Shown here piece by piece: positions 1-64,000 of a stretch of 64,000 nt of DNA. Positions within the stretch are counted from its first letter, which is position 1, and each line of letters opens with the position of its first letter. A model generated the notes under the pieces. The model ran no database searches. It saw only the letters and a list, made by a program, of their open reading frames with translations, and was not told the DNA's origin. The position numbers were made by a program, and so were the translations under genes. Where the stretch lies: contig JAJRQZ010000033.1 in assembly GCA_024279935.1 (NCBI GenBank), forward strand, positions 1 through 64,000, given 5' to 3'. The DNA is from Bacteroidota bacterium (lineage in GTDB: Bacteria > Bacteroidota > Bacteroidia > Bacteroidales > F082).

Positions 1-90
1 AGGAAACCTAAGTTCTTTCAAATAATCCAAACATTGCTCCTCAGTGGTGAACATCTTCTCAAATTCAATTTGATTCTCGGGAATTCTCAT
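1..90 (-). CDS. IS1595-family transposase, N-terminal fragment
   Basis: Thirty codons run off the left edge, starting at an ATG at 90. They read MRIPENQIEFEKMF followed by TTEEQCLDYLKELRFP. This matches my recollection of the segment just before the zinc ribbon in IS1595-type transposases, where a stretch like 'F...F.tEe.CldYL.elRwP' precedes the first CxxC. The zinc ribbon and the catalytic core would lie outside the window, so intactness cannot be judged. The adjacent inverted-repeat-like tail supports the call. Confidence 0.7.
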   Translation of the reverse strand, partial: MRIPENQIEFEKMFTTEEQCLDYLKELRFP

Positions 91-140
91 AACCCCCGAA
101 ATTACTGCTTTTTCTAATATGTGTTAAGTGCATACCCCAG
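1..140 (-). mobile_element. IS1595-type insertion sequence, right-hand edge (partial)
   Basis: The window begins inside an insertion sequence. It holds the transposase N-terminus (1-90, minus) and a short non-coding tail. Read on the minus strand, the tail begins near 138-140 with GGGGTATGCACTTAACAC, which looks like a terminal inverted repeat. The other end lies outside the window, so neither the matching repeat nor the target duplication can be checked. The exact outer boundary is therefore an estimate. Confidence 0.6.
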
Positions 141-292
141 TAAATATATTAAGACCTAGTGTCGGTATGCGAAACTTCAGTTATTTTAATGCCAATACAA
201 TTGACGGGAAGATTCCAAGAATTAGTGGTTAAGAATCCGCCGGCCTATTGCTTTCGGATCCGGAAACCAGAAAGTGCGCTTCGGAAGCGAAA

Positions 293-1342
293 TCAGTTTA
301 TTGTACTTATTTCGCCTATTTGAGGCTCGCTCAGTCTCACGCCTTTCGCCGACGCAGCAGCCCTGGCCCTTTCAATGGGCTCGGTCCAAGCATGCAGGGC
401 CAATTGGAATTTAGCCCAGTGAATCGCTATCATCTGCCTGGCATTCAGGTCAATGCTTGCTTGTACCGATTGCTCAGGCATAGCATGTATATTCGGCCAG
501 TTTTTGTTATACTGACCACATTCTATCATACAAAAATCGAAAGGCCCGTACTTTTCTCCTATCATTTTAAAATGCTTCCCGTAACCCGAATCGGCACCGA
601 AATACAAGCTCACCGATTCGGTTCTCACAACCCAGGAACACCATAAAGTTTTACTTCGGCTAAAAGCCCTGCCCGAAAAATGCCTGGCAGGTGTTGCGGC
701 CAGGCTAATTCCCTTTATTTCAAATTCGTCCCACCAATCGGCTATGGTGATTTTCTCAGGGGCAATCCCCCATCTTGTCAAGTGCGACTCAACCCCCAGC
801 GGGACTAGATACCTGCCGACATTCTTGTCCATCTGCTTTATGGTATTCATATCCAGATGATCGTAATGATCGTGGGAAATTAATACAATATCAATATAAG
901 GCAGGTCGTCCACAATATAGTTGTTCGAGTACTTAAAACTTTTATTTGTAAATGAAAACGGCGATGCATGGTCGCTGAACACTGGGTCTGTTATTATCGT
1001 CTTGCCATTTATTTTAAGCAAAACCGTGGAATGCCCAAACCATGTATGTTTTGTTTCCGTTGCCCCTCCCTTCATGAACTCATCCTTATCGAAAACCCTT
1101 GTTTCTATAATCAAGGGCTTGCCGTTCTCAGGCCCTTTCATGAATGCCATTATAGTTTTAAACATGGACGCATCTTCAGCCATTATTGGAGTTTCCTCAA
1201 GATTCATAAACTTCCCTTCTTTGTAATTCGGCGATTTCATAAATCTGTCAATGCTGCCGGAAGAGGCTTTTCCGCCAAAGGCGGGATAAAACCTCATAAA
1301 AAAATATGCTGCTAAAAGCATAATTACGGATATGGTTATCAT
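293..1342 (-). CDS. Metallo-beta-lactamase-fold hydrolase (UlaG / NAPE-PLD-like)
   Basis: A 349-residue zinc hydrolase of the metallo-beta-lactamase fold. One N-terminal hydrophobic helix (about residues 1-20) probably anchors it in the membrane. The metal-binding motif SHDHYDHL lies at 166-173. It is preceded by WFGHSTVLLKINGKTIITDP (about 101-120), the strand pair typical of the UlaG/NAPE-PLD branch. A further His lies in TPARHFSG, an Asp in GADSGYG, and a C-terminal His in IAIHWAKF, so the metal ligands look complete. Relatives hydrolyse phosphodiesters (N-acyl-phosphatidylethanolamine) or lactones; the substrate here is unknown. It is the last gene of a TetR-led operon, 24 nt after the SDR gene. 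Family confident, function open. Confidence 0.85.
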   Translation of the reverse strand: MITISVIMLLAAYFFMRFYPAFGGKASSGSIDRFMKSPNYKEGKFMNLEETPIMAEDASMFKTIMAFMKGPENGKPLIIETRVFDKDEFMKGGATETKHTWFGHSTVLLKINGKTIITDPVFSDHASPFSFTNKSFKYSNNYIVDDLPYIDIVLISHDHYDHLDMNTIKQMDKNVGRYLVPLGVESHLTRWGIAPEKITIADWWDEFEIKGISLAATPARHFSGRAFSRSKTLWCSWVVRTESVSLYFGADSGYGKHFKMIGEKYGPFDFCMIECGQYNKNWPNIHAMPEQSVQASIDLNARQMIAIHWAKFQLALHAWTEPIERARAAASAKGVRLSEPQIGEISTIN

Positions 1343-1366
1343 AATGATTTTTGAAATTATATGTAT

Positions 1367-2050
1367 TTAGTTATTATTTGACGCCGTGATGTTTATATCA
1401 TTACTCGAAAGATGTCTTTTGGGATATGGCCTTAACGAAACATTTATCATCGACTTGCCGATTTTTTCCGTAGTGGTTAAATGTTTGGGCATTATTTTAT
1501 TCAGCAATGGATAAAACGGAGCAGCAACCAAATACAATGAATTATACAATGCGGTCTTCGACCTTATTCCCTTCATGGGCTGAATATATCCCGGCCTGTA
1601 CATAAAAGCATTTTTGAAACCCATATTTATTATAGCATTTTCTGTTCTGCCTTTCACCCTTGCCCACATAACTCTACCTTTTTCCGATGTGTCGGTCCCT
1701 GTACCGGAAACATAAATAAATGTCATATTTCCGTTTGTTCGCATCAGCGAACGAGTTGCTGCCAGAGTAATATCGTAGGTTATGCCGCTATATGCTTTTT
1801 CATTTATCCCCACCGAACTGACTCCCAAGGTAAAATAACAGGCATCCAAACCTGTTAACTTATGTTCGATGGACGAGAAATCATAAAAATCCTTATGGAT
1901 TATTTCCCTAAGCTTTGAATGCTTTATGTCGATCGGTGAACGATTAATGAGCAATGCAGATTCAACATTAACGCTATCTATGCATTCCAACAGCACAGCC
2001 TTGCCAAGCATTCCGGTCGAACCGAATATCAGGACTTTTAGTTTCTTCAT
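1367..2050 (-). CDS. Atypical SDR / NAD(P)-binding epimerase-like protein
   Basis: A 227-residue Rossmann-fold protein. The dinucleotide-binding glycine motif GSTGMLG is at residues 10-16. It resembles the HTATIP2-like atypical short-chain dehydrogenases. The usual catalytic YxxxK appears as WARVKG, with Trp in the Tyr position; as far as I recall this is shared by Bacteroidota relatives, so it is a family trait rather than a mutation. A classical SDR mechanism is therefore doubtful. The substrate is unknown. It lies 11 nt downstream of the TetR gene and upstream of the metallo-hydrolase, so it is probably part of the regulated operon. Confidence 0.8.
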   Translation of the reverse strand: MKKLKVLIFGSTGMLGKAVLLECIDSVNVESALLINRSPIDIKHSKLREIIHKDFYDFSSIEHKLTGLDACYFTLGVSSVGINEKAYSGITYDITLAATRSLMRTNGNMTFIYVSGTGTDTSEKGRVMWARVKGRTENAIINMGFKNAFMYRPGYIQPMKGIRSKTALYNSLYLVAAPFYPLLNKIMPKHLTTTEKIGKSMINVSLRPYPKRHLSSNDINITASNNN

Positions 2051-2061
2051 CGTTTATTTGT

Positions 2062-2598
2062 TTAAAGTTTATACTTTTTCACTAAAAACTCCATCAGCTC
2101 ATCATGATTATCAATGTCGCCGTGAACCAGCGACAAAAATAACGAACTGATTATCATCATCATCAACTGCGACTCCAAGGCAGGGTTTTTATAGCCCAAT
2201 TCGGTAAAAGCATCCAGCAACAAGGCCAAGGCATTCTCCATGAACTCACTTTCATGATATTTCTCGGCTATTTCATGGTTCATATATTTTAATGAAACCT
2301 GGACCTTCCAATAGTCGGGCTTTGCTTCAACAATGTTTGCAGGAAGCAGTAAGGAAGCCTTCAGCTTTGCCCTTGGATCCTTTAGCAAGCCTGTTTTATC
2401 AAGTTCGCCCTTCATAATTTCCAAACCTTGCTGAACAATAAAGTCCAAAAGCCCCTCTTTATTCCTGAAATGCCTGAATATCAAACCCTCCGACACACCA
2501 GCTTCCTTTGCGATCTTATTTGTTGAAGTACTGTTGTATCCGTCCCTGGCAAATAGTTTTAAGGCCGCATCCAATATAAGCCTCTGTTTTTCCGTCAT
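2062..2598 (-). CDS. TetR/AcrR-family transcriptional regulator
   Basis: A 178-residue regulator. The N-terminal helix-turn-helix (about residues 8-47) reads ILDAALKLFARDGYNSTSTN then IAKEAGVSEGLIFRHFRNKE, a clear TetR signature. The all-helical C-terminal half would bind an unknown ligand. It is the first gene of a minus-strand operon with an SDR and a metallo-hydrolase. A palindrome AGTGA-N4-TCACT (2608-2621) sits between the promoter box and the ATG, so autorepression is likely. By analogy with such operons the inducer may be a small hydrophobic compound that the enzymes process; that is inference. Confidence 0.93.
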   Translation of the reverse strand: MTEKQRLILDAALKLFARDGYNSTSTNKIAKEAGVSEGLIFRHFRNKEGLLDFIVQQGLEIMKGELDKTGLLKDPRAKLKASLLLPANIVEAKPDYWKVQVSLKYMNHEIAEKYHESEFMENALALLLDAFTELGYKNPALESQLMMMIISSLFLSLVHGDIDNHDELMEFLVKKYKL

Positions 2599-2607
2599 AA
2601 TAAATAG

Positions 2608-2621
2608 AGTGAGTAATCACT
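2608..2621. promoter_or_regulatory. Candidate TetR operator (palindrome)
   Basis: AGTGAGTAATCACT has perfect 5-bp arms (AGTGA/TCACT) around GTAA. It lies 9 nt upstream of the tetR start codon and just downstream of the -7 box, where a bound repressor would block initiation. Sequence seen; role inferred. Confidence 0.5.
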
Positions 2622-2623
2622 TT

Positions 2624-2631
2624 CAAAAGTA
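2624..2631 (-). promoter_or_regulatory. -7 promoter box of the TetR operon (TACTTTTG)
   Basis: Minus-strand TACTTTTG matches the Bacteroidota TAnnTTTG box, 25 nt before the tetR ATG. Confidence 0.6.
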
Positions 2632-2835
2632 GTTATTTATAGTTAGTGCTTGATAAATTAACGTTTTTTAATGAAATAAATAAGCGCACAATCGACATGC
2701 AAATAGATCCAAAAAACATTTTCCGTTTCAGATAACTGATATTCTGTCCTTTACATCAGCACTCCCAATCATATACACCTTTTGCCTGTTTAATTCGTCT
2801 TGGGTTTTTAAAGAGGCATAATTTTCAAAAAACAC

Positions 2836-2843
2836 TACTTTTG
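2836..2843 (+). promoter_or_regulatory. -7 promoter box of gldF (TACTTTTG)
   Basis: TACTTTTGCA matches TAnnTTTG. It lies 26 nt before the ATG at 2870. No clear -33 TTTG is seen at the expected spacing. Confidence 0.55.
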
Positions 2844-2869
2844 CACGAATTTCAATAAAGTTGATTAAT

Positions 2870-3601
2870 ATGACGGCATTGTTTTTTAAAGAATTGAGAA
2901 GTTTCCTAAGCTCGCTGATAGGCTACATCGTCATGGGTATTTTCCTCATGATAACGGGCCTGTTTTTATGGGTCTTGCCCAACGATTTCAACATAATCGA
3001 TTATGGATATGCCAGTCTCGACGGGCTTTTCATTCTTGCGCCATTTGTATTTTTGTTTTTGATACCAGCGGTTTCCATGCGTAGTTTTGCAGATGAAAAA
3101 AAGAGCGGCACCGAAGAACTGCTTTTTACCCGTCCGTTATCAATAAGCCAGATAATACTGGCACAATATCTTGCATCCTTAAGTTTGGCAATTTTGGCAA
3201 CCATCCCCACAATAGTGTATTATATTTCGGTTTACTATCTCGGGCTTCCTGTAGGCAACGTAGATAGCGGCAGTTTTTGGGGCTCATTTATCGGCCTCCT
3301 TTTCCTGGCTGCGACATTTAGCTCGATAGGCGTATTTGCAAGTTCTCTTTCGAGCAACCAATTAGTGGCTTTTGTTGTTGCCGTTTTACTGAGCGCATTC
3401 GTTTATATGGGCTTCGAGTTTATTTATTCTTTAGAAATATTTGGTTCTATCGACTTGTTTATAAAATCGTTAGGCATAAGCCACCACTATAGTTCGATCA
3501 GTCGCGGTGTTATTGACACCAGGGATATAGTTTACTTCCTGAGTACTATATTCCTCTTTTTGTTTCTCACCAAGTTCTCTCTTTCACGAATGAGATGGTA
3601 A
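2870..3601 (+). CDS. gldF: GldF, ABC-2 type transporter permease
   Basis: Inner-membrane permease of the GldFG ABC transporter, with about six hydrophobic segments. The cytoplasmic loop SFADEKKSGTEELLFTRPLS is the hallmark coupling segment of ABC-2 permeases (consensus E(R/K)xxGTxExLxxxPxS). In flavobacteria GldA-GldF-GldG is linked to gliding motility; in non-gliding Bacteroidota the role is unclear. I take the ATG at 2870 rather than the in-frame TTG at 2861 because homologues begin a few residues before 'F.KE..SF..S..GY'. gldG follows directly. The partner ATPase gene gldA is not in the window. Confidence 0.92.
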   Translation: MTALFFKELRSFLSSLIGYIVMGIFLMITGLFLWVLPNDFNIIDYGYASLDGLFILAPFVFLFLIPAVSMRSFADEKKSGTEELLFTRPLSISQIILAQYLASLSLAILATIPTIVYYISVYYLGLPVGNVDSGSFWGSFIGLLFLAATFSSIGVFASSLSSNQLVAFVVAVLLSAFVYMGFEFIYSLEIFGSIDLFIKSLGISHHYSSISRGVIDTRDIVYFLSTIFLFLFLTKFSLSRMRW

Positions 3602-3602
3602 G

Positions 3603-5351
3603 ATGTTTATTGTTATGAAGAAAAAGAGAAATATAAAATCCCGGTTGATAGTTCAGTTGATACTGGTAATATTGATAATTTCGTCTGTATCGTATATCAG
3701 CAGCATTATTTTTACCCGTTTCGACCTAACATCCGAAAAGCGATATACTTTGAGCGATGAGACACTTGATATAATAAAGAATCTTGACGACATAGTCTAT
3801 TTCAAGGTTTACCTTGAAGGAGATTTTCCGGCAGGCTTCAAGCGCTTGAGGCGCGAGACCATGGAAATTCTGGATGAGTTTAGGGCATATAACAAAAACA
3901 TCCAATACGAATTTATCAACCCCTCGTCCGAAACCGACCTGCAGGAAAGGAACAATACTTATAAGTTACTTGTTCAGCATGGGCTGAACCCCACCAACCT
4001 TCAGGTTAAAACAAATTCGGGCATGGACCAGCAAGTTATTTTCCCGGGCTGTATAATTAGTTACCGCGACAAGGAACTGCCTGTAGAATTACTTGATGCA
4101 CAGTTAAATACGCCGCCCGAGGCTGTCCTTAACAACTCCATCCAATCGCTGGAATTCAAGTTTGCCAACGCCATTCATAAACTAAGCAGGAAAAAGAAGC
4201 CGACCATTGCATTTATCGAAGGACATGGTGAATTCGACGAAAAGGACGTTTATGATATTACACAGGCTTTTAAGCAGGATTTTGCCGTTGACAGGCTCAG
4301 GATCGATGGGCAGATAAACGCCCTAGTCAAGAGGCGGTTGGTGGATACGGCCAAACAAGATTACAGGATAGAAGCCAAATATGCAGCAATAATTATTGCA
4401 GGCCCCGACAGCGTTTTCAGTGGCAAGGACAGATTTATCATCGATCAGTATATTATGTACGGCGGTAAGGTTTTATGGCTTATCGACCCCATGTTCGCCA
4501 GCATGGATTCAATACAAAACAGCGAGATGACTGTTGCCGTAGAAAAACCGCTCGATTTACAGAGCCAGTTGTTTACCTATGGGGTAAAACTTAACAACGA
4601 TTTGGTTACCGATATCGTTTCGGCCTCAATTCCGCTCAGGACGGGGCAGGTGGGCAACAAACCGCGCATCGACTTCTTCCAGTGGTATTATTTTCCTCTG
4701 GTAACACCTACCTCGTCGCACCCCATTGTCAGAAACCTGAATGCTATCAAAACCCAGTTCGTGAGCAGCATCGACACTACAATTGGAGGTGTAAAAAAAA
4801 CCGTTTTACTGCAAACATCGCCATATTCCAGAACGATGAAGTCGCCTGCGGTTATAAATCTGGGGATACTGCGCCAGGAACCCGATGAAAGGCTTTATTC
4901 CGGGCCAAGAAAAAATATCGCCGTCCTGCTGGAAGGCAACTTCTTATCCGATTTCAGAAACAGGATACCGCCCGAAATAGCCGGCAATAAAGAAATAGGC
5001 TTTAAGGAGGTGAGCAAAAAAACGGCAATGATAGTTATTTCCGATGCCGACATAATCAGGAACCAGTTTCATATTCCTGAAGGCTACCCGCTGCCATTGG
5101 GTTACGACCAATATACCCGACAAACATACGGCAACAAAGAGCTTATTCTTAATGCAATGAGTTATCTAGTTGACGGAAAAGGACGTATAGCATCACGGGC
5201 AAAGGAAACACGACTTCGTTTGCTCGACAAAACAAAGATAAACAACAATAAGCTTTTATGTCAGACAATAAATATCGTCGTTCCATCATTACTTATATTC
5301 ATACTGGCCACTTTGATGATCTGGAGCAGAAAAAGAAAATATTCACGTTAA
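3603..5351 (+). CDS. gldG: GldG, gliding-associated ABC transporter auxiliary protein
   Basis: A 582-residue protein with an N-terminal transmembrane helix (about residues 15-35), a large extracytoplasmic domain and a C-terminal helix (VVPSLLIFILATLMIWSRKR) ending in basic residues. It has the GldG/ABC_transp_aux layout: an N-terminal region beginning FTRFDLTSEKRYTLSDET and a domain with 'PTIAFIEGHGEFDE' and 'VLWLIDPM' segments. It starts 1 nt after gldF stops; an alternative ATG at 3615 is equally possible. Probably forms the periplasmic part of the GldF transporter; the substrate is unknown. Confidence 0.92.
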   Translation: MFIVMKKKRNIKSRLIVQLILVILIISSVSYISSIIFTRFDLTSEKRYTLSDETLDIIKNLDDIVYFKVYLEGDFPAGFKRLRRETMEILDEFRAYNKNIQYEFINPSSETDLQERNNTYKLLVQHGLNPTNLQVKTNSGMDQQVIFPGCIISYRDKELPVELLDAQLNTPPEAVLNNSIQSLEFKFANAIHKLSRKKKPTIAFIEGHGEFDEKDVYDITQAFKQDFAVDRLRIDGQINALVKRRLVDTAKQDYRIEAKYAAIIIAGPDSVFSGKDRFIIDQYIMYGGKVLWLIDPMFASMDSIQNSEMTVAVEKPLDLQSQLFTYGVKLNNDLVTDIVSASIPLRTGQVGNKPRIDFFQWYYFPLVTPTSSHPIVRNLNAIKTQFVSSIDTTIGGVKKTVLLQTSPYSRTMKSPAVINLGILRQEPDERLYSGPRKNIAVLLEGNFLSDFRNRIPPEIAGNKEIGFKEVSKKTAMIVISDADIIRNQFHIPEGYPLPLGYDQYTRQTYGNKELILNAMSYLVDGKGRIASRAKETRLRLLDKTKINNNKLLCQTINIVVPSLLIFILATLMIWSRKRKYSR

Positions 5352-5362
5352 AGAATCTCAAA

Positions 5363-6415
5363 ATGAAAAAAAACCGTTCCATCATAATTATTACGATTGT
5401 TCTTGTTATTGCTGCTGTTGTGCTGCTTATGCAGAACCATTATAGTACATTAAAAAAGCACGAAACCGATTTTTCCGTTTCCGATACGGCAACGATCACC
5501 AAAATATTTATTGCCGACAAAAGCGTAAACTCCATCAGCCTTAGTAGGCGGGGCAGTCAGTGGCTTATAAACGACACGAAACTAGCCAATCAAAAAATCG
5601 TAAACACCTTGCTTTCAACGCTTAAAAAAATCAAGGTAAAGTCCCCCGTTTCCTTGGCAAGCCATAATTCCGTCATCAGGCGCATGTCGTCGATAGGTAA
5701 GAAAGTTGAAATCTATCAGGAAGTTTATCGAATAGATATATTTGGCATCCGCTTGTTTAAACACGAGAAACTAACCAAAGTGTTTTTTGTTGGCGATGTT
5801 ACGCAGGACAATCTTGGAACCTATATGCTGATGGATGGCGCCGAGAGGCCATTTATAGTTTACCTTCCGGGCTTCAGGGGGGTCATTAGCACTCGCTTCT
5901 CCCCCATTTCCGACGATTGGCTGAGCCATGTTGTCTTCAACAAAAAACTCGCCGACATCAAAAGCTTGAGGCTTTCGTTCACCGGAAAGGATTCGTTGGG
6001 CTTTGAATTAAAGATAAGGGATGCCATGGGCAATTATGAGATTACACGCCTGTTGGACGGAAGCAAAGTAAAATCGTACGACACCCTGAAGGTGCTGAAC
6101 ATGCTGACGTCATTTGCCGATTTGCGTTACGAATCGAGGCTGAACAACATATTGCTGCCACAAACCATGGACTCCATTATCCACTCCCCTACCCTGTTCG
6201 AGATTACTTTGGTAGGAACCGATGACGATACAACTTTCGTGAAAACTTTCCAAAAGAACAGGCTTCCCAAAGCCATAGCAAATCAATATGAAAAACTAGT
6301 GCCCGTTGACCACGACAGGTTTTACGGTTTAATAAACCATGACGAAGATTTTGTCTTGATGCAGTTTTACGTTTTCGACAAAGTGCTATACCCCCTGGAT
6401 TATTATTTGAAATAA
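5363..6415 (+). CDS. DUF4340-type envelope protein, third gene of the gldFG operon
   Basis: A 350-residue protein with one N-terminal transmembrane helix (SIIIITIVLVIAAVVLLMQN) and an extracytoplasmic remainder. The segment ITKIFIADKSVNSISLSRRG then SQWLIND resembles the repeated beta-rich units of DUF4340 proteins, which accompany GldG-like ABC transporter components in many bacteria. The open frame extends upstream into gldG, but the ATG at 5363, 11 nt after the gldG stop and directly before the Lys-rich signal anchor, is the sensible start. Likely an accessory subunit of the GldFG transporter. Family call moderately sure, molecular role unknown. Confidence 0.75.
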   Translation: MKKNRSIIIITIVLVIAAVVLLMQNHYSTLKKHETDFSVSDTATITKIFIADKSVNSISLSRRGSQWLINDTKLANQKIVNTLLSTLKKIKVKSPVSLASHNSVIRRMSSIGKKVEIYQEVYRIDIFGIRLFKHEKLTKVFFVGDVTQDNLGTYMLMDGAERPFIVYLPGFRGVISTRFSPISDDWLSHVVFNKKLADIKSLRLSFTGKDSLGFELKIRDAMGNYEITRLLDGSKVKSYDTLKVLNMLTSFADLRYESRLNNILLPQTMDSIIHSPTLFEITLVGTDDDTTFVKTFQKNRLPKAIANQYEKLVPVDHDRFYGLINHDEDFVLMQFYVFDKVLYPLDYYLK

Positions 6416-6424
6416 CCGGGTATT

Positions 6425-7078
6425 CTAGAACTCGGCAATTATGCTCTGCTGTGCTTTTACCTTATCGCCTATGTCCACTTTAATCTTTGCATCTGTAGGC
6501 AGGAAGAAATCCACTCGCGAACCGAACCTGATTATACCAAATTCATCACCTTGTACGGCCTTATTGCCTACATTGGCATAAGACACTATTCTTCTGGCCA
6601 TTACGCCTGCTATCTGTCTTATTAATATGCTTTTGCCATTTTCATGTTTTATGACAAGTGAGTTTCTCTCGTTCAGTTCTGATGATTTCGGGTTTTTTGC
6701 GAACAAGAACCTCCCTGGATGATATTTCGCATAAACCACCTCGCCATCAAATGGATACCAATTCACATGTACGTTGAAAGGCGACATAAAAACCGATACC
6801 TGTATTCGTTTCTCATTATAAAACTCCTTTTCAAAAGTCTCTTCAATAACAACTATCTCGCCATCGGCAGAAGAAAGAATACTATTGCCACCTCTGTTAA
6901 CTTGTCTGTTCGGAACCCTGAAAAAACTTACCGTCCACACAAACTCGACAAAAAAACCGATATAGAGAAAATATCTTAAGCCCTGGACATTAATGAATTG
7001 CGAGACAACAGAAGATAAAACCACTATCAGCATAAAAGATGCTAGTATTACTTTCCTGCCTTCTAAATGGAGTCTCAT
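6425..7078 (-). CDS. psd: Phosphatidylserine decarboxylase proenzyme
   Basis: Converts phosphatidylserine to phosphatidylethanolamine at the inner membrane. It is the short form (217 residues), with two N-terminal hydrophobic segments (about 8-50). The self-processing site is FGS at residues 185-187: cleavage between Gly186 and Ser187 would create the pyruvoyl group. The conserved HVNWYPFDGEVVYAKYHPG segment (about 104-122) supports the family. It follows cdsA by 3 nt, so CDP-diacylglycerol synthesis and decarboxylation are co-transcribed. A phosphatidylserine synthase (pssA) is not in the window. Confidence 0.95.
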   Translation of the reverse strand: MRLHLEGRKVILASFMLIVVLSSVVSQFINVQGLRYFLYIGFFVEFVWTVSFFRVPNRQVNRGGNSILSSADGEIVVIEETFEKEFYNEKRIQVSVFMSPFNVHVNWYPFDGEVVYAKYHPGRFLFAKNPKSSELNERNSLVIKHENGKSILIRQIAGVMARRIVSYANVGNKAVQGDEFGIIRFGSRVDFFLPTDAKIKVDIGDKVKAQQSIIAEF

Positions 7079-7081
7079 CTA

Positions 7082-7894
7082 CTAAATAAGGTTTAAATAA
7101 ACAAAAACAAAAGGAGTGGCAAACAATACTGCGTCGAACCTGTCGAGGACACCACCATGGCCGGGGAAGATATTCCCGGAATCCTTAACTCCTGCATTGC
7201 GCTTCAATAGCGATTCGGCTAAATCCCCGTAAGTCCCGCTTACCGAAATTATCGCAGCCAGTGCCAGCCAGTCGGCTAATGAAAGCTGGGCATAGAATAC
7301 CGACAGGATATATGCCGCTGCCTGAGCGAAAACAAATCCGCCAATGCTCCCCTCCCATGACTTTTTTGGCGAATGCTTCTCAAACAGCTTGTGCTTCCCG
7401 AATTTAGAGCCTGTTAAATATGCAAACACATCGTTGGTCCATATAATCACAAACATCCCGATTAATATGCCACTTTGAAACCCGTCAAATTGATGGCTAT
7501 AGAACAAGGAATTCATCATCCCAAAAGGAACGACAACAAAGATTATTGCTGAAAATGCAGAGCCTACCCGCTTCCAGTCAGGCTTTTTCTGATTATATAA
7601 TTCAAAAACTATTTGAAGAAAAACTATTGGTATCCCAACAACCAAATTCCTGATATCGAGATATCCCAATCCAATGAGCGCTATCAAGCAGTAAATCGCC
7701 AAGCCCGATATATAGAACAAGACTGTTCCGCTTCGCCCTAAATCGATTTTTTGCAGTAAATAAAACTCGCGCATTCCCACTATTGTGAAAAAGGCAAACA
7801 AAATTAAAAACGCCAAAGGATGTAGCAATATTGAACCTATTACCGTGATGAGGAATATTATCCCTGTTATTGTTCTGACTTGAATATCTTTCAA
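7082..7894 (-). CDS. cdsA: Phosphatidate cytidylyltransferase (CDP-diacylglycerol synthase)
   Basis: Integral membrane enzyme making CDP-diacylglycerol from phosphatidate and CTP. It has 270 residues and about seven to eight hydrophobic segments. Near the C-terminus it carries the CdsA signature: SLLKRNAGVKDSGNIFPGHG followed by GVLDRFDA, with the expected K-D, H-G-G and D-R-x-D residues. The upstream SPKKSWEGSIGG motif is also typical. It is followed by psd and preceded by a 226-bp gap with its own -7 box, so it may be transcribed independently of the LUD gene. Confidence 0.96.
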   Translation of the reverse strand: MKDIQVRTITGIIFLITVIGSILLHPLAFLILFAFFTIVGMREFYLLQKIDLGRSGTVLFYISGLAIYCLIALIGLGYLDIRNLVVGIPIVFLQIVFELYNQKKPDWKRVGSAFSAIIFVVVPFGMMNSLFYSHQFDGFQSGILIGMFVIIWTNDVFAYLTGSKFGKHKLFEKHSPKKSWEGSIGGFVFAQAAAYILSVFYAQLSLADWLALAAIISVSGTYGDLAESLLKRNAGVKDSGNIFPGHGGVLDRFDAVLFATPFVFVYLNLI

Positions 7895-7919
7895 ACGAAA
7901 AATTCTTTTTTAACGGAGG

Positions 7920-7927
7920 CAAAAGTA
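7920..7927 (-). promoter_or_regulatory. -7 promoter box of cdsA (TACTTTTG)
   Basis: Minus-strand TACTTTTGCC, 25 nt before the cdsA ATG. Confidence 0.55.
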
Positions 7928-8043
7928 CAAAATAAAGTAAAACGGTAAATTCAGCCCGCTTCACGACATTTTCAAATATCTATTTCCTATTAATCATAAT
8001 ATTTGCTTGAACAACTTTAATCAGCATCAAGACATTACATATT

Positions 8044-8063
8044 ATATTGGTGTTCGCCAATAT
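8044..8063. other. Short perfect hairpin between the LUD gene and cdsA
   Basis: ATATTGG and CCAATAT form a 7-bp stem with a 6-nt loop in the 226-bp gap 7895-8120. There is no T-run on either side, so it is not a textbook terminator. It could be an mRNA 3' end structure of the LUD gene or a protein-binding palindrome. Confidence 0.3.
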
Positions 8064-8120
8064 TCGATGTTCTCAATTAAGCACAAGTTTGTTTCTCTTG
8101 TTTAAGGAATGTGTCTCCCA

Positions 8121-8759
8121 TCACATATCATCAACTGCAAAAACAATAAGCTCTTTTGGGCCGTGGGCTCCCATAACAAGTGTTTTCTCGATGTCGGCAG
8201 TACGGCTCGGCCCGGTAATTAAGGTGATTTGGGACGGTAGTTTTTCGTACTTTCTCTTCATGTTCACGAGCGCATCGCGCAGTTCATTAACAATCTGCGA
8301 CATAAGGGCAAAAACGATATGCACCTCAGGAAAGACGAACATCCTCCTTCCCGACGACAAGCCGGAAGAGACCATAACGCTCCCGAACCTGGCAACAAGA
8401 TAATCGCATCGTGTTATTCCGCCAATCTGGCTGTTGAACTTATCTGCTGAATGCTCAACATTTACCCCTGCCGAAGCAAGGAGGGATATTAGTTTCTCAT
8501 CGACTGAATATATGCTTTCCCAGCCCTTGTCATCTATCAGGAGTTTTATTTTCGATGCAAAATCCATTTCGTTTTCGCAATAAACGAAATTCCCGCCGTT
8601 TTCTTGAAGCTTGCTCACAAAGGTCATTTCAGGCTCATCGCCCATATCCACCAATATCCCCGATTTAAAGTCAATATCCTGAAACGGGTTTTCGCCCTTG
8701 CTTATAAGAGCGTTTCTAATTTCCTTGAGTATTTTCTCCTTGGTCGTACTTTCTTCCAT
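8121..8759 (-). CDS. LUD-domain protein (LutC/YkgG family)
   Basis: A 212-residue LUD (lactate utilisation) domain protein. The C-terminal TLITGPSRTADIEKTLVMGA then HGPKELIVFAVDDM is diagnostic of LutC/YkgG proteins. In LutABC systems LutC works with iron-sulfur subunits LutA and LutB in lactate oxidation, but no lutA or lutB lies here. Stand-alone LUD proteins next to ftsH and cdsA are, as I recall, a common Bacteroidota arrangement, so its role may not be lactate oxidation. It lies 44 nt downstream of ftsH. Confidence 0.85.
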   Translation of the reverse strand: MEESTTKEKILKEIRNALISKGENPFQDIDFKSGILVDMGDEPEMTFVSKLQENGGNFVYCENEMDFASKIKLLIDDKGWESIYSVDEKLISLLASAGVNVEHSADKFNSQIGGITRCDYLVARFGSVMVSSGLSSGRRMFVFPEVHIVFALMSQIVNELRDALVNMKRKYEKLPSQITLITGPSRTADIEKTLVMGAHGPKELIVFAVDDM

Positions 8760-8803
8760 AAGCTCAAACCTAATCCGCTAATAAAACACTGTTATCCAAA
8801 TTA

Positions 8804-10954
8804 TCAGGCTTTCTTTTCCTCACCATCTGTATTGGCATCATTAGTCGTTTCCCCGGCCAAATTATCAGCAGTTTCTTTTTTCCTGGCAGAGGCCTTTTTG
8901 GCAAGTTTTTGATTTTCGATATTCTTTTCGGTAAGTTGTTTAACAGAAGGCTCGTCTCCGGGTTTATTACTGATGCGGATGTTCTCACCCCACGGGCGCT
9001 TGCCAAAGACTTCCTCCAGGTCGTCGCTGAAAATAACCTCTTTTTCAAGTAATTTCTTAGCCAGTTTTACCAGGCCTTCTTTATTTTCTTTCAATATCTC
9101 AATTGCGCGATCGTAAGATTCCTGAACCATGACACTAATTTCGCTATCGATAATCTCATTGGTTTTCTCGCTGAAGGGTTTGTTAAACGAATACTCCTGT
9201 TGTCCTGACGAGTCGTAGAAACTAAGGTGGCCCACCTTTTTGCTAAGCCCGTAATATGCAACCATGGCATAGGCTTGCTTGGTAACCTTTTCCAGGTCGT
9301 TTAGGGCCCCGGTCGATATTTTCCCGAACACCCCCTCCTCGGCAGCCCTTCCGCCAAGCGTGGTAGTCATTTCGTCCAGCAACTGCTCGTATGTCGTAAT
9401 CTGCCTCTCATCGGGCAGATACCAGGCAGCACCAAGCGATTTGCCCCGAGGCACAATTGTAACCTTCACCAAAGGATGTGCATATTCGAGCAGCCAGCTT
9501 ATTGATGCATGACCTGCTTCATGATAGGCAACAACTTTTTTCTCATTTGGTGTAATGATTTTATTTTTCTTTTCCAGCCCCCCGATAATCCTGTCGATGG
9601 CATTCATGAAATCCTCGGGCATAATTTTCTCGTTGCTCTGCCTTGCGGCGATGAGGGCTGATTCGTTGCACACATTGGCTATATCTGCACCTGAGAAACC
9701 CGGTGTTTGTTTTGCGAGGAATTCAAGATTTACGCTGCTGTCTAGTTTAAGAGGCTTCATGTGGACCTGAAAAATTTCTTTTCTTTCCTTCAGATCGGGA
9801 AGTTCAACAAATATCTGGCGATCGAAGCGTCCTGCCCTCATAAGTGCCTTATCGAGTATATCCGCCCTGTTGGTTGCCGCAAGAATTATCACACCTGAGT
9901 TTGGCGTAAAGCCATCCATCTCGGTAAGTAATTGGTTAAGGGTGTTTTCCCTTTCGTCGTTGGAGCCTGTCATCGGGCTTTTCCCCCTGGCGCGGCCAAT
10001 GGCATCAATCTCGTCGATAAATATTATACTGGGTGCTTTCTCTTTGGCTTGTTTGAACAGATCCCTGACCCTGGACGCACCAACCCCAACGAACATCTCA
10101 ACAAAGTCGGAGCCCGAAATGGAGTAAAAGGGCACATGGGCCTCGCCGGCAACTGATTTTGCCAACAAGGTCTTTCCGGTACCGGGAGGGCCCACAAGCA
10201 ACACCCCTTTGGGGATTTTGCCCCCAAGCCTTGTGTATTTATCAGGTGTTTTAAGAAAATCGACTATCTCCGTTATTTCCACTTTGGCCTCTTCAAGTCC
10301 GGCAACATCCTTAAACGAGATGTTCACGCTTGTTTTCTTATCGTACATCTGCGCCTTCGATTTCCCAATATTGAATATTTGCCCTCCGGCGCCGCCGCCG
10401 CCGCGGCTCATGGAGCGCATAATAAAAAACCAGACCCCGACAATTAAAAGTATCGGGAATATCCATCCTATTATCTCCCCGCTCCAGTTGTGCCTAACCT
10501 CGTTCTCAACATAAATGGGGTCGGTAGTGTTTTTTTGCGAAGCCTCTATACGTTCAACGAATTTATCGGGTGATGTAACATTATAATAATATTGCGGGCT
10601 TTTTGGCCCAAATGTTGTTTGCCCCTTTACATCCTTGTATTTATCGGTGTTTAGCAGCTCAGGTTTTATAAATATCTCAGCCGTCTCCTTATTGACCAGG
10701 ATGATCTTTTCCACATCCTGGTTTTCAAGCATTTGCTTTAATTCGCCCCAACCGGCTTTTTTCGCTCCCTCGTCAAGGTTGAGCATGGGGAACCCAATTA
10801 TTATAAGTGCCAGGATTCCATATATCCAGTAAAAACTAAATTTTGGTTTTTTTCCGGCGCCACCGGTAAAACCCGCAAAAGGGTTTTTGTTCTCGTTGCC
10901 CTTATTCTTGCTGTTTTTTGTATTATTAGTATTGTCTTTTTTTTCTTCTGCCAT
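8804..10954 (-). CDS. ftsH: ATP-dependent zinc metalloprotease FtsH
   Basis: Membrane-bound hexameric AAA+ protease that extracts and degrades membrane and regulatory proteins. In its 716 residues: transmembrane helices at about 40-58 and 160-180 flank a periplasmic domain; a Gly-rich linker follows; Walker A GPPGTGKT is at 255-262, Walker [12 protein letters not shown] at 310-320, and the zinc-binding HEAGH at 478-482. The N-terminal Lys/Asn-rich tail and the acidic, Lys-rich C-terminal tail are extensions typical of Bacteroidota FtsH. It is the second gene after rsfS (27 nt gap) and upstream of the LUD gene. Confidence 0.98.
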
Positions 10955-10981
10955 TATGTCAAAATATTAAATAAATGCGGC

Positions 10982-11365
10982 TCAGGCCACATCTTCATAT
11001 ATCTTAATTGTACCGTCAGCCCACAGATCCTCAAGTTTATAGAAGTTTCTTATATCCTCTAAAAATATATGGACTACAATGTCGAAGTAGTCTATCAAAA
11101 TCCATTCCGAATTTTCGTATCCTTCCTTGTGGAACGGCTTTATCTTAAGTTCTTCAGAAACACATTTTAAAATATTATCGTAAATACTGTCCACCTGGGT
11201 TGTGGAAGTTCCGCTACAAATCACAAAATAATTCGTAACCGAGTTCTCAATTCCCGAGATATCGATACTAATGAGGTTTTTCGCCTTCTTTTCCTGCATT
11301 GCGGATATAAGTGCTTTAAGTAGAATCTTGGTTTCTTTGTCTGTTGTACTTTTTACCATAAACAT
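10982..11365 (-). CDS. rsfS: Ribosome silencing factor RsfS
   Basis: Binds ribosomal protein uL14 and blocks subunit joining when nutrients are scarce. About 127 residues with the family core: LISIDISGIENSVTNYFVIC, STTQVDSIYDNI, GYENSEWILIDYFDIVVHIF and the final YKLEDLWADG. The open frame extends to a TTG at 11383, but that codon lies within the -7 promoter box (11381-11388). The ATG at 11365, or the ATG two codons later at 11359, is therefore the real start. First gene of the rsfS-ftsH run. Confidence 0.95.
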   Translation of the reverse strand: MFMVKSTTDKETKILLKALISAMQEKKAKNLISIDISGIENSVTNYFVICSGTSTTQVDSIYDNILKCVSEELKIKPFHKEGYENSEWILIDYFDIVVHIFLEDIRNFYKLEDLWADGTIKIYEDVA

Positions 11366-11380
11366 TTTAAATTCAGGGAA

Positions 11381-11388
11381 CAAAAATA
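11381..11388 (-). promoter_or_regulatory. -7 promoter box of rsfS-ftsH (TATTTTTG)
   Basis: Minus-strand TATTTTTG, 15 nt before the ATG at 11365. It rules out the upstream TTG as a start. Confidence 0.6.
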
Positions 11389-11470
11389 ATGAATTTGCCA
11401 GTTTAATCTTAAAACTTTATACTTTAGTCGAATATTTAAGGTTTTTTGTAAGAAAACGCAGATTGTAAGC

Positions 11471-12214
11471 ATGGATTTCCAAATTGAAGAAATAGAAAGC
11501 TTAGGCTCCACCAACGATTATTTGTTTAAGCTAACAACTAATGAGACCGCGAAAGAAGGTAAAATAATCATTGCCCAAGACCAGTTTAAAGGTAAAGGGA
11601 CCGCTAATAACAAATGGGAAAGCGAAGCAGGCAAAAACCTTACTTTCAGTATTTTGATTCAACCTGATTTTATTAAGGCAGGAGATCAGTTTGTCATTAC
11701 ACAAATAGTCTCGCTGGCATTGGTAAACAGCTTGTCGGATTTTCTGGATGCCGATAAACTAAAGATTAAGTGGCCGAACGATATTTATTATTCCGACGGG
11801 AAACTTGCGGGAATCTTGATTCAAAACATAATAAAAGGCCCTTATATTTCGCATTCGGTGATTGGAATTGGCTTAAATGTTAATCAGGAACGTTTTTGCT
11901 CAGATGCGCCCAACCCAATTTCAATGGCACAGATCACCAACAAGACATTTGATCCAAATGATGTTTTAAAGAAAGTTTTAGAATCCTTCGAGGAAAATTA
12001 TTATCGTTTTAAGCTGTTTCCCAAAACAAAATGGCTTGAAAAATCTTATCTCGATAAAATGTTCAGGTTTAATAATTTATATGAGTTTACCGAAAACGCG
12101 CGGTCATTCAAGGGCAAAATCAAGGGCATTGACAATTATGGGAGGTTGATTGTCACCAAACAAAAGGGTGAGGAAAAAATTTATGGCTTCAAAGAAATTG
12201 AGTTCGTGATTTAA
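11471..12214 (+). CDS. birA: Biotin-[acetyl-CoA-carboxylase] ligase
   Basis: Attaches biotin to carboxylase carrier proteins through biotinyl-AMP. The 247 residues hold only the catalytic and C-terminal domains; the DNA-binding helix-turn-helix of E. coli BirA is absent, so it is not expected to act as a repressor. Seen motifs: SLGSTNDYL near the N-terminus; the adenylate-binding loop reads KGKGTANNKWES in place of the usual GRGRRGRxW form; KIKWPNDIYYSDGKLAGIL and IGIGLNVNQ are standard. It is divergent from rsfS across an 88-bp gap. Confidence 0.94.
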   Translation: MDFQIEEIESLGSTNDYLFKLTTNETAKEGKIIIAQDQFKGKGTANNKWESEAGKNLTFSILIQPDFIKAGDQFVITQIVSLALVNSLSDFLDADKLKIKWPNDIYYSDGKLAGILIQNIIKGPYISHSVIGIGLNVNQERFCSDAPNPISMAQITNKTFDPNDVLKKVLESFEENYYRFKLFPKTKWLEKSYLDKMFRFNNLYEFTENARSFKGKIKGIDNYGRLIVTKQKGEEKIYGFKEIEFVI

Positions 12215-12276
12215 AGTTTTCTCGGCTTGGCAGCTCAACTTTTTATATCTTGCCGCTCCGGCTCGTAGCCGAATGC

Positions 12277-12678
12277 CTAAAAAACCTTATTGAGGTTCTC
12301 GGCCATAACGTTGACAAGGTTTTCCAAAGGCCGTTTGGCCATCATGGCAAGCATAGGGTTAAGGTCTGCCTCAACATCAACGCCACCGATGGTTTTTTGT
12401 TCGTTCAAGCTATCTTCAACAAGTTTAACGTTCAAGCTAAATTTGAAAGGAGCCTTCCCAACAGGGATAATTTTCAAGGCAGAGAAAGGGGTTTTTTCCT
12501 CAAACTTCAAACTCAAATCGGCCATGCCTTTTATCGTAAACGAACAGCCATCGGTATCCGACTTCCAATTTACGATTTGCTCGGGCATGAGGTTCTCATA
12601 ATTATTAAAATCATTTAAGAATTCATAAACCTTTTTCTTACTGGCGTTAATATTAACTTTTTTGCCTTCAATATGCAT
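12277..12678 (-). CDS. SRPBCC (START-like) family protein
   Basis: A 133-residue single-domain protein with the helix-grip pattern of the SRPBCC/START superfamily. The N-terminal KVYEFLNDFNNYENLMPEQI is the typical first helix of polyketide cyclase/SRPBCC proteins, followed by beta-strands and a long C-terminal helix (RPLENLVNVMAENLNKVF). There are no catalytic residues to point to; the fold binds hydrophobic ligands. It lies 40 nt downstream of pyrE, presumably co-transcribed, and converges on birA. Function unknown. Confidence 0.75.
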   Translation of the reverse strand: MHIEGKKVNINASKKKVYEFLNDFNNYENLMPEQIVNWKSDTDGCSFTIKGMADLSLKFEEKTPFSALKIIPVGKAPFKFSLNVKLVEDSLNEQKTIGGVDVEADLNPMLAMMAKRPLENLVNVMAENLNKVF

Positions 12679-12718
12679 AATATTAATTGTGTTTTAGTTT
12701 TAATAATAGTGTTCGCGG

Positions 12719-13369
12719 CTATTTTCTGGCGTCGCTCCATGCCTGGGGATCTTTGCGCCAATCCATCAGAGGTAGTAGGTCGCTATTGGAAATGTAATTG
12801 CCCTCAGTAGCAATTTTAACTAAATTATCATAATCCGAAAGCGTAACCAATTGACAATTAGCCTTTTCAAAATTCTCAGCGGCTTTCTGCAGACCATAAG
12901 TAAAAATGGCCACCATGCCTTTTACGCTTGCGCCAGCATCGCGCAAGGCATCAACGGCCTTAAGGCTGCTCTTTCCTGTCGAGACCAGGTCTTCAATAAC
13001 AACAACAGATTGCCCCGGGTTGATCACGCCCTCAATTTTATTTGTCATTCCGTGTTTTTTCCCTGACGGCCTAACATAAATCAATGGCAAACCCATTGCT
13101 GCCGCAACCAATGCCGCTTGCGGGATCCCCGCTGTTGCAACCCCGGCAATAACATCAACTTCGCCAAACTTGTCTTCAATGGCTTCAACAATCTGTTGGC
13201 GGATGTAGGTACGTATCTTAGGAAATGAGAGCGCAATCCTGTTGTCGCAGTAAATTGGCGACTTAAGCCCTGAAGCCCATGTAAAAGGCTCGGCATTATT
13301 AAGTTTTATTGCTTTAATTTGCAGAAGCGATTCTGCAACTTTAGCGGCTGAATCCGAATTATAAATCAT
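12719..13369 (-). CDS. pyrE: Orotate phosphoribosyltransferase
   Basis: Fifth step of pyrimidine synthesis: orotate plus PRPP gives OMP. Its 216 residues include FTWASGLKSPIYCDNRIALS near the N-terminus and the PRPP-binding motif VVVIEDLVSTGKSSLKAV. The start MIYNSDSAAKVAESLLQIKA agrees with Bacteroidota homologues, so the ATG at 13369 is credible. That places it only 8 bp from the divergent NUDIX start codon, with its -7 box TACATTTG overlapping the NUDIX start. The mRNA is therefore probably leaderless. The SRPBCC gene lies downstream. Confidence 0.97.
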   Translation of the reverse strand: MIYNSDSAAKVAESLLQIKAIKLNNAEPFTWASGLKSPIYCDNRIALSFPKIRTYIRQQIVEAIEDKFGEVDVIAGVATAGIPQAALVAAAMGLPLIYVRPSGKKHGMTNKIEGVINPGQSVVVIEDLVSTGKSSLKAVDALRDAGASVKGMVAIFTYGLQKAAENFEKANCQLVTLSDYDNLVKIATEGNYISNSDLLPLMDWRKDPQAWSDARK

Positions 13370-13374
13370 GGGTG

Positions 13375-13382
13375 CAAATGTA
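13375..13382 (-). promoter_or_regulatory. -7 promoter box of pyrE (TACATTTG), overlapping the NUDIX start codon
   Basis: Minus-strand TACATTTG ends 5 nt before the pyrE ATG. Transcription would start at or next to the start codon. The -33 region would lie inside the NUDIX coding sequence; no good TTTG is seen there. Confidence 0.5.
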
Positions 13383-13986
13383 TAAAGTTTTTATTAACGA
13401 CTTATTAATTGTCCTTAAATCGGAAAGTATTGATAATGCTGCTGATACTGAAGTTATTACAATCGGCAATCCTGATATTATGAAGGGTTTTATCAGCCAA
13501 TTGCTTAGTGAGAATATAACAGGCGACAAGATTCTGGTTTCATCGAATGAAGATGAGCTTTTCGATGTTTTCTCTTCCTGCTTTAAAGTTATTAACGCTG
13601 CCGGCGGATTAGTGCTCAATAAAAACTCAAAAGTCCTGTTCATAAAACGTTTCGGCCTTTGGGATTTCCCAAAAGGAAAAATGGAAAAGGGGGAAAGCCC
13701 GGAAGAAACTGCTATAAGGGAAGTGGAAGAAGAAACATCGGTGAGAGGTCTTGAAATAACGAATCAGCTTCCCTCGACATGGCATATTTATAAACTAAAG
13801 CAAAATTGGGTCCTGAAGAAAACCTTCTGGTTTGAGATGAGGACCGATAGCGACTCGAAGCTATTCCCCCAAAAAAAAGAAGATATCGAAACTGCCGAAT
13901 GGCGAAACCCTGAAGAAGCGGAAGAGCTTCTGAAATTATCATATCGCTCACTGAGAGAGGGCTTTAAAACCTATTTTAATTATTGA
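13378..13986 (+). CDS. NUDIX hydrolase
   Basis: About 202 residues. The C-terminal half is a NUDIX domain with the box GKMEKGESPEETAIREVEEE then TSV, which fits GX5EX7REUXEE; FGLWDFPKGK precedes it. The N-terminal about 70 residues are an extra domain of unknown role. NUDIX enzymes cleave nucleoside diphosphates linked to another moiety; the substrate here is unknown. I prefer the ATG at 13378 (MYKVFIND) to the GTG at 13372. It is divergent from pyrE, with start codons 8 bp apart, and is followed by coaD 42 nt later. Confidence 0.92.
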   Translation: MYKVFINDLLIVLKSESIDNAADTEVITIGNPDIMKGFISQLLSENITGDKILVSSNEDELFDVFSSCFKVINAAGGLVLNKNSKVLFIKRFGLWDFPKGKMEKGESPEETAIREVEEETSVRGLEITNQLPSTWHIYKLKQNWVLKKTFWFEMRTDSDSKLFPQKKEDIETAEWRNPEEAEELLKLSYRSLREGFKTYFNY

Positions 13987-14028
13987 TGAACAAATATTAC
14001 TTTTACATATTAAATAAAACTGATTTCC

Positions 14029-14490
14029 ATGATGGATAAAATTGCGATCTTTCCCGGTTCCTTCGACCCAATTACGCTCGGACATGTTTCAATAGTTAAG
14101 AGGGCGGCACCTTTGTTCGACAAAATTATTGTTTCCATAGGCATAAATTCGTTAAAGAAATATATGTTTTCAGTGGAAAAACGAAAAAAATGGATTACGG
14201 ATGTTTTTAAGGATCTTGAAAATGTCGAAGTTGAAACCTATGAGGGCTTAACAATTGGCTATTGCAAAAAAGTGGGGGCAAACTATATTTTAAGAGGCCT
14301 GCGCACCGCCGCCGATTTTGAGTTTGAGCGGGGCATCGGGCAGGTCAACCACATGATGAGCGACAATATCGAAACCGTATTCCTATTAACAGAGGCCAAA
14401 TACACGCCCATAACTTCTTCCATTGTTCGCGACGTTTTTAAGAATGGCGGCGACGTATCAAAATTAATCCCATCTGAAGTAACATTATAG
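14029..14490 (+). CDS. coaD: Phosphopantetheine adenylyltransferase
   Basis: Penultimate step of coenzyme A synthesis: 4'-phosphopantetheine plus ATP gives dephospho-CoA. Its 153 residues match the family length. The nucleotidyl-transferase motif FPGSFDPITLGHVSIVKRA is at the N-terminus (the T/LxGH loop), and the C-terminal ITSSIVRDVFKNGGDVSKLIP carries the SSxxR phosphate-binding segment. Two ATG codons in tandem begin the frame; either may be used. The TlpA-like gene follows after 38 nt. Confidence 0.97.
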   Translation: MMDKIAIFPGSFDPITLGHVSIVKRAAPLFDKIIVSIGINSLKKYMFSVEKRKKWITDVFKDLENVEVETYEGLTIGYCKKVGANYILRGLRTAADFEFERGIGQVNHMMSDNIETVFLLTEAKYTPITSSIVRDVFKNGGDVSKLIPSEVTL

Positions 14491-14528
14491 TATTGTCAAC
14501 GTTGATGACATAACACAAAATTTATCAA

Positions 14529-15917
14529 TTGAAAAAACTTATCTTATTTCCGATCCTTTTACTGATACTAAACGTATTCGGTCAAGAAATCGAAGTTTCC
14601 GGCCACGCTCTGGGCTCGAAAAACCAATTGGTGCGTTTAATTTCTCTTGAAGATCAGTTCTCGGAACTGGAAAAAACTATCGCTACCACACGAAGCGGCG
14701 AAAACGGGGAATTCCACTTAAAAAGCAAGATAGCAGGGCTTCGTATGGCTTTAGTTGCGCTGGATTTGAAAAAAGCCGAGATTTTCTTGCAAGCCGGCGA
14801 CAATGTTCGATTACAGTTTTTGGAGGACACCTCCTCAGGAAACAAGTCAATCTACGAACAACAGCCTTTGCTATATGAATTCTTGGCACCCAATGCTTTA
14901 AACACCAATATCCAAAATTTCAATATTGTTTATAATAATTTTCTTTTGCGGAATTTTATAAAACTTTCGAGGTCGAGAAGCAACAAGCTCATTATCGACT
15001 TCAGACATGAAACGGATTCGATGTTCGGCAATTTCCACAACGACTTTTTCAAGGATTACAGAAGATACAAAATAGCATCGCTCGAGCTGGCTAGTCGTAA
15101 AAAAAACGAAATCAAGCTCATAAATGAATACTTCTTGAACAATAAAATATTATATAACAACATAGAGTACAGTAGTTTATTCAAGGAAGTCTTTAATAAT
15201 TACTTATTGTCGGGCAAAAGCGGCATCGACTACGCAAAACTCGTGGAAACGGTAAACTATTCATCGGGCTATAAGCAGCTCGATCAATTAATTTCGCAGG
15301 GGAACATCCAACTTGCCAATGACGCTCGATTGAGGGAGCTTATAGGGATTATTGGTTTGGCAAAGTTTTATAACACAAGAGGTTTCAACCGGAACAATGT
15401 TATTAAACTGCTTCGGCAAGTAGGGCGCAACAGCAGTTTCAGCGAGCATAGGAATATCGCCGGAAACTATATCGCAAAGCTTCAAAAACTAGTTTATGGT
15501 TCCCCATCCCCGCGGTTTTCGCTTAAAAGCCAGGAAGGTAAAATAATTTCCACTGATAGTTTACAAGGAAAATTCACCTTGCTCATGTTCATAAAAGAAA
15601 ACTCCCGTATATGCATTTCGCATATCAGCATGATAGACGAGATCAGGCAAATGTTCAATTCCAAATTGAGGATAATCAGCCTTGTAAAAGGAGACCCCCG
15701 TAAGATAAACAATTTTATGTATGAGCGGGATTACGAATGGCCTACAGCACGAATAGACGACATATTGCTCTTGGAAAAGTTCAATATAAAAGTATTCCCG
15801 TCCTATGTCTTATTAAATCCCGACGGGAGCATCGCCTCGGCAACAGCGCCCATGCCTGACGAAAACCTGGCCAACTTCATTAATGCGCTTATGAAAAGAT
15901 GGGAGGCAGGAAACTGA
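14529..15917 (+). CDS. Exported TlpA-like thioredoxin-fold protein lacking CxxC
   Basis: A 462-residue exported protein starting at TTG (14529). A signal peptide (KKLILFPILLLILNVFGQ) is followed by a beta-rich N-terminal domain of the DUF4369/TlpA type, a helical middle, and a C-terminal thioredoxin-like domain from about residue 320 (SPRFSLKSQEGKIISTDSLQ; later VFPSYVLLNPDGSI with the cis-Pro). The position of the usual CxxC reads NSRICISHI, leaving one cysteine, so a dithiol redox role is unlikely. Bacteroidota hold many such proteins at the periplasmic face. It is probably co-transcribed with coaD. Confidence 0.8.
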   Translation: MKKLILFPILLLILNVFGQEIEVSGHALGSKNQLVRLISLEDQFSELEKTIATTRSGENGEFHLKSKIAGLRMALVALDLKKAEIFLQAGDNVRLQFLEDTSSGNKSIYEQQPLLYEFLAPNALNTNIQNFNIVYNNFLLRNFIKLSRSRSNKLIIDFRHETDSMFGNFHNDFFKDYRRYKIASLELASRKKNEIKLINEYFLNNKILYNNIEYSSLFKEVFNNYLLSGKSGIDYAKLVETVNYSSGYKQLDQLISQGNIQLANDARLRELIGIIGLAKFYNTRGFNRNNVIKLLRQVGRNSSFSEHRNIAGNYIAKLQKLVYGSPSPRFSLKSQEGKIISTDSLQGKFTLLMFIKENSRICISHISMIDEIRQMFNSKLRIISLVKGDPRKINNFMYERDYEWPTARIDDILLLEKFNIKVFPSYVLLNPDGSIASATAPMPDENLANFINALMKRWEAGN

Positions 15918-16048
15918 GGGGTTCGGAGTTCAGTAAGCTGTGCCCAGGATACAGGGCTTAATTCCACCATCCAAAGTATTTAGTTGCAAATTCGTAGCTT
16001 CAAGTACTTTTGGGCAATGCATGCAATAATCATTTTTAAGAATATTCA

Positions 16049-16079
16049 TTTGGTATAATCTGAAATCAGAGTATTTTTG
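16049..16079 (+). promoter_or_regulatory. secA promoter: TTTG-N19-TATTTTTG
   Basis: TTTG (16049-16052) and TATTTTTG (16072-16079) are separated by exactly 19 bp, the Bacteroidota -33/-7 arrangement. This is the best full promoter in the window. It predicts a leader of about 60 nt before secA. Confidence 0.75.
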
Positions 16080-16145
16080 CCTAATGCAAATGCTAATGGA
16101 ATAATTATTGATATCCAATAGCTTCAATCTTTTTAAGACAAAGAA

Positions 16146-19100
16146 ATGTTAAGTATAATAAAGAAGATGTTCGGTGATAAGGCTACAAAGGACCTAAAAG
16201 TTCTACAACCTTATGTTGATAAAGTGCACCAAGCCGAAAAGAATATCTCACAGCTTGATAATGACCAGCTCAGGGAAAAAACCAAGGAATTCAAGAGGAG
16301 GATTAAAGAATACATATCAGCCGAGGAGCAAGAAATAAAGGAACTTAGAGACAAACTGGAATCCGATTCCGGCATAAGCGTAAACGAGAAAGAATCGATT
16401 TATTCCCAAATCGACAAATTGGGGAAAAAATCTTATGACAAAAGCCAGGATATATTGGATGAAATTTCACCCGAGGCTTTTGCCGTCATGAAAGAAACAG
16501 CGAAACGCTTTTCCGAGAATGACGTAATAGAGGTAACTGCCACAGATTTCGACAGGGATCTTGCGTCAAAAATGGCAAGCGTAAACATCAAGGGAAATAA
16601 AGCCTACTATGACAATCAATGGGTTGCCGGCGGCAACCTCACCAAATGGGAAATGATCCATTACGACGTACAGCTGATCGGGGGAACGGTTTTGCATCAA
16701 GGGAAAATTGCCGAGATGGCTACGGGGGAGGGGAAAACCCTTGTGGCAACTTTGCCGGTTTACTTAAATGCCCTGCCCGGGAAAGGTGTTCATGTTGTTA
16801 CCGTCAACGATTACCTGGCTAAGCGCGATGCCGAATGGATGGGCATGCTTTATAATTTCCACGGTCTGAAAATAGACGTTATCGACAAGCACGAGCCAAA
16901 CACACAAGCACGCAGGGACGCTTATCTTGCCGACATTACTTATGGCACGAACAACGAGTTCGGTTTCGACTATCTTCGTGACAACATGACAGGAAACCCC
17001 GAGGAACTTGTTCAGCGGCCTCATAACTACGCAATAGTGGATGAGGTCGATTCAGTATTGATTGACGATGCGCGGACTCCGCTCATTATTTCAGGTCCAA
17101 CGCCGAAAGGAGACCTACAGGAATTTGATGCACTTAAGGCCGATGTCCAGAAACTTTATAATGCCCAAAAATCACTGGTTACCAAGATATTGGCCGAATC
17201 AAAGAGTTTGCTCAGCAAGCCTGCCAATAACGATGAGGTAAAAAAAGGTAGCGATCAGCTGTTCAGGGCTTTTCGCGGCTTACCTAAAAACAAAGCCCTT
17301 ATTAAGTTCCTCAGCGAGGAAGGAAACAAAACATTGATGCACAAGACTGAGAATTTCTATTTGCAGGAGCAGGCCAAGAACATGCATATTATCGATGACG
17401 AACTTTATTTTGTTATCGATGAGAAACAAAATTCCGTGGACCTCACGGAAAAAGGAATCGACTTGCTTACCAAATCATACGACGACCCCTCTTTTTTCAT
17501 CCTTCCCGATATAGGCGCCGAAATTGCCGATATGGAAAAATCCACTCTCAACGAGAAAGAGAAACTCGAGAAAAAAAGCAGGATGATACAGGATTATTCC
17601 ATAAAATCTGAAAGAGTACATACTGTTAATCAGTTACTTAAAGCATATACCATGTTTGAGAAAGATGTGGAATATGTAATTATGGACAATAAAATAAAGA
17701 TCGTTGACGAGCAAACAGGCCGCATAATGGAAGGCCGCCGATATTCCGACGGACTGCATCAGGCTCTTGAAGCCAAGGAAAACGTTACTGTTGAAGCAGC
17801 GACACAAACTTATGCAACCATCACCCTTCAAAATTATTTCCGCATGTATAAAAAACTTGCCGGGATGACGGGTACGGCAATCACAGAGGCTGGTGAACTA
17901 TGGGACATCTACAAACTCGACGTTATTGAAATCCCAACAAACCGCCCTATTATCCGCGACGACAGGCAAGACTTGATTTATAAGACCAAGCGAGAAAAAT
18001 ACAGCGCCGTGATCGATGAAATCGCAGTATTAGTTGAGAAAAAACGCCCGGTCCTGGTTGGCACCACCTCTGTTGAAACCTCGGAACTATTGAGCAGGAT
18101 GCTTACCAGGAGACATATCGAGCATAATGTCCTGAACGCGAAACTTCACCAAAAGGAAGCACAAATCGTTAAAGAAGCCGGCCAGGCTGGGATGGTAACA
18201 ATAGCGACAAACATGGCCGGTCGCGGTACGGACATCAAGCTCAGCAAAGAAGTTATAAAAGCGGGCGGTTTGGCAATCGTTGGTACCGAACGACACGAAT
18301 CGCGTCGCGTTGACCGGCAGCTGCGCGGCCGTGCCGGACGCCAGGGAGACCCCGGAAGCTCACAGTTCTTCGTTTCGCTCGAAGACGACCTTATGCGCAT
18401 GTTCGGTTCAGGACGAATTGCCGGAATTATGGACCGCTTAGGACTTAAGGAAGGAGAGGTCATACAACATTCGATGATCACTAAATCCATTGAAAGGGCA
18501 CAGAAAAAAGTTGAGGACAACAACTTTGGGATAAGAAAAAGACTGCTTGAATATGACGACGTCATGAACTCTCAAAGAGAAGTTATCTACAAACGCCGCC
18601 ACCATGCCTTGTTCGGCGAACGCCTTGCCGTCGATGTGTCGAATATGATATACGATTTATGCGAGCAGGTAGTTAATGATTATAAGAGCCAAAGCGATTA
18701 TGAAGGTTTTAAGCTGGAACTTTACCGTACCTTTACGAGCGAAACTCCGTTTGAGGAGCAAGAGTTCCTGAAATCACCTGTTGATGAACTAATTGACAAA
18801 ATGTTCGAAAAAGTTTATTCGGCATATAGCGAAAAGCGCGTTCGCCTGGGCGAAAACACACTTCCCGTTATCAAGGATGTTTACGAAAACCAATCGCAAT
18901 ACGAGAACATTGCCATTCCGTTTTCTGACGGGAACAGAGAAGTACAGATAGTGGCAAACCTTAAAAAAGCAGTTGAAAGCAACGGCACGGAAGTCCCTCT
19001 CGCATTTGAAAAAGGCATATCGCTTTCTACCATCGACAATTCATGGAAGGAACATCTGCGGGAAATGGACGATTTAAAACAGTCGGTCCAGAATGCAACT

Positions 19101-19439
19101 TACGAACAAAAAGACCCTTTGCTGATATACAAATTCGAATCGTTCAACCTGTTCAAGACAATGCTCCAAAAGATAAACAAAGATGTGGTCTCTTATCTTA
19201 TCAAAGGGGATATCCTAATCAAGAATCAAGGGCAAATCAGGGAAGCCCGACTGCCACGAGGTTTGGACAGATCGCAAATGAAGGAAGAAAGGGGCGACCT
19301 GCTCTCGCAATCCAACAGCAATACGCAGGAGAAAGAAAAACCTCAACCGATAAGGGTTGAAAAGAAAGTCGGCAGAAACGACCCATGCCCTTGCGGGAGC
19401 GGCAAGAAATATAAGCAGTGTCATGGAAAAAATGTTTAA
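16146..19439 (+). CDS. secA: Protein translocase ATPase SecA
   Basis: Cytoplasmic motor of the Sec translocon. Its 1097 residues match the long Bacteroidota form, whose extra length is in the N-terminal and nucleotide-binding regions. Walker A region [34 protein letters not shown], the helicase-type [45 protein letters not shown] and [20 protein letters not shown] are all present. The C-terminal zinc-binding SEC-C tail [14 protein letters not shown], which binds SecB and phospholipid, is intact. A lipoprotein and a patatin/beta-barrel gene follow closely. Confidence 0.99.
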
Positions 19440-19458
19440 ATTAGCAAAAATTAATTAT

Positions 19459-19887
19459 ATGAGTATAAAGTCTGCTTTCTCTACCTTGCTTATTATAAGT
19501 ATTTTAGTCCTTACTAATAGTTGTTGCACAAAAAACAATATCCAACCCGACTTCCCGGTTTATAGTTACGCGACCACAATAACTAACCCTCCTTCACATT
19601 TTCAGGTCAATTATATAGTTAGCTCTCCCGGCGACAGAACAGCAAATATCACTTTTGACACCAGTTCGGTATGGGCCGTTTCAAAATTGGGCGATAAGAG
19701 GGTGTTATACAGCATTAATAACGGTAGCGACAACCTAACTATCTCAATCAGCGATACCATTGCGTTCGAAGGTGGGAAACAATACCTGTTTACCGCGAAC
19801 AATTTTTCGTCAATCAGCATTAGCAACTTTCTTGTAAACTTCAACAAACAAGCGGACGATTATAGTAGTTTCCCGAAAAAGTTTTAA
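19459..19887 (+). CDS. Small putative lipoprotein
   Basis: A 142-residue exported protein. The open frame runs back into secA, but the ATG at 19459, 19 nt after the secA stop, gives a good signal peptide (MSIKSAFSTLLIISILVLTN) ending in SCC, a plausible lipobox with lipidated Cys. The mature part is beta-rich, with no motif I recognise. It lies 5 nt before the patatin gene and is probably co-translated with it. Possibly an accessory of the patatin/barrel protein; this is only from position. Confidence 0.7.
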   Translation: MSIKSAFSTLLIISILVLTNSCCTKNNIQPDFPVYSYATTITNPPSHFQVNYIVSSPGDRTANITFDTSSVWAVSKLGDKRVLYSINNGSDNLTISISDTIAFEGGKQYLFTANNFSSISISNFLVNFNKQADDYSSFPKKF

Positions 19888-19892
19888 TTAAT

Positions 19893-22127
19893 ATGAATTG
19901 GGCTTCAAAAAATAGAATTGCTCTTTTTATCCTGATTATAAGTTATTTGATATTTGGAAACAATATTGTTTTCGGCCAATCCGAAAAGGCAGGCAAGCGT
20001 CCTACGGTAGGGCTTGTCATGAGCGGAGGGGGAGCCAAAGGGTTTGCTTATATTGGGCTATTGAAAGTTATGCGCGAGGCCGGGCTGACGGTTGATTATG
20101 TTGCAGGCACAAGTATGGGCAGCATAGTAGCCGGATTATACGCTGTCGGTTATTCGCCCGAGGATATCGAGAAACTTGTTCAAGCGGAAGACTGGGATAT
20201 GGTTTTAAACGACCTTATACCAAGAGAAGACATAGCATATTCGGAAAAAGAGTTTGCGAGCGATGCGATACTCACACTTCCTTTAAAAGAAAAAAAACTC
20301 GGTCTCATGTCTTCATTCCATGAGGGGCAAGAGGTTGACCAGCTTTTGAACTACTTTCTTTCCCCAGCCTATAACATACAGGATTTCAGTAAATTGGAAA
20401 TCCCTTTCCTTTGTATCGGCACTGACTTGCTTACCGGCCAGGAAGTGGAGCTAAACAAAGGCTATCTTCCTGATGCCATCAGGGCCAGCATGTCGATCCC
20501 CGGTTATTTTTCGCCCATGAAAATAGATGGCAAATATATTGTTGACGGAGGTGTCGTGAACAATTACCCGGTTATCAATGTTAAGAACAAAGGAATAGAT
20601 ATTATTGTTGGGGCGGACGTCCAAAGCGGCTTAAAAGATGATATCGCTGACTTGAACTCGGTAACGGCCGTGATTGACCAAATTATCGGTTTTTATAGGG
20701 TTGACGCCAATAAAGCCGGTTATAAGAACACTGATTTATATATACAATTACCCATGGAATACGGTATGATGGAGTTCATGTCCTACGACTCCATAATTGC
20801 CGTAGGCGAAAAAACAGGCCGTCAGCATTTCGAAGAGATAAAAGCCCTTGCCGATTCGCTAAACAATATCGAATACAGGGCCGTCAGGAAGATGAATGCC
20901 AAACCGCTTGATTCAGTTTATATAAACAAGGTGCTTGTCGAAGGACTCGATAAAATGCCAATGTCGTATTTTAAGGATTTTATTAAAGATTATTCAAATA
21001 AAAAAATCAGCCTCTTAGAGTTAAAAAACAGGACAACCCGAATCTACGGATCAAAATTCTTTAAGCATATAACATATAAATTACTTCCGGAGAACGGCAA
21101 TACTAACCTTCATGTTTATGTAACCGAATCCGACCCTGGAAACCTCGCCTTGGCAGTTCACTACGATTATGATTACCAAGGCAGCATTTTAGCAAGCTTG
21201 AGTGCAAGGAACATTCTTGGAAAAAGGTCGAAAGTGTTTGCCAGCCTGGTACTTGGCCCCAACCCGAGGCTCAAGGCTTTATATCATTTAAGCAATTCAA
21301 ACTCTGCCAGTATAGGTTTGGGCATCGACATGTATTCTTTCAACTTCAACGACTACGAGAAAGACGTGAAAAAAGGAAGATATGCGTTCAACAATTATGC
21401 AGTTACGTTTTTTGGGAGCAAGACATACAAAAACAAGGTTTCCGTGCGCTTGGGCATTACATACGAATATTTCAAGTTTAACCAGGATGTAGTTGTCGAT
21501 ACTGCTTTGACAAAATACGAGCACTTTAGCAGCTATGGCACTCCTTTTATTTCTTTTCACGTTGATTCGTACAACAAGGTCTATTTCCCGACAAGGGGCT
21601 CGAAAGGAATCCTAAAGGTCAAGTATATCGCCAGCTGGTCGAACAACAATTTAAATGACATATTTCAAAGCTCGGCTGTCGCATTCTTGAAATTCGAGCA
21701 AAACTTCCCCTTAGCCAAACGCTTAACACTGCGCCCGGGTATATTTACAGCTTTTACCATAAAGCAGGAATTATTGCCGCCAATCCAACACTGGATAGGC
21801 GTTGGCGGATTGAACCCCAACAATTATGTTGAGACTCAAATACCTTTTACGGGCGTGAACTTTGTACAAAGCTGGGGTTATTACACCTGGATTACACGAA
21901 TGAAACTACAATATCAGCTGGTTAAAAAAATATACGTTCTTGGCCGACTCGATATGGGAATAAACGGCACCAACATAAGTCAAGTTGTCGATATGAAAAA
22001 CGCCATGTTCGGTTATGGTGTTACAGCAAGTTACGACAGTTTTATAGGCCCTGTTGAATTGACAGTAATGGGCTCCAACATCAATCCCAGCCTGTCGTTC
22101 TTCGTAAATGTAGGTTTTTGGTTTTAA
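19893..22127 (+). CDS. Patatin-like phospholipase fused to an outer-membrane beta-barrel (PlpD-like)
   Basis: A 744-residue two-part protein. After a signal peptide (cut near NNIVFGQ) comes a patatin domain: oxyanion motif SGGGAKGFAY, nucleophile in GTSMG with Ser74, and catalytic Asp218 in VDGGVVNNYPV. A POTRA-like segment (about 345-415) leads to a C-terminal region with many alternating aromatic strands ending in NVGFWF, an outer-membrane barrel signature of the BamA/surface-antigen superfamily ending in Phe. This is the PlpD/type Vd layout, in which the barrel anchors or exports the lipase domain. It is followed by pyrH after 10 nt. Confidence 0.92.
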   Translation: MNWASKNRIALFILIISYLIFGNNIVFGQSEKAGKRPTVGLVMSGGGAKGFAYIGLLKVMREAGLTVDYVAGTSMGSIVAGLYAVGYSPEDIEKLVQAEDWDMVLNDLIPREDIAYSEKEFASDAILTLPLKEKKLGLMSSFHEGQEVDQLLNYFLSPAYNIQDFSKLEIPFLCIGTDLLTGQEVELNKGYLPDAIRASMSIPGYFSPMKIDGKYIVDGGVVNNYPVINVKNKGIDIIVGADVQSGLKDDIADLNSVTAVIDQIIGFYRVDANKAGYKNTDLYIQLPMEYGMMEFMSYDSIIAVGEKTGRQHFEEIKALADSLNNIEYRAVRKMNAKPLDSVYINKVLVEGLDKMPMSYFKDFIKDYSNKKISLLELKNRTTRIYGSKFFKHITYKLLPENGNTNLHVYVTESDPGNLALAVHYDYDYQGSILASLSARNILGKRSKVFASLVLGPNPRLKALYHLSNSNSASIGLGIDMYSFNFNDYEKDVKKGRYAFNNYAVTFFGSKTYKNKVSVRLGITYEYFKFNQDVVVDTALTKYEHFSSYGTPFISFHVDSYNKVYFPTRGSKGILKVKYIASWSNNNLNDIFQSSAVAFLKFEQNFPLAKRLTLRPGIFTAFTIKQELLPPIQHWIGVGGLNPNNYVETQIPFTGVNFVQSWGYYTWITRMKLQYQLVKKIYVLGRLDMGINGTNISQVVDMKNAMFGYGVTASYDSFIGPVELTVMGSNINPSLSFFVNVGFWF

Positions 22128-22137
22128 ATTTTTGATT

Positions 22138-22845
22138 ATGAGTTATAAAAGAGTACTTCTGAAATTAAGCGGCGAGTCGCTGATGGGAAATCAACAATAT
22201 GGTATCGACCCCGGAACCTTGAAGTCATATTGCTATGACATAAAAGAAATAGTCGAAAAGGGAGTGGAAGTCGCCATTGTAATCGGCGGCGGAAACATCT
22301 TTAGGGGAATGCAAGCTGCTGCCAAAGGCTTCGACAGGGTTCAAGGGGATTATATGGGAATGTTGGCCACGGTGATAAACTCTATGGCTCTTCAGGCAGA
22401 ACTGGAAAAACAAGGGCTGGAAACCAAACTGTTGTCAGGACTGAATATAGATCCAATAGCCGAGTCAACAAGCGGCAGAAAAGCCAAACAGTATTTAAAC
22501 GACGGATATGTTGTTATAATAGGAGGCGGGACAGGAAACCCGTTTTTCACAACGGATACTGCTTCGGCACTGAGGGGCATAGAGATTGGGGCCGACGCCT
22601 TGCTAAAAGGAACAAGGGTGGACGGTGTTTATACCGCCGCCCCCGAGAAAGATCCCAAGGCAGTTAAATATGAAAAAATCAGTTTTGACGAGGCATATCA
22701 CAAGAACCTGAAAATAATGGATATGACGGCATTTACCCTTTGCAGGGAAAACAACCTGCCCATACTCGTATTTGACATGAACCAAAAAGGAAACCTTGGG
22801 AAAGTCCTTGAGGACACTTCGAGGGGAACCATTGTTTCCAACTAA
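22138..22845 (+). CDS. pyrH: Uridylate kinase
   Basis: Phosphorylates UMP to UDP; hexameric amino-acid-kinase fold. About 235 residues from the ATG at 22138 (MSYKRVLLKLSGESLMG); an in-frame TTG at 22132 is less likely. Also seen: VAIVIGGGNIFRGM, the conserved MLATVINSMALQ helix, FTTDTASALRGIEIGAD, and the C-terminal SRGTIVSN. pyrH is normally next to frr; here a membrane glycosyltransferase gene sits between them. Confidence 0.97.
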   Translation: MSYKRVLLKLSGESLMGNQQYGIDPGTLKSYCYDIKEIVEKGVEVAIVIGGGNIFRGMQAAAKGFDRVQGDYMGMLATVINSMALQAELEKQGLETKLLSGLNIDPIAESTSGRKAKQYLNDGYVVIIGGGTGNPFFTTDTASALRGIEIGADALLKGTRVDGVYTAAPEKDPKAVKYEKISFDEAYHKNLKIMDMTAFTLCRENNLPILVFDMNQKGNLGKVLEDTSRGTIVSN

Positions 22846-22849
22846 AAAA

Positions 22850-24748
22850 ATGTTTCTTTTAAACAAAAACAAAATCTCTGCCGACAACGCGATTGTAGTG
22901 TTTATTATCGCAATAGCATCCTTGTTAAGGCTTTACGATTTCTGGGATTTGCCATTCATGCATGATGAATTTAGTGCAATACTCCGGACCCATTACAACA
23001 ATTTTCATGATTTAATCGAATATGGCGTTAAACAAAACGATAGCCATCCGGCTGGCGTTCAGGTTTTTATATATTATTGGATAAAACTTTTCGGCCTTAG
23101 CGAATGGTCCTTGAAGCTACCGTTCATTATAAGCGGAATAATTTCGGTTTATCTTGTTTATCGTATTGGAAAATTATGGTTCGGGAAGCAAACCGCCGTT
23201 TTTTCGTCGCTTGTTTTTGCAGTTATCCAATATACTGTATTTTACAGCCAACTGGCACGGCCCTATAGTCCGGGCTTAATGTTTGTTTTATTGTCAACAT
23301 TCTACTGGACCAAACTGATTGTCAATAAGCAATTTACAACAATAACTGTTGTTCCCTATGTCGTGGCTGCAGTTGCGGCTTCGTACACCCATGCGTTTTC
23401 CTTGTTTTTTGTCTTGATTCAAGGGTTGACAGGTTTGTTGTTCTTTAAAATTAAGGATCTCCGGAAATATGTGCTTGCCAACACCATAATTCTAATATTG
23501 TACCTTCCCCATATCACAATCTTCCTGGCTCAATTGGGCAGAGGTGATATAGGTGGCTGGCTGGCTGTTCCCGAAAATGATTTCCTGCTGCATTTCCTTG
23601 CATATAGCTTCAACTTCTCACAGATATTTTATTTCACTATCATAATCTCCGTTTTCTTTTTAAGTACTTCCTCGAAAACAACAAAGCCTGGCAGAAACAA
23701 ATTTAGATGGATTGCGATATCCTGGTTCACAACCACTTATATAACAGCACATCTATATTCCGTTTATCGCAACCCCATTCTTCAAAACTCCACACTATTA
23801 TTTGTTTTTCCGTTCTTGATTTTATTGATGTTCTCGTTTGTCGGCAATATCAAGAAGAACATTCAATTTTCGTTTATTGCGCTTATAGCTGTTGTTGGAA
23901 TATTCAGCCTTGTTTTTGGCAGGCAGCATTATAAGATCATGTACCGGCAGGGGTTTGACGGCATTGCGGAAAACCTCTCAAACGATATCAATAAAATAAA
24001 CCCACAGGGGTCTGCGGTAATACTGCAGGCGCCTGAGCCAAGGATGTTTGATTATTATCTCCTAAAAAACCATCTCGACACAAATTATTTTAAAATTACC
24101 CTTGACAACAAAACTGCTGACCTGATTGGATTTTTAAAAGAAAAAAAACCGGAAACGGTGTTTTTTGGCTGGGCCGATTATTCCGATTTAACATATTTGG
24201 CTATTTTGAAAAATAGATATAAATATGTTTTAAAGCGGAAAAGCTTTTTCAACTCCGAATATTTTGTCTTGTCAAACTTGATGTTCGGCGATACGGTTAA
24301 TATCGAGAGGCATCTTATAGGAATGGCCGGTATCAATAATTCCAAACCGATTTACAAGTCACAATTGCCTGGTTTTAGCAGATCGGTGGAAATACAAACT
24401 GATTCGGCTCGATTCAAAAAATACAATGTCATAAATGTTCTGGCAAAGATCAGGCATGCCGACAAAAACACTAATGCGCTGTTGGTAATGGACTTACAAG
24501 ACAAGAACGGAAAATCTGTTTGGTGGACAGCGTCCGAGCTAAAGAATTTCATGACAAACAATCCGGATTCGGGCTTTTTTGCAATAAACTCGAAGAGATT
24601 GCTAAATCATTATCCAATATCAGAGGGGAGTATATTAAAAGCGTATATCTGGAAACGAGACAGCAGTTATCTGGAAGCCGAAAGCATACAGTTGTATTTA
24701 TCAAATATAGATGCAGTTGAGCTAGGCCTTTATGAAAAACTTTATTGA
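22850..24748 (+). CDS. GT39-like membrane glycosyltransferase (ArnT/PMT type)
   Basis: A 632-residue polytopic protein. The N-terminal two-thirds hold about ten hydrophobic segments; the C-terminal about 200 residues are soluble and probably periplasmic. The first loop contains DLPFMHDEFSAIL, the acidic motif of GT-C enzymes that use polyprenyl-phosphate sugars, and YSQLARPYSPGLMFVLLSTF matches the 'sRxaRpY' motif of Bacteroidota members. It would transfer a sugar from a lipid carrier to an envelope acceptor; donor and acceptor are unknown. The ATG at 22850 overlaps nothing and lies 4 nt after pyrH, which suggests co-transcription. Confidence 0.85.
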   Translation: MFLLNKNKISADNAIVVFIIAIASLLRLYDFWDLPFMHDEFSAILRTHYNNFHDLIEYGVKQNDSHPAGVQVFIYYWIKLFGLSEWSLKLPFIISGIISVYLVYRIGKLWFGKQTAVFSSLVFAVIQYTVFYSQLARPYSPGLMFVLLSTFYWTKLIVNKQFTTITVVPYVVAAVAASYTHAFSLFFVLIQGLTGLLFFKIKDLRKYVLANTIILILYLPHITIFLAQLGRGDIGGWLAVPENDFLLHFLAYSFNFSQIFYFTIIISVFFLSTSSKTTKPGRNKFRWIAISWFTTTYITAHLYSVYRNPILQNSTLLFVFPFLILLMFSFVGNIKKNIQFSFIALIAVVGIFSLVFGRQHYKIMYRQGFDGIAENLSNDINKINPQGSAVILQAPEPRMFDYYLLKNHLDTNYFKITLDNKTADLIGFLKEKKPETVFFGWADYSDLTYLAILKNRYKYVLKRKSFFNSEYFVLSNLMFGDTVNIERHLIGMAGINNSKPIYKSQLPGFSRSVEIQTDSARFKKYNVINVLAKIRHADKNTNALLVMDLQDKNGKSVWWTASELKNFMTNNPDSGFFAINSKRLLNHYPISEGSILKAYIWKRDSSYLEAESIQLYLSNIDAVELGLYEKLY

Positions 24749-24769
24749 TGATAATTTTATTTGTCAGCA

Positions 24770-24801
24770 TTGCAAATTTATTAATAGAAATGTTAAATTT
24801 G
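24770..24801 (+). promoter_or_regulatory. frr promoter: TTG-N21-TAAATTTG
   Basis: A -7 box TAAATTTG (24794-24801) is preceded by TTG (24770-24772) at 21-bp spacing. It lies 21 nt before the frr ATG, so frr can be transcribed apart from the pyrH run. Confidence 0.55.
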
Positions 24802-24822
24802 TGCTGAGAAAATTTTTATATC

Positions 24823-25386
24823 ATGACTGACGATTCAATATTATGCCTTGAGGAAGCTGAAGAAGGAATGAACCATTCCATGGAGCATCTGGAAAAAGCA
24901 TTTCAAAAGATAAGAGCGGGCAAAGCCAGTCCTGCTATGCTCAATGGGGTGTTGGTAGATTATTACGGTACAAAAACACCAATTGAAAGAACTGCAAACA
25001 TAAGCACGCCCGATGCCAGGATGATTGTAGTCCAGCCTTTCGACAAGAGCAGCATTCATGAAATTGAGAAAGCGATAATGAATTCAGGTTTGGGGTTTAA
25101 CCCAATGAACGAGGGGGAAATATTAAGGATAAACGTTCCGGCCCTAACAGAGGAACGCAGGAAAGAATTGGTAAAGCAGGCAAAATCGGAAGCGGAAGAC
25201 ACCAAGATAGGAATCAGGAACACGCGCCGAAGCGCAAATGACGAAGCCAAAAAACTTGAGAAAGAGGGCATATCGGAAGACGAGGTTAAAAACTTAATGG
25301 ATGAGATCCAGAAACTTACGGATAAGTATATTAAAAAAGTGGATGATTATTTCGAGTTAAAGGAAAAAGATATCTTAACAGTTTAA
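24823..25386 (+). CDS. frr: Ribosome recycling factor
   Basis: Splits the post-termination ribosome together with EF-G. Its 187 residues match the family. Seen: HLEKAFQKIRAGKASPAML, IVVQPFDKSSIHEIEKAIMN, the hinge NEGEILRINVPALTEERRKE and the long C-terminal helices with KIGIRNTRRSANDE. Its stop codon overlaps the stop of the convergent holin-like gene by 3 nt, so no terminator can lie between them. Confidence 0.98.
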   Translation: MTDDSILCLEEAEEGMNHSMEHLEKAFQKIRAGKASPAMLNGVLVDYYGTKTPIERTANISTPDARMIVVQPFDKSSIHEIEKAIMNSGLGFNPMNEGEILRINVPALTEERRKELVKQAKSEAEDTKIGIRNTRRSANDEAKKLEKEGISEDEVKNLMDEIQKLTDKYIKKVDDYFELKEKDILTV

Positions 25387-26063
25387 CCCTGCTTCTTGCG
25401 ACTTTCGGATTCGATTCTTTCAGCCTTTTTAGGTTTTCTCCTATCCCAGAATTTTCTTTTTATTGTTTGAGCAAATTTAAATCCCATCTTGGCCATGCCC
25501 AAAGCACTCATAAAAGTATTATAACTTGTTTGAAATGCCTGAAAACCAATATTTTTCAATGTATATACATCAGCCAGGCCAGTTATGGATTTTGCCAGCT
25601 GCTTTTCGTGATTTAATAGTGATTCCTTTGCGAAGATAATTTTAGCATCAAGCATTTCTGCCGATTCAAAAGTCTCCCTCTTTACATCGGAACTGGAGTC
25701 AGAATATAATATATTTCCGAACATCTTTCGTATAGGCTTAAATATCAACGCCTCGCGAGCAGTAAAAACAACAGATGCCAAAAATGCATAAAATCCTGCA
25801 ACTATTAAAAACCCGATATACATACTACCGGGATAAACTGTTGAAAACCACCAGACAAATCCAAAAGACAGAAAAAAAAGCACTAGAAAACCTAGGGATA
25901 CCAATATCATCAACAAGACAAAGTAAGAGGACAGTTCCCCTATCTTTTTTGATAGTACAAGTTTATTGTAGCTTAGCTGCTGATCGAGATACGCTCTTAA
26001 TTCATTAAAAGCATCTTTCAACGGGGCGGCAAACTCAGTATATTCCCTTTGTTTCCCGGTCAT
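25383..26063 (-). CDS. Holin-superfamily-III-like membrane protein
   Basis: A 226-residue protein with two closely spaced transmembrane helices (about 48-73 and 80-103) after an amphipathic N-terminal helix, the layout of the 'phage holin 3_6' family. This family is common on bacterial chromosomes, usually beside YtxH genes, with no proven lysis role. The C-terminal half is helical and very basic at the end (KRKFWDRRKPKKAERIESES). It follows the YtxH gene with a 1-nt overlap and is probably the last gene of a three-gene envelope operon. Function unknown. Confidence 0.7.
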   Translation of the reverse strand: MTGKQREYTEFAAPLKDAFNELRAYLDQQLSYNKLVLSKKIGELSSYFVLLMILVSLGFLVLFFLSFGFVWWFSTVYPGSMYIGFLIVAGFYAFLASVVFTAREALIFKPIRKMFGNILYSDSSSDVKRETFESAEMLDAKIIFAKESLLNHEKQLAKSITGLADVYTLKNIGFQAFQTSYNTFMSALGMAKMGFKFAQTIKRKFWDRRKPKKAERIESESRKKQG

Positions 26064-26320
26064 TATGCTTTTTTGGCATCCTTTGATTTCACCTCCTCGA
26101 CCTTTGCCTTCACATTTTCGAGGGCATCAGTAACGGTTTCTTTAAAGTCGTCGAATTTATCCTGGAGATCGTCAGTTAAATCCTTCGATTTATCTTGTAA
26201 TTTCCTTCGGGTCTCCTCGCCCGAATCCGGTGCATAAAGCAATCCTGCTATTGCTCCTACTACTGCCCCTATTGCCAATCCTGCAATAAAAGCAAATCCT
26301 CCTGAACTATTGTTACTCAT
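26063..26320 (-). CDS. YtxH-domain protein
   Basis: An 85-residue YtxH protein: a Gly-rich transmembrane helix (AFIAGLAIGAVVGAIAGLLY), the family signature LLYAPDSGEETRRKL, then a charged coiled coil ending in Lys-rich repeats. YtxH proteins are small stress-associated membrane proteins of unknown mechanism. It lies 19 nt after the AI-2E-type permease gene and overlaps the next gene's start by 1 nt. Confidence 0.9.
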   Translation of the reverse strand: MSNNSSGGFAFIAGLAIGAVVGAIAGLLYAPDSGEETRRKLQDKSKDLTDDLQDKFDDFKETVTDALENVKAKVEEVKSKDAKKA

Positions 26321-26339
26321 AGTATTATTATTTTAATGC

Positions 26340-27455
26340 TTATTTATTACGGTTTATATTCCTTTTTTTTGATAAAAAATCATTTAATTTCATCCTTTGC
26401 CTAAACTGCCGGATTACTACTTTTATTACCGTATAAGTTGGTATAGCAAGAATCATTCCAGCAATTCCTGAGATTTTCCCTCCCACGATAATGGCCAGAA
26501 ATATCTCAACCGGATGCGCCTTTACGCTTTTCGAATAAATCTGTGGCTGAAGAATAAAGTTATCTACCATGTTTGCTCCGCCGAATACTGCGGCAACCAC
26601 AATAACAGTGTACCATAAACTCTCATAATCACCAATTCCCATAACTGACAACCCGGCTAAAATTATTCCGATCAGCCCTCCTATCAACGGGCCTAAATAT
26701 GGGATTATGTTCATTAAACCACCTATAAACCCGATTAATATCGCATTGGGAATGCCGAATATCAACAAACCGGTGGCTTCCAGCGTCATCATGATACCAA
26801 CCTCTATCAAAATACCATGAAAATAACGGACAAGCAAGAACTTTGAATCGTGCAACACCTGTTCTACGTTGGGCATTTGCTTATCAGGAACAAGTATCAA
26901 CAATGAGCGTTTTGCTAAATCACTTTCCAAAAGGAAATAATATGTCAAGAACACTATTATAAACACTCCCATCAATACCGAACCGGTACCGCTTACGAGG
27001 TTTGCGAAGAAGTTTGTAAACTTGGCCAAATCAACGACCTCAACTAATTGTTCCTGAAAATATTGCACAAAGCTTGATTGGGGATCAACAACATTATACT
27101 GTACCAGGAACTCATAAAAGCCTTTCATGGAGTTCTGAAAATACTCGCTCATGCTCTCAACATCGATGGAGGCTATAACATTTGCCTGCGATATTATTAA
27201 CGGAACAATTAGAACAAGGAATAGGCCAATGCCGATAATTATGCTCAACAATGTTATTGCAGCACCTATACCGTGAGGCATGTTTTTACTGCCAAACTTA
27301 ATCCTGTCCAACCTTTTAACAACGGGTGAACCAATCATTGAAAGGAAGATAGCCGCTAAGATGTAAGCTACTATATCCATAAAATACCAACCCATAAAAG
27401 CCACAATTGCAATGGCGGATATAGGTTTGAGATATTGGAAATATTTTTCGTCCAT
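26340..27455 (-). CDS. AI-2E family transporter
   Basis: A 371-residue permease with about eight hydrophobic segments. Motifs of the family include VFIIVFLTYYFLLESDLAKR, a GIPNAILIGFIGGLMNIIPY segment ending in IPYLGPLIGG, and a C-terminal 'VEIFLAIIVGGKISGIAGMI' segment. Family members have been linked to autoinducer-2 export (TqsA) or Na+/Li+ export; specificity cannot be read from sequence. First gene of a minus-strand run with YtxH and a holin-like protein. Confidence 0.92.
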   Translation of the reverse strand: MDEKYFQYLKPISAIAIVAFMGWYFMDIVAYILAAIFLSMIGSPVVKRLDRIKFGSKNMPHGIGAAITLLSIIIGIGLFLVLIVPLIISQANVIASIDVESMSEYFQNSMKGFYEFLVQYNVVDPQSSFVQYFQEQLVEVVDLAKFTNFFANLVSGTGSVLMGVFIIVFLTYYFLLESDLAKRSLLILVPDKQMPNVEQVLHDSKFLLVRYFHGILIEVGIMMTLEATGLLIFGIPNAILIGFIGGLMNIIPYLGPLIGGLIGIILAGLSVMGIGDYESLWYTVIVVAAVFGGANMVDNFILQPQIYSKSVKAHPVEIFLAIIVGGKISGIAGMILAIPTYTVIKVVIRQFRQRMKLNDFLSKKRNINRNK

Positions 27456-27623
27456 TTATATAAATATTTTTTCGCCCGTAAATTTAACAAAAAAAACTTT
27501 CCCATTTATGGAAAATTCCACTTCTGTTGCCCTTAATCGCCTCAGGACTTGTAATTATAAGCTATTCCATTAATTATCAACTACTAATGACTTTTTTCAA
27601 CTCTCAATTTCCAAGCCTAAAAA

Positions 27624-30049
27624 TCAGAATGCATAATACAGGCTGATTTTATAGGCGAAATTCATGTAATTATCATCAAAGCTATATGGGCCATAGCGGT
27701 ACAAAACCCCCAAACCAAGGTCATAAACTTGAAGGTTGAGCAATTTCCTTATAATAATGCCCGATTCAAAATAGCCTTTATCGAGAGTTTTAAAATTATA
27801 ATTTTTATGATGCCGGGGATTATCGAGCGATCCGAGGATGATATTGGTAAGCAATAAAAGACGTGGCTTGAAATTCCCGAATTTAAATAGCAACTCTTTG
27901 AAATCGTGCGTCAGGAACAAGGCTGCATACTTATCCGAGAGAAACTCGTTGGTCCTCATTGTAGAGAAACTATAAGGAGCATAAAGCGCAAAAGACCTGT
28001 AAGTTCCGTAGGTGTTGTATAAATTAGGTGCAGGGATATCACCTGAGATATAACCTATAGCGACATGCCAGGTAAACTCCCCGAAATAGTTTGTTTTATG
28101 CGTCTTTTGAACTTTGATATCAAATCTCTCAAATGCAAAATCGCCGCCTGCGCCTGCCATGCCATGAGTATATTTAAACCATATTACCGGATATCCCGAA
28201 CCAAACGAGATTTGCCCCTTGGAAGTTTCAATAACTTTCTCGCGGAAAGAAAAACGAAAGCCCAGACTGAGTTCCGAAAAACTAAACTCGGATATGGGCT
28301 CAGTAAACACTGAATTGGAAAAGCTGTAATCCCCGAAAGCCTTTTTGTTGTTGTAATTATACGAAACGTTCCATTTGAAATCGCGCAAAGGCCTCAAGCG
28401 AAACGAATAACTGATATTCCCACCAATAGTTTTATTCATCCTGCTAATGAAAAACTTATAGAAGTAATCAGTCTTCCAGGCCTGGAATCTATCATCAAAG
28501 AAATCAACTTCGCCGGAAGCAAGAACGGTATTGTACAGTTCGAGCCTGACTGCCGATTCGGATCTTTTATGCAGTTTTACATTAAGATCAAGCCCATATT
28601 TTGCCGACTTATCCTTAAAACCATAGCCCCAATATCCCCCGATCTTGATTTTCTTCGAGAACCTCCCATTAGTGTGCATGCCCATGCCCAGATAAAGCCC
28701 CTCATAATTATTGTAATGTATTAGCTTGTCCAAATCCATATCGAATATCCACAAAGGGACTTTCCCGACCATCAAAGTCTGAAAAGTAGTCGCCATCTTG
28801 TCAAAATCGGCTTCCTTCCCTAGTGAATCAATGACCCTATAAGTCTCTTTTTCCCTTTCAGTAAGGCTATCAACGCGATACTCTTGCCAAAACTCGCCCT
28901 TTCGCTTTGTTGCGTCCTCCTCGATCTCCACTTCGTGGTATCCGAATTGTTTCTTTTTTATATCAGGGTCGAGGTTAATGTCCCGAATATAGCTCCTGCC
29001 CTTGCCAACCAACGGATAAGACGAATCACCGTCGCTTACCGCCATATTATTGAAAACAATATCGGTATTCAACTGGTACGGGAACCACTGGCCATCAACA
29101 AGTTTATAGGCTTGCTGAATTTTAACGGCAATTCCGCTGCTGTCGTCAGGTGGCTGAGCCTTAACATTTTGTATGGCCCATTTGTGCTCATTGACATATA
29201 AAAAGCCTTCCATTCCCTCGAACCGGCTTTTGATTTTGGGGCGGAACGAAATCATGAATACAGTATCCCCGCGATCCGTAAAGGTAGTGTCCTCTATTAA
29301 AAACAGATACTTGTCCTTGCTGCCCTTGCTAATCGGGTTTACATAGCTTTTGCTCAATATGTTTATCTGGGGCTCATAAAGGACGTTGACTGCAATTGCG
29401 AGATCATAAAAGCAACTACGGGGTCTTTAAAACCAGAAACCCTTGTGGCCAAAACTGTTTCCTGGTTTAAGTCGGGAGCCATATATTTTCTTTCGCTCAC
29501 CGTTTCCAACAAAAAAATATCTTGTTTTTTTAGCAAGCCCCGCAAGCGTCTTTGATTTGTATCCATGGCGGCGGTATCCATCGCCATAAGCGAATCCGCT
29601 TCAACTGTGATGTTCATCTTATCGTAAGAAACATAAGTAAACTTCTTGATTTTCCTCGGATCGTTTTCATCCCTATGCGAGAGCACACTATCAATAATCC
29701 GGTGTGCCGGGTTTATGCCCGGAAATACTTCAACTTCCCGCAAATGAAATATTTTTGGCATCAAATAAATATAATGCAACTCCTCACTACTGTCAACCGC
29801 CATGCTTAGCGGCTCATAACCAATATACGACAAGTGCAGCGCACTGCTGTTCTCGTTCAGCCTTATCTCAAATTTCCCATCAATATCAGTTGTGGCGCCA
29901 AAGCCATTATCGCTCACAATATTCACAAAAGCCAATGGGCTTCTGTTGTTCTTGTCCTTGACTAATCCTTTGTAGAGATATGTTTGTGCTTCAGACAAAG
30001 CCACAAAACCGAACAGAAAAAAAATTGCTGTCAAATACTTTATTCTCAC
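27624..30049 (-). pseudogene. DUF5686 / carboxypeptidase-regulatory-like outer-membrane protein, split by a -1 frameshift
   Basis: Two frames together make one protein of about 808 residues, the usual length. The upstream part (30049-29363) has a signal peptide, a carboxypeptidase-regulatory-like domain (KGLVKDKNNRSPLAFVNIVS) and 'RVSGFKDPVVAFMISQLQST'. It stops early. The downstream part (29357-27624) resumes with SKSYVNPISKGSKDKYLFLI and ends in beta-barrel strands (FAYKISLYYAF). Loss of one base in the A-run at 29378-29380 (plus strand) explains the break: restoring a T on the coding strand gives SFYEPQINILSKSYVNPISK. The GTG at 30049 is the best start (RIKYLTAIFFLFGFVALSEA). Either a real mutation or an assembly error. 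An outer-membrane protein of unknown function. Confidence 0.85.
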
Positions 30050-30234
30050 AAAAATTATTTTGTCAAATATAAAAGGAAAACCTTTTTCACGCAATAAAAA
30101 TAAATAATCGGACAAATAATCCCTGAACATATATATTTATGCAGTATTGCTAAAGCTTTTTATGATAATGATGATTTCAGGAAACAGCCGGGGGGCGAAG
30201 CCGTAAACATAAACTCTTTATTCAAGTACCTCAT

Positions 30235-30696
30235 TCACAAAACTATATAAAGGCTCAGCTGATGTTTTCCTTTAGACTGCCCGTATTTTGCCGCTCCCAA
30301 TATCAACAGCCAGGTAAATACCGAGGCCGGGACGCTCCATAACCATGGGGCATGCATACCCAAAGACCATTGCGAGACCCCAAGAGCGGCACCAAACAAA
30401 AACAAAACTATGACTGCCGAATAAAAAAACATAAACATAGTCCATATCTTGGGTTTTGGCCCTGCTACACCTCTCAGCAAGGATCCGTTATCGGTTGCCT
30501 CAATACTTAAATGCAGTTCAGGCGACCAATAGTGCTGGTGCTCATCCTTAATTTTCAGATATGCGTGGTTCTCTAGAGTACTTCCCACAACATATTCCGA
30601 GGGAGCCATCAGCTTTGCGATAATGCTTTCCATCAAAAGTGTCGGACTTTTTTCAGATTCAATTTTAAGGCGCGGCCTTAATTTAAGTGATTCCAT
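30235..30696 (-). CDS. Conserved two-helix membrane protein, function unknown
   Basis: A 153-residue protein starting at the ATG at 30696, 30 nt after a -7 box. The N-terminal half is soluble (HQHYWSPELHLSIEATDNGS, then LLRGVAGPKPKIWTMFMFFY). Two or three hydrophobic segments follow, with QWSLGMHAPWLWSVPASVF and a final AAKYGQSKGKHQLSLY. I recognise the 'HYWSP.L...' and 'G.FGPkP..WTMF.FFY' pattern from unnamed Bacteroidota proteins, sometimes mislabelled as GTP-binding. No nucleotide-binding motif is present. Confidence 0.75.
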   Translation of the reverse strand: MESLKLRPRLKIESEKSPTLLMESIIAKLMAPSEYVVGSTLENHAYLKIKDEHQHYWSPELHLSIEATDNGSLLRGVAGPKPKIWTMFMFFYSAVIVLFLFGAALGVSQWSLGMHAPWLWSVPASVFTWLLILGAAKYGQSKGKHQLSLYIVL

Positions 30697-30726
30697 TGAT
30701 ATGCAATTTAGAACAGTTCTATATAG

Positions 30727-30734
30727 CAAAAATA
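30727..30734 (-). promoter_or_regulatory. -7 promoter box (TATTTTTG) of the 153-residue membrane protein gene
   Basis: Minus-strand TATTTTTGC, 30 nt before the ATG at 30696. Confidence 0.5.
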
Positions 30735-30921
30735 AAAAAAAGCACCTCCGTACTGTTAAAGATGATATATTTTATATTTTTAAGAACTTTTGCCTCTGTC
30801 GCACAATGTGGTACGTCAGGCAAAACCAGAAAATACGTTACTGAACAAAAAGAGCCTAGACCTATGGCCCCCTAAACTTCAGCAAACCTAAATGTTGCCA
30901 TCTAGCTTTGCGATAAATTAG

Positions 30922-30929
30922 TAATTTTG
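30922..30929 (+). promoter_or_regulatory. -7 promoter box of purB (TAATTTTG)
   Basis: TAATTTTG lies 14 nt before the purB ATG. Confidence 0.55.
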
Positions 30930-30943
30930 TAAAAAAAATCGAA

Positions 30944-32296
30944 ATGAATATTGCTATTTTGAACGCCATATCCCCGGTTGACGGAAGATACCACAACAAG
31001 ACAAGCGAACTTTCGGCTTATTTCTCCGAATTCGCCTTGTTCAAATATAGGGCAAAAGTGGAAATTGAATATTTCATTGCTTTGTGCGAACTCCCCTTGC
31101 CGGGAACCGAGAATTTCAAGCACGAAATATTTTCCGACCTACGGTCTATATATCAGGACTTTAGCCTTAATGATGCTTTTTTGATAAAGGAAAAAGAAAA
31201 AGTAACCAACCACGACGTAAAGGCTGTTGAATATTTTATAAAAGATAAGTTTGAGGAGCTTGATATTGCGGAATTCAAGGAGTTTATTCATTTTGGGCTA
31301 ACATCGCAGGATATAAACAATACAGCAATACCGCTCTCGATGAAAGATGCCCACCAGGCTGTTTTGCTGCCACTTATAGACGAGCTGTTTACTAAGATCA
31401 ACGAACTTGCGTTTAAGTGGAAAGATATTCCTATGCTGGCAAAAACCCATGGCCAACCGGCATCACCAACAAAGCTGGGCAAGGAACTATATGTTTTTTG
31501 CGAGCGTATCGACAATCAGCTGGATCTGTTGAAGACCATTCCGTTTTCAGGAAAGTTCGGGGGTGCAACAGGCAATATGAACGCTCACCAGGTTGCCTAC
31601 CCTTCAGTTGAATGGGAAAATTTCGCATCTGGATTCTTGATAAATCACCTGAAATTAAAACGCCAAAAAACAACTACCCAGATTGAGCATTACGATTATA
31701 TGGCCGCCTATTTTGATAATCTGGCACGTATCAACACCATTCTGCTGGACTTGAGCCGCGATATATGGACTTACATCTCAATGGACTATTTCAAACAAAC
31801 CATAAAAAAAGGGGAAGTAGGCTCGTCAGCCATGCCGCATAAGGTAAACCCCATTGATTTCGAAAATGCCGAAGGCAACATCGGTATAGCAAACGCTTTC
31901 CTAAACCATTTATCGACAAAGCTACCTGTTTCACGACTACAGAGGGACTTAACTGACTCAACGGTTACACGGAACATCGGGCTCCCGATTGCTCACATGC
32001 TAATTGCTTATAAATCGCTCATAAAAGGTTTGGGCAAACTCGTTTTAAACGAAGAAAAAATCGCCGCTGACCTTGAAAACAACTGGGCAGTGGTAGCCGA
32101 GGCCATACAGACAATACTTCGCCGCGAGAATTACCCCAATCCTTATGAGGCCTTAAAAGCACTTACGCGAACCAACGACAGGATAACTTCCGAAACTATT
32201 CGTTCGTTCGTTATGGGACTCGATATTTCAGATAAAATAAAGAATGAGCTTCTTGCCATCAGCCCTGAAAATTATACCGGCATAAATTTAATTTGA
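30944..32296 (+). CDS. purB: Adenylosuccinate lyase
   Basis: Acts twice in purine synthesis, on SAICAR and on adenylosuccinate, releasing fumarate. The 450 residues are of the E. coli-like type (starts MNIAILNAISPVDGRYHNKT). The fumarase/aspartase superfamily signature GSSAMPHKVNPIDFENAEGN lies near residue 295 and carries the mobile-loop catalytic Ser. FGLTSQDINNTAIPLSMKDA and AKTHGQPASPTKLGKEL hold the other active-site residues. An MsbA-like exporter gene follows after 16 nt. Confidence 0.98.
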   Translation: MNIAILNAISPVDGRYHNKTSELSAYFSEFALFKYRAKVEIEYFIALCELPLPGTENFKHEIFSDLRSIYQDFSLNDAFLIKEKEKVTNHDVKAVEYFIKDKFEELDIAEFKEFIHFGLTSQDINNTAIPLSMKDAHQAVLLPLIDELFTKINELAFKWKDIPMLAKTHGQPASPTKLGKELYVFCERIDNQLDLLKTIPFSGKFGGATGNMNAHQVAYPSVEWENFASGFLINHLKLKRQKTTTQIEHYDYMAAYFDNLARINTILLDLSRDIWTYISMDYFKQTIKKGEVGSSAMPHKVNPIDFENAEGNIGIANAFLNHLSTKLPVSRLQRDLTDSTVTRNIGLPIAHMLIAYKSLIKGLGKLVLNEEKIAADLENNWAVVAEAIQTILRRENYPNPYEALKALTRTNDRITSETIRSFVMGLDISDKIKNELLAISPENYTGINLI

Positions 32297-32312
32297 TGTT
32301 AAACAGTAGTTT

Positions 32313-34133
32313 ATGAAAAAGTTTTATCGAGTCCTTGCCTACATTAAACCATATAGTGCTTATGCAGGCCTAAATGTTTTGTTCAATATCTTAACTGTGG
32401 TATTCTCCCTGTTTTCGTTTACTTTATTGGTGCCCTTCTTGAATTTGCTTTTCGGTCAGGAAGAACTTGTTAAGGTTGAACCGGTCTTGGAATTCAACAC
32501 TAAATCTTTTTTAAGCTACCTGAATTACGAAATTAGCCAGATTATTCTATCCGAGGGGAAGATCCAGGCCCTTATTTATATCTGTATAGTTATACTGGTA
32601 GCGTTTTTCTTCAGGAACCTCGCACGTTTCATGGCCATGTATTTCATGGCAAACGTTAGGGTCGGGGCAATAAAAGGAATAAGGAACTCCATTTATAAAA
32701 AACTCTTGATTTTACCCCTATCATTTTACAGCAAGCATAAAAAAGGCGATATAATTGCCCGTGTAACAACTGATGTTCAAGAAGTTGAATATTCGATAAT
32801 GAACTATCTGGAAATGATAGTGCGCGATCCGGTAACTATTGTCGCCTTCCTGATATTTATGATCAGCATCAGCCCGCAGTTAACTCTTTTTGTTTTAATT
32901 ATTCTTCCCATCACAGGGATAATTATAGGGCGCATAGGCAAAAGCTTGCGCAAGCAATCAAAAGTAGGCCAAAATATGTTTGCCGGCTTGTTGGCCACTA
33001 TCGAAGAGTCCATTTCAGGGCTTAGGATCATAAAGGCTTTCAACGCAATAGATTATACAGACAATAAGTTTAAGGAGTTCAATAACGACTATTCAAAGCT
33101 TTTGATATGGATTTATCGCCGCAGGGATTTGTCCTCGCCGCTGAGCGAGTTCTTGTCATCGGTTGTGATCATTGTCGTTTTATGGTTCGGAGGACGGATG
33201 GTCCTTGCCGACAGTCCCGGTATAGCGGCAGCGGACTTCATTACCTATATTGTTGTTTTCTCGCAGATAATACCTCCTGCCAAAACCTTTTCCCAGGGGT
33301 TCTTCAGTATTCAAAAAGGAATAGCCTCGGCCGAAAGAATTTTTGAGATACTCGATGCCGAGGAGCTTATCGAAGAAAAGCCGGACGCAAAAGATATCGA
33401 TGGTTTCCATAAGGAACTTGACTTTAGGAATGTTACCTTTAAATATGAGAAGGAGGACGTGCTCAAGAATATAAACCTTAAGATTCCCAAAGGCAAGCTT
33501 ATTGCCTTGGTCGGCGAATCAGGCGGTGGCAAATCCACTATGGCTGATTTAATGCCGCGATTTTATGATGTTTCATCAGGTGGCATTTATGTTGACGGTG
33601 AGAACATCAAAGACTTGAAAATTGACGCCCTCAGAAAACTGATGGGGATTGTCTCGCAGGAAAGCATTCTCTTCAACGACAGCATCTTTAACAATATTGC
33701 CTTCGGACTCGACGATGTTTCGGAAGAAGATGTTGTTGCCGCGGCAAAAGTTGCTAACGCACATGAGTTTATAATGAACACCGAAGAAGGTTATAAGACA
33801 AATATCGGCGACAGGGGAGTAAAGCTTTCCGGTGGTCAGAGGCAAAGAATAAGCATTGCCAGGGCAGTTTTGGCAAACCCACCGATACTGATCCTCGATG
33901 AGGCCACCTCATCGCTTGATACCGAATCGGAAAAACTTGTTCAGGAAGCGCTTTTCAATATTATGAAAGACAGGACTTCTGTTGTAATTGCCCACCGTTT
34001 GTCAACCATTCAGCATGCCGACGAGATCATTGTCTTGAAGAAAGGGAAAATAGCCGAGCGAGGTACGCATAGCCAACTTATTGAGTTGAAGGGTGTTTAC
34101 AGAAAACTCCAGGATTTGCAATCATTTAAATAA
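32313..34133 (+). CDS. ABC exporter, fused permease/ATPase (MsbA-like)
   Basis: A 606-residue half-transporter. Six transmembrane helices (to about residue 330) precede the ATPase: Walker A GESGGGKST at 401-409, signature LSGGQRQR at about 506-513, Walker B ILILDEA at about 525-531, and an H-loop IAHRLST near 559. The domain order and length match lipid A flippase MsbA and related lipid or peptide exporters; lpxH and lpxK elsewhere in the window show that lipid A is made, but the substrate is not proven. The stop codon TAA (34131-34133) lies inside the target duplication of a MITE-like element. Confidence 0.93.
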   Translation: MKKFYRVLAYIKPYSAYAGLNVLFNILTVVFSLFSFTLLVPFLNLLFGQEELVKVEPVLEFNTKSFLSYLNYEISQIILSEGKIQALIYICIVILVAFFFRNLARFMAMYFMANVRVGAIKGIRNSIYKKLLILPLSFYSKHKKGDIIARVTTDVQEVEYSIMNYLEMIVRDPVTIVAFLIFMISISPQLTLFVLIILPITGIIIGRIGKSLRKQSKVGQNMFAGLLATIEESISGLRIIKAFNAIDYTDNKFKEFNNDYSKLLIWIYRRRDLSSPLSEFLSSVVIIVVLWFGGRMVLADSPGIAAADFITYIVVFSQIIPPAKTFSQGFFSIQKGIASAERIFEILDAEELIEEKPDAKDIDGFHKELDFRNVTFKYEKEDVLKNINLKIPKGKLIALVGESGGGKSTMADLMPRFYDVSSGGIYVDGENIKDLKIDALRKLMGIVSQESILFNDSIFNNIAFGLDDVSEEDVVAAAKVANAHEFIMNTEEGYKTNIGDRGVKLSGGQRQRISIARAVLANPPILILDEATSSLDTESEKLVQEALFNIMKDRTSVVIAHRLSTIQHADEIIVLKKGKIAERGTHSQLIELKGVYRKLQDLQSFK

Positions 34134-34135
34134 TC
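34128..34135. repeat. Target-site duplication, left copy (AAATAATC)
   Basis: Contains the last Lys codon and the TAA stop of the ABC exporter; identical to 34313-34320. Confidence 0.85.
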
Positions 34136-34312
34136 GTTACTACTCAGCAGTAGAGAAAAATATTAACTCATTGGTTACCTATCCGTTTTGTCACAATTTT
34201 TGTTTGAAAAACACAAAATTTCCGCCAAAACTACTGGGATTTCAAATATATAACCCCACGCTGAAGCATGGGGCTATTGATAATCAACTTGATAAACCTG
34301 CTGAGTAGTAAC
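34136..34312. mobile_element. MITE-like non-coding element with 15-bp inverted repeats and 8-bp target duplication
   Basis: GTTACTACTCAGCAG (34136-34150) is repeated inverted and without mismatch at 34298-34312. The bases directly outside are the same 8-mer AAATAATC on both sides (34128-34135 and 34313-34320), a perfect target-site duplication. The 177-bp interior has no credible ORF. It includes a hairpin with a TGAA loop (34254-34273). An 8-bp duplication fits families such as IS66 and IS1595; the ends do not match the IS1595 remnant at 1-140. This is the signature of a transposed, non-autonomous element. Confidence 0.88.
34254..34273. other. Hairpin inside the MITE-like element
   Basis: CCCCACGCTGAAGCATGGGG folds as CCCCA/TGGGG plus GC/GC with one C-A mismatch and a TGAA loop. 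A GC-rich stem without a T-run; it might stall or stabilise the 3' ends of the two converging transcripts. Confidence 0.6.
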
Positions 34313-34320
34313 AAATAATC
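34313..34320. repeat. Target-site duplication, right copy (AAATAATC)
   Basis: Identical to 34128-34135. Its last two bases belong to the stop codon of the convergent methyltransferase gene. Confidence 0.85.
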
Positions 34321-34861
34321 ACTTATTATTCTGCTTAGGCCTTATTTGCCTAAACCACTCAAAAATAGCGACCGACAGGGCATGAGCGACATTCAGTGAA
34401 GAGATAAGACCCGGCACGGGAATGTGAAGCCTGATATTTATCTTTTCCAGAATTCCCGAACTTATGCCCAATACTTCGTTTCCCAGAACAAACACGACTT
34501 TCTCGGGCAGGGAGTAGTCGAAAATATCAGATGAGTCTTCAGAAGTCTCAATCGCTATAATGCTATAATCATCAGGTATTTTCGCCAAGGCAACATCATA
34601 GTTTTCCACTATTTGCCATTTGACTTTATTGGCAGCACCACTTGCGGTTTTGATAATTTTGAACTTCTTGAAGGTATTGGCTTTTTTAGAGATGAAGAAA
34701 ATGCTCAACGCCCCTATATTTGCACCAAGCCTAATTATCGAACCCATATTTTCAGGAGTCCTGATGTCATCGGCTATTATTATCGGCCGTGATATCTTAT
34801 TATAAATATCGGCAGTATTCAACTCCCGAAATAAATCGTACGAATTTATCGGCTTTGCCAT
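34319..34861 (-). CDS. TrmH/SpoU-family RNA 2'-O-methyltransferase
   Basis: A 180-residue SPOUT methyltransferase. Motif 1 IIIADDIRTPENMGSIIRLG, motif 2 VVFVLGNEVLGISSGIL and motif 3 IPVPGLISSLNVAHALSVAI form the trefoil-knot SAM site; the Asn in 'PENMGSI' and the Glu in 'GNEvlGi' are in place. There is no extra RNA-binding domain, as in short TrmL/TrmH-like proteins that modify tRNA. The exact target is unknown. The ATG is 4 nt after a -7 box and 11 nt after the preceding gene's terminator, so a leaderless mRNA is predicted. Confidence 0.92.
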   Translation of the reverse strand: MAKPINSYDLFRELNTADIYNKISRPIIIADDIRTPENMGSIIRLGANIGALSIFFISKKANTFKKFKIIKTASGAANKVKWQIVENYDVALAKIPDDYSIIAIETSEDSSDIFDYSLPEKVVFVLGNEVLGISSGILEKINIRLHIPVPGLISSLNVAHALSVAIFEWFRQIRPKQNNK

Positions 34862-34865
34862 AATG

Positions 34866-34873
34866 CAAAAATA
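34866..34873 (-). promoter_or_regulatory. -7 promoter box of the TrmH-like gene (TATTTTTG), abutting the upstream terminator
   Basis: Minus-strand TATTTTTGCATTATG: the box ends 4 nt before the ATG. Its first base directly follows the terminator T-run, so terminator and promoter are packed together. Confidence 0.5.
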
Positions 34874-34909
34874 AAAAAAGCCTCCTTATACGATAAAGAG
34901 GCTTTTTTT
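34873..34909 (-). terminator. Rho-independent terminator of the T9SS cargo gene
   Basis: A stem AAAAAAAGCCTC/GAGGCTTTTTTT (12 bp) with a 13-nt loop, followed on the minus strand by the T-run. It lies 21 bp downstream of the cargo gene stop and 11 bp upstream of the TrmH-like ATG. Confidence 0.85.
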
Positions 34910-34930
34910 GAATTTAATGATATATGTTAT

Positions 34931-37375
34931 TTATTCGATAACAACTTTTTGTGTGGTTGTTCCGGTAGCAGTTTTGATATTAACGAAATAAACTCCATTA
35001 GGCAAGCTTTCAGTTGACACCCTAAGTGTATTTACACCGACATTCCGGTTAAAAACAACTTGCCCGACAGTGTTAACTATAGTTACATTTGAAATTTCCC
35101 CATTTGATCCCACTTGAATATAATCGCTGGCAGGATTTGGATAAACGGAAATATATTGTTTTTCCCCGTTTTCGTTTATACCAACTGTAATATTGGCAAC
35201 AACGTTCTTAGTAACCCAATCATTTGTCAGATCATTGCTTCTGATCACTAAATTAGCTGTATAAACATCGCTTTCGAGACCAGTGGCATCAATAGTCATA
35301 GTTACATCAATTACTTCATCTTGAACCAAGGTTCCGTTTGTATAATCAGTTGACAACCAGGCAATAGAGCTAGTCCCTGTTAAGTTGGCGCGAATATTCC
35401 AGTTATACTGAAGTTCAGGATTATCAGAAAGATGCCCCCAACCCGGTCCGGCAGCCATCCAGTCGCCGTCAGGATTTACAGGACCCTCATCGCAACCGGG
35501 GGTAAATAAACCGCCAATCGAGGATAACCAATATCCTACCCAGATATCGCCACCTTCAATATAAACAGGGCTGTCAAGAGTAACCGTAACCCATGAGGCT
35601 GCTCCATTATCGGCAAATGTCTGCTCATGAAGCAAATCACCCGGGCCCGGAGTGTGTATAGATCCCATATCATAAACCTGAAGTTTATAATCGGTACCGG
35701 GGTCATTGATATAAACATCAACTGATGTAAGTTCCATGCCGATATATGGTTTCACGAGATCAGCCGGGAAACGCGCTGCTACCCTCCACTCATAATCGTC
35801 GGCTGAGCCAATAGCGCTAAAAGGATCGCCGTCGTAGTTTAAAGTAACCTCGTCGCGATCGGAAATACTATTGTTGGCTGTTGCAGGGCTAGGATCAGCG
35901 GATAAAACCGCGTTTAAATCTTTAGCAGCATGGACACCGGCCGGCTCCTGCGATAAAGATTTGTTTCCCAAGGAATAAACAGGTGTAATGTCATAGTCGA
36001 GGTCGTCAACGCCATCATTGCTCATGCTAAAAGTATCCTCGAAGGTTTCACCTGTTTCAATATTATAGAAAACAGGATCCGAATCCACGATAATTACCGG
36101 AGGAGTAGTTCCCTCGACAAGAACTATATATTCTACATCATCGAAATAATAATGGGCTGTTTCCCCTGTTGGGGCTCCTGCAAACAAATCGGCGCCCCCC
36201 AGTTGAAGTGTTCCCGGGTCGCCTTGTGCCTGAAGGCTAAACTGCCATTCCTGAATCAATACATCGTCGATATAAAACTCTGCCCAGTCGTTGTCAAGGT
36301 CAATAATGCTCTTCAATTGAATCCAAGTGTCGTGAGGATAAGTAAAGAATGATGAGTTATCACCGCCGGCATTCATATAACCATCGCCCGTGGCTCCAAA
36401 ATATGCTTCGTAAGCCCACTCGATACCGGGAGCCTCGAAGTGCTGTATATTGAAGTAGCCACCGAATCCTGTCTCTATCCAGTATTTTACGTTGATTTGA
36501 TATTTACCTGAAGTTTTATCCCCTAGTTTCAAAATAAGGTCTGTTGACCCGTTTACATCAACTGATTTCGTCGGGCTAGAAGCCTGATCATCAGAAATCA
36601 AGGCATCTTCGCTTCCGCCAGGCTCATTGCTCCAGGTAGTCCAGAAACCGCTGGTGTCCGTTAATGCAAGGTATTCGCCAACAGTATGCGACTCAAAGTC
36701 GTCCTGATACAAATAATCGTAACCTGATTTTACAACAACACCGTCAACACCTGCAAGATCACCGTCGTTGCCTACATATTGCCAAGCCAACTTGAATGGT
36801 GCACCGGCATAAGCATCGAGGTTTATTGTAACGAAATTCCATGCCCAATCGGCAGCGGGGTCAATAACATCGGCAGCATTCCAAAGTTCCGTCCAGGTAA
36901 CTCCGTCATCAGTTGAGATATGTAATTTCAGTGTGGCAGCAGTAATCCAGGGGCCGCTAACACCGGCATACCAGTCAACTTTTAATGGGGTTTCGCCGGC
37001 AGCGTCTATCGATGGCGTTATCAACCATTCGTCTTGGTCTTCACCTACCCAGGGAACCATTGCTGAAAACAAACTTGAAGGATCGATATCACTAAATGGA
37101 TTTGTTGTTGGATTTGTTTGTATCCAGTTGTTTCCATTTGGGTTGAAGTCAATAATTGTCCAATCCGTCGGAGGCCATGATGTGTCATCGTCGAATCCTT
37201 CGGTCAAAAGCATAGTGCGCGAAGCCATAACATCTTTTTGCGGGGTAACTTTGACCGTGTTTGAAGTTTTCAAGCCCAACTTTTGGGCTTTGGTCATAAG
37301 GTTCTGGGCATTAGCGAAACTAAATGTCAGCATAAATGCCAGAGCCAATGAAATTAAATACGTAAATTTTCTCAT
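34931..37375 (-). CDS. Large secreted protein with T9SS C-terminal sorting domain
   Basis: An 814-residue, acidic secreted protein. Signal peptide 1-23 (ends FSFANAQ). About 55-210: a choice-of-anchor J / MAM-like domain (TEGFDDDTSWPPTDWTIIDF; DEWLITPSIDA). About 224-418: a second jelly-roll domain (DDFESHTVGEYLALTDTSGF). Then Ig-like segments of the kind that carry 'N.G..DL.Y.I' patterns. About 740-814: the T9SS sorting domain (ISVYPNPASDYIQV; LPNGVYFVNIKTATGTTTQK). No catalytic motif is seen, so adhesion or matrix binding is likelier than hydrolysis. It would cross the outer membrane by T9SS and be surface-attached or released. Confidence 0.9.
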   Translation of the reverse strand: MRKFTYLISLALAFMLTFSFANAQNLMTKAQKLGLKTSNTVKVTPQKDVMASRTMLLTEGFDDDTSWPPTDWTIIDFNPNGNNWIQTNPTTNPFSDIDPSSLFSAMVPWVGEDQDEWLITPSIDAAGETPLKVDWYAGVSGPWITAATLKLHISTDDGVTWTELWNAADVIDPAADWAWNFVTINLDAYAGAPFKLAWQYVGNDGDLAGVDGVVVKSGYDYLYQDDFESHTVGEYLALTDTSGFWTTWSNEPGGSEDALISDDQASSPTKSVDVNGSTDLILKLGDKTSGKYQINVKYWIETGFGGYFNIQHFEAPGIEWAYEAYFGATGDGYMNAGGDNSSFFTYPHDTWIQLKSIIDLDNDWAEFYIDDVLIQEWQFSLQAQGDPGTLQLGGADLFAGAPTGETAHYYFDDVEYIVLVEGTTPPVIIVDSDPVFYNIETGETFEDTFSMSNDGVDDLDYDITPVYSLGNKSLSQEPAGVHAAKDLNAVLSADPSPATANNSISDRDEVTLNYDGDPFSAIGSADDYEWRVAARFPADLVKPYIGMELTSVDVYINDPGTDYKLQVYDMGSIHTPGPGDLLHEQTFADNGAASWVTVTLDSPVYIEGGDIWVGYWLSSIGGLFTPGCDEGPVNPDGDWMAAGPGWGHLSDNPELQYNWNIRANLTGTSSIAWLSTDYTNGTLVQDEVIDVTMTIDATGLESDVYTANLVIRSNDLTNDWVTKNVVANITVGINENGEKQYISVYPNPASDYIQVGSNGEISNVTIVNTVGQVVFNRNVGVNTLRVSTESLPNGVYFVNIKTATGTTTQKVVIE

Positions 37376-37588
37376 AATGATAAATATTAATTAGTAATTT
37401 TTGTTGCTAGCTAATTTAGAAAAAAGATTAACAACTGAAAGAAAAAGATGAAAATTAATTGTTAAGAAGCTTTTAACTAAAATATCCGTCAATATTTTAT
37501 CGTCCCCGATGAACTTACAGGCTTGAAAACCCGTAAAAGGTTTTTCGTGTCCGCTTCATGTAAACTTAATCTGATATTATTAATAATA

Positions 37589-37596
37589 TACCTTTG
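37589..37596 (+). promoter_or_regulatory. -7 promoter box of gap (TACCTTTG)
   Basis: TACCTTTGCA, 24 nt before the GAPDH ATG at 37621. The -33 element is weak. Confidence 0.6.
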
Positions 37597-37620
37597 CACT
37601 TTTTAAAACCAAAGTATCTG

Positions 37621-38634
37621 ATGTCGAAAATTAGAGTTGCCATAAATGGTTTCGGACGAATAGGAAGGGTAACGTTCCGGTGCATTGAGCTGAAAGGGAA
37701 CATGGAGGTTGTTGCCATAAACGACATAACCGACTCGGCTAATCTTGCACATCTGTTAAAATACGACTCCGTTCAAGGTCAGTTTAATGGCTTGGTGGAG
37801 CACAATGGCGATTATTTACTGGTCAACGGGAAGAAAGTGTTGGTCTTTCAGGAGGAAGACCCATCAAAACTGCCCTGGAAAAGCTTGGGAATTGATGTTG
37901 TCATAGAATCGACAGGAATGTTTGTGAGAAGGGACCAGGCCATTAAGCATATTGAAGGTTCCGGTGCCCGCAAAGTAATTATCTCAGCCCCTGCCAAAGG
38001 TGAGGCAGATGATGTCCAATATATTGTACTTGGCGTAAACAACCACCTTATAAACAAAAACGACCTGGTGATTTCAAATGCATCCTGCACGACAAACAAT
38101 GTAGCCCCTTTGATTAAGGTGCTGGATGAGAACTGGGGAATCGAAAAAGGGTTTATGACGACTGTCCACTCATATACCAAGGATCAGAATTTGGTTGACG
38201 GCCCGCATAAAGATTGGCGTCGCGGCAGGGCGGCGGCCTACTCAATAGTGCCTACCACGACCGGGGCCGCAAAAGCCTCGTCGAAAATATTCCCGCACCT
38301 TGCCAAAAACCTGGGTGGCGCGGGCATCAGGGTGCCTGTGCCCGACGGCAGCTTGACCGACCTAACATGCACATTGAAAAAATCGACCAGCGAAAAGGAG
38401 ATCAATCTGGCTTTCAGGAAAGCATCGGAAAATGAATTAAAAGGCATATTGCAATATACCGAGGACCCGATTGTTTCTTCCGACGTTATCGGCAATACGC
38501 ACTCGGCGGTTTTTGATGCTAATTTAACGGCTGTTCTTGGGGACAAGCAAAAACTAGTCAAGGTAGTTGCCTGGTACGACAACGAAATGGGATACTCGTC
38601 TCGTTTAGTGGAACTGATAGAGAAGTTCGTATAA
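37621..38634 (+). CDS. gap: Type I glyceraldehyde-3-phosphate dehydrogenase
   Basis: Glycolytic oxidation of glyceraldehyde-3-phosphate with NAD+. It has 337 residues from the ATG at 37621 (MSKIRVAINGFGRIGRVTFR); the frame extends 9 codons further upstream, but those overlap the promoter. NAD-binding NGFGRIG is at the start, and the catalytic Cys156 lies in SNASCTTNNVAP. WRRGRAAAYSIVPTTTGAAK and WYDNEMGYSSR are standard. The Asp in INDI after the second strand favours NAD over NADP. It converges on lpxH with a 14-bp gap. Confidence 0.98.
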   Translation: MSKIRVAINGFGRIGRVTFRCIELKGNMEVVAINDITDSANLAHLLKYDSVQGQFNGLVEHNGDYLLVNGKKVLVFQEEDPSKLPWKSLGIDVVIESTGMFVRRDQAIKHIEGSGARKVIISAPAKGEADDVQYIVLGVNNHLINKNDLVISNASCTTNNVAPLIKVLDENWGIEKGFMTTVHSYTKDQNLVDGPHKDWRRGRAAAYSIVPTTTGAAKASSKIFPHLAKNLGGAGIRVPVPDGSLTDLTCTLKKSTSEKEINLAFRKASENELKGILQYTEDPIVSSDVIGNTHSAVFDANLTAVLGDKQKLVKVVAWYDNEMGYSSRLVELIEKFV

Positions 38635-38648
38635 TAGTTTCTGTTAAA

Positions 38649-39419
38649 TCATTTTTTTCCCCAATATTCGAGGCGCATTTCCCCATGCTCGAAGACACCA
38701 TACGAAAAATGCCCCAACCAATCGCCCAGGATGATCATCTCACAGCTGTCGCCAATCCCCACCTGTACGGGAATATGCCTATGCCCGAAGATAAAGTAAT
38801 TTATTTCGGGATTTTGCTCAAGTTTCTTTTTTGAATAACGAAACAGCATTTCATCGCTGATTTCATATTCGATATCTTTTTTGCCTTCTTTGGCAATATT
38901 GGCCAACCTGCTTTTTCTGGAGAGGAACAAACCCATCCTAGCCCCGATATCAGGGTGCAACCATCTGAACAAAAACTGATTAGGCTTAAATTCAAAGACT
39001 TTCTTGAGGAGTTTATAGCCTTTATCGCCGGGCCCCAGGCCATCGCCGTGAGCCATAAAAAGTTTCTTGCCCGAATACTCGAAAACCTTTGGCCTTCGGT
39101 GGACGCTTATATTTAATTCCTCTTTGAGATAATTGAACGCCCAAACATCGTGGTTTCCCCTAAAAAGGTGCACAGCGATACCGCTATCCGTAATCTCGGC
39201 AAGTTTTCCTAAAATACGGGTATAACCTTTCGGCACGACATATTTATATTCAAACCAAAAATCGAAAACATCACCCATCAAGAAAATCCCGCTCGCATCC
39301 TGCTTGATTGTATCCAGCCAATCGACAAGCATTTTTTCCCTTTCCAGGCTGCTTTTTTTATCAGGTATCCCCAAATGAAAATCCGACGCAAAATATAGCT
39401 TAGTCCTCCTCACATCCAA
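38649..39419 (-). CDS. lpxH: UDP-2,3-diacylglucosamine diphosphatase (LpxH-like)
   Basis: Lipid A pathway enzyme that cleaves UDP-2,3-diacylglucosamine to lipid X. The 256-residue calcineurin-type metallophosphoesterase shows all five metal motifs: DFHLG (Asp13, His15), GDVFDFW (Asp50), GNHD (Asn89, His90), AHGD and GHRH. It ends with a short basic tail. LpxH proper usually has about 240 residues; Bacteroidota members such as this one are annotated as LpxH by similarity, so the specific substrate is a family inference. lpxK lies two genes upstream. Confidence 0.85.
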   Translation of the reverse strand: MDVRRTKLYFASDFHLGIPDKKSSLEREKMLVDWLDTIKQDASGIFLMGDVFDFWFEYKYVVPKGYTRILGKLAEITDSGIAVHLFRGNHDVWAFNYLKEELNISVHRRPKVFEYSGKKLFMAHGDGLGPGDKGYKLLKKVFEFKPNQFLFRWLHPDIGARMGLFLSRKSRLANIAKEGKKDIEYEISDEMLFRYSKKKLEQNPEINYFIFGHRHIPVQVGIGDSCEMIILGDWLGHFSYGVFEHGEMRLEYWGKK

Positions 39420-39430
39420 TTCCTTTCAGG

Positions 39431-39438
39431 CAAAAATA
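39431..39438 (-). promoter_or_regulatory. -7 promoter box of lpxH (TATTTTTG)
   Basis: Minus-strand TATTTTTGCC, 11 nt before the lpxH ATG, within the 25-bp gap after the phosphorylase gene. Confidence 0.55.
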
Positions 39439-39444
39439 GGGAAA

Positions 39445-40254
39445 TTATAATTCAACCAATAGCGACTTAATTATTTGTGTCATTTTAGGAGTGGCAATGG
39501 CAGCGGCATCAATTACCTGCTCATGTGTTATTTCCACCAATTTCCCTTCCACGCCCAGGTCGGTAATAACAGAAATCGCCAAAACCGGCAAATCCATGTG
39601 GCGGGCAACAATAACCTCCGGCACAGTTGACATACCGACGGCATCGGCGCCTATCGACCTCACATATTTATATTCTGCCAGCGTTTCATAAGTCGGGCCG
39701 CTAACCCCTGCATAAACACCGGTTTGGTATTTTATGCCATGTTTGTCCGCTATTTTTTTTGCTTTGTTCAACAGTTCGGTATTATAAGCATCGCTCATAT
39801 CAACAAAACGAGGCCCCATAGCGGCAATGTTAGTGCCTATCAATGGGTTTGGCATCAAGTTGATATGGTCGGTTATAAACATGATATCACTGACCTTAAA
39901 ACCAGGGTTTACACCTCCGCTTGCGTTTGAAACGATTAAAAAGTCGATGCCCAACTTCTTCAAGACCCTGACAGGGAAAGTTACTTCCTGCATTGAATAT
40001 CCCTCGTAGAAATGAAACCGCCCGCTCATGGCAACGATATTGACGCCGTTTAGCTTGCCGAAGATCAATCTCCCGTTATGGCCTTCAACAGTCGATACCG
40101 GAAAATCGGGAATGTCGGTATAAGAAATACTGGAGCTTTCTTCAATTTCATTTGCCAAATCCCCCAGGCCCGAGCCCAAGATTATTCCAACTTTAGGTTT
40201 GATATTAATTTTATTATTGATGTGACCCACTGTTGAGCTTAGTCTCTCTAACAT
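39445..40254 (-). CDS. Purine-nucleoside phosphorylase (trimeric type)
   Basis: Phosphorolysis of inosine and guanosine in purine salvage. Its 269 residues match the trimeric PNP/MTAP family: VGIILGSGLGDLANEI (phosphate-binding Gly-Ser), VEGHNGRLIFGKLNGVNIVA, MSGRFHFYEGYSMQEVTFPV, LIVSNASGGVNPGF and the base-binding region ADAVGMSTVPEVIVARHMDL. The 5' end overlaps the lpxK 3' end by 41 nt in another frame, consistent with translational coupling. Confidence 0.95.
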   Translation of the reverse strand: MLERLSSTVGHINNKINIKPKVGIILGSGLGDLANEIEESSSISYTDIPDFPVSTVEGHNGRLIFGKLNGVNIVAMSGRFHFYEGYSMQEVTFPVRVLKKLGIDFLIVSNASGGVNPGFKVSDIMFITDHINLMPNPLIGTNIAAMGPRFVDMSDAYNTELLNKAKKIADKHGIKYQTGVYAGVSGPTYETLAEYKYVRSIGADAVGMSTVPEVIVARHMDLPVLAISVITDLGVEGKLVEITHEQVIDAAAIATPKMTQIIKSLLVEL

Positions 40255-41293
40255 ATTTAACTATTTGATTATTAAATTCTTCACTGTCTTGCTTATGTAA
40301 AACCATTTTCATCGGAATATAAAAAACAGCCAGATTTTTCAGTTCGCTAAGATATGGGGAATTTATTAACCTCATAGCATCTTTTTCAGTGGTAACGATA
40401 ATTTTTTTTCGCGTAAAGAACGATTCGAATTTCTCCCTTATCCTTATCAGGTCCGACAACCTATAATTATGATGATCGGGGAAATCGACGGCAACTAGCT
40501 CATAGCATCTAAACCTTAGGTATTCTTGCAGCGGGTAAGGGTTCGCAATACCGGTAAACAGCAAAATAGTATTGATTTCCCTGGGGAAATTCCCCTTGTT
40601 AACACCCGGCATAGGAATGAAATTCCCGTATTTGATATAAGAAAAAAACAGTTTCTGATGAGGCAAGGGACTGATAAGGGCTTCAACGTTCCTTCTGGTT
40701 ATTGGCGACAGAACTTTATGTGTTTTGGTAACAATTATGATGTCTGCTCTTTTTGCCTCCGACTTGAGGTCGCGCAACATTCCCACTGGAAACAAATAGT
40801 CATTCTTGTATATTCTGTGGTAATCGGTCAATAATATGGAAATACCGGGCTTTACATAACGGTGTTGAAATGCATCGTCCATAATTATCACATCATGCTT
40901 CACTTTTTCCTCCATTAAGTTCCTGATTCCGTTTTTTCTGTTCGCATCAACAGCGACGACAACTTTTTCAGAAAACTTACGATAATATTGCATAGGCTCA
41001 TCACCGATGTCCTCATACTCGGAATATTGATCGGCTTTATTGTAACCTTTTGATTTCCTGCCATATCCCCTACTCAGGATGGCTACTTTGAATTCGTCCT
41101 TCAACAAACAGGTCAGTTGCTCCACATGTGGGGTTTTACCACTTCCCCCCATGGCAATATTGCCAACGCCTATGATCGGGATATCAAAGGATTCGGATTG
41201 CAGTATGCCAAAATCAAATAAGATATGCCGCATTTTTAAAATGCAAGCATAGATAATTGCCAACGGCAAAAAAATCACCCTATATGTTCTCAT
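40214..41293 (-). CDS. lpxK: Tetraacyldisaccharide 4'-kinase
   Basis: Phosphorylates the 4' position of the lipid A disaccharide at the inner membrane. It has 359 residues. An N-terminal hydrophobic segment (about 5-20) is followed by the P-loop GNIAMGGSGKT at 44-54, then the LpxK-type AILSRGYGRKSKGY and DDAFQHRYVKPGISILLTDY, which holds the Asp-Asp-Ala-(F/Y)-Gln-His motif. TEKDAMRL near the C-terminus is also typical. It overlaps the phosphorylase gene by 41 nt. Confidence 0.96.
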   Translation of the reverse strand: MRTYRVIFLPLAIIYACILKMRHILFDFGILQSESFDIPIIGVGNIAMGGSGKTPHVEQLTCLLKDEFKVAILSRGYGRKSKGYNKADQYSEYEDIGDEPMQYYRKFSEKVVVAVDANRKNGIRNLMEEKVKHDVIIMDDAFQHRYVKPGISILLTDYHRIYKNDYLFPVGMLRDLKSEAKRADIIIVTKTHKVLSPITRRNVEALISPLPHQKLFFSYIKYGNFIPMPGVNKGNFPREINTILLFTGIANPYPLQEYLRFRCYELVAVDFPDHHNYRLSDLIRIREKFESFFTRKKIIVTTEKDAMRLINSPYLSELKNLAVFYIPMKMVLHKQDSEEFNNQIVKYVRETKLNSGSHQ

Positions 41294-41338
41294 ACTCCAA
41301 ACCGATACGGCTATTATACATCAATGAAATCCCAGCAT

Positions 41339-41346
41339 CAAAAATA
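41339..41346 (-). promoter_or_regulatory. -7 promoter box of lpxK (TATTTTTG)
   Basis: Minus-strand TATTTTTG, 45 nt before the lpxK ATG. Confidence 0.45.
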
Positions 41347-41460
41347 AGAATTATTAGATAACTTCAAAGTAAAATATTTTAATTCGCAATTAATCGCACA
41401 CAAATATCCGGTTCATGTTTTTTTTATATATTGAGGTTTCAAAGAATAAATTATATATTG

Positions 41461-42555
41461 ATGATAATCAGCGAAATAATTAGTGTCCTAGAACAATATG
41501 CCCCTTTGCGTTTACAAGAATCCTACGATAATTCCGGTTTGCTCGTCGGCAACAATACTGATAATACAGACCGGGCCTTGATATGTTTGGACGTAACACC
41601 TGATGTGATCAGCGAGGCGATACGCACTAAAAGCAATTTAATAATTGCCCATCATCCCATAATTTTTAAAGGGCTTAAGAAAATCAATGGCAACAGCCTG
41701 GTAGAAAAAGTGATCCTAAAAGCCATAAAAAATGATATTTGTATTTATGCCATGCACACCAATTTGGACAACACTTTAAACGGTGTCAATTCAATCTTGG
41801 CATCAAAACTTGGAATCACCAATACTCGGATATTATCGCCTTCGGCGTCAAAATTAAATAAGCTGGTATGCTTTTGTCCCGATGAGCATGCAGAGAGGCT
41901 ACGGCAAGCGTTGTTCGACTCCGGTGCCGGACATATAGGCAACTACGACAACTGCAGTTATAACTTAAAGGGGGAAGGAAGCTTCAGGGCTTTGGAGAAC
42001 ACCAGCCCGTTCGTGGGCGAAAAGGGCAAAATACACTTCGAGGATGAAACAAGGGTCGAAACAATCGTCCCCGATTTTAAGTTGCCCTCGGTGATCAAAG
42101 CCATGATTCAGGCCCACCCCTACGAAGAAGTGGCTTATGATGTTTACCCCTTGGAAAACAAGTCATTGGTAAGCGGGGCAGGAATGATAGGCGAATTGGA
42201 AACAGAAACAAACATCGAAGATTTCCTGGCATTCGTCAAAAATGTTCTAGGCACAAAATATTTAAAGCATAACCGCTTAGTTGGGAGGCCCGTTAAAAAA
42301 GTGGCTATTTGCGGGGGGAGCGGAAGCTTTTTGATTGATGCGGCTGCACGGCAGAAAGCAGATGTTTACATTACCGGCGATATTAAATATCACGATTATT
42401 TTGAACATCAGGGTGATATGACAATAGTTGACGCCGGGCATTACGAAACGGAACAATTCACAAAAGAATTAATTCATACCATTTTAACCAAAAAATTTCC
42501 TAATTTTGCAGTCCGAATTTCAGAAACGGCAACAAATCCTGTTTCATTTCTGTAA
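41461..42555 (+). CDS. Nif3-like dinuclear metal centre protein
   Basis: A 364-residue Nif3 (YqfO/YbgI) family protein from the ATG at 41461. Metal ligands are visible: HHPIIFKGLKKI, HTNLDNTLNGVN, and the C-terminal GHYETEQFT. The middle (about 130-235, with HPYEEVAYDVYPLENKS) is the PII/CutA-like insert of the long YqfO form. The family has been suggested to act as a GTP cyclohydrolase-like enzyme or in iron handling, but function is not settled. It is directly followed by a zinc-ribbon coiled-coil gene, a pairing seen across many bacteria. Confidence 0.93.
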   Translation: MIISEIISVLEQYAPLRLQESYDNSGLLVGNNTDNTDRALICLDVTPDVISEAIRTKSNLIIAHHPIIFKGLKKINGNSLVEKVILKAIKNDICIYAMHTNLDNTLNGVNSILASKLGITNTRILSPSASKLNKLVCFCPDEHAERLRQALFDSGAGHIGNYDNCSYNLKGEGSFRALENTSPFVGEKGKIHFEDETRVETIVPDFKLPSVIKAMIQAHPYEEVAYDVYPLENKSLVSGAGMIGELETETNIEDFLAFVKNVLGTKYLKHNRLVGRPVKKVAICGGSGSFLIDAAARQKADVYITGDIKYHDYFEHQGDMTIVDAGHYETEQFTKELIHTILTKKFPNFAVRISETATNPVSFL

Positions 42556-42576
42556 CGTACCGATAACGAATTTAAT

Positions 42577-43344
42577 ATGACAAAAAGAAAAAATGCTGGC
42601 ATGGAAGAAAAAGAAGTAAATATTGAGAAGAAATTACTTGCCCTTTACGGTTTGCAGCAAATTGACACCCAGGTTGATAAAATTAAAATAATAAGGGGTG
42701 AACTTCCTTTGGAGGTAGAGGATCTAGAAGATGAGATCGCAGGACTTGAAACCCGTACCGAGAAATTCTCGAAAGAGATCGCTGAATTCGAAAAGGTTAT
42801 TAGCGACAAGCGTGCCTCCATCAAGGAGAGCGAATCGTTAATGAGCAAATATAAGGAACAACAAATGAACGTTAGAAATAACCGCGAATATGATTCCTTA
42901 TCTAAAGAATTGGAATTTCAGGAATTGGAGATCCAGCTTTCTGAAAAGAAAATCAAGGAGGCCGAGTTTAGGATAGAGAAGCTTAACGAGGACATAAAAA
43001 TTGCCAACGAGCAATTGGATATGCGCAAAGAAGACCTTGATGCCAAGAAGAACGAATTAACTGAAATAGTTACCGAAACCGAGAAAGAGGAACAAGAGCT
43101 CCGCGACGAGTCGAAGATGCACGAACAACATATCGAAGAAAGGCTTCTCTCGGCCTACAAGCGAATCCGCCAGAACGCAAGAAACGGCCTGGCAGTAGTT
43201 CATATCGAACGCGATGCCTGTGGAGGCTGTTTCAACAAAATCCCACCGCAACACCAACTCGACATACGCATGCACAAAAAAATTATTGTTTGTGAATATT
43301 GCGGCCGTATCCTTATCGACAAACACGATACCGGGGAAGAATAA
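42577..43344 (+). CDS. Zinc-ribbon coiled-coil protein (DUF164 / CT398-like)
   Basis: A 255-residue protein. A long coiled coil (about residues 15-205, heptad-rich Glu/Lys/Leu) ends in a C-terminal zinc ribbon with two CxxC pairs (ACGGCFN and VCEYCGR). This is the C4-type zinc-ribbon family of Chlamydia CT398 (CdsZ) and relatives, thought to act in protein interactions. It lies 21 nt after the Nif3-like gene and is followed by a good terminator, so the two form an operon. The first ATG (42577) is used; the ATG eight codons later is possible. Confidence 0.9.
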   Translation: MTKRKNAGMEEKEVNIEKKLLALYGLQQIDTQVDKIKIIRGELPLEVEDLEDEIAGLETRTEKFSKEIAEFEKVISDKRASIKESESLMSKYKEQQMNVRNNREYDSLSKELEFQELEIQLSEKKIKEAEFRIEKLNEDIKIANEQLDMRKEDLDAKKNELTEIVTETEKEEQELRDESKMHEQHIEERLLSAYKRIRQNARNGLAVVHIERDACGGCFNKIPPQHQLDIRMHKKIIVCEYCGRILIDKHDTGEE

Positions 43345-43366
43345 GATAATTATCTTAAAGATTAAG

Positions 43367-43400
43367 AAAGGGATTGGTAGTTATGTCAGTCCCTTTTTTT
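43367..43400 (+). terminator. Rho-independent terminator after the Nif3/zinc-ribbon operon
   Basis: AAAGGGATTG pairs with CAGTCCCTTT (10 bp with one G-T pair) around a 10-nt loop, followed by a run of seven T. It starts 22 bp after the stop codon. Confidence 0.85.
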
Positions 43401-43428
43401 ATTTTTACAACTTCTAAAGTCTTTTCTG

Positions 43429-44925
43429 ATGAAACAGTTTTTTATTATTCTTTTGCTCACGGTATCGTTCAGCTTAGCGAACGCACAAACTTTAGTAACC
43501 GAAAACAGTAGGCAATCGCATAAAAACATCTTGGAGCTTAATTTTGAAAAAGCTGTTTTTTATATCGAAAAGGAAAAAAACCAGAACCCTGAGAATGTTT
43601 ACGTATATTATCTTGAAAGCTATATCGACTTTTTAAAGGTTTTTATCTCAGAAGACAAAACGCTTTTTGATCTCAGCGAGGGCCAAAAAGACATTGCAAT
43701 CGAAGAAATCAGCAAACTGCCCGAAACTTCTCCGTATCGCAATTACCTGATTGCAAATATCAATCTTCAATGGGCTTTTGCCCGAATAAAATTCGGTGAG
43801 TATTTCACCGCTTCAATCGAAATAAACCGGGCATACCGATTGATCGAAAAAAACATAGAATCCTTTCCCGGTTTTTACCCCAACAAGATAAGCCATGCAG
43901 TATTAAAAATCATCGTAGGCCTTGTTCCTGAAAAATACACTTGGGTACTCGACCTAATTTCAATGCAAGGAAGCGTTGAGGACGGCACGGCCGAACTATA
44001 TGAAGTGCTCGGGAAAACCGAGGCTGATCCGAGTTATTCATACCTCAATGGTGAATGCTTGTTTTACCTCGGCTTTGTTGAGCTGAATATTAATCCCGAC
44101 AAGACGTATTCCTTAAAGCTATTGGACAAGCTGCTTCCGCTGAGCGATAGCAGCCTGCTATTCAATTATATGTGCATCAATATCTTGACTAAATCCGGCA
44201 AAAGCGCTCAAGCAGAAATGCAATTCAGGAAACTTGACGAGCCATCTTCTTTTTATCCTTTTTATTTTCTCGACTATTTGCGGGCGGATTATTATTTGAA
44301 AAGACTGCAGACCGACAGTGCCAAAAAATATTATGCGCGTTTCCTGAAAAACTTTAAGGGGAGAAACTATATAAAGGATGCCTGGCGGAAAACAGCATGG
44401 GCTTTTTTAATGGAAGGCAAACCTGATGAGTACCTGCAGCTGATGTCTGCGGTCGGGAATTCCGGATATGCCGACATCGGGATAGACAAGGATGCCCGAC
44501 TGGAATACGACAAAGGCAAGGTCCCCAATATTTCGCTCATAAAAGCAAGACTGCTATTCGACGGTTTTTTCTATGTTTTAGCCGATTCCGTCCTAAACGC
44601 TGTCAACCGCTACCAGCTTAACTTCGAGCAATTGATGGAAAAAGACTATCGCCACGGCAGAATAAAACATGAGTCGATGGATTACGAAAATGCCAAGAAA
44701 TATTATAAAAGGGTCATAGTGGGCTCCGATCTTACTACCGAATATTTCCCGGCAAACTCAGCCCTCCAGCTTGCTGAGATATACGAGCTACAGGACAGTT
44801 TGGCTTTATCGCGCCTATATTATAAGAAATGTCTGGAAATGAACTTCGACCAGTTTGAGAACAGCATTAAATCGAAAGCAAAGGAAGGAATCAGAAGAGT
44901 TGACAGAAAAGAACAAAACAAATAA
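43429..44925 (+). CDS. Exported TPR-like protein
   Basis: A 498-residue exported protein. Signal peptide MKQFFIILLLTVSFSLANAQ. The remainder is almost wholly helical with tetratricopeptide-like pairs, e.g. LELNFEKAVFYIEKEKNQNP, AKKYYARFLKNFKGRNYIKD and ALQLAEIYELQDSLALSRLY near the end. No enzymatic motif. Such proteins in Bacteroidota are periplasmic scaffolds or parts of envelope complexes. It has its own unit after the terminator and converges on the OmpP1-like gene, with 12 bp between stop codons. Specific role unknown. Confidence 0.75.
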   Translation: MKQFFIILLLTVSFSLANAQTLVTENSRQSHKNILELNFEKAVFYIEKEKNQNPENVYVYYLESYIDFLKVFISEDKTLFDLSEGQKDIAIEEISKLPETSPYRNYLIANINLQWAFARIKFGEYFTASIEINRAYRLIEKNIESFPGFYPNKISHAVLKIIVGLVPEKYTWVLDLISMQGSVEDGTAELYEVLGKTEADPSYSYLNGECLFYLGFVELNINPDKTYSLKLLDKLLPLSDSSLLFNYMCINILTKSGKSAQAEMQFRKLDEPSSFYPFYFLDYLRADYYLKRLQTDSAKKYYARFLKNFKGRNYIKDAWRKTAWAFLMEGKPDEYLQLMSAVGNSGYADIGIDKDARLEYDKGKVPNISLIKARLLFDGFFYVLADSVLNAVNRYQLNFEQLMEKDYRHGRIKHESMDYENAKKYYKRVIVGSDLTTEYFPANSALQLAEIYELQDSLALSRLYYKKCLEMNFDQFENSIKSKAKEGIRRVDRKEQNK

Positions 44926-44937
44926 ATCCTTTTCACA

Positions 44938-46395
44938 TTACAGCCTTGTTTTAAGCGTTAAGGCAAATTGCTGGGCAGTAAACACTTTTTGAACAGCATT
45001 TGGCTGGATGGTCTCGCTTGAATACATATAGTAATCTTCATTGCTCCATGACCTGACGTAAGCAAAGTCTATGCTTGCCTTGCCGAAGTTAAGCCCGATA
45101 CCGCCCGATACTGCCTGGCGTTTCCCATCGTTGAGGTTTTTTGAATAAGGGCTCGTGCTCAAATTATATCCAGCCCTAAAACTTATTTGCCCATATCTCC
45201 ATTCCGTCCCAACCCTCAGGTTATGAGTCGATTGGTACGAATTCCTTATGGAAGTGTTCACATCGTTGAAACCATAGTCGCGGGCACTGAACCTAGCGCT
45301 GGCAAAATCAACATATTCATATTCCCCGCTTATCGAGCCATATTTGTTGATCAGGATAGCCACATCACCGATAAATCGCATGGGCGAAGAAAAGCGATAT
45401 TGATAATTCCCTGTTATCGATGACTTCGATGTTGCCGGGGTCCACTCCAGATCGGCATAATGCGTGGTGTACCAGCTATCGCGCATATTCCAATAATAAG
45501 TGGGCGTATGGAAAGCAGCGCCCAGGCGCAACCAAGGTGAAGCCTGATAAATAATCCCAAGCTTCAAATTTATTCCCCATCCCGTTGTATTTAAATTTTC
45601 CCTTACGCTCCACGAGTCAAAATAAGGAATCGTATCTGCTACGTCCGATTCCGTATATAAAGTTTCCCTGATATATCTTATATATGGCATTCCTACCGTG
45701 GCTCCTATAAACAGCTTATCGGAATAGTTTCCCGAAAACGACATTAACCACTCATTGGTTGAGCCTTTGGTCCTGATTGTCTGTTCCTGCAAAGTGCCAG
45801 CAAACGGAACCGGGGTATAATAGTAATCGGTATAACCCGGGACCGTGTCGATGAGATAAATATCCCAGGCAGGTGCAAGATCGAACGCATAATCGCCCTG
45901 CAGGTCGCCAACATACTGGTATCCAACACCGTCAGCCTGTTGCTGATATATATCCAAGCGCGAGCTCTCAAGATTTTCACCCCTCATATACTGGTTCGAA
46001 TTATAATTATTCAGCCTGTTCATACCCATGCCGAACTGAAAATATTTCCATCCCGAGCCTGACAATTTCGTTGTTTGAACATATCCAAAATTGCCCAGGT
46101 TGAAGATCGACCTTGAATCTTCCGCATAAATTCCGTTATAAGTGGATGCTGTCCTCAAGGACGACACCTCAGGCGTTATCGACATTGCTGACGACCTGAA
46201 AATACCCATTCCGGCAGGATTGGTGCTCGCGACCGAGAAATCGGAGCCCAAAGCCCCAAACGCGCCTCCCATCGCCATATAGCGGGCAGTTCCCTCATAA
46301 AACTGTTGTGAATATCTTAGGGCATCGTCAACGGGCTGCGAAAAACCTGATAAGGCGGTTGCCAACAAACTCAATATGACAATCGACTTTTTCAT
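44938..46395 (-). CDS. OmpP1/FadL-family outer-membrane protein
   Basis: A 485-residue outer-membrane beta-barrel. Signal peptide MKKSIVILSLLATALSGFSQ. The N-terminal plug region RYMAMGGAFGALGSDFSVAS then TNPAGMGIFRSS is the hallmark of OmpP1/FadL/TodX transporters. The strands end in QQFALTLKTRL. Family members take up hydrophobic compounds such as fatty acids; the substrate here is unknown. It lies 65 bp downstream of a low-complexity lipoprotein gene on the same strand. Confidence 0.85.
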   Translation of the reverse strand: MKKSIVILSLLATALSGFSQPVDDALRYSQQFYEGTARYMAMGGAFGALGSDFSVASTNPAGMGIFRSSAMSITPEVSSLRTASTYNGIYAEDSRSIFNLGNFGYVQTTKLSGSGWKYFQFGMGMNRLNNYNSNQYMRGENLESSRLDIYQQQADGVGYQYVGDLQGDYAFDLAPAWDIYLIDTVPGYTDYYYTPVPFAGTLQEQTIRTKGSTNEWLMSFSGNYSDKLFIGATVGMPYIRYIRETLYTESDVADTIPYFDSWSVRENLNTTGWGINLKLGIIYQASPWLRLGAAFHTPTYYWNMRDSWYTTHYADLEWTPATSKSSITGNYQYRFSSPMRFIGDVAILINKYGSISGEYEYVDFASARFSARDYGFNDVNTSIRNSYQSTHNLRVGTEWRYGQISFRAGYNLSTSPYSKNLNDGKRQAVSGGIGLNFGKASIDFAYVRSWSNEDYYMYSSETIQPNAVQKVFTAQQFALTLKTRL

Positions 46396-46460
46396 TTTTG
46401 TGAAATTAGAATTTTAAACTTTGATCTTAGATTTGAATGCGGGCTTAAACACAAAACAAT

Positions 46461-47921
46461 CTATCGGTGTCCACCTCCGCGGGAGCCACCTCTTGATCCA
46501 CCTCCCGAGCTTCCTGACGACCTTGAAGGAGAGCTATAACTCCTGGACGACGAACCTGAGCTTCTTGAGGGAGAACTATAGGACCTTGAAGGCTTGCTAT
46601 ATGACTTAGTAGAAGAACCCCTGCTCCTAGTGGTAGTGCTCCTGCTCCTATTGTTAGAACTAGGTTTAACAGAGCTATTGGTTTTGCTACGACTGTTGCT
46701 GCCCCTGTTATAATTTGTTCTCGGCTGATTCAAAGGTTTACGCATATTATTTCTGACAGCCTTATTCGATGGCTGCCTTTTAGCTTGACTATTCCTCTTG
46801 GGAGCGACATATTCTTTTCCCGAGCGAGGCTGTTGTGCCGGCAAGGTCCTATAGGATTTAGGCTTCTCGTACCTAGGCTTGGCTTTAAGATCGGATTTTG
46901 ACGACTGTACAGGTTTACGATATCTGGTGTCGGTATTCGTTTTTGAACCAACATCTTTTTTTATCATAGGCTTTCCGTTGGCAGGATTGGTCCTTGCGCT
47001 GACATTCTGTTTATTATCGGATGTTATAGGCTTAACCCTGATGGACTCGGCAGGCCTGGTCTTTGTATTACCTTGATTCCCACCACCTATTGAACCGCCG
47101 CCGGATCCCATGCCGACATCGCCGCCCCTGCTAAAATTGCCGCCGCCGGCAACAACCGTCTTATCCCTGAAGGAAGGATTTGTGATTCCGCTGCTACCTC
47201 TTTCACCAGTCCCGGGGACATTTGATCCACCGCCGCGTCCATTGCGCGGACGATAAGTGCTTCCGTAACCGTAACCATAATCAGGATAATAACCGCCGCC
47301 ATATCCGGGATAGCCATAATACCCATCCCAATATCCGTTCCAATATCCGTTATTGTATCCGGCCCAATAACTACCGCCATAATACGGATAACCCCAGCCG
47401 TAAGACGGGTAACCCCAGCCGTAGCTTGGCCAACCGTAACCATATCCCATCGACCAGCCCCAGCCGTACCCTGCACCTATTCCAACGTTAAACGACCAGT
47501 TGGAGTTCGAGCTGCCGCATCCGTAACCGTTGCCATCGGTATAATAATCATCGTAATAGCCCAAACTGCTTCCTTCGTTATTAAACCGTTTAATCCTGGA
47601 TTCATAATCCGAATCATAATAAATATCGTCGGAGGAACTACCCTCGCCGGAATATTGTTGGCTACCCTGAGCTCCCGACCCAACGGCAACCTGGGATTCC
47701 CCAGATTCGTTCCCTTTATAATAAGATTGGTAATCGCCTGTGCTTGAGGATGATTTATAAACATCTTCGCTAAGCGTATTAGTAGGTATCCTGCCCACAT
47801 CGTCTTTCGACGAATAGTAAACATCATCGTAAGGCAGTGATGACGTAGTTGAACAAGAACTGATGACAAATAAGGTTATAAGGCTGATGGCGGATAAAAT
47901 AATGTATCTTAAATCTTTCAT
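46461..47921 (-). CDS. Gly/Tyr/Trp-rich and Ser/Arg-rich low-complexity lipoprotein
   Basis: A 486-residue lipoprotein from the ATG at 47921. Signal peptide with lipobox ISSC (LITLFVISSCSTTSS). Three parts follow: a Ser/Tyr/Asp-rich segment (about 22-135); a tract of about 65 residues made almost only of Gly, Tyr, Trp, Pro (e.g. GWPSYGWGYPSYGWGYPYYG); and a long basic Ser/Arg/Lys/Asn-rich tail ending in repeats of SRSYSSPSRSSGSS and RGGSRGGGHR. It resembles Bacteroidota lipoproteins sometimes mislabelled 'vitellogenin II'. It is expected to be disordered and surface or periplasm exposed. Function unknown. Confidence 0.8.
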   Translation of the reverse strand: MKDLRYIILSAISLITLFVISSCSTTSSLPYDDVYYSSKDDVGRIPTNTLSEDVYKSSSSTGDYQSYYKGNESGESQVAVGSGAQGSQQYSGEGSSSDDIYYDSDYESRIKRFNNEGSSLGYYDDYYTDGNGYGCGSSNSNWSFNVGIGAGYGWGWSMGYGYGWPSYGWGYPSYGWGYPYYGGSYWAGYNNGYWNGYWDGYYGYPGYGGGYYPDYGYGYGSTYRPRNGRGGGSNVPGTGERGSSGITNPSFRDKTVVAGGGNFSRGGDVGMGSGGGSIGGGNQGNTKTRPAESIRVKPITSDNKQNVSARTNPANGKPMIKKDVGSKTNTDTRYRKPVQSSKSDLKAKPRYEKPKSYRTLPAQQPRSGKEYVAPKRNSQAKRQPSNKAVRNNMRKPLNQPRTNYNRGSNSRSKTNSSVKPSSNNRSRSTTTRSRGSSTKSYSKPSRSYSSPSRSSGSSSRSYSSPSRSSGSSGGGSRGGSRGGGHR

Positions 47922-47932
47922 GGCTATATGGT

Positions 47933-47963
47933 ATTGCGAGTTCATAAACATTGTGTAATTTTG
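47933..47963 (+). promoter_or_regulatory. proS promoter: ATTG-N19-TAATTTTG
   Basis: TAATTTTG (47956-47963) with ATTG (47933-47936) at 19-bp spacing, giving about 40 nt of leader before proS. Confidence 0.6.
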
Positions 47964-48009
47964 CGCTTTAATAACTGAGAAGTTGCAAAGACTATACCAA
48001 ACTTAAAAA

Positions 48010-49479
48010 ATGGCAAAAGTTTTAACATCAAGAGAAGAAAATTATTCACAATGGTATAACGACCTTGTGATAAAAGCTGACCTGGCAGAGAACTCGGCAG
48101 TAAGAGGTTCAATGGTCATAAAACCCTATGGTTATGCCATTTGGGAGAAAATGCAGTCGGTGCTCGACAAGATGTTCAAGGAAACCGGGCATCAAAACGC
48201 ATATTTCCCACTCTTTATCCCGAAATCTTTTTTCAGCAAGGAAGCGAGCCATGTAAAAGGATTTGCCAAAGAGTGCGCCGTAGTAACCCATTACCGCCTT
48301 AAAACTGACGAAGACGGCAAAATTGTAGTGGACGAGGATGCCAAGCTGGAAGAAGAATTGATTGTTAGGCCAACCTCTGAAACAATTATCTGGGATACTT
48401 ACCGCAGATGGATCCAAAGTTATAGGGATCTGCCGATACTGATTAACCAGTGGGCAAATGTTGTAAGATGGGAGATGCGCACAAGGTTGTTCTTGCGCAC
48501 TGCCGAATTCCTCTGGCAGGAAGGCCATACAGCACATGCAACTAAAAACGAGGCTATTGCCGAAGCCGAGACTATGTTGAAAGTTTATGCTGATTTTGCA
48601 GAGAACTTTCTTGCATTACCTGTTCTTCAAGGCGTTAAATCGCCCAACGAAAGATTTGCGGGAGCCATAGAAACCTATTGTATTGAAGCCCTGATGCAAG
48701 ACGGAAAAGCCCTGCAAGCAGGAACTTCGCATTTCCTTGGCCAAAACTTCGCCAAGGCTTTCGATGTAACTTTTGTTACCAAAGAAAACAAACAAGAACT
48801 TGTATGGGCTACCTCATGGGGCGTCTCAACAAGGCTTATGGGTGCTTTGGTAATGGCTCATTCCGATGACAACGGCCTTGTATTGCCTCCAAAACTGGCT
48901 CCTATCCAAGTAGTTATAGTTCCCATTTTCCGCAAGGAAGAAGAACTTGCCGCAATTGGCAAAAAGGTTGAGCCTCTCATCAAGAAACTTAAAGGCAAAG
49001 GTATATCGGTCAAGTTCGACAACAGGGATACCCATAAGCCGGGCTTCAAATTTGCGGAATGGGAGCTCAAAGGCGTCCCCGTCCGCCTGGCAATAGGCCC
49101 GCGGGACCTCGCAAACGGAACCGTCGAAGTTGCCCGGCGCGACACTATGGAGAAAGATATCCTTCAAATTGAAGGTATCGATGATAAAATTGAGAACCTC
49201 CTGATTCAAATACAGAAAAATATTTTCCAGAAAGCATTTGATTTCCGTGCAAACAACACTTTCAATGTCGATACTTGGGAAGAATTCAAGGCACAGGTCG
49301 AAAAAGGCGGTTTTATTTATGCCCATTGGGACGGCACTGCCGAAACGGAGCAAAAGATAAAGGCAGCAACCAAGGCAACTATACGCTCCATACCTATCGA
49401 CGGCAAAATAGAGGAAGGTAAATGTATTTATACTGGTAATCCCTCCAAACAAAGAGTGGTATTCGCCAGATCCTATTAA
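48010..49479 (+). CDS. proS: Prolyl-tRNA synthetase (archaeal/eukaryotic type, no editing insert)
   Basis: Charges tRNA-Pro. The 489 residues are the short type-3 form. Class II motif 2 is [20 protein letters not shown] followed by EGHTAH; motif 3 lies near [20 protein letters not shown]. The anticodon-binding domain ([14 protein letters not shown]) and a C-terminal zinc-like domain end in the characteristic Tyr (FARSY). The bacterial INS editing domain is absent. Divergent from the lipoprotein gene; followed by a terminator. Confidence 0.97.
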
Positions 49480-49491
49480 AGTATTAATTTC

Positions 49492-49528
49492 AAAAAAAAC
49501 CGTCTCAACAATGTGAAACGATTTTTTT
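49492..49528 (+). terminator. Terminator between proS and glyA (possibly bidirectional)
   Basis: Stem A7-C-CGT-C-TCA with TGA-A-ACG-A-T7, two mismatches, small loop, T-run of seven after and A-run before. The A/T symmetry would let it serve both converging genes. Confidence 0.6.
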
Positions 49529-49560
49529 ATATCATAAAATTCTATCCCGCAACCTCGGGA

Positions 49561-50841
49561 TTAATATGCAAAAAGCGGAAGATCGCTCATCATATCATTA
49601 ACTCTTTTTCTTACAGAATCAACAACTCCTGCATCTTTAATATTACTTATTACTTCATCAACAAGGTCAACTATGGGTTCCATCTGGTCTTCTTTCAAGC
49701 CACGGGTAGTAATAGCAGGAGTTCCAACCCTCAGCCCACTGGTCTGGAATGGTGAGCGGCTATCGAAGGGCACCATGTTTTTATTGATTGTTATATCAGC
49801 TTTTACAAGTGTGTTTTCAACCACCTTTCCCGTGATATCAGGAAATTTACTTCTTAGATCTATCAACATCAAATGGTTATCAGTCCCGTTGGATATAACT
49901 TTATAACCCTTATCTATAAAAGCTTTCGACATGACCTCCGCATTTTTTTTCACTTGAAGGATATATTCAAAATATTCATCGGTAAGGGCTTCGCCAAAGG
50001 CAACAGCCTTTGCGGCAATAACATGCTCCAGGGGACCGCCTTGTATTCCCGGGAAAACAGCTGAATTAAGCACTGTTGACATCATTTTTGTTACCCCCTT
50101 GGGTGTTTTCAAACCCCACGGGTTTTCAAAATCCTCCCCCATTAATATCAATCCGCCGCGCGGGCCGCGCAGTGTTTTATGCGTAGTAGTGGTAACGATG
50201 TGGCAATATTCGATGGGGTCGTTAAGTATTCCCTTGGCGATTAGTCCCGATGGATGCGAGATATCAGCCATCAATATAGCCCCCACCTGATCGGCAATAT
50301 CGCGCATGCGCCCATAATCCCAGTCGCGCGAATATGCCGACGCGCCGGCGATTATCATCTTTGGTTTATCTTTTAGGGCAAGTGCCTCCATCTCATCGTA
50401 GTCAACTGTCCCGGTTTCCTCTTTTACCTTATAAGCAATTGGATCATAAAGGATGCCCGAAGAATTCACAAAGGAGCCATGTGAAAGATGACCGCCATGC
50501 GAAAGGTCGAGTCCCATGAAAGTATCGCCAGGTTTAAGACAGGCCAGAAAAACGGCCATATTGGCCTGTGCGCCTGAGTGAGGTTGTACATTTGCATATT
50601 CCGCATCGAACAATTCACAAGCACGATCTATTGCCAGCTGCTCACTCTGATCAACAATTTCGCAACCGCCATAATATCTTTTACCGGGATAACCCTCGGC
50701 ATATTTATTCGTCATTACCGAGCCCATAGCGTCCAAAACCTGCTGGCTAACAAAGTTCTCCGATGCAATCAGCTCGATACCATGCACTTGGCGTGCTTTC
50801 TCCTGGTTTATCAGGTCAAATATCCTATTGTCTCTATCCAT
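49561..50841 (-). CDS. glyA: Serine hydroxymethyltransferase
   Basis: PLP enzyme converting serine and tetrahydrofolate to glycine and methylene-tetrahydrofolate. 426 residues from the ATG at 50841 ([18 protein letters not shown]); the frame extends 34 codons upstream into the promoter and is not used. PLP lysine is Lys222 in [15 protein letters not shown]. Also [35 protein letters not shown] and [14 protein letters not shown] -7 box lies 35 nt upstream. Converges with proS. Confidence 0.98.
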
Positions 50842-50876
50842 TTTGCAAGAGTATTTTATTAATTTTAAATCGCTTG

Positions 50877-50884
50877 CAAAGGTA
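50877..50884 (-). promoter_or_regulatory. -7 promoter box of glyA (TACCTTTG)
   Basis: Minus-strand TACCTTTGCA, 35 nt before the glyA ATG. Confidence 0.55.
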
Positions 50885-50989
50885 GAAAAAAATCTATCTG
50901 CTGCAGGATAGGATTTTACCCGGCACAGGCAAAAAAAAATCATTAATCAGTGTTAGTCCCATAAACACGGGGCTAAAAAAAGGGACATC

Positions 50990-51017
50990 GAGTTATGAGT
51001 TACGAATTATAAGTTAT
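50990..51017. repeat. Degenerate 7-bp tandem repeat (GAGTTAT-like)
   Basis: Four successive heptamers: GAGTTAT, GAGTTAC, GAATTAT, AAGTTAT, each one or two changes from GARTTAY. A fifth unit (GAAGTGA) is decayed. Confidence 0.65.
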
Positions 51018-51153
51018 GAAGTGATATTTAATTGACCGGACAGAAGCTTATTGCTAACACTATAGTTAATCCGGCCCCACAGGCCGAAGCTTTCCACATA
51101 TCAGGTTTGCACAATAGCAAACAACAAATACAAGAAGGCTTCCAATAATTAAT

Positions 51154-51161
51154 TATTTTTG
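51154..51161 (+). promoter_or_regulatory. -7 promoter box of the M16 peptidase operon (TATTTTTG)
   Basis: TATTTTTGCAGCATG: the box ends 4 nt before the ATG, which predicts a leaderless transcript. Confidence 0.5.
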
Positions 51162-51165
51162 CAGC

Positions 51166-52404
51166 ATGATAAAATTTGATGAAACCACGCTCGACAACGG
51201 GCTTAAAGTTATTGTGCATCAGGACAAAAGCACCCCCATTGTGGCGATGAACATAATATATAAGGTGGGCTCGCGGGACGAAAGCCCGGAAAAAACAGGT
51301 TTCGCCCACCTTTTCGAGCACCTCATGTTCGGCGGTTCGGTAAACATACCGAAGTACGACACTCCTTTGCAAAACGCGGGCGGGGAGAACAATGCGTTCA
51401 CAAACAACGATTTCACAGATTATTATCTCACATTGCCGAAAAGCAATCTGGAAACCGCTTTCTGGCTCGAGTCCGACAGGATGCTCTCGCTGGCGTTTTC
51501 CGAGAAAAGCCTCGAAGTACAAAGGCAGGTGGTCATTGAGGAGTTCAAACAAAACTACCTCAACCAGCCTTATGGCGATGCCTATCTGTTGCTAAAGCCT
51601 CTGGTATTCAAAAAGCACCCTTATCGCTGGAATACTATCGGCAAGGAAATATCGCATATCGAAAATGCCACAATGGAAGAGGTGAAGGATTTCTATTCGA
51701 GATATTATAATCCGGGCAATGCAATACTCAGCATAGCAGGCAATGTTGATACCGATGATATTTATAAGCTGAGCGAAAAATGGTTCGGCGGGATCAAATC
51801 GGGGAAAACCCATAAAAACATATACGACAAAGAACCACCTCAACTAGGTGACAGGGAGTTGATAGTGGAGAGAAAAGTTCCGCAAAGCGCGGTCTATTTC
51901 GCCTGGCTTATGGACGAGCGGAAGTCGCCGGGTTTTTATACAACCGACCTGATCTCGGATATCTTGTCGAGCGGGAACTCCTCGCGACTATATAACTCTT
52001 TGATAAAAGAGCGGAAAATGTTTTCCGAGCTAAACGCTTTTGTTTCAGGCGATATCGACAATGGTCTTTTTATAATTAGCGGAAAGCTTATAAACGGTTT
52101 CTCTGCCAATGAGGCCGAGGCCGCTATCGACGAACAGCTGGAAGAATTGAAGACCAGCCTTGTAACTGACGAGGAACTTGAAAAAGTAAAGAACAAGATA
52201 GAGGCAAATTTGGTGTTTTCAAGACTTTCCGTTTTAAACAAGTCGATGAACCTTGCATATTACGAATTGCTTGAAGATGCTTTGCTCCTAAACAAGGAAA
52301 GAGAAAACTATGCTGCCGTCTCAAAATCCGATATTCGTAAAAAAGCAAAAGAACTGTTTGCCACAGGAAAGAAAAACAAACTAGTTTATATTGCCAAAAA
52401 CTGA
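51166..52404 (+). CDS. M16-family zinc peptidase, catalytic subunit
   Basis: A 412-residue M16B (pitrilysin/processing-peptidase-like) metallopeptidase. The inverted zinc motif HLFEH is at residues 48-52 and the distal Glu lies in VVIEEFKQNY (near 125). There is no signal peptide, so it acts in the cytoplasm or is exported by other means. The next gene encodes a relative without the zinc motif; such pairs form a heterodimer around one active site. Start as the first ATG; its -7 box is only 4 nt upstream. Confidence 0.93.
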   Translation: MIKFDETTLDNGLKVIVHQDKSTPIVAMNIIYKVGSRDESPEKTGFAHLFEHLMFGGSVNIPKYDTPLQNAGGENNAFTNNDFTDYYLTLPKSNLETAFWLESDRMLSLAFSEKSLEVQRQVVIEEFKQNYLNQPYGDAYLLLKPLVFKKHPYRWNTIGKEISHIENATMEEVKDFYSRYYNPGNAILSIAGNVDTDDIYKLSEKWFGGIKSGKTHKNIYDKEPPQLGDRELIVERKVPQSAVYFAWLMDERKSPGFYTTDLISDILSSGNSSRLYNSLIKERKMFSELNAFVSGDIDNGLFIISGKLINGFSANEAEAAIDEQLEELKTSLVTDEELEKVKNKIEANLVFSRLSVLNKSMNLAYYELLEDALLLNKERENYAAVSKSDIRKKAKELFATGKKNKLVYIAKN

Positions 52405-52408
52405 AAAA

Positions 52409-53731
52409 ATGCAAAAAAATATATTCCCGAACAGGCAGATAGCGCCACAAGACAATAACTTCGACGAGTTGTTGTTCCAAAACCCGCAACATGAAAAGCT
52501 TGAAAACAATCTTGATCTCTATCTAATAGAAGCAGGCGAAGAAAATGTCGTGAGAATCGATTTGGTAGTAAATGCCGGGTCCATCTATCAATCGAAAAAA
52601 CTTTGCGCTTCTTTTACAAACACATTGCTGAAGGAAGGAACAAAAAAACTTAGTTCGGACAGGGTTGCCCACATGCTGGATTTCCATGGTGCCTACCTAA
52701 ACACCTCTGTTAGCAAAGACATGGCCGTGATAAGCTTGTTCTCCTTGACAAAGCATCTTGAAAGACTCCTTCCCCTTTTCAAGGAAATTACCACCGAAGC
52801 TGTTTTCCCGCCTCATGAGTTCGAGGTGCATCGAGACAGGAGCCGGCAGGAGTTCTTGATAAATTCGGAAAAAGCAAGATATATTGCCAACCGCGAGTTC
52901 AACAAACTTATCTTCGGCAAAGGCACGGCTTATGGGCAATATCTGGAAACAAACGATTACGACTTGATTCAGCATGACGATTTAATAAATTTCCACCGAA
53001 CATATTATTCACCGCGAAACTCATATCTTATCGTAAGCGGCAAACCCGACAAAAACAGCAAAAAACTAGTTGCCGACCTATTTGGCAGCTCATGGCCTCA
53101 ACCAGACTATATTTCCCTAACACCCAATAATATAACCTCTGTTTCCTTTAAGGGTGAAATGATGATCGAAAAGGACGATTCCTCGCAGTCGGCCATTAGG
53201 ATGGGCAAAAGGGCTGTAGGCAAACTACACCCAGACTATCCTAAACTGCTGCTTGCCAACACCGTCCTTGGTGGCTATTTTGGATCACGGCTGATGACAA
53301 ACCTCAGGGAGGACAAGGGGATGACGTATGGAATTCATTCGTATATGTCGCATTTCAAGCATGCCTCTTATTTTAGCATAGCCGCAGAAGTAAAGATCGA
53401 GCAAACATCGGCAGCCATTGCCGAAATAAAAAAGGAAATCGGGGTGTTGCAAAACGATAAAATCAGCGATGATGAACTAGAACTGGTAAAAAACTATATT
53501 TACGGTAATTTTCTGAAGAATTTCGACGGGCCCTTCGCTTTGGCGGAAATGTTCCGCTCGGTAAGGGACATCGGGAAAGATTTTGGTTTTTTTAATAAAA
53601 ACCTGAGCGAAATCATGACCTTGACCGCCGACGACCTTCTTACAACGGCTCAAAAGCATCTCGACATGAACGATATGTGCAGTTTAGTGGTTGGTAATAA
53701 GTTATATGACAAAACCCGCAAGAGTGAGTAA
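52409..53731 (+). CDS. M16-family peptidase homologue, non-catalytic partner
   Basis: A 440-residue M16 protein. The position of HxxEH reads SKKLCASFTNTLLKEGTKKL, so no zinc site is present. The second half keeps the Arg and Tyr used to bind substrate in partner subunits (GGYFGSRLMTNLREDKGMTY). It should pair with the preceding catalytic subunit. Its start (ATG 52409) is 4 nt after that gene's stop. Followed, with a 26-nt overlap, by a CPBP protease gene. Confidence 0.9.
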   Translation: MQKNIFPNRQIAPQDNNFDELLFQNPQHEKLENNLDLYLIEAGEENVVRIDLVVNAGSIYQSKKLCASFTNTLLKEGTKKLSSDRVAHMLDFHGAYLNTSVSKDMAVISLFSLTKHLERLLPLFKEITTEAVFPPHEFEVHRDRSRQEFLINSEKARYIANREFNKLIFGKGTAYGQYLETNDYDLIQHDDLINFHRTYYSPRNSYLIVSGKPDKNSKKLVADLFGSSWPQPDYISLTPNNITSVSFKGEMMIEKDDSSQSAIRMGKRAVGKLHPDYPKLLLANTVLGGYFGSRLMTNLREDKGMTYGIHSYMSHFKHASYFSIAAEVKIEQTSAAIAEIKKEIGVLQNDKISDDELELVKNYIYGNFLKNFDGPFALAEMFRSVRDIGKDFGFFNKNLSEIMTLTADDLLTTAQKHLDMNDMCSLVVGNKLYDKTRKSE

Positions 53732-54494
53732 GGAAAATAAGTACATATTGATGCTGGCAGGTTTTTTCAGCTTGTATTTTCTGTTAAACAAATTGTTCTT
53801 TGCCGATATATATTATCTCATAAACGATATTGTCAAGCTGTATTTCGTCAGTTTCTTCTTGGCTTATATCATTGTCGGGATACCCCTTTTGGGCTTCGTT
53901 TACACCAGCAACAACAAGAGCATCTTAAAGCCGCTCGGCTTGAGAGGGAACGCTTTAAAAGCCGTTTTGTACTCATTTGTAATTACGACCCCTATGTTTG
54001 CCGGCTCCGGGATTATGAGCGAGTTTACACTTGGCATAAGCGGGGAACGTTTTTGGTTTTATTGTGTTTTCGCCGCATTTTTCGAGGAACTTTATTATAG
54101 AGGTATTTTTTTCGGCCAATTATATAGGAAGACAAGGCTTGGGTTTTTGCCGGCCCTGTTTTTCAGCGCTTTGGTTTTTGCCTCCTTGCATCTCTACCAG
54201 AGCAACGACTTTTATACGATGACCGGGATATTCCTTACTACCTTCCTCGGGGCCGGCTTGTTCGCATGGCTTTATATCGAATGGGGTTATAACTTATGGG
54301 TTTCGATAGCGATGCACTTCTTCATGAACCTTTCGTGGGAGATTTTCTCGATTTCCGAAAATGCCCTGGGAAACCTAAGTGCCAACTGGTTTAGGCTTGT
54401 AACGATAGTTTTGGCCATAGGGACGACTATAATCCTCAAGAAAAGGAAAGGCCTCGGGCTGGCGATCACAAAAAAGACCCTGTTCGTAAAATAG
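53706..54494 (+). CDS. CPBP-family intramembrane metalloprotease
   Basis: About 262 residues with eight hydrophobic segments. All three CPBP/Abi motifs are present: EELYYRG (EExxxR), FASLHLYQ (FxxxH) and WVSIAMHFFMNLSW (HxxxN). Family members are glutamic-type intramembrane proteases (Rce1-like) involved in processing prenylated or peptide substrates, bacteriocin immunity, or unknown roles. The start at ATG 53706 overlaps the M16 partner gene by 26 nt, suggesting coupled translation. Substrate unknown. Confidence 0.9.
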   Translation: MTKPARVSKENKYILMLAGFFSLYFLLNKLFFADIYYLINDIVKLYFVSFFLAYIIVGIPLLGFVYTSNNKSILKPLGLRGNALKAVLYSFVITTPMFAGSGIMSEFTLGISGERFWFYCVFAAFFEELYYRGIFFGQLYRKTRLGFLPALFFSALVFASLHLYQSNDFYTMTGIFLTTFLGAGLFAWLYIEWGYNLWVSIAMHFFMNLSWEIFSISENALGNLSANWFRLVTIVLAIGTTIILKKRKGLGLAITKKTLFVK

Positions 54495-54495
54495 G

Positions 54496-55644
54496 TTAAC
54501 CGCATAAATTTTCCAACCACTCAACAAGCCGGATAACGAGCAGATGGTAATCGTAATATTTTTCAGCGCGCGGACGGCAGGATCGCGACATTTGTTTGCG
54601 CTGGCCTATGTTTTGGAGAAGGTAGCGGATTTTATTTCCTAGCCCTTGAGGGTTTCTTGGGGTCAGTATCCCTTCGGTAGGTGTAATTATCGATCCCACA
54701 CCCCCGCCTTCATAAGCAACCGACGGCGTGCCGCCTGCCAGGGCCTCGGCATAAATAATCCCGAAATGTTCTTTTTTCTCCGGGGCTGCCACCAGCAGTG
54801 AGGCCTCGTTTATAAGCTTGGCCTTATCTTCCGAAGAAACAAATCCGAGAAAACGCGCCCTGGAGCCTGCCTTTTCCTTTAGTTCTTGCTCCAGCGCGCC
54901 CGCACCTATAAAAACAGTAAGCGCCAAATCGGAGTATTCTTTCGAGGCCTCCACAACATTTTGCGGGCCCTTGGAAGCCATTAGCGCCCCTGGACATATT
55001 ACATAATCACCTTTTAGCCCGTATTTTTCCCTTATGCCATCATTGTTCCCGGGTTTGAAATCCACTAAATCAACCCCGCATGGCAGGACGAGGAATTTGT
55101 CGTCAGCTATATCTATTAATGGTTTAACCAGCTCGTCCCTGACATAATCGGTTGTTACCAAAAGCCCGCTTGCCTCTGTCAAGGCTGTTTTTATCATTTC
55201 CCAGTTTTCGTCGTTCCAAAGGCCTTGATGACGCGGCTCGATGCCCGTTCCATGGACGAAAATAACATAGGGTTTTTTATTTCGCTTAGCGACATTATGG
55301 ACAGCCACAGCACTTAAGTTTGCATGATGACCGATAACAACATCCACATCTCCTATAATATTTTCCAGCGCATTCTCATAATCGGGAAGATATGAGAGCA
55401 TCTCTTCGTGGGTCATGCGGGCCACTTGTTTTTGCGTGTCGCCTGCGGCCGGAAGATATTCGTGAACCGGTGTGATATTAGTATGCAATTTGATGTCGAT
55501 GCTTTCAGCCCCGTCTATGCCCACGCCCATCGCGGGATGCATAAGATACACTTTATGCCCTAGTTTTATCAGATGCCTGGCATGTTCACGGGCTACTTCA
55601 CCGCTGCCCCTTCCTTTGTTTAAAAGTAAAATTGCAATTTTCAT
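54496..55644 (-). CDS. GT4-family glycosyltransferase
   Basis: A 382-residue GT-B glycosyltransferase. N-terminal MKIAILLLNKGRGSGEVARE with the Gly-rich acceptor-side loop; C-terminal domain with FLGFVSSEDKAKLINEASLL and the EX7E motif of GT4 in KEHFGIIYAEALAGGTPSVA. It would transfer a sugar from a nucleotide donor; acceptor and sugar are unknown and there is no neighbouring polysaccharide cluster. It ends convergently 1 bp from the CPBP gene. Confidence 0.88.
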   Translation of the reverse strand: MKIAILLLNKGRGSGEVAREHARHLIKLGHKVYLMHPAMGVGIDGAESIDIKLHTNITPVHEYLPAAGDTQKQVARMTHEEMLSYLPDYENALENIIGDVDVVIGHHANLSAVAVHNVAKRNKKPYVIFVHGTGIEPRHQGLWNDENWEMIKTALTEASGLLVTTDYVRDELVKPLIDIADDKFLVLPCGVDLVDFKPGNNDGIREKYGLKGDYVICPGALMASKGPQNVVEASKEYSDLALTVFIGAGALEQELKEKAGSRARFLGFVSSEDKAKLINEASLLVAAPEKKEHFGIIYAEALAGGTPSVAYEGGGVGSIITPTEGILTPRNPQGLGNKIRYLLQNIGQRKQMSRSCRPRAEKYYDYHLLVIRLVEWLENLCG

Positions 55645-55790
55645 ATTTCTGTTTAAGATTTTTTTAGTGCGTAAAAGTAATTAATTATCGCCACGGCAGC
55701 CGAGCGCAACGGCTTTTTTGGACATCTGTTTTTTTTCGGCTTATAACAGCCGATATGGGAAATTATTTTTAATTTGCCGAAAAAATTAAA

Positions 55791-56429
55791 ATGCACAAAA
55801 TCCTTGTTTCATTGATAGCCATTCTCTTTTGCCTGGGTGGCTTGAGGGCTCAAACATCTTTTGATGGCCACACCGGCACACAAACGGGCTGGCACAGGGG
55901 TCAAACACCTGAAGGTTTTGATCTTTTGCCCAGCAAAATGATCTTCACACAACGCTTGTTATGGGGAAGAAAAGGGCTTATGCGGAATTTCAACCGCTTC
56001 GGGCTAACTCCCGAAAAAAGGAAAAATGAACTAAAAGCAAGGAGGACTATGCTCAAGGCCCACCAAATAATGGGCTTCGCAACCATAGCCTCTATGTTGT
56101 CGCAGGTAATTGTCGGCGAGCGATTATATGACGGGAAAACAAATTTGAAAGATGCCCACGAGTTTTTGGCAGGGCTCACTAACATCACCTATATAACCAC
56201 TGCCTCCTTCTCGCTTTTTGCACCTCCTCGGATGTTGGACGAACCCAAGGGCTATAGTAACCTAAAAGTCCATAGGATATTGGCCATAGTGCATATATCA
56301 GGAATGATAGCAACAAACATCCTGGCAGGCCTGGTGGAAGACAACCCCGGGCTTAGGCCATATCATGCAGCTGCGGCAATAACAACATTTGCCTCCTTTA
56401 CGGCCGCAATGATCGTAATTAAACTATAG
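55791..56429 (+). CDS. Four-helix membrane protein with haem-like histidine pattern, function unknown
   Basis: A 212-residue protein with signal peptide (ILFCLGGLRAQ), a soluble N-terminal part to about residue 85 (LLPSKMIFTQRLLWGRKGLM; RRTMLKAHQIMG), then four transmembrane helices (about 91-108, 122-143, 160-180, 200-212). Each begins at a His: 91, 123, 161 (and 168), 202. Alternating topology places His91 with His161 on one side and His123 with His202 on the other, as in cytochrome b561-type dihaem proteins. I do not recognise a named family. It stands alone between a glycosyltransferase and a lipoprotein gene. Confidence 0.7.
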   Translation: MHKILVSLIAILFCLGGLRAQTSFDGHTGTQTGWHRGQTPEGFDLLPSKMIFTQRLLWGRKGLMRNFNRFGLTPEKRKNELKARRTMLKAHQIMGFATIASMLSQVIVGERLYDGKTNLKDAHEFLAGLTNITYITTASFSLFAPPRMLDEPKGYSNLKVHRILAIVHISGMIATNILAGLVEDNPGLRPYHAAAAITTFASFTAAMIVIKL

Positions 56430-56610
56430 AAAACCCGGAAACATCCACATACTCTGCCATGAGCCTTGAATGACAAGGCCATTATATGATATCAAGACCG
56501 TTGCAATACCAGGTTTTTTTAATGAATTAAGACAATCTATTAACAAAGCGATGTTAATTTATTAATATTTCGCCTTTAACTGATTTAAGAAGTTTTGTAT
56601 TTTTACAATC

Positions 56611-58662
56611 ATGATTAATAAAAAAGTAGGCCCGGGATTTTTTTTGATGCTTCTACTGACTTCTTTTGCTGTCTGGTCTTGTCGAAAAGATTTCAGCAAA
56701 ATCTCCGTTGCCGATTGGCAAGCTGAACTGGCAGCCCCTTTCATCCACACTACTATTGTCTTAGATAACTTATTTCCAGACGATTCCAATCTTGTAACCC
56801 TGGAAGACAGCTCATTGGTATATTTTTATTTTAAGGATTCCGTTTTCAGCCTATCGGCCGATACCGCCCTCGACTTAACGGATGATATTGTTGTTGACCA
56901 AGGTTTTTCGCTGGGCGAATTGCTGATGGGCGACTTCGGTTTCGATACTGCGCTCGCGATGACGGAAATCCTACCTTATCTAGATCAGGCAATTCAGGAC
57001 ACCCTATTGAAATATGACGGCCAGCTAACTTATTTCCCCCCGTTTTCCATCCTCGAACCGGTCGTTGTGGGCTCCGAGCCTATCGAAGACTTTATACAGC
57101 TTGAGTTTTCCGATGGGAAGATGATAGTTACCGTAAGCAACAGCCTTCCTGTCCCTTTGAACAATATCGATTTTCAGTTATTGGATGAAGTCGGCCAAAA
57201 TATAATTACCGAAGTAGTGATAAACGAATTGCCGCCCTCAGCACAGGTTTCGGATACCACCTTGCTTATAGGAACGACGCTTGGGAATGAGTTCTCGTTC
57301 AAGATACTGAGCCTTGAGAGCCCCGGCAGCTTTCCCGACATGGTCCTTATCGACCTAAGCCGGGGATTGGGGTTCGATTTACTGGCCACAGGCTTGAAGG
57401 TTGTTGGCGGCCAGGCAAGAATAAGCGACCAGATAATGTATTCCGATATGGAGATGATAGATTTCGGCCTCGACCCTGAACAGTTAAAACACATTTCCTT
57501 CATGAGCGGGAATTTTGTTTATAATTTGAGCTCGGAAGTCAATATCGATATAAATGTAAATATCCAGCTGCCAACGGCATTGATCGACAATGAAATACCG
57601 CAACAGGAGTTTATTATAACCGCCAACGGCAGCACCCAGCAAACCTGGGATGTAAGCGGAATGACTGCCGACCTGACAACTGATGCTGAACAGCCTTACA
57701 ACAGGATGCCGATAGAAATAATGCTTACGGTTTTGCCTACCGATAATTTAGTAACATTTGATTCATCGGATAAGATAAACGGTTTTTTTAGCCTGGAACA
57801 AATAAAACTTGACTTCGCCGATGGTTATATGGGCAAACAAACGGTGAATATCTCACAGGATACCTTCGACCTGAACTTCGATTTCTTGAAGCGGTTAAAG
57901 GGTGAGCTGATACTGGAAGAGCCTTCAATTACAATGAGTTACGTAAACAGTATTGGAGTCTCTTTTAGGATTTCGACAGAATTCCTGGCTTATAATTCCG
58001 AAACCGGCCAATCGCATTATCTCGAAATGGACTCTGTGGACATAGAGGTTCCTGCCCAGATAGGCGATTCAGTGGAGGGTGCGATAATTATAGACAAAAC
58101 CAATTCGTCGATAGTCGATTTCCTTGCCATCCGTCCCGACAGGATAATTTATTACGGTGGCGGGATAAGCAATCCGGAAGGGGAGAATCTGAACTTTATT
58201 ACCCAAATCTCAAGACTTACCGCTGATGCGGAGATTAAGATCCCGTTAATATTGCGTGCCGCCCACCTTAATTTTGTCGATACCCTCGGCTTTTCGGCCT
58301 CCTCCGACGGATTTCCGATCCGGGAAGGAACAATGAAGCTGAATATCATGAACGGCTTCCCTTTCGACCTTACGATGAGCATGGTCCTGACGGATTCCAT
58401 CAGCGGGCAAATACTCGACAAGCTTACCTTCGACGAAATTGCTTCTGCCGAAGTTGATGATAAGGGAAAGGTCATCGGCAAGAAAGCATCGGAGATCACC
58501 GTTGGTTTCTCCAAGGAGTTCCTAACCAACATGAAACTGTCGAACCAGGCTCTTCTTGAGGTAGAAACCTCGACCTTCGGACAGGGTGAGGTGCCGGTTG
58601 TTCTTTATTCCGATTATGAGATAGATATTACAATTGCCTTTTCGGGGAAGATAAAACCTTGA
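56611..58662 (+). CDS. Large lipoprotein paired with a DUF5723 protein
   Basis: A 683-residue lipoprotein. Signal peptide with lipobox (FAVWSC, Cys24). The rest is beta-strand rich and acidic, with repeated patterns such as 'DSVFSLSADTALDLTDDIVV' and immunoglobulin- or jelly-roll-like segments. No enzymatic motif. It ends 1 nt before the next gene, an outer-membrane DUF5723 barrel; such a lipoprotein-barrel pair suggests a surface complex. Function unknown. Confidence 0.75.
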   Translation: MINKKVGPGFFLMLLLTSFAVWSCRKDFSKISVADWQAELAAPFIHTTIVLDNLFPDDSNLVTLEDSSLVYFYFKDSVFSLSADTALDLTDDIVVDQGFSLGELLMGDFGFDTALAMTEILPYLDQAIQDTLLKYDGQLTYFPPFSILEPVVVGSEPIEDFIQLEFSDGKMIVTVSNSLPVPLNNIDFQLLDEVGQNIITEVVINELPPSAQVSDTTLLIGTTLGNEFSFKILSLESPGSFPDMVLIDLSRGLGFDLLATGLKVVGGQARISDQIMYSDMEMIDFGLDPEQLKHISFMSGNFVYNLSSEVNIDINVNIQLPTALIDNEIPQQEFIITANGSTQQTWDVSGMTADLTTDAEQPYNRMPIEIMLTVLPTDNLVTFDSSDKINGFFSLEQIKLDFADGYMGKQTVNISQDTFDLNFDFLKRLKGELILEEPSITMSYVNSIGVSFRISTEFLAYNSETGQSHYLEMDSVDIEVPAQIGDSVEGAIIIDKTNSSIVDFLAIRPDRIIYYGGGISNPEGENLNFITQISRLTADAEIKIPLILRAAHLNFVDTLGFSASSDGFPIREGTMKLNIMNGFPFDLTMSMVLTDSISGQILDKLTFDEIASAEVDDKGKVIGKKASEITVGFSKEFLTNMKLSNQALLEVETSTFGQGEVPVVLYSDYEIDITIAFSGKIKP

Positions 58663-58663
58663 T

Positions 58664-60043
58664 ATGATGAAGAATATAACAAAATATCATATTGTCTTAT
58701 CATTGGTTTTCTTGCTTATGGGCAAGGCCTTTCCCCAAACAGATTTGCTTTTGCACGGCTTCAGGTTTATCCCCCAGAGCAATTATAACAACCCGGCCTT
58801 TATCCCCGAAGGGAAGTTGTTTATAGGCATACCCCTTATTTCCTCCGTTTCGAATTCAACTTATAGCAGCAGTTTCTCATTGGATGATATCCTTGCTACC
58901 AAGGCAGGCAGCGATTCGCTTTACTTAAACCTGGGCGGCCTCATCACCGACAGTAACGAAGATAAAATGCTAACAGAATATTTCGAGAGCGATTTGCTTT
59001 ATGTAGGGTTTAAGATCAATAATAATTATTTAAGTTTCGGCATTCGCAACAGGCTTTTCAGCAGGGTTTTCTATGCCGATGACCTGGTTAAGCTTTTGTG
59101 GAACGGCAATGCAAATTATATCGATGAGGAATTGGACCTCTCAAGCACTATACTAAATCAAGATCACTTTTTGGCCTATTATGTAAATTTCGGTTTTGTG
59201 ATAAGGGAAAAGATCAGTATAGGATTGCGTGCCAACCTCAACCAAGGTCTTTCATCTATACAAACTCAACAAAACAATATAAGGATAACAACCACTTCCA
59301 ACGATCAGTCTATATTTAGCTTTAATGCCAAGACTTCTTTTTTAGTGAACACCTCGGGTTTGGTTTCCGATTCAACGAGCAATTTTAATGTCTCCAACTA
59401 TCTGTTCAATTTTCAGAATATAGGGTTTTCAGTAGATATCGGTGCTGATTTTAAGGTCTCGGATCGTGTTAACCTTAATTTCAGTATTTTGGATATTGGC
59501 AGGCTTAATTGGAAATCGGGACTTAAATCTTATGAAAGCAATACCGACAGCATAGAGTTCTCCGGAATTTATGCAGATATAAATTCCAAAGGCGATATTT
59601 TTGCCGCTTATGGCGATTCGCTCGCCGCACTGATCGATATTAACGAGTTTGAGCAGGTTTTCTCGACATCCCTTCCAAGCCGGATTTATGCAGGTCTTGA
59701 ATATTACAGCCTCGACAGGAAAAACCGGCTTAGCTTTACTTTTGCGGGAACTTTTTTAAGGAATAAGTGCTCCCCGGCTGTTTCTTTTGGTTTTGAGAGG
59801 GAGGTCTCAAAGCATTTTGCCTTTAAAATTAATTATTCATGGCTGCAATATGCCCCTTTAAACCTGGGGACAGGTCTTGCCTTTAATTTCAAGCCCTTTC
59901 AGTTTTATTTTCTCACCGACAATGTGTTTTCCACCTTTCTGTGGGACAAACAGAAATACCTGAACTTTCGTTTTGGGGTTAATCTGGTGTTTCCTGAGAA
60001 AAGGCATATCCCAAAAGGGGATCCTGTTTTTAGAACAAGATAG
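58664..60043 (+). CDS. DUF5723-like outer-membrane protein
   Basis: A 459-residue outer-membrane protein. Signal peptide (IVLSLVFLLMGKAFPQ). The mature start FIPQSNYNNPAFIPEGKLFI carries the 'Q..y.NPA..p' pattern of DUF5723/PorP-like Bacteroidota barrels, followed by many alternating strands (YVGFKINNNYLSFGIRNRLF; YLNFRFGVNLVF). The final 12 residues are a basic tail. Co-translated with the upstream lipoprotein. Function unknown; barrel nature confident. Confidence 0.8.
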   Translation: MMKNITKYHIVLSLVFLLMGKAFPQTDLLLHGFRFIPQSNYNNPAFIPEGKLFIGIPLISSVSNSTYSSSFSLDDILATKAGSDSLYLNLGGLITDSNEDKMLTEYFESDLLYVGFKINNNYLSFGIRNRLFSRVFYADDLVKLLWNGNANYIDEELDLSSTILNQDHFLAYYVNFGFVIREKISIGLRANLNQGLSSIQTQQNNIRITTTSNDQSIFSFNAKTSFLVNTSGLVSDSTSNFNVSNYLFNFQNIGFSVDIGADFKVSDRVNLNFSILDIGRLNWKSGLKSYESNTDSIEFSGIYADINSKGDIFAAYGDSLAALIDINEFEQVFSTSLPSRIYAGLEYYSLDRKNRLSFTFAGTFLRNKCSPAVSFGFEREVSKHFAFKINYSWLQYAPLNLGTGLAFNFKPFQFYFLTDNVFSTFLWDKQKYLNFRFGVNLVFPEKRHIPKGDPVFRTR

Positions 60044-60283
60044 TTTTATGGTTTGGGCAAGCGGTTTTTTGCATTATGCCGGCTGCAGGATTTTTCAAAC
60101 CGCTTGGGGGGCTCTGTTTATTAACTTGCTATATAATTTGATAACAAGAAAGTTACGGCAATATAACTCAAAAGGATCGATTTTAATGATACAAATTTAA
60201 AAGAAAGTATTCCAAATAAATATGTCGTCCGCTTTGCAACACATATCGACCCGGTTTTAGCCGGCTGAAAAAGATAAGGGAAC

Positions 60284-61483
60284 CTATTTCTTGAACTTAT
60301 AGACTTTTGCCAGTCCTCCCAGCGCGGTCTCTTTATAAAGGCTCGGCAAATCCTTGCCGGTTTGTTTCATGGCCTCGACCACCTGGTCGAACATTACAAA
60401 ATGGCGCCCGTCGGAGTTAATGGCGTATAAAGCCGAGTCGATTGCCCTTTGGGCGCCAAACGCGTTCCTCTCGATGCATGGTATTTGTACAAGGCCCGCA
60501 ACTGGGTCGCAGGTCATGCCCAGGTGGTGTTCTTGCGCCGCCGCTGCCGCATATTCAATTTGAGGTATTGATCCGCCAACTAATTGGCTTGCCGCCGCAG
60601 CCGCCATTGCGCTGGCAACGCCCACTTCGCCCTGGCAACCGACTTCGGCGCCCGAAATGCTGGCATTCTCCTTTACGAGGTTACCTATGAGGCCGGCAGT
60701 TGCCAATGCCCTGATAATGAAGTCCTCGTTAAAGCCTTTGTTGTGGTGCATGAAGTATAATACTGAAGGTAAAATACCTGAAGAACCGCATGTGGGGGCT
60801 GTTACAACAATGCTGCCCGACGAGTTTTCTTCTGAAACAGCCAAAGCATAAGCGAACAAAAAACTGTCGTCCTGAATAAACTGGTTCTGCATTTTGGCCT
60901 TGAAATAATATGCCGCCGCCTTGCGCAACAGCTTCAGGCCTCCGGGCAAGGTGCCTTCGGTGTTGAGGCCTCTTTGTATGGCATCCTTCATAGCTTCCCA
61001 AACAAGCTTCAGGTGATCGCGCAAATCATCCTTGTCGTTCCTGAAAACATATTCCCAAAACGTGCCGCCTTCGTCGTCGAGATGTTGCATTATATCTTTC
61101 ATGGTAGAATGCGGATAAACTTTCTCGGGTTCGATCTTTGAGCTAGCGTCCATGATCTCACCACCACCTATGCTGTAAACTTCCCAGGAGTCAAGTATTT
61201 TTTGTTCATTGTCAAATGCCTCAAAGCGCATTCCGTTAGTGTGAAGAGGAAGTTTTTCTTCGGGATGCCAAATTATTTCAGCTTTTGTGCCAAGCACATC
61301 CAAAATAGCAATATCCGTTAGGTGGCCTTTGCCCGTTAGCGCAAGGCTGCCAAAAATATGAGCATTAAAACTCGTAGCAGTGCGATTTTTAGCATAAAAT
61401 ATTTCGCAGGCTTTTTTTGGCCCCATGGTATGGCTGCTGGATGGCCCATTACCTATTTTGTAAATTTTCTTTATAGTATCCAT
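60284..61483 (-). CDS. sdaA: L-serine ammonia-lyase (single-chain, iron-sulfur)
   Basis: Deaminates L-serine to pyruvate using a 4Fe-4S cluster. The 399 residues fuse beta and alpha domains. N-terminal KIGNGPSSSHTMGPKKACEI; alpha domain with the cluster cysteines in TAPTCGSSGILPSV, MTCDPVAGLVQIPCIERNAF and a further Cys in GAEVGCQGEVGVASAMAAAA. It follows the LTA-synthase-like gene by 14 nt. Together with glyA it gives two routes from serine in this window. Confidence 0.96.
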   Translation of the reverse strand: MDTIKKIYKIGNGPSSSHTMGPKKACEIFYAKNRTATSFNAHIFGSLALTGKGHLTDIAILDVLGTKAEIIWHPEEKLPLHTNGMRFEAFDNEQKILDSWEVYSIGGGEIMDASSKIEPEKVYPHSTMKDIMQHLDDEGGTFWEYVFRNDKDDLRDHLKLVWEAMKDAIQRGLNTEGTLPGGLKLLRKAAAYYFKAKMQNQFIQDDSFLFAYALAVSEENSSGSIVVTAPTCGSSGILPSVLYFMHHNKGFNEDFIIRALATAGLIGNLVKENASISGAEVGCQGEVGVASAMAAAAASQLVGGSIPQIEYAAAAAQEHHLGMTCDPVAGLVQIPCIERNAFGAQRAIDSALYAINSDGRHFVMFDQVVEAMKQTGKDLPSLYKETALGGLAKVYKFKK

Positions 61484-61497
61484 TGGTATTTAGTGTT

Positions 61498-63354
61498 TTA
61501 GTACAACATAAATTCCTCAAACCATGTTTGGGCATAAGCCCTGCCTTCCTTATCCAGCCGCTCTTTTTTATCTTTGTCAACCTTTAATACATAGTTGTGG
61601 TCATTTTTTATGCTAAAAACTTCCTCGCCAAAGTTTCGCTTCCAGCCAAAACCGTCGTTTAGCTCAAAATATGCAAGCTCAGGGCCGTAGGGATTGAAAA
61701 TATCCTTGCTCCAGAAAAAATCCCCTGATCCGATTCTCAGCTGTTTCAATATAGTTGTCGTGATGTCAACGTTGGAACACAATTTATCGTTTTTTGTGTT
61801 TTTGAATTCTTCCTTCAAAGCACCTCCCAGTATCAGAAGGGGTATTTTGTGATATTCAAAGCTCTGTACCGGATGATTAAGTGGTGAGTTGTGGGAATGG
61901 TCGGCCAATACGATAAATATTGTGCTGTCCCAATAATCCGATTGCCTTGCCTTGGCGAAGAAGCTGCCCATGGACCTGTCGGTATAATATACTGAATTTA
62001 CAAAATCCTTTTCCAATCTGAAATCCTGAAAAGGGCGTCCGCCGGGAAAATCATAAGGCGAATGCGAGCTTAAAGTAAACAGGTTGGCAAAAAACGGCCG
62101 TGGCATATTCGCTAATTCTTTCCCGAAATAATCAAACATATATTCATCATGAATTCCAAGCTTGCCAGATGGCAGATCATCCTTTATATCGGCCTGTTCT
62201 ACAAGCCGATCGAATTTGTTGTCAACCAAAAACGACTTCATATTCCCGTAAATTAATTGTCCGCCAAAGAAATATGATGTAAAGTAACCGTTGTTGTTCA
62301 GTATTTTAACAAGACTTTTTACCGAAGCATATTTTTCGGGATGATCGGAAAGCGTTGTAATGGGTATTCCGGGTATGCCCGCAAAGATGCTTGCGATTGC
62401 CTGCTGCGAACGGTTTGCCGTAGCATAAAAATCAGTGAATAACATCCCTTGTTCCTCAAGTTTTCTGAATTCGGGCGTAATACCTTTCAATCCGCCCAAG
62501 GATTCAATCATATCGCCCGACCAACTTTCTAAAAGTACAATCACTATATTGGGCTTGGGTATGTTGAAGATCGAAATAGTAGTGTCCTTTTTTACTGAGT
62601 GCAGCTGCACAAGGATGTTTTTCGCCTCCCCCTCGTCCATGGTCTTGAAAATATTCAGAGTGGCAATCTGCTGATAGTCGATGATACTGAACAATAAATT
62701 ATAACCGGGATTAACGGCAGCAATATTCAGAATGTCGTGAGTCGAGAAATACGACTGGCTTGCAGTAATGGGGATTGCCCGGAAACCACCCCTTATGCCT
62801 CCGAAAACGATTGTTGCCATAACTAGTTGAAACAGATAAGCTAAAGGCACCCTATAATTGAAATAAGGATGCACATGCCTATAAATCAACTTATTATATA
62901 AATAACAGAATATTATAAAAAGCAGCAAGAAAGCAAAAGCCGAAATAAACAACTCGCTGTTGGTAGCAGAATTTATTACTTCGCCGGGCTTTTTCAAATA
63001 AACCAACGCCTTGGCGGAAAGCTTGGTTTTCCATTCGCCGTAAAGCTGTAGTTCGCCCAGCGAGATAAGTTGGTAAACCACAAATACCAACACAGAATAT
63101 ATCCGGATTATCTTTCTGAAGAACTTCTCCGTTTTAGCAGTGGCAAAGAAACTTATTGCGAAAGGAAAAACTAAGATGTATCCGATAGTCGAGAAATCAA
63201 GCTTGAGGGCATAATAGAAAACCCCTAAGGTTTCACCAAGCGTAATCGAGTCAGTGCTAAGCAACAGTCTATAATACAGCAAGAAAATAATTCTGTTTAC
63301 GGTAAATAGCAAAAGCCAAAAAAATAGCTGACGCAAATAAAATCCTAATTTCAT
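61498..63354 (-). CDS. LTA-synthase-like / sulfatase-fold membrane enzyme
   Basis: A 618-residue protein. Five N-terminal transmembrane helices (to about residue 215) precede a periplasmic alkaline-phosphatase-superfamily domain. Metal-binding VIVLLESWSGDMIESLGG starts it; the nucleophile position reads ANRSQQAIASIFAG with Ser316 in place of the usual Thr; IFIVLADHSHNSP gives the C-terminal Asp-His. In Gram-negatives such proteins transfer phosphoglycerol or phosphoethanolamine to glycans or lipids, or act as phosphohydrolases; which is unknown. Divergent from yggS with its own -7 box. Confidence 0.87.
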   Translation of the reverse strand: MKLGFYLRQLFFWLLLFTVNRIIFLLYYRLLLSTDSITLGETLGVFYYALKLDFSTIGYILVFPFAISFFATAKTEKFFRKIIRIYSVLVFVVYQLISLGELQLYGEWKTKLSAKALVYLKKPGEVINSATNSELFISAFAFLLLFIIFCYLYNKLIYRHVHPYFNYRVPLAYLFQLVMATIVFGGIRGGFRAIPITASQSYFSTHDILNIAAVNPGYNLLFSIIDYQQIATLNIFKTMDEGEAKNILVQLHSVKKDTTISIFNIPKPNIVIVLLESWSGDMIESLGGLKGITPEFRKLEEQGMLFTDFYATANRSQQAIASIFAGIPGIPITTLSDHPEKYASVKSLVKILNNNGYFTSYFFGGQLIYGNMKSFLVDNKFDRLVEQADIKDDLPSGKLGIHDEYMFDYFGKELANMPRPFFANLFTLSSHSPYDFPGGRPFQDFRLEKDFVNSVYYTDRSMGSFFAKARQSDYWDSTIFIVLADHSHNSPLNHPVQSFEYHKIPLLILGGALKEEFKNTKNDKLCSNVDITTTILKQLRIGSGDFFWSKDIFNPYGPELAYFELNDGFGWKRNFGEEVFSIKNDHNYVLKVDKDKKERLDKEGRAYAQTWFEEFMLY

Positions 63355-63371
63355 CTCATTTCAATATCGTG

Positions 63372-63379
63372 CAAAAATA
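63372..63379 (-). promoter_or_regulatory. -7 promoter box of the LTA-synthase-like gene (TATTTTTG)
   Basis: Minus-strand TATTTTTGCA, 17 nt before the ATG. Confidence 0.55.
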
Positions 63380-63453
63380 GGCTTTATGTTGTATTGTCGG
63401 CCTCAATTGTCAAATTGAATAAATATCTGTGGACTACAGCCCTTTCGCAATTT

Positions 63454-63469
63454 TACTTTTGTATTTTTG
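63454..63469 (+). promoter_or_regulatory. Two tandem -7 boxes of the YggS-family gene (TACTTTTG, TATTTTTG)
   Basis: TACTTTTG (63454-63461) and TATTTTTG (63462-63469) are directly adjacent; the second ends 18 nt before the ATG. Confidence 0.55.
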
Positions 63470-63487
63470 CAAGAAACATCAGGGTTT

Positions 63488-64000
63488 ATGTCGATTGAGC
63501 AAAAGTTAGGGTTTTACAGAAGTCAAATGCCTGAGAACGCCAGGCTTGTGGCGGTTTCAAAAACCAAGCCCAACGAAATGGTATTGGAGGCTTATAATGC
63601 CGGGCAACGCATATTTGGCGAGAACAAAGTTCAGGACCTGGCAGCAAAGCAGGGTCTTTTGCCCTCTGATATCCAATGGCATTTTATCGGACACCTTCAA
63701 CGCAACAAAGTAAAATTTATCGCAGGTTTTGTCGATACTATCCACGCAGTTGATTCGCTCAGGTTGCTGAAGGAAGTTGACAAACAAGCCAAGGCCTGCA
63801 ATAGGACAATAAAATGTTTATTGCAGTTTCATATTGCCGAGGAAGAGTCGAAATTCGGATTGAACTATGAAGAAGCCATAGGAATATTGAGATCTGACGA
63901 GTATTCCGGCATGCAAAATATACAAATAATCGGGCTGATGGGCATGGCAACATATACTAATGACAATGAGCAAGTTAGAAAAGAGTTTAAAAACCTGAGG
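63488..64000 (+). CDS. YggS-family PLP homeostasis protein (5' part, cut by the window edge)
   Basis: 171 codons run off the right edge without a stop. The N-terminal RLVAVSKTKPNEMVLEAYNA carries the PLP lysine (Lys25 in VAVSKTKP). FGENKVQDL, IQWHFIGHLQRNKVKFIAG, IHAVDSLRLL and IIGLMGMATYT follow in the family order. It is a fold-type III alanine-racemase-like barrel protein that buffers vitamin B6 and amino-acid pools; it has no known enzymatic turnover. Full length is usually about 225 residues, so about 50 are missing. Confidence 0.95.
   Translation, partial: MSIEQKLGFYRSQMPENARLVAVSKTKPNEMVLEAYNAGQRIFGENKVQDLAAKQGLLPSDIQWHFIGHLQRNKVKFIAGFVDTIHAVDSLRLLKEVDKQAKACNRTIKCLLQFHIAEEESKFGLNYEEAIGILRSDEYSGMQNIQIIGLMGMATYTNDNEQVRKEFKNLR

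Follow-up and report, generated by a model that had tools for sequence, protein, structure and literature searches.

A candidate diheme b561-like cytochrome of Bacteroidota and its linkage to YceI and Rieske genes

The present analysis shows that a gene of the window (the whole 64,000-nucleotide stretch of Bacteroidota DNA that was analysed) encodes a membrane protein, P0001, that, as judged from its sequence, is very probably a diheme b561-like cytochrome, whatever its role, and probably a transmembrane diheme electron carrier serving the periplasm. Conservation of five histidines, an internal repeat of two hairpins, the similarity of several relatives to cytochrome b561 and, in most loci, linkage to a gene for a YceI lipocalin, often together with a gene for a Rieske protein, are observed here.

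Homologues are found in 33 of 395 genomes of the phylum (E ≤ 0.001) and in 3 of 41 relatives, the window's own genome counted; further draws, which overlap one another, gave 15 of 244 genomes (class of G003), 15 of 194 (order of G371) and 8 of 98 (class of G079). A Fibrella plasmid record also carries a homologue, annotated there as "hypothetical protein". Merging the repeats of one place leaves 52 distinct loci. A fragment (G619:C2) and a weak match in G388 are uncounted, and L135 (G357), which has YceI and Rieske genes, lies outside the 52. Alignment A1 holds 34 rows, without L034 (its contig is shared with L002) and without six places lacking a locus; the truncated L089 was excluded from the tree, the hairpin test and profile A2.

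Protein, helices and conserved histidines

The gene is a single open reading frame with an ATG start. It is real and under purifying selection, the dN/dS ratio against the nearest homologue being 0.17 overall and 0.10 across residues 46–212. The scan for promoters and terminators stayed at chance level, and Rfam gave no match. The positions of all features are collected in Table 1.

Table 1. Coordinates in the window of the P0001 gene and of the features of its product
Feature	Position	Strand	Basis
CDS, 212-residue b561-like membrane protein P0001	55791..56429	+	Homologues; dN/dS 0.17
Sec-type signal peptide, residues 1–20 (LRA before Q21)	55791..55850	+	Hydropathy; cleavage inferred
Conserved pre-membrane motif LPxxMxxxxRxxWGxxGLxR, residues 46–65	55926..55985	+	P47, W58, G62 and R65 at least 98% identical, 52 rows
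Helix 1, residues 74–113; start basic and amphipathic (R77, E80, R84, R85), in the membrane from H91 on	56010..56129	+	AlphaFold2
H91, proposed axial ligand, periplasmic-side haem	56061..56063	+	His 52/52
Helix 2, residues 117–142	56139..56216	+	AlphaFold2
H123, proposed axial ligand, cytoplasmic-side haem	56157..56159	+	His 44, Lys 7, Gln 1 of 52
Helix 3, residues 157–182	56259..56336	+	AlphaFold2
H161, proposed partner of H91	56271..56273	+	51/51; falls on H91 when the hairpins are aligned
H168, additional invariant His, two turns into helix 3, level between the proposed haems	56292..56294	+	51/51; axial levels
Helix 4, residues 186–211	56346..56423	+	AlphaFold2
H192, proposed partner of H123	56364..56366	+	50/51; falls on position 123 when the hairpins are aligned

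The N terminus of P0001 is a hydrophobic segment that ends in LRA-Q and by hydropathy resembles a Sec signal peptide, in agreement with the sequence-only reading. By a rough scan, a Met and then a hydrophobic stretch stand upstream of the core in 45 of the 52 homologue rows, and AQ follows the stretch in 37 of those 45. With such a Sec-like N terminus, the segment preceding helix 1 should be periplasmic. Residues 21–90 are basic, with 14 Lys and Arg vs 5 Asp and Glu, and the periplasmic position of this basic segment in the proposed topology is contrary to the positive-inside rule. The soluble segment in front of the helices had been described as rich in conserved-looking Trp, Arg and Gly. This holds for W58 (52/52), G59 (49/52), G62 (51/52) and R65 (52/52), but W34 is located, together with H27 and H35, in a variable linker, where both histidines are already changed in the nearest homologue.

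The AlphaFold2 model of P0001, built from the 34-row alignment A1, has a mean pLDDT of 82.4, with values of at least 90 at 132 of the 212 residues and below 50 at residues 1–29. The four helices proposed earlier are all present in the model. The histidines, which had been placed at the helix starts, are found four to six residues inside helices 2–4, while the histidine of helix 1 opens the membrane part of a longer helix, in which R84 is conserved in 52 of 52 rows.

The histidines of P0001 are at positions 2, 27, 35, 91, 123, 161, 168 and 192. The ligands previously assigned to 91, 123 and 161 are thus in place, but residue 202, to which the fourth had been assigned, is a serine, and the histidine of helix 4 is H192. 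H168 had been overlooked, and is as strictly conserved as the other conserved histidines. Exactly five alignment columns contain at least ten histidines over the 52 rows, namely 91, 123, 161, 168 and 192. The suggestion that the four proposed ligands might be invariant among homologues is borne out by H91 and H161 and, with a single exception, by H192, but not by H123, which is histidine in 44 of 52 rows; the denominator is 51 at H161, H168 and H192, where one of the rows is truncated. In residues 46–212, 15 of the 167 columns are at least 98% identical among the rows with a letter (P47, W58, G62, R65, R84, L88, H91, G109, Y134, P145, P146, H161, H168, M172 and H192).

All seven rows with Lys at position 123 keep H192 (L010, L011, L012, L017, L015, L016 and L023). 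They fall in two separately supported clades of a tree whose deeper nodes are unsettled, with one or two origins, and these relatives possibly have a Lys-ligated haem or have lost the haem. The row with Gln at 123 is L091 (G249:C1:5807971-5808498), a second copy in its genome that lacks the operon. It has Gln at 192 as well, being the sole row without H192, and retains the histidines at 91, 161 and 168, such that one of the proposed haem sites is lost. The joint loss of H123 and H192, a single case, supports their proposed pairing.

Proposed haem pairing and relation to cytochrome b561

The alignment of the profile of hairpin 1 with that of hairpin 2 by hhalign gives a score of 57.5 and a probability of 97.6, and the internal repeat equates H91 with H161 and position 123 with H192. 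The best of 100 column-shuffled controls scores 17.6 and the reversed control 11.9, the controls being of these two kinds, with no unrelated membrane-protein hairpins among them. The distance to the short turn is 24 residues for H91 and 23 for H161, 8 for both H123 and H192, and 16, midway, for H168. From these matched axial levels it follows that the two predicted sites would be some 23 Å apart along the helices, with an invariant histidine between them. We have also considered H168 as the partner of H91, which is unlikely by the axial levels (16 vs 24 residues, taken without coordinates). Two turns past the proposed ligand, Thr is the usual residue in helix 1 (position 98, 48/52), helix 2 (130, 28/52) and helix 4 (199, 45/51), and the equivalent position of helix 3, two turns past H161, is always H168.

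The earlier proposal of two bis-histidine sites, one formed by helices 1 and 3 and the other by helices 2 and 4, is supported by the conservation of the histidines, the repeat, the double loss in L091 and the b561 profile matches of the relatives. An alternative is that the conserved histidines of the four-helix bundle bind a non-haem metal such as copper or zinc, with perhaps a role in metal handling. Haem binding is indeed a prediction from sequence; M172 (50/51) is located four residues after H168 (51/51) in helix 3, and in L139 (6416-10757; G755) the cytochrome–YceI pair is followed by genes for an RND-type transporter (ACR_tran) and an outer-membrane efflux protein. However, the arrangement of the histidines in two level-matched pairs over alternating helices favours haem, as do the internal repeat and the matches to b561 profiles, and of the neighbour families listed (25 of 136), none for metal transport is represented by more than two proteins, such that we regard metal binding of this kind as very unlikely.

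The sequence-only reading knew of no named family with this layout. The layout is in fact that of the b561 core, and the helices alternate as in human Dcytb. P0001 itself reaches no Pfam family above the cut-off, and its core gives nothing at E ≤ 0.01; no match to Cytochrom_B561 (PF03188) is listed for it at E ≤ 10, and there is none to prokaryotic cytochrome b561 (PF01292). Membership of DUF2306 (PF10067) was rejected, with 14.8 bits vs a gathering score of 31.6 (E 0.032), and NCBIfam gave weak matches to unrelated families only. Among 34 members scanned at E ≤ 1, Cytochrom_B561 is matched by 15, prokaryotic b561 by 14 and ferric reductase by 8; the corresponding numbers for 51 core sequences at E ≤ 0.01 are 15, 8 and 8. 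The best relative scores 28.0 bits on PF01292 (E 2.2e-6) vs a cut-off of 30.1, which is reached by 0 of the 34 scanned members. In single scans of eight chosen relatives, five are above the PF03188 gathering score of 23 (29.8, 26.2, 26.3, 25.1 and 25.5) and three are below, the five all coming from one clade of the tree. Over 148 genomes of the phylum, PF03188 gives matches in four, one of them over the cut-off, and every one of these matches is a member of the P0001 family.

In the best Cytochrom_B561 match, helices 1–2 of the family fall on the second half of the profile. The A1 profile places R84 on R152 and H91 on H159 of human Dcytb, at an overall E of 1.4, and this match is gone with profile A2. 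The ranges of the structural alignment with Dcytb (80–212 on 39–179) would put residue 91 on H50 and residue 192 on H159, provided that neither end contains a gap. Owing to the repeat, the b561 helix on which helix 1 falls differs between profile matches. In the available text of the Dcytb study, R152 binds ascorbate, the haems are held by H50/H120 and H86/H159, and the haem edges are 15.5 Å apart (PMC6123691).

Comparison of the predicted fold by VIA-align gives Z scores of 10.4 for plant b561 (4o6y; 3.3 Å, 128 residues), 9.5 for human Dcytb (5zle; 3.5 Å, 127 residues) and 13.1 for the designed protein 4D2 (1.9 Å, 97 residues). Several designed and soluble bundles are ranked above b561, and a Z near 10 is common for helical bundles. 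Foldseek finds no match in the PDB at E ≤ 0.001, soluble helical bundles outranking b561, with 4o6y as a weak match among helical bundles (E 1.4). A PDB sequence search with P0001 found no match, and searches with two single relatives matched no b561 structure. The best PDB matches of the profiles are two designed haem proteins, m4D2 (E 0.0088 with A1, 0.036 with A2) and 4D2 (E 0.33 with A1, 0.77 with A2), and are too weak for use. The fold evidence alone is thus weak, and the case for a diheme cytochrome is made by conservation, repeat and profiles jointly.

The likeness to b561 and Dcytb (PF03188; 4o6y, 5zle) consists of the four-helix core, one conserved histidine per helix and the alternating pairing. 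Whereas b561 has six membrane helices, P0001 has four long ones and a signal-peptide-like segment. The LPxxM...WGxxGLxR motif in front of the helices and the invariant extra H168 are further differences, and counterparts of K79 and K83 of the b561/Dcytb ascorbate site were not traced in the family. The protein 4D2 (PDB 7ah0) likewise has, as far as the available text describes it, four helices with one histidine each and two haems across opposite helices (PMC10400981), but it is a designed soluble protein with the haems much closer together, and the likeness is one of plan only.

Neighbouring YceI and Rieske genes

A same-strand YceI lipocalin gene is present within the fetched stretch in 47 of the 52 loci, mostly directly after the cytochrome gene with a small gap. 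A Rieske gene is present in 37 loci, all of which also have YceI, and is missing in 15, of which 10 retain YceI. The usual order is Rieske–cytochrome–YceI, with cytochrome–YceI–Rieske in some loci (e.g., L016) and cytochrome–Rieske–YceI once (L088), and this variation strengthens the linkage. The YceI and Rieske models behind these counts derive from loci of this same set, and the flanks range from several kb down to about 0.2 kb where a contig ends; some absent Rieske genes (L086, L087) may reflect contig ends. Direct Pfam searches confirmed one YceI partner and two Rieske partners, and in 10 of 20 genomes the adjacent place is a match of the Pfam YceI model. The CxH...CxxH motif is found in 16 of the 16 Rieske partners examined, most of whose leaders look twin-arginine-like or lipoprotein-like by eye, and the single partner used for a search has a b6f Rieske protein as its closest match (8hn2, 2e-13). 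In the literature searched, no paper joins YceI, Rieske and cytochrome b561, and the recurring Rieske–cytochrome–YceI gene set, of which no precedent was found there, is the new element.

On the Fibrella plasmid, the annotation reads Rieske, hypothetical protein and YceI, with a DNA starvation/stationary phase protection protein and a catalase further on. In two Spirosoma-group loci, L036 (7956-12722) and L151 (6455-8516), ferritin-like/Dps-type and catalase genes lie a few genes past the Rieske–cytochrome–YceI set. These neighbours, in the two Spirosoma-group loci only, hint at oxidative stress. Genes for type II NADH dehydrogenases adjoin the operon in two distant lineages, at L042 (4350-5669) and L050 (4203-5525). 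The wider neighbourhood was scanned with 116 of the 152 listed neighbour proteins from 23 of 24 loci, proteins longer than 900 residues being excluded. A wider conserved neighbourhood was rejected, as the commonest among the 25 of 136 families listed are DUF4835 and ECF sigma factors with 4 proteins each, and ferritin-like proteins with 3.

In the window, the P0001 gene is flanked by an opposite-strand glycosyltransferase gene and, downstream, by a gene for a 683-residue protein (56611-58662, + strand), and the layout in the sister genome is the same. The 683-residue protein has no Pfam match at E ≤ 0.001, an N terminus like a lipoprotein leader, and the same place in the sister genome, where a DUF5723 protein follows. 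Neither a YceI nor a Rieske gene is adjacent at the window locus or at the nearest homologue. The two small Rieske proteins of the window's genome adjoin bc-type cytochrome b genes, as read by eye. Elsewhere in this genome (L056 1-1755 and L059 121-1737, both minus strand), a Rieske domain is fused ahead of a thiamine-diphosphate enzyme, and a neighbouring Rieske domain is fused ahead of a glutamate-synthase-type domain.

It may be asked whether the gene of the window's genus is the leftover of a lost operon, with its ancestral role gone. The YceI and Rieske neighbours are absent at both copies seen in the genus; 2 of 5 congeneric genomes carry the gene, the window's own counted, and the three without it are 87–92% complete. 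Moreover, there is no YceI in the window assembly (96.5% complete), and each of the other four congeneric genomes has at least one. However, all five conserved histidines are retained, the dN/dS ratio over residues 46–212 is the low value given above, and the synteny is identical in both genomes. A leftover is therefore quite improbable, and the window cytochrome is an orphan under selection.

Proposed electron relay and its meaning

The linkage of these genes in many relatives is suggestive of a small envelope electron relay. In the mechanism that we infer, the signal peptide and a short periplasmic segment would be followed by four membrane helices arranged as two similar hairpins, with the periplasmic-side haem on H91 and H161 and the cytoplasmic-side haem on H123 and H192. 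The electron source would most likely be the menaquinol pool or another inner donor, and the electrons would cross the inner membrane from haem to haem and exit on the periplasmic side. The likely acceptors in most relatives would be the products of the adjacent genes, i.e., the YceI lipocalin and, often, the Rieske 2Fe-2S protein, the latter acting as an added electron carrier in many members. By analogy with LcoA-BcnA, YceI would hold an isoprenoid quinone, which, once reduced again, would quench lipid radicals of the envelope. The quinone or lipid-radical role, taken alone, is a plausible analogy to which we give somewhat less than an even chance.

The available text on LcoA-BcnA describes a cytochrome b561 and a YceI lipocalin of Burkholderia cenocepacia that limit membrane lipid peroxidation, a system occurring in Burkholderia and other Proteobacteria, and its authors suggest that the cytochrome re-reduces the lipocalin-bound quinone (PMC9113575). 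The likeness is that a b561-like cytochrome gene adjoins a YceI gene in most loci of the P0001 family. The differences are that the family has no member at the PF01292 cut-off (0/34), that a third gene, Rieske, is often present, and that the pairing with YceI is broken in the window's genus.

On a bolder and less likely reading, the P0001 family would be the membrane-embedded core of a redox module of three parts, so far undescribed, composed of a Rieske protein, a four-helix diheme cytochrome b and a YceI quinone carrier. The module would move electrons between the inner-membrane quinone pool and periplasmic quinones or lipid radicals, as a minimal Rieske/b couple on a b561 fold, with the invariant histidine between the haems as a relay or proton-coupling group. 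A variant of the diheme electron carrier inferred above, our best reading, with overlapping odds, is that the diheme b cytochrome and the Rieske protein constitute a minimal quinol oxidase. In it, as in bc complexes, one electron of a quinol would reduce the Rieske cluster and the other would enter the haem chain, and YceI would deliver or store the quinone. In the cytochrome b of bc complexes, two helices bear two ligand histidines each. P0001 is unlike it in having one ligand-level histidine per helix, H161 and H168 being just 7 residues apart. The variant is in line with the adjacency of the Rieske gene in 37 of 52 loci and the cluster motif of the 16 partners examined, with the closeness of the searched partner to the b6f Rieske protein, with the type II NADH dehydrogenase genes near L050 and L042, and with the resemblance of the fold (Z 13.1) to 4D2, which is described in the available text as a diheme bundle designed from bc1 cytochrome b (PMC10400981). 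It is opposed, besides the placement of the ligands, by the 15 loci that lack the Rieske gene, 10 of them with YceI, and by the window's genome, which has neither partner adjacent and has its two small Rieske proteins beside apparent bc-type cytochrome b genes. We thus consider a minimal quinol oxidase rather unlikely.

The proposed relay would offer a likely function for a family left unnamed in databases, as the "hypothetical protein" of Fibrella illustrates. The partnership of b561 and YceI, known from the defence of Proteobacteria against lipid peroxidation, would be extended to the window's phylum, in scattered lineages and frequently with a Rieske protein as a third member, and how electrons reach quinones or lipid radicals outside the inner membrane becomes a testable question.
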